A stretch of DNA of 33,041 nt from Methanothermococcus sp. SCGC AD-155-E23 (lineage in GTDB: Archaea; AGJL01; Methanococci; Methanococcales; Methanococcaceae), in the NCBI GenBank assembly GCA_019561615.1, contig JAHEQA010000027.1, positions 1 through 33,041 on the forward strand. The letters are read 5' to 3'. The translations under genes and the position numbers were made by a program. The notes beneath the pieces were generated by a model, which was not told the DNA's origin, searched no databases, and worked only from the letters and a program-made list of their open reading frames with translations. Within the stretch, counting starts at the first letter, position 1. The number at the start of each line of letters is the position of its first letter. This document shows positions 1 to 33,041 of the stretch, piece after piece.

Positions 1-22
1 GGTGTTATCCTTTATTCTCTTT

Positions 23-118
23 TTATACACCCTTCTCCAATGTTCCTCTGAAAGGGGCTTTATAATATCCCTCTATCAACTCACCCTCGTAACCACACCT
101 GTAGCAGAATCCCTTCAT
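23..118 (-). CDS. Small zinc-knuckle ORF (31 codons), possibly a broken or truncated gene
   Basis: An ATG at 118 follows GGTGGGAG and opens 21 bases after the aIF2-beta stop. The product begins MKGFCYRCGYEGELIEG, which looks like the first half of a zinc ribbon, but the second CxxC pair is absent and a TAA follows after 31 residues. Another reading frame then stays open to the window edge (DIIKPLSEEHWRRVYKK and on), with a possible GTG start at 30 whose first codons overlap this stop. So this is either a tiny zinc protein overlapping a downstream gene, or one gene interrupted by a frameshift. I do not recognise the family; an NMD3-like N-terminus was considered but the second cysteine pair is missing. 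Confidence 0.35.
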   Translation of the reverse strand: MKGFCYRCGYEGELIEGYYKAPFRGTLEKGV

Positions 119-138
119 ACTCCCACCAGGGAAGGAGA

Positions 139-564
139 TTAGATCAACTTAATAGGTTTTATAGCTCCACAGGCCATACACTTGAGGAAGTGGAGTCTAC
201 CTTCTTTAATAATCTTGGTATCTGGTTTTCCACACTCATCACAAAGTACATACTCCTCTATGAACTCCCTGATCTTACTGTTTATAAGGTAGTTGCTAAA
301 CTTACCCTGGAGTATTAACCTCTGTCCCTCTACATTCCCGGCAGTACCTAACTCCCTCATTATATACTTTGCAAAGAACTGTACATCCCTGTTTATTATC
401 TTTGCAATATCCCTGAAGTTCTTTATTACAGTCCTGTTACCCTCTACAATACTTTCTGCAGGTGGTACCTCAAACCTTATATCCTTAAATACCTCCTCAG
501 GTAGTTGGCTAAATGCCCTCTTAAGTAGTGTCTCGTAATCGTAGTAAATCTTATACTCTCCCAT
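139..564 (-). CDS. Translation initiation factor aIF2 subunit beta
   Basis: This is the 141-residue beta subunit of the heterotrimeric factor that brings Met-tRNAi to the small ribosomal subunit. An N-terminal helix precedes the central alpha/beta domain (about residues 30-100, with the family-typical segments GNRTVIKNF and KYIMRELGTAG). A C-terminal zinc ribbon follows (CDECGKPD ... FLKCMACGA, about residues 108-135). Length and cysteine spacing are normal. The ATG at 564 has a GGTGATAA Shine-Dalgarno just upstream. It is divergent from gltX; the alpha subunit gene is also in this window at 16560. Confidence 0.96.
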   Translation of the reverse strand: MGEYKIYYDYETLLKRAFSQLPEEVFKDIRFEVPPAESIVEGNRTVIKNFRDIAKIINRDVQFFAKYIMRELGTAGNVEGQRLILQGKFSNYLINSKIREFIEEYVLCDECGKPDTKIIKEGRLHFLKCMACGAIKPIKLI

Positions 565-599
565 TTTATCACCTATAGTTTCAATCCCTTCTCCATCTT

Positions 600-612
600 A
601 CTATATAAATAT
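600..612. promoter_or_regulatory. TATA element between aIF2-beta and gltX
   Basis: The only strong AT-rich core in this 95-bp divergent spacer is ACTATATAAATATA. A box centred near 606 would start gltX transcripts near 632, upstream of its GAGGTGG ribosome site at 649. Read the other way it would start aIF2-beta transcripts near 580. This is inferred from sequence and archaeal promoter geometry only. Confidence 0.45.
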
Positions 613-659
613 AATGCTGTAAAACATTGTTCTTACCATAATTTTAGAGAGGTGGAAGG

Positions 660-2414
660 TTGAGGGAGATAATCCTTAAATATGTACTTCAAAGTGCCAT
701 TTTAAAAGGTGGGAAACCTAACCCCAAGGGTGTTATGGGGAAGGTAATGACAGATCATCCTCATCTGAGAGATAGGGCTAAAGAGATATACAAATTAATA
801 CTTGAGGTATCTAAGGAAGTTGAATCTATGTCCCTGGAGGAGCAGAGGAGAATGTTGGAGGAGATAGCCCCAGAGATGTTAACTGAGGAAGGTGGGGAGA
901 GGAAGAGGGAGTTGACACTGAGGAATGTAAAGGGTAGTGTAGTTATGAGGTTTGCCCCAAACCCCTCTGGTCCCCTTCACCTAGGTCACAGTAGGGCGGC
1001 AGTACTTAACGACTACTTCGTAAAGAAGTACAGGGGAAAATTCATACTGAGACTGGAGGATACAGATCCTAAGAGGGTACTTCCAGAGGCCTACGAGATG
1101 ATAGAGGAGGATCTGGAGTGGTTGAATATAGAGGTGGGGGAGAAGGTGATACAGTCTGAAAGGATGGAAATATACTACGACCACTGTAAGAGGCTAATTG
1201 AGATGGGGCATGCCTACGTATGCCAGTGTGACCCTGAAGAGTTCAGGAGACTTAAGAACAGGGGCGTACCCTGTAGATGTAGAGATAGACCTGTGGAGGA
1301 GAATCTGGAACTCTGGGAGAGGATGTTGGATAACAGTTTAGAGGGGGCTGTAGTTAGGTTGAAGACTGATATAAAACATAAAAACCCCTCTGTCAGAGAC
1401 TTCCCAATATTTAGAATGGAGGATACACCCCATCCTAGAACTGGAGACAGGTATATAGTCTATCCACTTATGAACTTCTCAGTTCCAGTTGACGATCACC
1501 TGTTAGGGATAACCCATGTTCTAAGGGGAAAGGATCACATAGTCAATACAGAGAAGCAAAGGTATATCTTCCAGTACTTCCAGTGGGAGATGCCTGAGTA
1601 TATACACTACGGTATCTTAAAGATAGAGGGGACAGTCCTAAGTACCTCCAAGATGTACGAGGGTATACTTAAGGGGGAGTACAGGGGATGGGACGATCCA
1701 AGGTTGGGAACCCTTAGGGCCCTTAGAAGGAGAGGTATAAGACCTGAGGCCATCTACAGATCCATGTTGGAGATTGGGATAAAACCTGCAGATGTAAAAT
1801 ACTCCTGGGAAAACCTCTACGCCATAAACAGGGAGATTGTAGATAAGGATGCAAAGAGGTTCTTCTTTGTGGAGAATCCTAAGAGGTTGAAGGTGTTGGG
1901 AGCAGAACCTAAGACTGTGTATCTGAGGATGCACCCAGATAGAGATCTAGGTACCAGGGAACTTCCCTTTGAGGGGGAGGTCTACATCTCAGACGATCTA
2001 GAGGTTAACAAGATGTACAGGTTGATGGAGTTGTGTAACATAGTTGTGGAGAAGATAGAGGGGGATGTAATATACGCCAGGTATCACAGTGAGGATTTCA
2101 TGATACTTAGGAGAAAGAGGGGGAAGATAATACACTGGGTACCAGTTAAAGATGCTGTAAAAACAGTGGTGGTGGATACAGAGGGTAAGGAACGCCTTGG
2201 ATTTGCAGAGAAGGACTTTAGAAAGGTAAAGGTAGATGAGATAGTTCAATTTGAGAGGTATGGATTTGCAAGGGTAGATGAAAAAAGAGAGAATGGGGAG
2301 TTGGAGATTACCTGCTACACAAGTAAATCTATCTTAGATGGATACAATCCCCAACACCGATATACCTTATACCCTCCAGGGTGGAGAGGTATATGCCCCC
2401 GTAGTCTATCTTGA
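660..2414 (+). CDS. gltX: Glutamyl-tRNA synthetase, archaeal type, with antisense-derived C-terminal tail
   Basis: This class I synthetase charges tRNA-Glu (a tRNA-Glu gene lies at 3059). The archaeal N-terminal helical extension (residues 1-85) precedes the catalytic core: the HIGH-type motif is PSGPLHLGH at about 102-110 and the KMSKS-type motif is LSTSKM. The anticodon-binding beta domains follow. The start is TTG at 660, eleven bases after GAGGTGG begins at 649. Oddity: the last ~28 residues, after CYTSK at about 556, are encoded opposite the 3' end of birA. The normal family end seems to be near that point, so the stop has probably been lost and the frame now runs 86 bases into the convergent gene. 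Confidence 0.95.
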
Positions 2415-3036
2415 AGGCTGTCCCTATAACCTCCTCCCTTGGTGTTATTACTTTAACGTATTTACCCAGGGTTTTTGAGTATCTCTCATATTTTTTTAGG
2501 ATCTCCCTGTCCTCTAGATGGAAGTTGTCTCTAAATCTATTTAGAAATTTATGGAGGATCTCAAATCTGTTATACTCTCTTTTACAAAGTTCCCTTAGAG
2601 AGGTGGCCCTCTCCCTTAGATCCTCTGGGATGGGGTTGTTGACGTTTATACCTATACCTAAGACTACAAATTTGTGATCCCAGTTTATCTCGGAGAGGAT
2701 GCCACATATCTTTTTATCTCCCACTACAACATCGTTGGGAAACTTTATACCCAGAGATTCCCTAAGTTCCTCTGGAAGGTAGTCTATCAAGGTCTCGTAA
2801 ACAGAGATGGAACCTATAAAGTTTAACCTACCAATACTTTCACTACCTTTTAAACCTAGTAGTAGGGAAAAATAGAGTCCACCGTAGTTGGAGTGCCATC
2901 TCCTTCCAAGCCTCCCCACTCCAGCACTTTGAACATCTGCAACAACAACTAGATTCCTCCTCCCCTCTTTCCCTAACCTGTAACAGTATCTATTTGTAGA
3001 GTCTATCTCCCTTAGATGGATAATTTTCAGATCCAT
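2329..3036 (-). CDS. birA: Biotin--protein ligase (BirA), without DNA-binding domain
   Basis: It activates biotin with ATP and transfers it to a lysine of a carboxylase carrier domain. The 235 residues begin directly at the catalytic domain: [11 protein letters not shown] (about 12-22), the biotinyl-AMP loop [12 protein letters not shown] (about 36-47), the [16 protein letters not shown] lysine motif and a C-terminal SH3-like region. There is no N-terminal helix-turn-helix, so it should not act as a repressor. The adenylate loop reads GVGRLG rather than the usual GRGRxG; the second arginine is kept. It overlaps gltX tail to tail by 86 bases. Other biotin genes here are bioB (10121) and bioW (19949). 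Confidence 0.92.
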
Positions 3037-3058
3037 AATAATCTAGAAAAAAGAGATA

Positions 3059-3136
3059 TGGTGCTCCAGTCGGGATTTGAACCCGAGTCGCGGGCTCGAA
3101 AGGCCCGCATGATTGGCCGGGCTACACCACTGGAGC
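3059..3136 (-). tRNA. tRNA-Glu (anticodon TTC), CCA encoded
   Basis: The minus strand folds as a cloverleaf: acceptor GCTCCAG/CTGGAGC, anticodon stem CGGGC/GCCCG with loop CTTTCGA giving anticodon TTC, and T-arm CGGGTTCAAATCCCG. Discriminator A is followed by an encoded CCA (3059-3061). It lies downstream of tRNA-Arg, probably in the same transcript. Confidence 0.97.
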
Positions 3137-3160
3137 AATGCTAAATCTATAAAAAAGCAA

Positions 3161-3238
3161 TGGCGGACCCGGGGGGATTTGAACCCCCGACCCCCGGCTT
3201 AGAAGGCCGGTGCCGTATCCAGGCTAGGCCACGGGCCC
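3161..3238 (-). tRNA. tRNA-Arg (anticodon TCT), CCA encoded
   Basis: The minus-strand cloverleaf has acceptor GGGCCCG pairing with CGGGTCC (one G.T pair), anticodon stem CCGGC/GCCGG and loop CTTCTAA giving TCT, which reads AGA. AGA and AGG are the dominant arginine codons in this window. Discriminator G is followed by encoded CCA. It is the first gene of a two-tRNA unit. Confidence 0.97.
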
Positions 3239-3278
3239 ATAAAAACACTTCCAAGGCATACATTAGAATAGCAATTCT

Positions 3279-3296
3279 CCTATATATACTTTTCGG
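3279..3296 (-). promoter_or_regulatory. BRE/TATA promoter of the tRNA-Arg/tRNA-Glu unit
   Basis: On the minus strand this reads CCGAAAAGTATATATAGG, a purine-rich BRE followed by a TATA box of the strong stable-RNA type. Its centre is about 48 bases upstream of tRNA-Arg, predicting transcription from near 3260. It lies just past the argJ stop codon. Confidence 0.65.
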
Positions 3297-3300
3297 TATC

Positions 3301-4515
3301 TTAGGTAGTGTACTTGGAGTTTAGGGTTACATAGTCATGTCCTAGATCGCAGCCGTAGGAGGTATTCTCATACATCCCCATCTTCAGATCTACAATTATC
3401 TTTACCTTCTTCCCCTTCATAATCTCCCTTGCCATCTTCAACTCCTCCCCCTCCTCATCCACAGGATCCCCATCCTTAACTAAATAGACCTCCCTTCTAT
3501 AATCAGATATTGCAATATCCATAACCCTCATATCCATCTCCGCCCCACTGTATCCCACTGCAGCAGCTATTCTCCCCCAGTTTGGATCTCCACCGTAGAG
3601 GGCTGTCTTTACAAGGAGAGATCTAACAACACTTTTTGAGGCCTTGATTGCATCCTCCTTTGAGGCACAACCTTTAACCACAACCTCCATCATCCTTGTA
3701 CTTCCCTCCCCATCCATCACTATCATCTTGGCCAACTCTCTACATAGGTAGTGGAGAGCCTCTTTAAACAGATCTGGGCACTCCTCATACCTAACGCCAC
3801 TTTCACCATTTGCAAGGATAAATACAGTATCGTTGGTACTTGTATCCCCATCTACAACGGTGTTGTTAAAGGTCTCATCTACAGCATCCTGAAGTACCAC
3901 ACTTAGCTCCTCAGGGTCTATCTTGATATCTGTTGTAATAAAGGAGAGCATAGTTGCATGGAGCATGTTAGGTGCTATCATTCCAGCCCCCTTTGCAGTA
4001 CCTCCTATCCTCACCTTTTTACCCTCTACCTCAAACTCAAGGGCTAGGGTTTTTGGAAACCTGTCTGTGGTAAGTATGGAGAGGGCAAAGTTGTGATTAC
4101 TACTCTCCCTCTTCAACCTCCTACATGTCTCCTCTATACCAGAGAGTATTATATCCATGGGCATCTTCCTTCCAATAACTCCAGTGGAGGCTATTAGGAT
4201 GGAATCCTCTGGGATATTTAGTAGTTCTGCAGTTTTAGATATCATCCTCTTTCCATCTTCGTAACCATTCTTGGTAAAGCAGTTGGCATTCCCACTGTTA
4301 ACCACTATACATCTTAATCTATCCCTGTTTTTCTTCAACACCTCCTTGGATATTACAACAGGGTGGGCAACAACTTTGTTTGTGGTAAAGGTCCCTGCTC
4401 CAGTACAGTTTTTCTCAGAGTATACTATACCTACTCCATACTTACCTTTCCTCCAGCCGTTTGCCCTGAAACCCTTAGGGGCTGTGACACCGTTATCTAT
4501 TACTTTGAAGTTCAT
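3301..4515 (-). CDS. argJ: Glutamate N-acetyltransferase ArgJ (arginine biosynthesis)
   Basis: It transfers acetyl between N-acetylornithine and glutamate (and may also use acetyl-CoA), the recycling step of arginine biosynthesis. The 404 residues show the ArgJ/DmpA-type autoprocessing site KGAGMIAPNMLHATMLSF, where the threonine of HATML becomes the nucleophile of the beta chain after self-cleavage. The family signatures NSGNANCFTKNG, DGDTSTND and GGDPNWGRI are also present, and the length is normal. The ATG at 4515 starts a conserved-looking N-terminus (KGFRANGWRKGKYGVGIVYS). It stands alone on the minus strand, followed by the tRNA unit. Confidence 0.95.
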   Translation of the reverse strand: MNFKVIDNGVTAPKGFRANGWRKGKYGVGIVYSEKNCTGAGTFTTNKVVAHPVVISKEVLKKNRDRLRCIVVNSGNANCFTKNGYEDGKRMISKTAELLNIPEDSILIASTGVIGRKMPMDIILSGIEETCRRLKRESSNHNFALSILTTDRFPKTLALEFEVEGKKVRIGGTAKGAGMIAPNMLHATMLSFITTDIKIDPEELSVVLQDAVDETFNNTVVDGDTSTNDTVFILANGESGVRYEECPDLFKEALHYLCRELAKMIVMDGEGSTRMMEVVVKGCASKEDAIKASKSVVRSLLVKTALYGGDPNWGRIAAAVGYSGAEMDMRVMDIAISDYRREVYLVKDGDPVDEEGEELKMAREIMKGKKVKIIVDLKMGMYENTSYGCDLGHDYVTLNSKYTT

Positions 4516-4637
4516 ATTTTCACCTGTTTTTAAAACCTACATATATGGGGACCACTTACCCTGTTACTATCTATAAAACAGCCCCATGATAAACTCCAGG
4601 ATATTCAAAACTTTCCCAACTTTATTTATAGATGAGA

Positions 4638-4655
4638 TTATAATAATCATTATAA
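4638..4655. promoter_or_regulatory. Perfect 7-bp inverted repeat in the RFA-P synthase promoter region
   Basis: TTATAAT-AATC-ATTATAA is a perfect dyad with a 4-base spacer. Its right arm overlaps a TATA-like ATTATAAAAAT centred near 4653, about 35 bases before the ATG at 4688. It could be an operator, but it is pure AT and could arise by chance. Confidence 0.3.
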
Positions 4656-4687
4656 AAATAGCTTTTGTTTTTAGATGGTGTATCACC

Positions 4688-5683
4688 ATGATAGCCCTTA
4701 AATCTCCCTCCAGGATACACATTGGACTTATAGATCTTAACGGCAGTCTAGGTAGGGTGGATGGAGGGTTGGGTATTGCACTGGACTATCCAAACTTCTA
4801 CATTGAGGGTAGGGAAAGTTCAGAGATTGAGATAGAGATAGGGTGTAAGGGGATTCAGGAGGACACCTTAAAAAGTATAAGGGATAGGTTGTATCAGGTG
4901 TCTAGAAGAGTGCTAGACTACATTGGAGAGGAGGGAATCTATATCAAAGTTAGGGATACCATCCCCCTACACAGTGGACTGGGAAGTGGTACCCAGATGG
5001 CACTCTCTACAGGGATGTTGATATCCAAGGTGTATAACAGGGATCTAGATGTTAAAACCTTGGCCAGTATTACAGGTAGAGGTGGAACCTCTGGAATAGG
5101 TGTCTATGCCTTTGAGAGAGGGGGCTTCATAGTAGATGGGGGACATACCTTTGGGAGGGGTAAGGATAAGGAGGTATTTGCCCCTTCCTCCGCCTCGAAA
5201 AATGTAAGGGTACCTCCCCTGATATTTAGACATGACTTCAAGTGGCAGGTTGTACTTACAATACCTAAGGGGGAGAACATCCACGGTGATAGGGAGGTGG
5301 ATATCTTTAGAAGGTACTGCCCTATACCCCTGGAAGAGACCCAGAGGATATGTCACATAGTCCTTATGAAGATGTTACCTGCCATAGTTGAGGGGGATAT
5401 TAAATCCTTCGGTGAAGGTATCAACATACTTCAGTACCTAGGATTTAAGAGGGTGGAGTTGGAACTTCAGAGGGAGACAGTTAGGGAGCTTCTAAGGGAA
5501 CTCCAGAGGGTAGGCTACAGTGGACTCTCCAGTTTTGGACCTACCCTCTACTCCATCTGTGAGGGTAGAGAGGATGTTAAAAAAGTAGTGGAGACCTCCA
5601 GGGATTTTCTTGATAAAAGAGGTATAGAAGGAGAGATAATAGTTACCAGGGGGAATAATCAGGGCTATATTTTGAAATCCTAA
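4688..5683 (+). CDS. Beta-ribofuranosylaminobenzene 5'-phosphate synthase (methanopterin biosynthesis)
   Basis: It condenses PRPP with 4-hydroxybenzoate or 4-aminobenzoate with loss of CO2, the committed step to the methanopterin arylamine. The 331-residue GHMP-superfamily protein has N-terminal SPSRIHIGLIDLNGSLGRVDGG, abbreviated here as SRIHIGL plus GRVDGGLG, and the glycine-rich phosphate loop PLHSGLGSGTQMALS (about residues 95-110). GRGGTSGIGVYAF follows. I chose the ATG at 4688, preceded by GGTG at 4677; an in-frame ATG at 4586 would add 34 residues unlike the family and would cross the promoter. It ends exactly one base before the stop of the convergent DUF366-like gene. Confidence 0.9.
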   Translation: MIALKSPSRIHIGLIDLNGSLGRVDGGLGIALDYPNFYIEGRESSEIEIEIGCKGIQEDTLKSIRDRLYQVSRRVLDYIGEEGIYIKVRDTIPLHSGLGSGTQMALSTGMLISKVYNRDLDVKTLASITGRGGTSGIGVYAFERGGFIVDGGHTFGRGKDKEVFAPSSASKNVRVPPLIFRHDFKWQVVLTIPKGENIHGDREVDIFRRYCPIPLEETQRICHIVLMKMLPAIVEGDIKSFGEGINILQYLGFKRVELELQRETVRELLRELQRVGYSGLSSFGPTLYSICEGREDVKKVVETSRDFLDKRGIEGEIIVTRGNNQGYILKS

Positions 5684-6298
5684 CTATAAACATCTCGTTT
5701 TTCTCATGTCCCTCTCTATCTTGTCCACCTCCTCCCCGTATCTCCTCCCTATAGTTTCCATAATATCCAGGATGCTCTTCTCCCCAGTATCTATCCCCAA
5801 GTCCTCCAGGGAGGAGGTTTTAACATAGGGTGGTGTACCCTCCCTGGAGATGTTTATACCTAGGTGGATCTTTCCAGAGGATATACCTCTGGAGGCTATG
5901 GATACTGACAACTTACCTTCCCTGTAGTAGAGATCGTCACCTCTTCTTAATATCCTCCTTCCAGAGATCTCCTCCAATACCTCCTTGGCTACAAGTACTA
6001 GAAGTCTCTGTCTTAAATAGGTCATCTTCAGATCTGGGTTGTCAAAGTGTTCAACAACGAAGTTTATAGCATCTGAAGAGGTGATAAGTACATCTCCTCT
6101 AAAACCCTCCTCCTTCACATCCTTTAGATCCTTCATATTCTCCAGGGGCACCTCTATCTCCCCTCTAAATGCTACGATACTGTCCCTCTGGATGTTGTAC
6201 CTTTCAAAGGCCCAGAGGGGCTCCAACTCCTTCCCTGTATATTTCATCCTCCTTCCTTCCACTATCACCGAGATACTGTCCAGGTGTAGCACCTTCAT
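5684..6298 (-). CDS. DUF366-like protein of unknown function
   Basis: This ~204-residue protein resembles the archaeal DUF366 family from memory: an opening MKVLHLDS, then KYTGKELEPLWAFERYNI, IVAFRGEIEVPLENM, FVVEHFDN and LRQRLLVLVAKEVLEE. No catalytic motif is obvious. The likely start is the ATG at 6298, because GGTGAAGGAG directly precedes it; a TTG at 6310 would add four residues that include this ribosome site. It lies 18 bases downstream of aMBF1 and is probably co-transcribed. It abuts the RFA-P synthase gene tail to tail with no spacer. The function is unknown. Confidence 0.7.
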   Translation of the reverse strand: MKVLHLDSISVIVEGRRMKYTGKELEPLWAFERYNIQRDSIVAFRGEIEVPLENMKDLKDVKEEGFRGDVLITSSDAINFVVEHFDNPDLKMTYLRQRLLVLVAKEVLEEISGRRILRRGDDLYYREGKLSVSIASRGISSGKIHLGINISREGTPPYVKTSSLEDLGIDTGEKSILDIMETIGRRYGEEVDKIERDMRKTRCL

Positions 6299-6316
6299 CT
6301 CCTTCACCAAAATAGG

Positions 6317-6793
6317 TCACTTCTTAAACTTAATGAAGTCTCCCAGGGTGAGATCTCCCCCTCCTCCACCACTGAACTCCTCACCACCTTCCTCGTAGAG
6401 ACTTATCTTCAACTCCTTTTCCAGTCTCCTTATATACTTCTCCTCAGGTTCCAACTGACCACTTTCAATTTTTTGAAGTGTAGATACCCTTATACCTACC
6501 TTACGTGCCAACTCCTCTATACTCATACCCCTCTTTATCCGCGCCTCCCTTATAACCTCTCCATAGTCCTCAACTAGGGTTTTTAGTGTGTCAAATACAT
6601 CCCTCTTAGGTCTGTATACCCTCCTACCTCCAGTGCCTCTTGGAGTACTCTTTTTCCCTACCCTCTCTTTTCTCAGGGAGGTCTTTGGAGCTACACCGTA
6701 CTTGGCACAGTTGCTACATACCAGCATCTCCACCCCTTCTACCCTTACAGGTAGAAGTTTCTCTACCCTCCTACCACATAGTTCACACTGCAT
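6317..6793 (-). CDS. Archaeal multiprotein bridging factor 1 (aMBF1)
   Basis: This 158-residue homologue of the eukaryotic coactivator MBF1 has an N-terminal zinc ribbon (MQCELCGRRVE ... LVCSNCAKYG, residues 1-30) and a basic linker. A Cro/C1-type helix-turn-helix follows (IREARIKRGMSIEELARKVG, then ISTLQKIESGQ-like sequence, about 85-135). It ends with a short glycine-rich tail (GGGGG). Archaeal MBF1 proteins have been linked to transcription and to ribosome binding. The ATG has a perfect GGTGATCCC site. It is divergent from PAN across a 95-bp spacer with a shared TATATATA and a palindrome. Confidence 0.93.
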   Translation of the reverse strand: MQCELCGRRVEKLLPVRVEGVEMLVCSNCAKYGVAPKTSLRKERVGKKSTPRGTGGRRVYRPKRDVFDTLKTLVEDYGEVIREARIKRGMSIEELARKVGIRVSTLQKIESGQLEPEEKYIRRLEKELKISLYEEGGEEFSGGGGGDLTLGDFIKFKK

Positions 6794-6821
6794 GGGATCA
6801 CCGTCAACTATATTAATAAAC

Positions 6822-6859
6822 TATATATAGCCTGACCCCCATATAACAGTATCTGTTAT
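6822..6859. promoter_or_regulatory. Divergent aMBF1/PAN promoter with 17-bp perfect palindrome
   Basis: A TATATATA core lies at 6822-6829. At 6843-6859 the sequence ATAACAG-TAT-CTGTTAT is a perfect 7+3+7 dyad. With the TATA centred near 6826, PAN transcription should start near 6852, inside the palindrome. That is the geometry expected of a repressor operator. The regulator is unknown. Confidence 0.5.
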
Positions 6860-6888
6860 CATATTTATCGAATCAGGAGGTAATAGTT

Positions 6889-8109
6889 ATGGTATTTCCA
6901 ACTTATGAGAATGAGGATGTTGGAGAGAAGAAGAATCCTGTAAAGGAATTTGAGAAAACCTACATTGCAGAGTTGGAGAGTAAGATACTAAAATTGGAAC
7001 TGGAGAATAAAAACCTTCAAAGGGAGAATCTCCAATTGAAGAAGGAGAATGAAATACTGAAGAGAGAGCTGGATAAACTTAGAATACCTCCTCTAATACT
7101 AGGTACTGTAACTGACAGGGTAGGAAAGAGGAAGGCAGTTGTAAAGAGTTCCACCGGTCCAAGTTTCCTTGTAAACATCTCCCAGTTTGTAGATGAGGAG
7201 GAGATAGTACCTGGTGCAAGGGTCTGTCTAAATCAGCAGACCCTGGTTATCGTAGATGTACTTCCAAGGGAGAAGGACTACAGAGCCCTGGCCATGGAGG
7301 TTGATGAGAGACCAAATGTATCCTTCAAAGACATCGGTGGTCTAGATGAGCAGATAAGGGAGATCAGGGAGGTTGTTGAACTTCCACTGACCCATCCAGA
7401 ACTCTTTGAAAAGGTAGGTATAGAACCACCTAAGGGAGTACTACTCTACGGACCACCTGGAACAGGTAAGACACTCCTTGCAAAGGCAGTAGCCCATGAG
7501 ACCAATGCAACCTTTATCAGAATAGTAGGATCAGAGCTTGTTAAAAAGTTCATAGGAGAGGGAGCCAAACTTGTAAAGGATGTATTTAAACTGGCGAAGG
7601 AGAAGGCACCTTCCATCATCTTCATAGATGAGATAGATGCCATAGCAAGTAAGAGAACAGAGGCCCTTACAGGGGGAGACAGGGAGGTCCAGAGAACCCT
7701 TATGCAACTTCTCGCTGAAATGGATGGATTTGACTCCAGGGGAGATGTAAAGGTTATCGCCGCCACTAACAGGTTGGATATATTAGACCCTGCAATCCTG
7801 AGACCTGGTAGATTTGACAGAATAATAGAGGTACCACCACCAGGAGAGGAGGGTAGACTGGAGATACTGAAGATACATACAAGAAAGATGAACCTAGCTA
7901 AGGATGTAGACCTGGCTAAGATAGCCAAGATGACAGAGGGATTCGTAGGTGCAGATCTAAAGGCCGTATGTACAGAGGCTGGTATGTTTGCCATTAGGGA
8001 CAACAGGGATTACGTTACAATGGAGGACTTTATAAAGGCTGTGGAGAAGATTAAGATGAAGAAGGGCAGTGGTACAACTACTCCAGCACTTAACGTAATG
8101 TACGGCTAA
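6889..8109 (+). CDS. pan: Proteasome-activating nucleotidase PAN
   Basis: This AAA ATPase unfolds substrates and opens the gate of the 20S proteasome in the cytoplasm. The 406 residues show an N-terminal coiled coil (about 20-65, leucine/glutamate heptads) and an OB domain (about 70-130). The AAA module carries Walker A GPPGTGKT (188-195), Walker B IIFIDEID (243-250) and an arginine-finger region LRPGRFDR. The C-terminal HbYX motif (MYG) docks into the proteasome alpha ring. The ATG has a strong GGAGGT site. No proteasome subunit genes are in the window. Confidence 0.97.
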
Positions 8110-8147
8110 TTTCTCTTTTTTTATTATTTTATAATTGGGAGGGGATT

Positions 8148-9353
8148 ATGAGGGTTGGGATAGTTGGAGGAGGATTAGGGGGATTGTTAGCTGGTGCACT
8201 ACTTTCTAGGGATAACGACGTAGTTATCTATGAAAAATTACCCTACCTAGGTGGGAGGTTTACAAATATTCCCTACAAGGGTTATCAACTTAGCACTGGA
8301 GCCCTCCATATGATACCCCATGGAGCAGATGGTTATCTGGCACAGTTACTATCTAGGGCAGGCTGTAAGGTAACTATTGTAAACTCCAACCCAGATGGTT
8401 TATTTAGAATAGGGAAAAGGGATTACAGGTACAGGGAGTTATTCAACCTTGTAGGTTTAAAGGATAAAATAAAGTGTCTAAAGAAAGCTGCTAACTTAAA
8501 GCTAGGTAGGGTGGATAAGAGTATATCCTTTGGAGAGTTCCTAGAGGATGTACCACTGGCGTTGAAGGTGGGAAACTCCTTCACTGGATGGGCCTTGAGT
8601 ATGGAGGCCTACAGTGTTCCCATGGATGAGATTGTTGAGATAGCTAGAAACTACCACAGGTTTGGAGGTCCTGGAGTACCAATAGGTGGATGTAAAAAAG
8701 TGATAGATGAACTTTCAAGGGTTATTGTGGAGAATGGAGGTAGGATACTTACAGGTTGTAAGGTTGAGAGGATAGAGGTAGAGGAGGATAGGGGATATAT
8801 CTATACAGAGGAGGGGTGTTCAGAGTTCCACCTAATTATAAGTAACCTCTCCCCTCTACTTACAGAGAGGATATCCAATGTAAAGGTTATAAAAGATAGA
8901 GAGCCTGTACCCTCTAGGGGTATAAAGATATCCATAGGTAGTAGGGAGAAGTTAATTAAACATAACGGGGTGCTCTTCACTCCAGAGTGTGAGAGGTTAT
9001 GTGGTTTAAACTGCCCCTCTAACGTAGATAGGTCCCTTGCAAAGGAGGGCTATAACTTAATAATGGCCCATGCCCTCCAACTTAGAGACAATGTAAAAAG
9101 GGAGATAGATATAGTGCTGGAGGATATTGAAAGGCTATTTGGAGATGCCAACTACGAGATACTTCACATTCAGACATTTAGGGATGAGATCCCTGTAAAC
9201 CACGCCTCAAGTGGTACAGATGTAGATCCCATAGTGGATAGGAGACTTTTCCTAGTAGGGGATGGAGCTAAAGGGAAGGGAGGAATAGAGGTGGAAGGTA
9301 TTGCATTGGGAGTCTCCAAGGTAGTTAGATGGATTGAGAATACCCTATCTTAA
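8148..9353 (+). CDS. FAD-dependent oxidoreductase, phytoene-desaturase/amine-oxidase-like
   Basis: This 401-residue flavoprotein has an N-terminal Rossmann dinucleotide site VGIVGGGLGGLLAGALLS followed by the YEKLPYLGGRF segment, as in carotenoid desaturases and saturases (COG1233-type). The C-terminal FAD motif is RRLFLVGDGAKGKGGIEVEG. Methanococcales are not known carotenoid makers, so the substrate is unclear; a prenyl or lipid substrate is one guess. Its ATG follows GGAGGGGATT. It starts 38 bases after PAN and may be read through from it. It overlaps the convergent larE by 9 bases. Family assignment is firm, function is not. Confidence 0.75.
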   Translation: MRVGIVGGGLGGLLAGALLSRDNDVVIYEKLPYLGGRFTNIPYKGYQLSTGALHMIPHGADGYLAQLLSRAGCKVTIVNSNPDGLFRIGKRDYRYRELFNLVGLKDKIKCLKKAANLKLGRVDKSISFGEFLEDVPLALKVGNSFTGWALSMEAYSVPMDEIVEIARNYHRFGGPGVPIGGCKKVIDELSRVIVENGGRILTGCKVERIEVEEDRGYIYTEEGCSEFHLIISNLSPLLTERISNVKVIKDREPVPSRGIKISIGSREKLIKHNGVLFTPECERLCGLNCPSNVDRSLAKEGYNLIMAHALQLRDNVKREIDIVLEDIERLFGDANYEILHIQTFRDEIPVNHASSGTDVDPIVDRRLFLVGDGAKGKGGIEVEGIALGVSKVVRWIENTLS

Positions 9354-10127
9354 TGTTAGTGCAACCCTCTCAAACCCCATCTCCTTAAATCTTTTATCTA
9401 TCTCCTTAAACTTGTTAACATCCAATATCTTGTGTATCTCTTTTTCCTCTATCTGGATAAGGGCGATGTTGTGAAAATCCCTCACCCTAAAGTATCCCTC
9501 CAACCCCAAATAGGAGGCTAAAAATCTCTCACCTTCGTATACCCTTTTCAACCTCTCCTCTGTAATAGGAGGGTTTAATATCCTCGTTGCTAAACAGGAG
9601 TCCTCCCTTGGAATGGGTACACCTAGAAATTTAAGTATCTCTTTAACCTCTTCCTTCCCTATCTCCAACTCTGCCAGGGGAGATGATATACCATACTCCC
9701 TGTAGGCCCTTATACCTGGTCTGTCCTCAGATAGGTCGTCGTAGTTAGTTCCATCCACTACTATTACCTCCCTGTTAAAGGTATTCCTTAATCTTTCCCT
9801 CTCCTCTAGAAGTATCTTGGCCATATGCCTCTTACATATGTAGCATCTATTTTTTAGATTCCTGTTTATCTCACATATCACCCTATTCCTCAGGTAGTTG
9901 AAATTTACAACCTTGTGATCTATACCATATCTTCTAGCTATTTCCCTACCTTTTTTAATAACCTCCTCTGGAAAGAATCCGTTATCCACAGTTACAGCCA
10001 AGGTATACCTCCCGTAGTATCTACTTACAAGGGCTACCAGTAAACTGTCCATTCCTCCAGAGTATGACACCAGAGATACCTTCCCCCTGAAGTACTCCTT
10101 CAACCTCCTAAACTTCTCCATTAACAT
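9345..10127 (-). CDS. larE: LarE-like ATP-dependent sulfur transferase with three cysteines
   Basis: This PP-loop protein (ATP site SYSGGMDS, residues 21-28) belongs to the LarE family, which activates a carboxylated pyridinium nucleotide and inserts sulfur while making the nickel-pincer cofactor. The 260 residues contain C95-x2-C98 (RCYICK) and C178 in EDSCLATRI, the position of the sacrificial cysteine in single-Cys LarE. A three-cysteine set is the pattern of LarE forms that carry a [4Fe-4S] cluster. Starts are ATG 10127 or ATG 10121; the latter overlaps the bioB stop as TAATG. No larB or larC is visible here, so its role may differ from the classical one. Confidence 0.85.
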   Translation of the reverse strand: MLMEKFRRLKEYFRGKVSLVSYSGGMDSLLVALVSRYYGRYTLAVTVDNGFFPEEVIKKGREIARRYGIDHKVVNFNYLRNRVICEINRNLKNRCYICKRHMAKILLEERERLRNTFNREVIVVDGTNYDDLSEDRPGIRAYREYGISSPLAELEIGKEEVKEILKFLGVPIPREDSCLATRILNPPITEERLKRVYEGERFLASYLGLEGYFRVRDFHNIALIQIEEKEIHKILDVNKFKEIDKRFKEMGFERVALTLR

Positions 10128-11092
10128 AGAAACCCCATATCCCTTATCATCCTTATATCATCTTCTATAGATCTCCCCTTGGTAGTTAGATAGTTACCTA
10201 CCATAAGGCCATCAACTGCCAGGAGGGAGAGACATTGAAGGTCCCTCAACTTGTAGAGCCTACCTCCACATAGACGTATCTCCCTATCTGGCATAACTAT
10301 CTTCCCAAGTGCAATGGATTTTAGCGCCTCCTCTGGAGTGATCTCCCTTACCTCTCCCCTCTCTATCAGCTGGTGTATCCTTGTACCCTCTATGGGGTGA
10401 AGTATATTTAGGGGAACACTGTCTACCTTCAATTTCTTCAACTCCTCCAACATCTTTATCCTATCTATATAGGACTCACCTAATCCAAATATACCTCCAC
10501 TACATACCTCCAATCCCAGCTTCTTTGCATACCTTATAGTTCTTAACTTCTCCTCGTAGCTGTGGGTGGTACATACCTTCTCAAAGTACTCCCTGGAGGT
10601 CTCCAGGTTGTTATGTATCCTAACCCCTAACTCCTTTAAATCCTTAAGTTTATCCCTATCCAGTATACCAAGGGATACGCAGATCTTCAATCTTGTCTTC
10701 TCCTTCAACTCCTTTACAGTATCTACCACCCTTTCAAAGTCCCTCTCCCCTATAGACCTACCACTAACTACTATGGAGAACCTACTACAGTACTTCTCCA
10801 TATACTTTGCATATCTTAGGATCTCCTCCTTAGGTTTTAAACCGTATGTTGCTATAGCTGTTTTATGATAGATAGATTGGGAACAGAAGATACAGTTCTC
10901 AGGACATCTTCCAGATCTTGCATTTACTATGGAACATAGATCTATCTTAAGGGGGTTTTTACTGTAGTGTCTCTTAAGTGAGTAGGCCAGGTATAGTAGG
11001 TCGTAGGTATCACACTCATTCCAGAGATCCACTATATCCCTAAAAGAGAGTCCCCCACTTATGGCCTTACTGAAGTACTTCATCATATCCAT
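10121..11092 (-). CDS. bioB: Biotin synthase BioB, type II-like cysteine pattern
   Basis: This radical-SAM enzyme inserts sulfur into dethiobiotin. Counted from the GTG at 11101, the cluster motif is C66-x3-C70-x2-C73 (GRCPENCIFCSQ), and the barrel shows HNNLETSREYF, CTTHSYEE, VCSGGIFGLGES and PLNILHPIEGT. In place of the first auxiliary [2Fe-2S] cysteine of E. coli BioB the sequence reads RFSIVVSGR (Ser). Other cysteines stand at 141, 177, 200 and 278 (IRLCGGR), as in BioB of obligate anaerobes. I prefer the ATG at 11092, preceded by GTGATAGCT. It is followed by larE with overlapping stop and start, and preceded by an unknown gene 23 bases upstream. Confidence 0.88.
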   Translation of the reverse strand: MDMMKYFSKAISGGLSFRDIVDLWNECDTYDLLYLAYSLKRHYSKNPLKIDLCSIVNARSGRCPENCIFCSQSIYHKTAIATYGLKPKEEILRYAKYMEKYCSRFSIVVSGRSIGERDFERVVDTVKELKEKTRLKICVSLGILDRDKLKDLKELGVRIHNNLETSREYFEKVCTTHSYEEKLRTIRYAKKLGLEVCSGGIFGLGESYIDRIKMLEELKKLKVDSVPLNILHPIEGTRIHQLIERGEVREITPEEALKSIALGKIVMPDREIRLCGGRLYKLRDLQCLSLLAVDGLMVGNYLTTKGRSIEDDIRMIRDMGFLC

Positions 11093-11115
11093 AGCTATCA
11101 CAAAAATAAAAGTAA

Positions 11116-12012
11116 TTATCCTAACTTAATATCTTTAAAGTCCCTAAACATCCTGTACTCCTCCCTGCTAAGGGGATATACCCTGATCTCCACATCCCTG
11201 AATAGACAGTAATTCTTTATATACCTGTAGGCCTTATCCCCCCTGTATTTATCAAAAAAGGCGTAAACAGGTTTTCTATCCCTGGAGACGATGTACATCT
11301 TTCCATCGATTTCCAGTAGAGAGGGTTCTTCACTTAGTACATCCATAAGGGAGTGGTTGTGTATCACCTTACTAGGTCCTTTACTCCTTATCCTTTCTAT
11401 CAGCTCCTCCAGGGAGATGGACCTCTTTAGTACACCTTGAGGATATTTTCTCATATACTCCTCCATCTCCTCCTTAGATATCTCCCTTATGAAACCTTTC
11501 ATCTCACTAACTGCAAATACAGCCCTTATCTTACCTAGAGCCCTAATACCCTCTAGGGTTTTATCCCTGGTATAGTATAATGCCAAAACCTCCTCCCTAT
11601 CCTTAAATACTATTATACCCCTGTCACTACAGAACCTCTTAGGTATTAAAGTTACCTCGTAGCTGCCGTCGTCAATATGGTGATATATGGAGTTGTAGGA
11701 GTCCAGGAGGACTGATATAAGGGGGGATTCCTCCTCCACCTTGAATATATCCTCCCCTAACCTCTCCTTCAGTATCTCCCTTAACTCCTCCCTGGAGCAT
11801 CTATAGACCTCAATTAAAAACTCCTCTGGTAGTCTCTTAAAGATATCCCTTATATCTACAGGGTCATCCCTCCAGAGTGATACTATCAACTTTGAATCCA
11901 GGTAAAATAGCATACCCTCCTCTACCCTTATAAACCCGGTAAAATCCTGGAGAAAATCTGCAACCCTCCTAAGATCAGGGAGCCTCCCTAGCTTAGAATA
12001 TATCTTCTCCAT
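11116..12012 (-). CDS. Conserved-looking protein of unknown function upstream of bioB
   Basis: I do not recognise this 298-residue protein. It is a soluble, charged alpha/beta-looking protein with no signal peptide, membrane segment or clear catalytic motif. It opens MEKIYSKLGRLPDLRRVADF and contains several hydrophobic strands (GMLFYLDSKLIVSLW, MYIVSRDRKPVYAFFDKY) that hint at a repeated nucleotide- or ligand-sensing fold; a DUF2226-type assignment is possible but unproven. The start is ATG 12012; an open frame upstream runs through tRNA-Sec and cannot be coding. It is the first protein gene of a likely unit with bioB and larE, just downstream of tRNA-Sec. Confidence 0.6.
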   Translation of the reverse strand: MEKIYSKLGRLPDLRRVADFLQDFTGFIRVEEGMLFYLDSKLIVSLWRDDPVDIRDIFKRLPEEFLIEVYRCSREELREILKERLGEDIFKVEEESPLISVLLDSYNSIYHHIDDGSYEVTLIPKRFCSDRGIIVFKDREEVLALYYTRDKTLEGIRALGKIRAVFAVSEMKGFIREISKEEMEEYMRKYPQGVLKRSISLEELIERIRSKGPSKVIHNHSLMDVLSEEPSLLEIDGKMYIVSRDRKPVYAFFDKYRGDKAYRYIKNYCLFRDVEIRVYPLSREEYRMFRDFKDIKLG

Positions 12013-12037
12013 AGTTCCCCTAAAAAATAGTAAAAAA

Positions 12038-12125
12038 CGGCGCCGAGGGGGAATCGAACCCCAAGTTCCTAGGAACTGACGGATCTGAAGTCCGCCCCGT
12101 GCCACCAGGCACGGCACTCGGCGCC
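12038..12125 (-). tRNA. selC: tRNA-Sec (selenocysteine, anticodon TCA)
   Basis: The minus strand folds as an archaeal tRNA-Sec: a 9-bp acceptor (GGCGCCGAG/CTCGGCGCC) and a 7-bp D-stem CCGTGCC/GGCACGG closed by a 4-base loop. The anticodon loop is CTTCAGA with anticodon TCA, and there is a long variable arm AGTTCC-TA-GGAACT. Discriminator G is not followed by CCA. A T-run (TTTTTT) follows directly. It reads UGA as selenocysteine, so the organism should encode selenoproteins, although I see none in this window. Confidence 0.95.
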
Positions 12126-12131
12126 ACTGTT

Positions 12132-12160
12132 CTACTTTAAGTAGTTTTTGTTATATATAA
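12132..12160. promoter_or_regulatory. Shared promoter of tRNA-Sec and tfrB with small palindrome
   Basis: TTATATATA at 12151-12159 lies about 30 bases upstream of the tRNA-Sec 5' end, the expected spacing for that gene. It is too close to the tfrB ATG (12184) to leave a normal leader for tfrB. The 13-base palindrome CTACTT-T-AAGTAG (12132-12144) sits next to the predicted tRNA start and could bind a regulator or serve as the tfrB upstream element. Confidence 0.45.
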
Positions 12161-12183
12161 TTTTTTCTCCCGAGGTAGATAGT

Positions 12184-13632
12184 ATGGAGTGGGTGGCTAT
12201 AGCTGTTAAGAGAAAGGGTATCCTCAAGAGTTACAGAGTTCCAGAGGGTATAACTGTACTTGAGGCCTTGGAGTATATAAACAGTAACTATGGAGAGGGT
12301 ATACTCTACAGGGCCTCCTGTAGAGCTGGACAGTGTGGAAGTTGTGCCATGACTATTAACGGTGAACCAAGGTTAGCCTGTAAAACTAGGGTAGAGGATG
12401 GAATGGTTGTGGAACCCCTGGAGGGCTTTAACGTGGTGGAGGATCTTGTAGTGGATAGGTCTCCCTACTATAAAAAGATCCAGGGTCTGAGAAACTACCT
12501 ACACCATGAGGGGGACATCCCCAAGATCACCCCTGAAGATATAAGGGAATTCAAAGGTGTTAGGAACTGTATAGACTGTCTATGCTGTCTCTCCAAGTGC
12601 CCTGCTAGAAAGTTCTCCCAGTATCCAGGTCCTACATTTATGAGGCAATTGGCCAGGTTTGCCTTTGATCCAAGGGATAGAGAAGATAGGGAGAGGATAG
12701 CCTACTTTGAGAATCTACACAACTGCACCACCTGTGCCAAGTGTGTGGAGGTATGTCCTAAAGAGATAGATATAGTCCACAGGGCCATAGAGAGGTTGAG
12801 GGAGCTAGCCTTTAAAAAGGGATACTATCTAGAGAATCACCTAGTAGTAAGGGAGAATATATTGAAGGGTGGGAGGTCTGTGAAGAAGGAGGGGAGATCC
12901 TTTTTAGAGGAGGTAAAAGAGGAGTACATAGTAGATAATGAGAAGATGAGGTTGGCACTATTTACAGGGTGTCTCATCGACTACAGGTTGCAGGATGTAG
13001 GTAGAAGTGCAATAAAGGTGTTAAATGCCCATGGCATCTCCCTTGTAATACCTAAGGATCAGGTGTGTTGTGGATCCCCCCTCTTTAGAACTGGTCAGAG
13101 GGATGTTGCAGAGAAGTTAAAGGGGAAAAACCTCAAGGTGTTTAACAGTTTAGAGGTAGATGGAGTAGTTACCCTATGTGCAGGGTGTGGCTGTACCTTA
13201 AAGAGGGATTATAGGGAGAGGGAGTTTCAGGTGATGGATATAACCCAGGTGCTAGATAGGATACCTCTGGAGTATAAACCCCTGGATGTTAAAGTTACCT
13301 ATCACGACCCCTGTCATCTAAGGAGGGGACAGGGTATATATCTAGAACCTAGGAGGATACTGAAGAGGATTCCTAGACTAAAGTTTGTGGAGATGGAGAT
13401 ACCTGATCAATGCTGTGGTGCTGGAGGAGGGGTTAGAAGTGGAAGACCAGAGGTGGCCTATGCCATTGGAAGGAGAAAGGTTAGGATGATACACAAAAGT
13501 GGTGCAGATTACGTTATTACAGTATGCCCCTTCTGTGAGTACCATATAGGGGATACCTTGAAGAAGTTCAATGGGGGAGGGAAAAAAATAGAGGTGATGA
13601 ATATAGTCTCACTTTTAGAGAGGGTTGTGTAA
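12184..13632 (+). CDS. tfrB: Thiol:fumarate reductase (CoM/CoB) subunit B
   Basis: This iron-sulfur subunit of the cytoplasmic enzyme reduces fumarate with CoM-SH and CoB-SH, giving succinate and the heterodisulfide. The 482 residues show a plant-type [2Fe-2S] domain with C46, C51, C54 and C66, then two [4Fe-4S] motifs (CIDCLCCLSKCP and CTTCAKCVEVCP). Two HdrB-like CCG domains follow (VCCGSPLF and QCCGAGGG). The SdhB-HdrB fusion is diagnostic of TfrB. The ATG at 12184 follows GAGGTAGAT; an upstream in-frame ATG at 12148 would cross the TATA box. The catalytic subunit gene tfrA is not here. The gene ends flush against the convergent DUF356-like gene. Confidence 0.94.
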   Translation: MEWVAIAVKRKGILKSYRVPEGITVLEALEYINSNYGEGILYRASCRAGQCGSCAMTINGEPRLACKTRVEDGMVVEPLEGFNVVEDLVVDRSPYYKKIQGLRNYLHHEGDIPKITPEDIREFKGVRNCIDCLCCLSKCPARKFSQYPGPTFMRQLARFAFDPRDREDRERIAYFENLHNCTTCAKCVEVCPKEIDIVHRAIERLRELAFKKGYYLENHLVVRENILKGGRSVKKEGRSFLEEVKEEYIVDNEKMRLALFTGCLIDYRLQDVGRSAIKVLNAHGISLVIPKDQVCCGSPLFRTGQRDVAEKLKGKNLKVFNSLEVDGVVTLCAGCGCTLKRDYREREFQVMDITQVLDRIPLEYKPLDVKVTYHDPCHLRRGQGIYLEPRRILKRIPRLKFVEMEIPDQCCGAGGGVRSGRPEVAYAIGRRKVRMIHKSGADYVITVCPFCEYHIGDTLKKFNGGGKKIEVMNIVSLLERVV

Positions 13633-14019
13633 TTATTCTTCTTTTTCCTCTTTATCCTCCTCCTTCTCCTCCCTATCTTTACTCTTGTAGAAACCCTTCA
13701 ATACAGGCATCTTGGGAAGATCCCTCATTAGATGGTGGTAGGGTTCATACCTCTCACTTATTACCACTATATGTGCAGGGGGATGTATCTTCCTTATCCT
13801 GTCAATTGCCTTTGGAGCACTCTCCTGGATCTTAACTAGACAGGCCCTCTTACATGGCTTTTTAATATCTCCTAGTATATGTTTCAAAATCTCGTCTGCA
13901 GCCTCTGGAACTATAATCCTCGGTTTTCCAAGGATGGTAAGTTTCCCATGTCTGTGAATATCTGCAAGGGCGTTTTTTATCTTCTTGTAGTTATCTCCCC
14001 TTATCAGTAGTAGTACCAT
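13633..14019 (-). CDS. DUF356-like methanogen protein
   Basis: This 128-residue protein resembles DUF356, a small family of methanogens, from memory. It opens MVLLLIRGDNYKKIKNALADI, and has ILGKPRIIVPEAADEIL and IRKIHPPAHIVVIS. Three cysteine-containing positions around KPCKRACLVK are notable. The last ~18 residues are an acidic/lysine repeat (KEEDKEEKEE) that looks disordered. Its function is unknown. It is the last gene of the fumarase/PUA/HemK/NIF3 operon, 9 bases after the NIF3-like gene, and abuts tfrB tail to tail. Confidence 0.6.
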   Translation of the reverse strand: MVLLLIRGDNYKKIKNALADIHRHGKLTILGKPRIIVPEAADEILKHILGDIKKPCKRACLVKIQESAPKAIDRIRKIHPPAHIVVISERYEPYHHLMRDLPKMPVLKGFYKSKDREEKEEDKEEKEE

Positions 14020-14028
14020 AGTTTCACC

Positions 14029-14775
14029 TTAAAAGTCCAGGGTTACTACCTCTAAACCTAACTCTTTAAGGTACTCTGAAAAGTGTCTCAATCCATAGAC
14101 CTCAGTACCGTAGTGCCCTCCATCTATAACACAGAGGTTGAGATCCTCTGCCAGTATCTTTGAGTGATGTGTTAGATCTCCAGATATGTACACCTCTGCC
14201 ACCTTGGATACGTACTCGATGTTCTTCTGGGATAACCCATAACCTGAGAGTACAGCCACCTTTAAAGTATCCTTCTCCTTAACAACGTCACCCCTTACAA
14301 CTGTGGGATTTTCACATATATACCTCTCTGTAATATCCAGTATCTCCTCTAGCCCTCCCTGGTAGACCCCTACCCTTCCCAGTCCATTTTCAAAGAGATA
14401 CTCCCTATCCTCTAGCTTGTAAAGTTCTGCCAGGGCGTCGTTTAATCCCCCTTCACAGATATCCAAATTGGTATGGGCGGAGTAAAGTAGAATGTCCCTA
14501 CTTAGCAGTATCTTTAACTTTTCATAGATCACTCCCTGGAAGGATTTTACACCCTCCTTTAAAAGTGGATGGTGAGTAAATAAAAAATCTACACCCTCCT
14601 TAACAGCCCTTCTTATCACCTCCAGTGAGGGATCCAAGGCCACACCTATCTTCTCAACAGGCCTCTCCAGATCCCCTCCAACCTGAAGACCTGTGTTGTC
14701 CCCCTCTATCGCCAGGGTGGGAGGGGCAAACTCCTCAATGAAGGATATTACATCCCTTGCCAGCACCCTCTCCAT
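14029..14775 (-). CDS. NIF3/DUF34-like dinuclear metal-binding protein
   Basis: This 248-residue member of the NIF3 (DUF34) family forms hexameric rings with a two-metal site. Metal-ligand candidates are visible in FLFTHHPLLKEG, YSAHTNLDICEGGLND and the C-terminal DGGHYGTEVYGL. The opening DVISFIEEFAPPTLAIEGDNTGLQVG is typical of the family. The biochemical role is unsettled; GTP cyclohydrolase-like and metal-insertion roles have been suggested for relatives. Its ATG overlaps the stop of the HemK-like gene (TAATG), indicating coupling. Confidence 0.9.
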   Translation of the reverse strand: MERVLARDVISFIEEFAPPTLAIEGDNTGLQVGGDLERPVEKIGVALDPSLEVIRRAVKEGVDFLFTHHPLLKEGVKSFQGVIYEKLKILLSRDILLYSAHTNLDICEGGLNDALAELYKLEDREYLFENGLGRVGVYQGGLEEILDITERYICENPTVVRGDVVKEKDTLKVAVLSGYGLSQKNIEYVSKVAEVYISGDLTHHSKILAEDLNLCVIDGGHYGTEVYGLRHFSEYLKELGLEVVTLDF

Positions 14776-15416
14776 TACCTCACCCTCCAGGCAGTTATCA
14801 CTTGTATCTCCTCAAAGAAAAACCTTATAGATGCACTTTTTTCCCCTTTAAATCCATACCTCTTTAGCATATCAAGGGTTCTCCTCTCTCCAGTTAGGGA
14901 GGACTGTACTATCTGAATTACCCCATCCCTCTTTAAATACCTTCCAGCCTCTGAGATAAACCTATCTATTACCTCCCTTCCATCAACTCCTCCGTCAAAG
15001 GCGTAGTTAATATAACCCTCCAACCTCTCCTCCTGAGACGTTGGAAGGTAGGGGGCATTGAAGAGGATGACGTCAAATCTATCTATACCAAGTTCCTCCA
15101 CTATCCTATCCATGTCCTTAAACAGGTCACCCTGGAAGAAGAACACCTCCCTATCTACCTTTAAATTATTTAGCTCTGCATTTTCCCTACTTAACCTAAT
15201 GGCATAGGGGTTTATATCCACTCCAATTGCAATCTCACATCCCCTTTTCAGGGCATTTATAGCCTGTATACCACTACCTGTCCCCATGTCTAAAACTTTC
15301 TTACCCCTTACATCTACCAGGTTTTCCATGAGAAGGATACTGTCCTCCGCAGGCTCATAGACCAGGGGGTGAGTCTTTAAAACTATATCCCCTATCCTTA
15401 TCCTCTCCATAACCAT
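14775..15416 (-). CDS. HemK/PrmC-family protein-glutamine methyltransferase
   Basis: The SAM-binding Rossmann fold has VLDMGTGSGIQAINAL (motif I, about 42-56) and acidic VDINPYAIRLS. The catalytic NPPY-type motif is FNAPYLPTS (N120-A-P-Y123), with alanine in the second position. Archaeal members of this family (Mtq2-like) methylate the GGQ glutamine of release factor aRF1, usually with a Trm112 partner, so a translation-termination role is likely. It starts at ATG 15416 or ATG 15410, only 5 or 11 bases after the PUA gene stop. It is the third gene of a five-gene minus-strand operon. Confidence 0.85.
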   Translation of the reverse strand: MVMERIRIGDIVLKTHPLVYEPAEDSILLMENLVDVRGKKVLDMGTGSGIQAINALKRGCEIAIGVDINPYAIRLSRENAELNNLKVDREVFFFQGDLFKDMDRIVEELGIDRFDVILFNAPYLPTSQEERLEGYINYAFDGGVDGREVIDRFISEAGRYLKRDGVIQIVQSSLTGERRTLDMLKRYGFKGEKSASIRFFFEEIQVITAWRVR

Positions 15417-15421
15417 CCCTT

Positions 15422-15898
15422 CTACTTAAGGTTCCATATAGGATCCCCAACGTGGTGAAGGGTTTTTATCGCCCTGCCTCTCCTGGCATTCTTCATTGTA
15501 GCACCATCCATCAAGGCCCTACCAACTATTAGAGGTTTGTTATGGGTCTCATCCACTGCAAAAACTATATCTCCCTCCTTAATACTCTCATCTGCATCCA
15601 CTATACCTGGAGCCATGACATCTGCCCCCTTGGCAAGAAACTTTACAGCACCCATGTCCACTACAACCCTCCCCCTCTCTACATTGTACCTCATGATACA
15701 GTGAAGTGTGGGATAGAACCTACCCTCCACCTTGAAAGCTGTAGGTTCTCCATCTATGAGTACTACCTCGTATTTATCCACCACTACCAACTCCCCCTTA
15801 ACCTTACCTGGAATCTCCACCCCAAGGGTATCCCTTAACTCCTCCAGAATCTTCTTTAACTCCTTCTTTTTTAAATAGTGTCTCCTCTTTATCTCCAA
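15422..15898 (-). CDS. PUA-domain RNA-binding protein (MCT-1/Tma20-like)
   Basis: This 158-residue archaeal protein has an N-terminal pre-PUA domain (KKKELKKILEELRDTLG, then YPTLHCIMRYN at about 82-92) and a C-terminal PUA domain (VVDMGAVKFLAKGADVMAPG, GDIVFAVDETHNKPLIVGRA, about 98-150). Eukaryotic relatives (MCT-1, eIF2D) bind 18S rRNA and act in initiation and recycling. The neighbours are translational, consistent with a ribosome-linked role. It lies 10 bases downstream of the fumarase beta gene. Confidence 0.88.
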   Translation of the reverse strand: MEIKRRHYLKKKELKKILEELRDTLGVEIPGKVKGELVVVDKYEVVLIDGEPTAFKVEGRFYPTLHCIMRYNVERGRVVVDMGAVKFLAKGADVMAPGIVDADESIKEGDIVFAVDETHNKPLIVGRALMDGATMKNARRGRAIKTLHHVGDPIWNLK

Positions 15899-15908
15899 TC
15901 TCTCACCG

Positions 15909-16490
15909 TTAAATCAACTCTTTTAATTTCTCCATTACCCTCCTATTTACCTCCTCGTAGATACTCCTTCCATGGGTATCCATGGCAACTATCAAGGGAC
16001 CAAAGTTTTCAACCTCAAGTTCCCATACAGCCTCTGGCATACCTAACTCAGGTAGATATACACCCTTCACCTCTACCACTGCATCTGCAAGTAGTGCCGC
16101 ACATCCTCCAGGGGCAGCTAGATAGACAACTCCATATTTTCTAAAGACATCTAGTAGATCCCCCTTCATCCCCCCCTTTCCAACTATGGCAGAGATACCG
16201 GTAACTTTTATAAAGTCCTCCTCTATATCGTTCATCCTGGCAGAGGTTGTAGGTCCTATAGATATACATCTCCATCTATCTCCTACCCTCTTCATTATTG
16301 GCCCTGCATGGTATATCACACCATCCTTTAACTTACTTACAACCTCTTTAACATCCTCCCTTTCACCCTCCTTAACAACGGTAAGATGGGCTTCATCCCT
16401 TCCAGTATAGATCCTTCCACTGAGGTAGACTACATCTCCAACCTTCAATTTATACACTGTATCCTTTGATATAGGGGTTTTTAGCTCCAC
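15909..16490 (-). CDS. Class I fumarate hydratase, beta (C-terminal) subunit
   Basis: This is the smaller subunit of the two-subunit [4Fe-4S] fumarase, which hydrates fumarate to malate; methanogens split the protein that is one chain in E. coli FumA. The 193 residues show LKVGDVVYLSGRIYTGRDEAH, then GPTTSARMNDIEEDFI, VGKGGMKGD and AAPGGCAALLADAV, plus the C-terminal MDTHGRSIYEEV. The start is GTG 16490 with GGTGAAAAG ahead. The alpha subunit is not in the window. It heads the operon and shares a divergent promoter with aIF2-alpha. Together with tfrB it belongs to the fumarate branch of the incomplete reductive TCA pathway. Confidence 0.93.
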   Translation of the reverse strand: MELKTPISKDTVYKLKVGDVVYLSGRIYTGRDEAHLTVVKEGEREDVKEVVSKLKDGVIYHAGPIMKRVGDRWRCISIGPTTSARMNDIEEDFIKVTGISAIVGKGGMKGDLLDVFRKYGVVYLAAPGGCAALLADAVVEVKGVYLPELGMPEAVWELEVENFGPLIVAMDTHGRSIYEEVNRRVMEKLKELI

Positions 16491-16502
16491 CTTTTCACCA
16501 TA

Positions 16503-16518
16503 GATTTATATATTTTTG
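16503..16518. promoter_or_regulatory. Divergent TATA element between fumarase beta and aIF2-alpha
   Basis: GATTTATATATTTTTG is the only clear core in this 69-bp spacer. Centred near 16510, it predicts aIF2-alpha transcription from about 16535, just ahead of its GGTGA site at 16551. In the other direction it leaves almost no leader for the fumarase gene. Confidence 0.4.
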
Positions 16519-16559
16519 CTGTGGTATTACTATTATTTAAATGATGATCAGGTGAGAAC

Positions 16560-17351
16560 ATGAGAAAGGATTTTCCAGAGGAGGGAGAGTTGGTTATAGG
16601 TACAGTTGTAGATGTTAAACCTTATGGAGCATTTGTACAACTGTTGGAGTATCCAAATAGGGAGGGGATGATACATATCTCCGAGGTATCCTCTGGATGG
16701 GTAAAGAATATAAGGGATCATGTTAAAAGGGGACAGAGAGTAGTGGCAAAGGTAATGAGGGTGGACAGGGAGAAGGGGCATATAGACCTCTCCCTGAAGA
16801 GGGTTACTGAACAGCAGAAAAAGGCTAAAATCCAGGAGTGGAAGAGATTCCAAAGGGCGGAGAAGTTGTTACAGTTTGCAGGAGAGAAACTTGGAAAGTC
16901 CCTTGAGGAGGCCTGGGAGGAGGTTGGTTATAAGTTGGAGGAGGAGTTTGGAGAACTCTACCATGCCCTGGAGTGTATCGCCATAGAGGGTAAGGAGATC
17001 CTGGAGGATCTGGACATCCCTGAGGAGTGGAAGGATGTACTCTACCAGGTGGCAGTTGAGAACATAGAGTTACCCACTGTAAAGGTAGACGGTATACTCA
17101 CCATCACTACAACGGAATCTAGAGGTATCAATATTATAAAGGAGGTACTAAAAAAGGCCCTAGAGGCCAACCCCTACGAGGATGTCCTTGTGGATATAAG
17201 GTACATTGGAGCTCCAAAGTACAGGATAGAGGTTGAGGCACCAGATTACAAGAGTGGGGAAGAGGTACTGAGAAAAGTTGCAGATGCCGCCATAAACTCC
17301 ATCAAGAAGTACAAGGGAGGAAAGGGTAGTTTTGTAAGGGAGTACCACTAA
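16560..17351 (+). CDS. Translation initiation factor aIF2 subunit alpha
   Basis: This 263-residue subunit of aIF2 has an N-terminal S1 domain (EGELVIGTVVDVKPYGAFVQL ... GMIHISEVS, about 8-80), a helical middle domain (about 88-170) and a C-terminal alpha/beta domain that contacts the gamma subunit (about 175-260). The serine loop EVSSGWVKNIRDHVKRGQ is present. The ATG has GGTGA five bases ahead. It is followed after 15 bases by nop10, the common archaeal gene order. Confidence 0.96.
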   Translation: MRKDFPEEGELVIGTVVDVKPYGAFVQLLEYPNREGMIHISEVSSGWVKNIRDHVKRGQRVVAKVMRVDREKGHIDLSLKRVTEQQKKAKIQEWKRFQRAEKLLQFAGEKLGKSLEEAWEEVGYKLEEEFGELYHALECIAIEGKEILEDLDIPEEWKDVLYQVAVENIELPTVKVDGILTITTTESRGINIIKEVLKKALEANPYEDVLVDIRYIGAPKYRIEVEAPDYKSGEEVLRKVADAAINSIKKYKGGKGSFVREYH

Positions 17352-17366
17352 TTAAGGTCAGAAAAC

Positions 17367-17543
17367 ATGAGGATAAGAAAGTGTCCAAGGTGTAAGAGGT
17401 ACACCTTGAAGGACATCTGTAGTGTCTGTGGGGAGAAAACTGTAACTGTTAAACCACCTAGGTTCTCCCTGGAGGACAGGTACGGGAAGTACAGGAGGAT
17501 GTTGAAGAGAAGTTTAAAGAGTAAGGAAAAATCCTCCCAATAA
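17367..17543 (+). CDS. nop10: Ribosome biogenesis protein Nop10 (H/ACA RNP)
   Basis: This 58-residue protein is short but unmistakable: a zinc ribbon CPRCKRYTLKDICSVCGEKT (cysteines at 6, 9, 18 and 21), then the conserved linker TVKPPRFSLEDRYGKYRR and a basic tail. Nop10 is a core protein of H/ACA guide RNPs, where it supports the pseudouridine synthase Cbf5 on rRNA. It is co-transcribed with aIF2-alpha. The tail is lysine/serine-rich and may be flexible. Confidence 0.96.
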   Translation: MRIRKCPRCKRYTLKDICSVCGEKTVTVKPPRFSLEDRYGKYRRMLKRSLKSKEKSSQ

Positions 17544-17554
17544 ACTCTTTTTAT

Positions 17555-17583
17555 GTGCTAGTTAATAAATTTTTAACTGGCAC
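17555..17583. promoter_or_regulatory. 11-bp inverted repeat after nop10, before the DUF530-like gene
   Basis: GTGCTAGTTAA and TTAACTGGCAC pair over 11 positions (one T.G) around a 7-base AT loop. It lies 11 bases after the nop10 stop and 18 bases before the next ATG. No T-run follows it on the plus strand. It could be a terminator or processing hairpin for the aIF2-alpha/nop10 transcript, or an operator for the downstream gene. Confidence 0.4.
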
Positions 17584-17601
17584 CTAAAGGGTTGTGAAAT
17601 T

Positions 17602-19038
17602 ATGGATAGTAGTGTTTTAATCAGAAGTTGTAATGAGTTTTTAGAGAAGTTGTCAAAATTTAGGGAGGAGATATCTTCAAAATTTTCAGAGGACTTAGAT
17701 AGTGATTTCTACAACAACCTCATAGAGATTTTAAGTAGAAATTTAAAAATTTTAGAGGAGTTTAAGGAGAGGATGGAATTACAGGGCTTTGACACCCCCT
17801 TGATAGGTGTGGGAAAGTTAAAGGGATGTGACGAGGAGGACCTCTACGAGATAAAGTCTTACGTCTCCTACCTGAGAAGGATGGTAGATGAGAAGAAGGG
17901 GTTACTGGAGAGGGTAAGGTATGCCATAGTATCCCACAGGATAGCCCTGGGACATCTGAAGGAGAGGGAGGGGAACAGGAGGATAGTACACTTTCTACCC
18001 TATGACGGTTCCAATAAGGATATACTCTTTAACATGCCAACAGTCTTTATCAGGACTTACAAGAGACTTCTAAGTATACTGGAGTCCCAGGGCAAGGGGA
18101 CACTTAGCTCTGTCACAGTCACCTTTATAGTAATAGAGGATGGGAAGAGGAAGTTGAAGAGGTTGAAGATAGAGGAAGAGGATTATGAGGAGTACCTTAA
18201 GAGAAACTACGGAGATGTACTTATAACCTCCATAAAGAAGAACTACACCAAGAGGAAGTTGATATCTGATGGCTACGTTAGAAGGACCTTGGCACTGACC
18301 TACCTACTGGCCTACTGGGATGAGATAGAGAGGAAACTAAAGAAGGAGTACGAGGAAAAACTCTCTGAATATCAGAGGGAATTGATAGAGAGGTACAGGA
18401 GTACAGTGTTGGATCTAAGGGAGGAGGTGGAGGAGGGGATGATAGATGTTAGAACATTGGACGAGTTGAAGGTAAAGAGGATTAGGATGAGAGAGGAGTT
18501 GGAGAAGTTGGGGCTCTACAAGGGGGGAAAGCCTGTGGAGGAGTTGGACTGTGCCCTGAGGATGGAGAGGGAGATCTCGGAAAACCTCCCCTACAGTATA
18601 GCAGTAAGGTACCTCTCCCAGGATATATTTAAGTACTACCTCTACAAGACTCCAGATGAGAGGGATAGATCCAGCATGTTTCCCTCCATCCTTACAACAC
18701 CCTCCCCTCTAAATCTCAAATGGATGAAGGTAGATGGTATAGATGCCGTAGAGGTTTTAGATGTTAAATTCCTCCTTGAGAGGGAACTTCCAAAGTACAG
18801 TATCCCCCTTAAGAATCTTGGAGGGGTAGCCCTATACCTTGTCCATGGATGGGAGGAGGTAGAGAGGTACGGGTTTAAGAGGGAGGAGATTGAGAAGATT
18901 CTCAGGGATATGGCGCCTATAGATAGGGTAAGGTCCCTCCTAAGTAAAAAGGGTATAGATATAGGGAAGTTGGAGAAATACAACTCTATAAAGAGGGAGA
19001 GAACTAAGAAGTTCCTAGATGCCCTAAGTAGGTTATAA
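17602..19038 (+). CDS. DUF530-like methanogen protein of unknown function
   Basis: This 478-residue cytoplasmic protein is rich in Lys/Glu with long helices, including a probable coiled coil at about 240-310 (EIERKLKKEYEEKLSEYQRE onward). It resembles the DUF530 family of methanogens from memory. A strand-rich central region contains the phrase LPYDGSNKDILFNMPTVFIR. No catalytic motif, signal peptide or membrane segment is evident. It is followed by cbiB after two bases, so both are probably translated from one transcript. Its role is unknown; co-transcription hints at, but does not prove, a cobamide link. Confidence 0.55.
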   Translation: MDSSVLIRSCNEFLEKLSKFREEISSKFSEDLDSDFYNNLIEILSRNLKILEEFKERMELQGFDTPLIGVGKLKGCDEEDLYEIKSYVSYLRRMVDEKKGLLERVRYAIVSHRIALGHLKEREGNRRIVHFLPYDGSNKDILFNMPTVFIRTYKRLLSILESQGKGTLSSVTVTFIVIEDGKRKLKRLKIEEEDYEEYLKRNYGDVLITSIKKNYTKRKLISDGYVRRTLALTYLLAYWDEIERKLKKEYEEKLSEYQRELIERYRSTVLDLREEVEEGMIDVRTLDELKVKRIRMREELEKLGLYKGGKPVEELDCALRMEREISENLPYSIAVRYLSQDIFKYYLYKTPDERDRSSMFPSILTTPSPLNLKWMKVDGIDAVEVLDVKFLLERELPKYSIPLKNLGGVALYLVHGWEEVERYGFKREEIEKILRDMAPIDRVRSLLSKKGIDIGKLEKYNSIKRERTKKFLDALSRL

Positions 19039-19040
19039 CT

Positions 19041-19964
19041 ATGCTCAACCCTCTGATACTCTGGGGATCTGTGATACTTGACAGGATCCTTGGAGAACCC
19101 CCTGAGAGGGTACACCCTGTAGTCTGGATAGGGAAATTGATATATACCCTGGAGAATATATTTAGGTCCACCTATTCCCAGGATAAAATTAGAGATCTTT
19201 TTTTTGGATCCCTTATCACTATAATTACACTGACAGTGGTATTTTTGGCCTCCTATGGCCTAGAGATACTTGTATGTAGATTACCTGAGATCCTCCAGTA
19301 CCCCCTTTACTCCCTCGCCCTCTCAACTACCATTGGATATAAGTCCCTTCTGGACTTCTCAAGGAGACCTATGGATTGTATAAGGGAGGGGGATATAGAG
19401 GGGGCGAGAAAGCATCTCCAGTGTATTGTAAGTAGGGATACCTCGAAGTTAGATATAGAGCATATCCTATCTGCATCTGTGGAGAGCCTCTCTGAAAATA
19501 TAACAGATAGTATTATCGCCCCTCTTTTCTACGGGGCACTCTTTGGACTTCCAGGAGCCTTCCTCTACAGGGCTGTCAATACCCTAGATGCCATGATAGG
19601 ATACAGGAATAAAAAATACGAGTACTACGGTAAGTTAGCTGCCTACCTAGACGATCTACTGAATATTGTACCTTCACGTATTGCAGGGCTACTCCTTGTA
19701 TTAACCTCACCACTGTACGGGGGAGATATTAAGAGGGCACTTTACGGTTTCCTGAAGGAAGGTTCTAAAACACCCTCTCCCAATTCAGGTTATACCATGG
19801 CAACGGTGGCCAACAGTTTAAACATGACCCTGGAGAAGATAGGTTACTACAAACTGGGAAGGGGGAAAATAGATCTTAAAAAAGCCTATAATTCCCTGAG
19901 GGCTGTAGATGTAGTGGTGGTGACCTTCCTTCTACTTTACACCCTCCTCTACTTTATAATATAG
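19041..19964 (+). CDS. cbiB: Adenosylcobinamide-phosphate synthase CbiB/CobD
   Basis: This membrane enzyme attaches aminopropanol phosphate to adenosylcobyric acid during cobamide synthesis; methanogens need the cobamide for the Mtr methyltransferase. The 307 residues show the family opening [19 protein letters not shown] (about 13-31), several hydrophobic membrane segments (about 48-75, 85-105 and 285-307), and the conserved [12 protein letters not shown] and [12 protein letters not shown] motifs. The start ATG lies two bases after the preceding stop. The 3' end overlaps the convergent bioW by 16 bases. Confidence 0.94.
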
Positions 19965-20662
19965 GGCTTATTCTCCAGATCCCTTATCAACCTCTCTAAC
20001 CTCTCCCTCTCTCCCCTGGAAATATCTACGAAGAACACCCTGCCACCTGGCTCCCCCCTCTCCTTCAAGTTTGTAATCCTAAAGTACCCCTTCCTAGTAG
20101 CTACATAACCTGTGGTATAGGAGGGGTTATCTGAGACACAGAGCTCTGCAACAACACCTAGATCTATAACCTTGGTGGCTATCCCTATGGCATCTACAGT
20201 CCTCTCTGTTCCCAACTTCTCTCTCAGTATCCTCTCCCTCAACTCCTCAGATGTGGATATACACTTCACCCTCACACCCCTCTCCTTATCAGGTTCCAAC
20301 CTCTCCCCCTGGAGATTCAGTATACTTGCCCCCCTCATACCTCCCCTCTCCACTATTCTGAAGGCCTCCTCTATAACCTCCTCTTTTATTCCCTCCCTCT
20401 TCAGGATACCCCTGGCAACCTCCCTGGCCTCCTCCTTGTTCCTACATTCAAGGGTTGTAATAGGGAGGTGAGGAACATACTCTATATCTTCCCTGATCTC
20501 CTCAATTTTTATATTTATAAAGTCTGGGGTTCCAAGCTCATGGGAGAAGGCCCTCCTTATAAACTTGAGAACGTACTCCTCCACCTTCTCCCTCTCTACA
20601 ATGGTCTCCGCCCCAGAGATATGTTTACCATTCCTTGAGGCCCTCATCTTTATACTGTACAT
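19949..20662 (-). CDS. bioW: 6-carboxyhexanoate--CoA ligase (pimeloyl-CoA synthetase) BioW
   Basis: It makes pimeloyl-CoA from pimelate, ATP and CoA at the entry of the biotin pathway. The 237 residues start [19 protein letters not shown], the typical BioW N-terminus. The central [19 protein letters not shown] and the C-terminal [19 protein letters not shown] are also family features. I chose ATG 20662 with GGAGG eight bases upstream; an ATG at 20710 would add 16 unrelated residues across the promoter. Its bio partners are elsewhere, with only bioB and birA in this window. It overlaps cbiB convergently by 16 bases. Confidence 0.93.
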
Positions 20663-20676
20663 ATCCACCCCCTCCA

Positions 20677-20725
20677 AAAATATATATAAAGGATTAATTA
20701 ACAATAACAACTATGACTATAAAAG
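20677..20725. promoter_or_regulatory. Divergent bioW / TIM-barrel promoter region
   Basis: AAAATATATATAAAGG (centre about 20685) should drive the plus-strand gene from near 20711. It lies only 23 bases from the bioW ATG, so bioW may instead use the second box, CTATAAAAGCTATAG (about 20714-20728 on the plus strand), giving a leader of about 30 bases. Confidence 0.4.
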
Positions 20726-20741
20726 CTATAGGTGATAACCG

Positions 20742-21674
20742 ATGATACTCTTTGAGTGGGGTACCTACAACGCCCTCTCTACACTAAGACAGGCTGCACT
20801 CCTAGGTACAAGAATTACAGAGATACCACCTGCTGTCCTAGCCAGGAGGATGTCACCAGACTACTACGAGAACTACAGAGAGATAGGAGAGAAGTACTTT
20901 ACAATGATTATAGCCCATGGACCCTACTACAACGTAACATCTGAGAGGGGGTTGAAGGCCCACCTCACAGCAATAGAGAGGGCTACAATAGCTGGAGCTA
21001 AGATATACAACTACCACCTTGGTAGGAGGATAGGAGCTGGAGATCTAAATGTACAGTTGGAGATCTTGAAGAAGTTCAACGAGGTAAACAGTGAGATGAT
21101 ATACTCCCCAGAACCTGCTACAAACGAGGAGGGGTTTGGTACCCTAGATGAACTCGAGGAACTTGTAAAGGCTGCAAGGGAGGAGGGAATAAAGATAATA
21201 CCCTCCCTACAGTTGGAGAACATATTCCTCACTGAGTTAAAGGTCTATGAAACTGGCGACTTCATGGAGGCCTCTGAGAAGGCAGATACACAGTGGTGGC
21301 TAAATATCTTGGAGAGGATGGACAAGATATCAGAGAACATGGTACATATTAGGTTCTCCCAGGTAGTAGGTATCAAGTATGGGGACAGGTTCTATAAGAA
21401 GAGGATGCCCTTGGGAATGGGATATCCACCTTTTGAACCTCTTGCAGAGGCCCTCTCAACATACTTCGTAAATAACAGTATGGCAAAGGATGTTAAAAAG
21501 ATACTCTTCCTCTACACAGGACTACCTGAAGTTAAGTACAGGGATCTAATAGATATCTACGCTACAGTTATGAAGTTGTCCATAGATAAGTTGATGAGTA
21601 AGAGAAACCAGATGGAGTATGGAAGATTCTACGCCACTACTGGCAGAGGAGAAGAGGAAGACAGCGATCAATAA
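20742..21674 (+). CDS. TIM-barrel protein, xylose isomerase/endonuclease IV-like
   Basis: The 310 residues fit an AP-endonuclease-2-type TIM barrel: TEIPPAVLARRM, then IIAHGPYYNVTSE (about 55-67, the AHGPY metal-site segment), KIYNYHLGRRIG, SPEPATNEEG and IIPSLQLENIF. Endonuclease IV normally has three zinc ions; the later ligands (E for Zn cluster, DxH) are not all clear here, so DNA-repair activity cannot be assumed. ATG 20742 follows GGTGATAACC. A polar C-terminal tail (RGEEEDSDQ) looks disordered. It stands alone on the plus strand. Confidence 0.7.
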   Translation: MILFEWGTYNALSTLRQAALLGTRITEIPPAVLARRMSPDYYENYREIGEKYFTMIIAHGPYYNVTSERGLKAHLTAIERATIAGAKIYNYHLGRRIGAGDLNVQLEILKKFNEVNSEMIYSPEPATNEEGFGTLDELEELVKAAREEGIKIIPSLQLENIFLTELKVYETGDFMEASEKADTQWWLNILERMDKISENMVHIRFSQVVGIKYGDRFYKKRMPLGMGYPPFEPLAEALSTYFVNNSMAKDVKKILFLYTGLPEVKYRDLIDIYATVMKLSIDKLMSKRNQMEYGRFYATTGRGEEEDSDQ

Positions 21675-21757
21675 CTTTTTTACTATTTTTCTACCCTCTT
21701 TTTTTCACAATTTTTATAAATTTTACCTTTATAATAAATTTTCACAAAGATTAAAAA
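21675..21757 (+). promoter_or_regulatory. T-rich terminator then promoter between TIM-barrel and DHH genes
   Basis: Several T-runs directly follow the TIM-barrel stop (TTTTTT, then TTTTTTT near 21698-21706), fitting archaeal oligo-U termination. AT-rich boxes follow (TTTATAAATTTTAC and CTTTATAATAAATTTTC), and TTTTCACAA occurs twice, about 35 bases apart. The second box suits transcription of the DHH-protein operon. Confidence 0.45.
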
Positions 21758-21766
21758 GTGATGGTT

Positions 21767-24040
21767 ATGATAGACAAGTGTCCAATTTGCAGGGGCACTG
21801 GGAAGAAGATAGTAAGGTATAAGACATGTCCAGAGTGTGAGGGAAGTGGATACATATGCGAGTTTGATACAAAGTCTCACTTTAAAGGTATTTCTAAAAG
21901 ATCCAAGTACGACCTGGATCTTGCCGAGGTGCCCTGTCCAAACTGTGAAGGTAGTGGTAAGGTACCTGTCTATGACACCTGTGACTACTGTGGAGGTTCT
22001 GGAAAGGTTGTAAAGTGTGACAAGTGTGGTAGATACATTGGAAAGTATCCAGAGTATAAAGACGTTACCCTATGTGACATATGTAGAAGAGAGGAAGAGG
22101 AGAGGAGGAAGAATCTAAAGACTGTCTACGAGTTGGACAGTCTATGTAACGTTGGAGACGTAGAGACAGGTAAGTTTTACAAGGGGGTTGTATCCAGGAC
22201 TGAGAAGTACGGGGTATTTGTCTCCCTCAACGAGCAGACAAGGGGTCTACTTAAACCAAGGGAGATGGTAGGTAAGAAACTAAGTGACTTTAAAATTGGA
22301 GATGAGGTTATAGTGCAGGTCATAGATGTAAGACCTGAGAAGAGGGAGATTGACTTTAGATACATACCACTAACTGACTACACCGTGGAGAAGCTTGAGA
22401 AGGAGATACCTCTAACAACCATTAAGGAGATCATAGATAAGGGATTAGTGGAGATGATAGATGAGATCGTTCACATCAGGGGGGAGGTTATCCAGATAAC
22501 CCAGACACCTGGACCAACTATCTTCACAGTGACAGATGGTACTGAGACCGCCTGGGTTTCAGCCCTGGATGTTGCAGGTCTAAGGGCACATCCCGAGGTA
22601 ATGGTTGGAGATATCATAGACGTTATTGGAACTGTATCTATAAGGGAGGGAAGGCTCCAGATCGAGAGGTTGAAGTTGAAGAAGTTAGAGGGTGAAGAGG
22701 CTGAGAAGGTTAAGAGGGAGATAGAGAGGAAGTTAGATGAGAAGTCAGAACCCTATGGAGATATAGACTTCCTGGTAGAATCTCCAGTTTTGGAGAAGTT
22801 GAGACCTAGGATGGCCCATGTGGCAAAGAAGATTAGGAGGGCTATATTAGATGGAAAACCTGTCATTATAAGGCACCATGCAGATGCAGATGGGTACTGT
22901 GCAGGCTTAGCCCTGGAGAGGGCTATACTCCCAATACTTAGTAAGTTCTCCATAGATGTAGATGCCCAGTGGCACTACTTTAAGAGAAGTCCTTCAAAGG
23001 CCCCATTCTACGAGTTGGAGGATGTGACCAAGGATCTAGTACACTCCCTAGAGGATAAGTTGAGATTTGGCCAGAAGATGCCCCTTGTAGTACTTACAGA
23101 CAACGGTAGTACAGATGAAGACATCCCTGCCATCTCCCAGGCTGTAGCCTTTGGAGTAGATGTACTTGTAATAGATCATCACTACCCTGGAGAGGTTGTC
23201 AACGGCAGAGTTGAGGTAGACGAGTACATCTCTGGCCATGTAAACCCCTACCTCGTTGGAGGGGACAGTAACCTTACAGCAGGGGTGCTGGCAACAGAGG
23301 TTGCAAGGATGATAAACAAGGATGTAACTGAGGAGATAAATCACCTTCCAGGTATAGCGGTAGTTGGAGATCACGCCAAGGGTAGGGAGGTGGAGGAGTA
23401 TATAAAGATAGCCCTTAAGGACCTTACAAAGTGGAGTAAGAGGTACGGTAGTGGTAAGGAGTATACCGTAGAGGATCTTGAGAAGATAGCCCTATGTATG
23501 GACTTCGAGGCCTTCTATCTAAGGTTCATGAGTGGAAGGGGAATAGTGGAGGAGATCCTGGCCACAAACAAGAGGGAGATATACAGACATGAGAGGTTGA
23601 TAGACATCCTCTATAAGAGGGCTATGGAGATGATAGACAGGCAGATGAGAGCTGCACTACCTGCCCTAAAAACCCAAAAACTGGAGAATAACATTATACT
23701 GAATACCCTGGACGTGGAGAAGTACACCCATAAGTTTACCTTCCCGCCACCAGGGAAAACCTGTGGATTTGTACATGATACAGTAGTTAAAAAGTACGGG
23801 GAGGAGACCCCTATTATAACCATAGCCTATGGGCCAGATTTCTTGGTGGTTAGGGCTACAGATGTGGTAAGTGAGAGGTTCAACTTCAACCTAAACCATA
23901 TAGTGGAACAACTTATGAGGGAGATTCCTGAGGCCTCCATAGACGGAGGGGGACATGAGTGTGCAGGTAGTATGAAGTTCGTAGAGGGTCTAAGGGATAA
24001 GGTACTTACCAGGTTTATAGACATCCTTAGAAGTATGTAA
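21767..24040 (+). CDS. Multidomain DHH phosphoesterase (RecJ-like) with DnaJ-type zinc, S1 and OB domains
   Basis: This is a ~757-residue nucleic-acid enzyme of the archaeal RecJ-like group. In order it has a DnaJ-type zinc region with repeated CxxCxGxG (CPICRGTG, CPECEGSG, CPNCEGSG, CDYCGGSG, about 5-90) plus further CxxC pairs. An S1 domain follows (GDVETGKFYKGVVSRTEKYG, about 130-205), then an OB fold (HIRGEVIQITQTPGPTIF, about 235-320). The DHH catalytic domain has RHHADADGYCAG near 370 and VIDHH near 470; DHHA1 has IDGGGHECAGS near 727. It probably hydrolyses single-stranded DNA or RNA. Start choices are GTG 21758, ATG 21761 or ATG 21767; GTGATGGTT before the last favours it. It is the first gene of a three-gene operon. 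Confidence 0.88.
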   Translation: MIDKCPICRGTGKKIVRYKTCPECEGSGYICEFDTKSHFKGISKRSKYDLDLAEVPCPNCEGSGKVPVYDTCDYCGGSGKVVKCDKCGRYIGKYPEYKDVTLCDICRREEEERRKNLKTVYELDSLCNVGDVETGKFYKGVVSRTEKYGVFVSLNEQTRGLLKPREMVGKKLSDFKIGDEVIVQVIDVRPEKREIDFRYIPLTDYTVEKLEKEIPLTTIKEIIDKGLVEMIDEIVHIRGEVIQITQTPGPTIFTVTDGTETAWVSALDVAGLRAHPEVMVGDIIDVIGTVSIREGRLQIERLKLKKLEGEEAEKVKREIERKLDEKSEPYGDIDFLVESPVLEKLRPRMAHVAKKIRRAILDGKPVIIRHHADADGYCAGLALERAILPILSKFSIDVDAQWHYFKRSPSKAPFYELEDVTKDLVHSLEDKLRFGQKMPLVVLTDNGSTDEDIPAISQAVAFGVDVLVIDHHYPGEVVNGRVEVDEYISGHVNPYLVGGDSNLTAGVLATEVARMINKDVTEEINHLPGIAVVGDHAKGREVEEYIKIALKDLTKWSKRYGSGKEYTVEDLEKIALCMDFEAFYLRFMSGRGIVEEILATNKREIYRHERLIDILYKRAMEMIDRQMRAALPALKTQKLENNIILNTLDVEKYTHKFTFPPPGKTCGFVHDTVVKKYGEETPIITIAYGPDFLVVRATDVVSERFNFNLNHIVEQLMREIPEASIDGGGHECAGSMKFVEGLRDKVLTRFIDILRSM

Positions 24041-24051
24041 GGGAGGGTTAA

Positions 24052-24834
24052 ATGATATTGAAGTTAAATGTCCCCCAGTGGCACTACAGTATGCTCCAGG
24101 ACAGGGAGAGGTTAGGTGTATTCAGGTGGGCTATAGAGAGAAGTGTTAAACCTGAGGATATACTCTACGACGTAGGCACTGGCAGTGGAATACTGGCCAT
24201 GATAGCAGCGAGAATTGCAAGGAAGGTATACGCCATTGAGTTGGATCCTATAACCTACCAGTACGCCCTGGAGAATATAAGGATAAACAGGTTTAAAAAC
24301 ATAGAACTTATTGAGGGTGATGCAAGGGAGTATATCCCAGAGGAAGAGGTAGATGTAGTAGTTATGGAGATGTTGGATACTGCACTTATTACAGAGCCTC
24401 AGGTTCCAGTTATGAATGCCATACTTAAGAGAGGGATTCTAAAGGAGGGTGGAAGGGTTATACCTCAGAGGGTCTACAACACAGCCCAGGTAGTGGTATC
24501 CAAGATGAACCATATCTACTACGACGAGGAGGTAACATCGGAACCCCTATCCCAGGAGATACTTTACAGTACAGTGGATTTCCACAGGATAAACAGGGAG
24601 GAGGTCTCCTACTACCTGGAGTTCAAGATACCTCCTGAAGTTAATGAGGATAGGCTAGGTATAAGGTTAAACACCTACACCCAACTGAGAGAGGATACAG
24701 TGGCTGGAAGCACCCCTATGTTAAATCCACCTCTTATTATACCTGTGGAGAATCCTAGGATAGAGGACAACATATTGAAGGTTAAACTGTCCTACAGAAT
24801 GGGGGGAGATCTAGAGAGTATAAAAGTAGAATAA
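24052..24834 (+). CDS. Class I SAM methyltransferase resembling protein arginine methyltransferases
   Basis: The 260 residues open with HYSMLQDRERLGVFRWAI (about 11-28), matching the PRMT H..ML.D..R helix. SAM motif I is YDVGTGSGILAM (39-50), with acidic AIELD after it. The next signature is VVVMEMLDTALITE, where E106 and E115 have the nine-residue spacing of the PRMT double-E loop that holds the arginine guanidinium. The C-terminal half (about 140-260) is strand-rich, like the PRMT beta barrel. Protein arginine methylation is therefore plausible, but an RNA or other protein target is not excluded. It starts 11 bases after the DHH gene, with GGGAGG ahead. Confidence 0.7.
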   Translation: MILKLNVPQWHYSMLQDRERLGVFRWAIERSVKPEDILYDVGTGSGILAMIAARIARKVYAIELDPITYQYALENIRINRFKNIELIEGDAREYIPEEEVDVVVMEMLDTALITEPQVPVMNAILKRGILKEGGRVIPQRVYNTAQVVVSKMNHIYYDEEVTSEPLSQEILYSTVDFHRINREEVSYYLEFKIPPEVNEDRLGIRLNTYTQLREDTVAGSTPMLNPPLIIPVENPRIEDNILKVKLSYRMGGDLESIKVE

Positions 24835-24851
24835 TTTTTATTGGTGGGAGT

Positions 24852-25682
24852 ATCAGGGTAGGTATACTATGTTGTAGAAAGACCCTTGAAAACCTACTTA
24901 TCTACAGGTACCTGTCAAGGAGATATCCCACTACTTTTATAGATCCTAGAAAGTTAAGATTAGATGTTGATCTTATTCTCTCAAGGGTTGAGAGAGACTA
25001 TTTAAAAGAGGGTCTAGAGGCCCTGAAGTATATTGAGGAGACTACAGATATTGAAGTTATTAATCCAGGGAGAGCTGTGAAGATATGTCAAAATAAATAC
25101 CTCACATATCAGGTGCTAGGGGAGTACATGCCAGTTTCCATCCAGGTGTCTCCAGATAACTTCCAGGATGTAGATTACCTCATGGAGGAGGTAGGTTTAA
25201 AATTCCCTGTAGTAGTAAAGCCAGTCTATGGGGGCTACGGTGATGGGGTTTTAAAGTTAGAGGGAATGGAGGATCTAAAGGGTTTTTTAAATAGATACTA
25301 CGAGAGGAACTCCAGTAACCTTATCCTTCAGGAGTATATACCCTATAGACATGATGTAAGGGTCTTCGTTATCGATAACAGGGTAGTATGTGCCATGGAG
25401 AGGATCCCTAAAAATGACTGGAGGGCAAATTGCTCCCTTGGAGCAGAAACCAGGAGATTCTCTATAGGGGAGGATGTTGAGGATCTTCTTTTAAAGGGTG
25501 TTAAAAAAGTAGGTGCCCACATAGTTGGAGTGGATGTGTTGATAGATGAAGAGGGCAACCACTACATACTGGAGTTGAATATAACCCCTCAATTTAGAAA
25601 CATTATGAGATATGTAGATATTCCCCTGGAGATAGTGAAGTACATAGAAGAGAGGTTAAGTTCCAACAACCATAGGTTCTGA
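24852..25682 (+). CDS. RimK/MptN-like ATP-grasp ligase with apparent ATC start
   Basis: This ATP-grasp amino-acid ligase has an N-terminal pre-grasp domain ([35 protein letters not shown]) and the grasp domain [34 protein letters not shown] and [18 protein letters not shown]. Relatives add glutamate to tetrahydromethanopterin (MptN), F420 (CofF) or lysine-pathway carriers; the substrate here is uncertain. The frame has no ATG, GTG or TTG between the upstream stop at 24783 and a GTG at 25077, which would delete the conserved N-terminus. A perfect GGTGGGAGT site precedes ATC at 24852, exactly where ATG is expected. It overlaps the convergent AspDH gene by 27 bases. Confidence 0.75.
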
Positions 25683-26456
25683 AAGATCCTTAATAAGTCT
25701 TATAACGGAGTAGGCTGCCAGCGCTGAGGTCTTAGGATTCTCCCTGGAGGGCACATTCTCCACAACTGTTCTTATAGTACCAGTGGAGCCTCTAACTGTC
25801 ACCTCATGTCTATTTACAGAGATCTTTGGATCCACCACTATCTTAACCTTTGTTGGAAAGTTAGATGCCAGATAGAGTACTAGAGAGACATTTATATTCT
25901 GAGGAAATTTCTCTATAGCCTCTGAGAAAGAACCTTCAAAGACGGTAGTAGGTTCTGAAATAGCATCTATATCAAACCCCAACCTCTCCAGTGCATCCCT
26001 TAACCCCTCTAGAGGTTTTACCGTTGTCAATGTCACCTCGTATATCTCCCCTAGAGAGGCTGCCTTGATTGCATCTATCCCTGCAATAGCCCCTGAAGGT
26101 ATGTATATCCTTCTGTTGTGTTTCTTTGCAAGGTTGTAGAGTTTCTTGTAGAGGTTAAGGTCTTTAAAGGCACCTACACTCATTATTATTACATCCTTTC
26201 CCCTTTCTATAGCCCTCGTTGCCACCTCCTCCACCGCCTGGATGGAGGCACACTCTATCACCAGGTCCAGATCCTTCTCTACTAACTCCTCTATGGAGTG
26301 ACATACTTCAGCTCCTACCAACCTCCCAAGTTTCTCCGCCTTGTGGATGTGCCTGTCGTAGAGGGCTACAACCTTAGGGTTAATAATACCCTTTAAAATG
26401 GCATTAACTATGGAGGTTGCAATGGCTCCACAACCTACCATCCCTATCCTAAGCAT
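25656..26456 (-). CDS. nadX: L-aspartate dehydrogenase (NAD biosynthesis)
   Basis: It oxidises aspartate to iminoaspartate for quinolinate synthesis, in place of NadB. The 266 residues have an N-terminal Rossmann motif [32 protein letters not shown], the central [11 protein letters not shown] and [16 protein letters not shown]-terminal alpha/beta domain carries the likely catalytic segment [16 protein letters not shown] and [17 protein letters not shown] 26456 lies 12 bases after the PRC-barrel gene stop, so the two are probably co-transcribed. Its end overlaps the ATP-grasp gene tail to tail by 27 bases. Confidence 0.92.
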
Positions 26457-26468
26457 CTATAACCCCAG

Positions 26469-26714
26469 TTATTTTTTTGGTAGTTTTACCAGTACAATAT
26501 TTCCTATGGCCTCTACGATTCTATAGGGTATAACAATCTTCTTGGAGGGGTCGTCTATCTTATCCTTTAAACATCCCCTGTAGACGTCACTTACCACTAT
26601 ACCACTTACTACACCTTTCTCAGTATCTATCATGGCGTCGTAGACCTCTCCAACGTAGTAACCCTGGGTGGTGTAGATCTTCTTTTTTAAAATCTCACTA
26701 ACCTTAATTGGCAT
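26469..26714 (-). CDS. PRC-barrel domain protein
   Basis: This is a small single-domain PRC-barrel protein: [26 protein letters not shown], shown here as two parts ([15 protein letters not shown] and [12 protein letters not shown]), then [10 protein letters not shown] and a closing strand [14 protein letters not shown] barrels in RimM-like and archaeal proteins mediate RNA or protein contacts; the role of the free-standing archaeal form is unknown. I prefer ATG 26714 (81 residues) with GGGGATTGTT ahead; an in-frame start at 26738 would add eight residues and overlap the C/D box sRNA. Confidence 0.82.
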
Positions 26715-26736
26715 AACAATCCCCTGTATTTTTAAC

Positions 26737-26798
26737 ACCTGTCAGACAGTGCCGGTATCATCATCTTAGATCAGTGGGGGTAACTCTCATCATCCAGG

Positions 26799-26799
<1 letters not shown>
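26737..26799 (-). ncRNA. C/D box sRNA (2'-O-methylation guide) at the guaB 3' end
   Basis: On the minus strand all four boxes are exact: C ATGATGA (26793-26787), D' CTGA (26774-26771), C' ATGATGA (26764-26758) and D CTGA (26745-26742). Both guide segments are exactly 12 bases, GAGTTACCCCCA before D' and TACCGGCACTGT before D. The ends pair as ACCTG/CAGGT. By the box D+5 rule the predicted methylated residues are the fifth base of target UGGGGGUAACUC (a G) and the fifth of ACAGUGCCGGUA (a U). The 5' end begins inside the guaB TAA stop codon, so it is probably processed from the guaB transcript. Confidence 0.93.
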
Positions 26800-28343
<1,544 letters not shown>

Positions 28344-28358
28344 TTATTTTAAAAGGGT

Positions 28359-28392
28359 AAAAAAGAGATTAAAGGGGTTAATCATCGATTAA
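28359..28392 (-). terminator. Probable thrS terminator
   Basis: Just after the thrS stop, the minus strand has the small dyad TTAATC-GAT-GATTAA (28392-28378) and then T-rich CTCTTTTTTACCC with T6 at 28364-28359. Archaeal termination relies mainly on U-runs. The dyad alone is weak and AT-rich. Confidence 0.4.
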
Positions 28393-28399
28393 AAAAGTG

Positions 28400-30271
28400 T
28401 TACTTAAAGGTAGGTTGCAGGGAACAGTACATAGGTAGGGTCAAAGGTCTATATGGATACCCCTCTGCCTCCTCCTTTATCCTTCTAATCAACTCCTCCA
28501 CATCCATCCTCTCCCTATAACTACCCTTCAGTGTAGACCTCTCCCTAAGTGTAACTGTCAAGGTGTTCTCCTCCACCTCCCTATCTCCCACCACTACCAC
28601 GTAGGGAATCCAATCCTTTCCAGCATTCCTTATCTTTTTACCAACACTTTCCTCCCTGTCATCAAGATCCACCCTGATGTTACTCTCCCTCAGCCTCTTA
28701 ACAACATTTAAGGCGTACTCCCTATGGGCCTCAGATACAGGTATTACCCTAACCTGGACTGGGGATAGCCAGAGAGGTAGCATTGGAAGTTTACCCCTCT
28801 CAAGATCCCTGTAGGCCTTCTCTAGTAGGGCACATATCACCCTCTCAATACTACCAGTTGGGGAGCAGTGAAGTATCACCGGGTATACCTCTCTATCTCC
28901 CTGGTGTACCTTTATCCCAAACCTTTTAGCACTCTCTATATCTATCTGTACAGTGGGGTTTTCAATAGGTCTACCAAGGCTGTCAATTACAGCCATATCC
29001 ACCTTTCCAACCCAGTAGTGTTTCCTCTCAGGTAGTAACTCAATAAGTACATCCCTCTTATACTTCTCCTTATACTTCTTCGCAAGTTTGAAGAACCACT
29101 CCCTGTTCTCCTGGAAGAAGTCCTCTGTAAATCTGAATATTACAACATAGGGTATGTTCAGATCCTCTCCAGTTTTCAGACACATCCAGAATTGATGCTC
29201 AAACTCCTCCATCGCCTGTTCCATATCTAGGCATACCGTATGCATATCAGGCATTGTAAAGGCCCTAAGTCTCTTTAGACCAACAAGTTCTCCCCTCTGC
29301 TCATATCTAAAACTGTAGGTGGAAAGTTCATACAACTTAAGAGGTAGATACCTTGGAAGTATGTACATGTCTCTCTTCATCATGAACTGGCCAAAGCATG
29401 CTGCAAATCTAAGCATCAACTCCCTATCTCCCTGGGTAAACCTATATTGCCTCTCTCCAAACTTATCTGCATGCTCCCTTATAGCCCTGTTCTCCAAATT
29501 GTACATAACTGGTGTCTCTACAGGCATCCCCCCATACTCCACAACTAGGTTGTACACGTAATCTGCCAGGAGATCCCTAATAAGTTTCCCCTTTGGATAC
29601 CATCTGAAGTGACCATGATCTGAGGAGGGCTCGTAATCACAGATCTCCTTCTCCCTTATATACTTCACATGGGCAGGTTCCCCCCTCTCCTCCTTACCCT
29701 TTATACCTAGTTCCTTGTAGGCCAGAGCCTTTAAATCCTCATCTCTTACAACCTCCTGGATATTCCCCTCTTCCAACTCTATAAGTCTCTCCCCCTCTAC
29801 ATCTAGGAGGTAGAGTTTTGACTCCCTTTTCTCTTTCTCCTCCTTCTCCCCTGTATCACAGGTGATCCTCCTGGACAACTCACTTAGTGGATGTCCCTTA
29901 CAACTTATCTTAAAGGACTTATACCATCCAAAGGGTGCCCTCAATACGTTGTAACCCCTCTCCCTTAACCTCTCCTCCATCTCTACAAGTATCTCCCTTG
30001 CAACCTCTGGAGAGGCCAGATCACTTGATAGATGGGCATAGGGGTATACCACTATGTTGTCAACCTTGAGATTTTTGGCAATTTTTGTTATCTCCTCCAA
30101 GGCCTTTTCTACAATGGCCTTTGGATTTGCCTCATCCCCCCTTTCAACTGCGGTAAATACTGTTAAACACTCCTCCATTCTTCCCTCTAACTTGTTAGTA
30201 TCCTCGGCAATTTTTGTCTTCTCAGTGGCCTTAAATTCTAGATAGTCAGCGTGTATCAGTAGTAACCTCAC
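28400..30271 (-). CDS. thrS: Threonyl-tRNA synthetase, archaeal type
   Basis: This class II synthetase charges tRNA-Thr. The 623 residues have the archaeal N-terminal editing domain (about 1-145, starting MRLLLIHADYLEFKA, D-aminoacyl-tRNA-deacylase-like), which removes mischarged serine. The catalytic core has motif 2 as SYRYEQ-like sequence FRYEQRGELVGLKRLRAFT, and zinc ligands fit C in RFAACFGQF and H in MPDMHTVC and LHCSPTGSIER. The C-terminal anticodon domain begins near VRVIPVSEAHREYAL. The start is GTG 30271 with GAGGGGTA ahead. Upstream lie three phased GTTWAAC boxes. Confidence 0.96.
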   Translation of the reverse strand: MRLLLIHADYLEFKATEKTKIAEDTNKLEGRMEECLTVFTAVERGDEANPKAIVEKALEEITKIAKNLKVDNIVVYPYAHLSSDLASPEVAREILVEMEERLRERGYNVLRAPFGWYKSFKISCKGHPLSELSRRITCDTGEKEEKEKRESKLYLLDVEGERLIELEEGNIQEVVRDEDLKALAYKELGIKGKEERGEPAHVKYIREKEICDYEPSSDHGHFRWYPKGKLIRDLLADYVYNLVVEYGGMPVETPVMYNLENRAIREHADKFGERQYRFTQGDRELMLRFAACFGQFMMKRDMYILPRYLPLKLYELSTYSFRYEQRGELVGLKRLRAFTMPDMHTVCLDMEQAMEEFEHQFWMCLKTGEDLNIPYVVIFRFTEDFFQENREWFFKLAKKYKEKYKRDVLIELLPERKHYWVGKVDMAVIDSLGRPIENPTVQIDIESAKRFGIKVHQGDREVYPVILHCSPTGSIERVICALLEKAYRDLERGKLPMLPLWLSPVQVRVIPVSEAHREYALNVVKRLRESNIRVDLDDREESVGKKIRNAGKDWIPYVVVVGDREVEENTLTVTLRERSTLKGSYRERMDVEELIRRIKEEAEGYPYRPLTLPMYCSLQPTFK

Positions 30272-30287
30272 ACTACCCCTCTTGAAT

Positions 30288-30338
30288 GTTTAACAGTTAG
30301 GTATGTTAAACAGTTAAAAAAGTTAAACTATAAAAATA
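30288..30338. promoter_or_regulatory. Three 17-bp-phased GTTWAAC boxes at the thrS promoter
   Basis: Three units start at 30288 (GTTTAACAGTTAG), 30305 (GTTAAACAGTTAA) and 30322 (GTTAAACTATAAA), each exactly 17 bases apart. The core GTTWAAC is itself palindromic. The third unit overlaps the TTTTTATAG box expected to drive thrS, the second covers the predicted start near 30305 and the first is in the leader. This arrangement looks like an operator array for thrS. Confidence 0.5.
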
Positions 30339-30381
30339 ATTTTTAAAAAAGAGAAGACTTTAACTACTTAAACTCCGTTCT

Positions 30382-30504
30382 GGTTATCTGCTACTTTTAA
30401 AAATATCGTAGCGATAACCTTCCCTCTTATCTGAGGGCTTTCGGGGAAAGAGGAACTCCCCACATCTTCAGGGAATACCTGTAACCATTAGGGCTTAAGT
30501 ACCC
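30382..30504. other. Hairpin-rich intergenic region, candidate structured RNA
   Basis: This non-coding stretch between ribL and thrS holds consecutive stems: GGTTATC-T-GCTAC with GTAGC-GATAACC (30382-30419, 12 bp with one bulge), CCCTC/GAGGG (30422-30437), GGGGA/TCCCC (30443-30461), CAGG/CCTG (30469-30481) and GGG/CCC (30491-30504). On the minus strand a T6 run (CTTCTCTTTTTT near 30345-30356) would end an RNA. On the plus strand a TATAAAAAT at 30329 would start one near 30355. The strand is unresolved and I cannot match a known RNA family. Confidence 0.4.
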
Positions 30505-30536
30505 ATATAGCGGGCATAGGGAAATATCTCAATGTT

Positions 30537-31001
30537 TCACTTGTTGCTATCTATAAAATCCCCTCTCTTCCATCTCTCAATGATCTCCTTAACTATATCG
30601 TAGGAGCTGTGGAAGGGACACCTTACATACTCCTTACATCTTACAACATCCACCTCTAAGTTGTGTCTCTTCAACTCCTCTTTCAACTGATCTGGATCAA
30701 AGGTCTGCTGATCAGGGCCTAAAACGATAACATCTGGTTTAATATTTAAAATAGGTTCCAACTTGTTATTTAAACTACCAAGTATGGCCTTGTCCACAGG
30801 TTTAAGTGCCTCTACCATAAACCTTCGCTGCTCCTCTGGTATAACAGGTTTCCTACCCTTTATCTTCTTAACAGTCTCATCCCTGGCCACTATAACTATA
30901 AGTTTATCCCCTAGACTCTTGGCATACTTAAGGATGTGGTAATGCCCTGGATGTAAAAGGTCGAAGGTACCGGCAGTTACCACTATCTTCTCTTTTTTCA
31001 T
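30537..31001 (-). CDS. ribL: FAD synthetase RibL (FMN adenylyltransferase)
   Basis: It transfers AMP from CTP/ATP-type donors to FMN to make FAD, using a nucleotidyltransferase fold. The ~154 residues show [19 protein letters not shown] with the catalytic HxGH (HPGH) and the second motif region [12 protein letters not shown]. The two C-terminal cysteines (RCKEYVRC) are typical of archaeal RibL, which is redox-sensitive. I prefer ATG 31001, because the in-frame GTG at 31010 lies in the probable ribosome-site region. It follows the UPF0173 gene by about 28 bases, in the same direction. Confidence 0.92.
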
Positions 31002-31029
31002 AGTGCTCACAAAAAAGTTAGTAAAAAAG

Positions 31030-31683
31030 TTAAAGGTCTAGACACTCCCCAACCTTAGGTACAACTACCTTAACACCCATCTCCTCCACTTTCTTTACAA
31101 GCTCTGATATATCCTGCTCTATTAGAGGGAAGGTGTTGTAGTGCATAGGTATGAATACCTTTGGATTTAGATACTCAACAGCCTTCACAGCCTCCTCTGG
31201 TCCCATGGTGTACCTTCCACCTACTGGAAGGAGTACTACCTTTGGGCTGTATATCTCCCCTATAAGTTTCATATCCCCAAAGAGTCCAGTATCTCCTGCG
31301 TGATAGACTCTATCGTTAACTATATATCCTGCAGCCACTCCACCAGGGGTGTTCTCATCTATATCCGAGGAGTGTTCTGCCTTAACCATAGTCAACTTTG
31401 AGTTCTTTATCTCAATGGTCCCTCCTATGTTCATACCCTCTGCAGCAACCCCCTGTCTCCCCAGGTATACAGAGATCTCGTGGTTGGATACCACAGGTAT
31501 GTTGTACCTCTTGGATATCTCCACTGTACTTCCAAGGTGGTCACTGTGGCCATGGGTTACAGCTATAACTTCAACCCCCTTAACAACTTCCTCGTAGCCT
31601 ATGTTACAAAGGGGGTTTGGGACGAAGGGATCTACCAGTACCTTATCTATTTTGAAACATGCATGGCCGTACCAGCATATCAT
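31030..31683 (-). CDS. UPF0173 metallo-beta-lactamase-fold hydrolase
   Basis: The 217 residues form a metal-dependent hydrolase: [10 protein letters not shown] at the start, metal motif THGHSDH (43-49), then [11 protein letters not shown] and [10 protein letters not shown], together giving a full dinuclear ligand set. The substrate is unknown. I chose ATG 31683 with GAGGGTG ahead; a longer in-frame reading from 31758 crosses the tRNA-Arg gene and is not real. It lies between tRNA-Arg and ribL, all on the minus strand. Confidence 0.88.
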
Positions 31684-31707
31684 GTTAGCACCCTCTAGAG
31701 TTGTAAA

Positions 31708-31784
31708 TGGTGCCCCTGTCGGGATTTGAACCCGAGTCTGCGAATCCGCAGTTCGCAAGCATATCCAGGCTAGCCCACAGGGGC
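31708..31784 (-). tRNA. tRNA-Arg (anticodon GCG), CCA encoded
   Basis: The minus-strand cloverleaf has acceptor GCCCCTG/CAGGGGC, anticodon stem GCGAA/TTCGC and loop CTGCGGA giving anticodon GCG (reads CGC and CGU), and T-arm TCGGG/CCCGA. Discriminator A is followed by encoded CCA (31708-31710). A TTAATATATC element lies about 35 bases upstream. Confidence 0.96.
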
Positions 31785-31822
31785 ATGCATCCTATCTAAT
31801 AGTCTCTATTGATATATTAATC

Positions 31823-32536
31823 TTATTCCTCCTTACACAGTTTCACAAACTCCTCAACTAACTCCTTTTTTATCCTCCCGTTGTTTCTATCCCCTCTGGT
31901 ACATACCGCCCCCCTAACACCTACTATATCACAGCCTATCTCCTTTAACACAGGTATATCCTCCTTTCTTATAGATCCTGCCAATGCACACTTCAACCCG
32001 TAGGTGTGAACCTCCTCTACAAACTCAGAGAGTAACTCCTTACTTAGATGATCAAATAACCTTTTACCGTCTTTAAGGGCAGTGTCTAACATTGCAACAT
32101 CACAGCCAGCATCCCTGGCAACCTTAGGTATTACAAGGGGATCTACAGCACCTACCCTATAGGCATCGGCATATCCTGCAGCCACAACTAATTTACTCTC
32201 GTCCATATCTTTAACTGCCCTTACTACATTCTCCATTACATCCAAGGCCTCCCTGTAGGATCTTGTTCCATAGAGTCCAACTTTTATATAGTCTGCTCCA
32301 CTAACAGCAGCTCCAAGTGCTGCAAGGGTTACTGTTCCAGGCTTATAAGGTACATCTCCCACCGTTGCACTAACTAGACGATCCTCTGGAGTGATATCTC
32401 TAATCTCCCTGATAACCCAGGGGAAGTTTGCACCTAGGGACCCTTCCAGGGGATTTTTAACATCTATAATATCTGCTCCACCTTCAATAGCCTCTTTAGC
32501 CTCCTCCCTATCCTTTGGACTGATAAGAACTATCAT
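31823..32536 (-). CDS. mfnB: (5-formylfuran-3-yl)methyl phosphate synthase MfnB (methanofuran biosynthesis)
   Basis: It converts two glyceraldehyde-3-phosphates into the furan precursor of methanofuran. The 237-residue TIM barrel keeps the residues known for the family: K27 in [12 protein letters not shown]151 and K155 in [23 protein letters not shown] and VGVRGAVC are further signatures. ATG 32536 has GGTGAAGGG immediately ahead. It is a single gene between tRNA-Arg and a metal-receptor gene, on the same strand as both. Confidence 0.95.
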
Positions 32537-32591
32537 CCCTTCACCTAAAGGGTGTTTTAATAAAAAATTTTTTAAAAATAGTATTTAAAGG

Positions 32592-33041
32592 TTATTTAAG
32601 CTTTACATGGTACTTTAAGTTGTTATCTCCATCTGGGAACAACTCAGGGTGTATCATCCTGGCGTAATCCTCCATGTAGCCTATAGGGTCCCTTGTCTCC
32701 CATACGTAGTAGTCAGGTTTTGATACGTAGAACCTCCCCTCTTTAAAGGCTTTAAAGTTCTCAAACCCTGAAGTGGGATAGACCTTTAGGAGATCCTCCT
32801 TACTTGTAATGTTTTTAGTTGTTCTAAGTATAACAACATCTGCATCTTTCGCCCTCTCTATAAAGGTTTCAATATCTATCTTTCTAGACCCTGTCCCAGG
32901 TAGATCACTGAATATGTATTTACCATGGAGTTGATTTATTAAAGTTACCCGGAAGTTCTGGGCCTCTGGAACAGAAGGCGGATGTGTGTCACTCAATTTA
33001 AAGACATTTACTACTGTTGGATAATCCTCTGCCTTCCTTAC
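32592..33041 (-). CDS. ABC-transporter metal/cofactor-binding protein, C-terminal part
   Basis: The frame is open to the window edge, so the N-terminus and any signal peptide are missing; 149 residues are visible. The pattern is that of the helical-backbone metal receptors (periplasmic binding proteins for iron complexes or cobalamin): an inter-lobe segment with GKYIFSDLPGTGSRKIDIETF, ADVVILRTTKNITSKEDLL, then GRFYVSKPDYYVWETRDP and a C-terminal MIHPELFPD, which is typical of the family. The ligand cannot be told from this part. The 55 bases to mfnB are AT-rich with no further gene. Confidence 0.75.
   Translation of the reverse strand, partial: VRKAEDYPTVVNVFKLSDTHPPSVPEAQNFRVTLINQLHGKYIFSDLPGTGSRKIDIETFIERAKDADVVILRTTKNITSKEDLLKVYPTSGFENFKAFKEGRFYVSKPDYYVWETRDPIGYMEDYARMIHPELFPDGDNNLKYHVKLK

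Follow-up and report, generated by a model that had tools for sequence, protein, structure and literature searches.

Where does translation of an ATP-grasp ligase gene begin when its reading frame holds none of the usual start codons at the place where the protein should start? The gene lies on the forward strand (24852–25682, stop codon included, 276 aa) of a 33,041 nt stretch of DNA, here called the window, from an archaeal assembly that is 86% complete and in 51 contigs. A codon-level reread confirmed that ATG, GTG and TTG are all absent from the frame between the upstream stop TAA (24783–24785) and GTG at 25077–25079, which is codon 76. As the first-pass annotation had it, ATC at 24852–24854 occupies the expected start position and is directly preceded by GGTGGGAGT (24843–24851). 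The same 9-mer was said to precede the ATG at 118, and it does so, but on the minus strand. An out-of-frame ATG-TTG-TAG was located at 24869–24877.

The start region, the ligase and its neighbours

Within GGTGGGAGT, a Shine–Dalgarno (SD) site, GGTG, with its first G at −9, is followed by a 5 nt spacer. GGTG at −9 is also the common spacing in the lineage, judged from 342 ATG, 58 TTG and 52 GTG sites in two relatives. The 16S rRNA 3′ end, read from the related genome G005, is GGATCACCTCCT, which pairs as the complement with AGGAGGTGATCC.

The earliest canonical codon of the frame, GTG 25077, would yield a protein of 201 residues. The segment ahead of it behaves as coding sequence. Over nine pairs of orthologs, dN/dS for codons 2–75 was about 0–0.24, similar to the remainder of the gene (the more distant pairs have reached saturation at synonymous sites). 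In an alignment of 21 orthologs, 13 residues upstream of codon 76 are invariant, in agreement with the earlier suggestion that the residues beginning RVGILCCRK are a genuine N-terminus. Judged by this selection, the stretch ahead of GTG 25077 appears to be translated and under strong purifying selection. The first β-strand of the predicted structure comprises residues 3–6, and a protein beginning at codon 76 would be without the first four strands of the N-terminal domain. Among the relatives, the first canonical codon also wanders between codon 15 and codon 78. As codons 2–75 are both under purifying selection and encode the first four strands, we exclude GTG 25077 as the main start and regard initiation there as highly improbable.

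The ligase scores 169.7 bits against the RimK family model TIGR00768, above the curated cutoff of 143.4, and is matched by PF08443. The AlphaFold model has a mean pLDDT of 93.2, and its nearest folds are ArgX, RimK and LysX, the best being ArgX 3vpb (TM-score 0.83 by query length). The fold and ATP-grasp domain are thus those of the RimK-family ligases (LysX/ArgX, RimK, MptN and CofF), but the window ligase differs from several of these in scoring below their curated cutoffs: 114.4 against 350 bits for MptN (NF040720), 73.7 against 300 for CofF (TIGR04443) and 122.5 against 275.6 for LysX (TIGR02144), and likewise for RimK, the ribosomal protein S6 ligase. MptN and CofF are encoded by separate genes in the same genome. 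On these profile matches the ligase is classed as an unassigned member of the RimK-family ATP-grasp enzymes, separate from both MptN and CofF, and, going by its family, its probable reaction is the ligation of glutamate or a similar amino acid to an amine or a peptide. A literature search, confined mostly to papers available without subscription, returned no published function for the ligase in M. maripaludis.

Directly upstream, also on the forward strand, is a gene for a SAM-dependent methyltransferase (24052–24834; TRM5/PrmA-like profile matches), which is probably cotranscribed with the ligase gene. A methyltransferase gene on the same strand lies 11–234 nt upstream in 15 of the 21 ortholog loci, and the uncharacterised methyltransferase and RimK-family ligase (24052–25682 in the window) form a conserved pair in Methanococcales. 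Downstream, a converging gene for L-aspartate dehydrogenase (25656–26456, reverse strand; NF009830, 383.6 bits) overlaps the 3′ end of the ligase gene.

Start codons and SD sites of the orthologs

A search of 81 genomes recovered 21 orthologs of the same family, all from Methanococcales and including that of the window, with identities of 41–100%. At the homologous start position, 15 have AUU, AUC or AUA (hereafter AUH; ATC in 5, ATT in 9 and ATA in 1) and 6 have ATG. The 6 ATG orthologs, which are what the first-pass annotation had proposed to look for, fall into two separate clades of the tree, and none has GGTG; weaker sites are found there, for example AGGGATTTTT. Each of the 15 AUH orthologs has GGTG, at −9 or, in two cases, at −10. 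The association of GGTG with AUH (15/15 versus 0/6) gave P = 1.8e-5 by Fisher's test, which ignores relatedness. In two AUH species the codon is offset, by one codon or by three, while GGTG keeps its spacing, and two ATG species show an offset of one codon. A strong SD site with a weak codon, or the reverse, is the pattern that would be expected under selection for a fixed output level. Folding of the start region found no structure common to the orthologs.

While a single draft genome was in view, it was natural to suspect that a true ATG had been misread or misassembled, or had recently mutated. As ATC, ATT or ATA is present in 14 other genomes, which are independent assemblies and some of them complete, both options are refuted and we give them almost no weight. 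The remaining option that had been raised, real initiation at AUC, is the one supported by the orthologs.

In 11 of the 15 AUH orthologs, the first canonical codon after the upstream stop comes at codon 15 or later. The other four (G002, G007, G003 and G011) have an in-frame GTG or ATG 3–6 codons upstream that could serve as the start, which counts against AUH initiation in those genomes; these codons lack an SD site of their own and overlap or precede GGTG.

The frame might instead be entered from the methyltransferase gene, by frameshifting or by termination and reinitiation, with no independent initiation at AUC. The methyltransferase stop is 18 nt before AUC in the window, and in G008 it overlaps the GGTGA, which speaks for such entry. 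However, the methyltransferase gene of G005 lies on the opposite strand at a distance of 935 nt, and the examined flanks of G017, G020 and G021 contain none, yet the GGTG-AUH site is retained in all four. We therefore consider entry from the upstream gene very improbable as a replacement for AUC initiation, though coupling could aid the AUC codon in the window.

Putative AUH starts in other genes

Within the window, no second gene that requires an AUH start was seen. To survey more widely, stop-to-stop frames of the complete G005 genome were compared with 1.2 Mb of G011. Antisense shadow frames dominated the raw comparison until overlapping frames were removed, and a best-site-per-gene scan with an SD matrix was too noisy and was discarded. 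A canonical codon was available in 779 of the 801 comparable G005 genes (ATG 627, TTG 80 and GTG 72). AUH starts were rare, at about 10 of 801 genes in G005 and about 6 of 811 in G011, figures that rest on one complete and one partial genome and on a final list chosen manually from a short list. The G005 genes outside those 779 also include many with ATG slightly downstream, one conserved UGA case that is probably a selenoprotein, and some broken frames.

In G005, AUH with a correctly spaced SD site was found for genes encoding the ATP-grasp ligase, a 23S rRNA methyltransferase-like protein, MoeA, a substrate-binding lipoprotein, a radical-SAM-like protein, agmatinase, a glycosyltransferase-like protein and an MTAP-like protein, and for g5_-_297861. 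A comparison of GGTG-anchored codons brought hisF onto the list, and G011 added RIO-kinase-like and dCTP-deaminase-like genes, among others. Names of listed genes outside the scanned set are our presumed assignments from recognised motifs, the MTAP-like gene being among those recognised. Where GGTG anchors a non-canonical codon in a gene with no ordinary start nearby, that codon is AUH in 14 of 26 cases, compared with 11% at control positions (P = 1e-7), although rRNA shadows account for several of the 12 non-AUH codons and may account for one or two of the 14 AUH codons.

Two G005 frames contain TGA. At C1 1207688–1208675 (forward strand), protein conservation starts just after a TGA common to both genomes, and the product is probably a selenoprotein. 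A 755-codon frame at about C1 501382–503647 (forward strand) has an in-frame TGA exactly where the homologous G011 gene has ATG.

At hisF, the relatives provide a natural series at one codon. By pattern searches, which were used for both hisF and the MTAP-like gene, the outgroup family and three genera were found to have ATG at the homologous position, and six genomes from the genus of the window have TTG or GTG there. Five genomes, G000, G004, G005, G008 and G010, among them the window's own, have ATC or ATT preceded by GGTG at −9 (G005 C1 794494, reverse strand; G000:C20:3507–3541). The MTAP-like gene (G005 C1 49052–49083, reverse strand) has ATA in G001, G004, G005 and G010 and ATG, GTG or TTG elsewhere. 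The gene for the substrate-binding lipoprotein (L177–L185) has ATT or ATC in 8 of 9 species; in the genome from which the window comes it has ATG. Because the N-termini of such genes are well known, AUH initiation is the simplest reading. Since relatives keep AUC, AUU or AUA at the ligase gene and several other genes behave alike, this looks like a real, overlooked start mode rather than a sequencing error. From sequence comparison, this branch of Methanococcales appears to have AUH codons as a rare but stable class of starts, used by about 1% of comparable genes.

Probable initiation at AUC and its significance

We conclude that the ATP-grasp gene is very probably translated from AUC 24852 by genuine initiation. 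GGUG would pair with the 16S rRNA 3′ end and set AUC in the P site, where the initiator Met-tRNA (anticodon CAU) would read A and U and tolerate C in the third place, such that the protein starts with methionine. The AUH class probably persists because the protein level needed is well served by a weak start. What the sequences show directly is where the site lies, how it is spaced and that it is conserved, that the following codons are under selection and that other genes of the lineage behave alike; from these we infer initiation at AUC, insertion of methionine and low output.

For infC and pcnB of Escherichia coli, AUU is an established start codon (cited in PMC1780047). As is proposed here, these natural chromosomal genes have their expression limited or controlled by an AUU start. 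The present case differs in that the organism is an archaeon, AUC, AUU and AUA are all found, the encoded ligase has no known part in initiation, and the trait extends to about ten genes of one relative's genome. An ATT start has also been proposed for a tubulin gene of an Asgard archaeon, on the grounds that an N-terminal strand was missing and a ribosome-binding site looked plausible (PMC13394414). That archaeal example concerns a single gene, whereas here there are 15 orthologs, selection on the codons and several other genes.

The infC and pcnB precedents invite a regulatory explanation, in which initiation at AUC or AUU depends on how faithfully start codons are selected (through aIF1 level, stress or growth), in the manner of E. 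coli infC, and ligase output follows the state of the ribosome. In its favour, AUH has long been conserved with ATT and ATC interchanging and AUG confined to two clades, start codon and SD strength trade off among the orthologs, and aIF1, which disfavours non-AUG starts in vitro (PMC6237735), is present in all 25 genomes searched. However, the ligase has no known tie to initiation, viable relatives have AUG orthologs, and AUH starts are common to several unrelated enzymes, which fits plain low expression or drift. On balance we think a regulatory device of this kind unlikely. Somewhat more plausible, but still tentative, is the broader proposal that start-codon selection is relaxed in one branch of Methanococcales, making AUU, AUC and AUA a regular extra class at particular genes (hisF, the MTAP-like gene, agmatinase, moeA and the ligase gene) that would hold output low or responsive to initiation fidelity. 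Loss of aIF1 was rejected as the cause of any such relaxation, given its presence in those 25 genomes.

Across 36 groups of genomes, a survey of switches in start codon recorded one change from AUG to AUU and one from GUG to AUU, though it uses annotated starts and may undercount (PMC5622118). Our literature search, with the same coverage as above, found no AUU or other AUH starts reported in methanogens or Methanococcales. Roughly 1% AUH starts, some of them kept across species, would far exceed the recorded frequency. Gene callers limited to ATG, GTG and TTG will truncate or shift genes with AUH starts. The hisF series, which runs from AUG through GUG and UUG to AUC and AUU, would provide a natural testbed for start choice by archaeal aIF1 and initiator tRNA.
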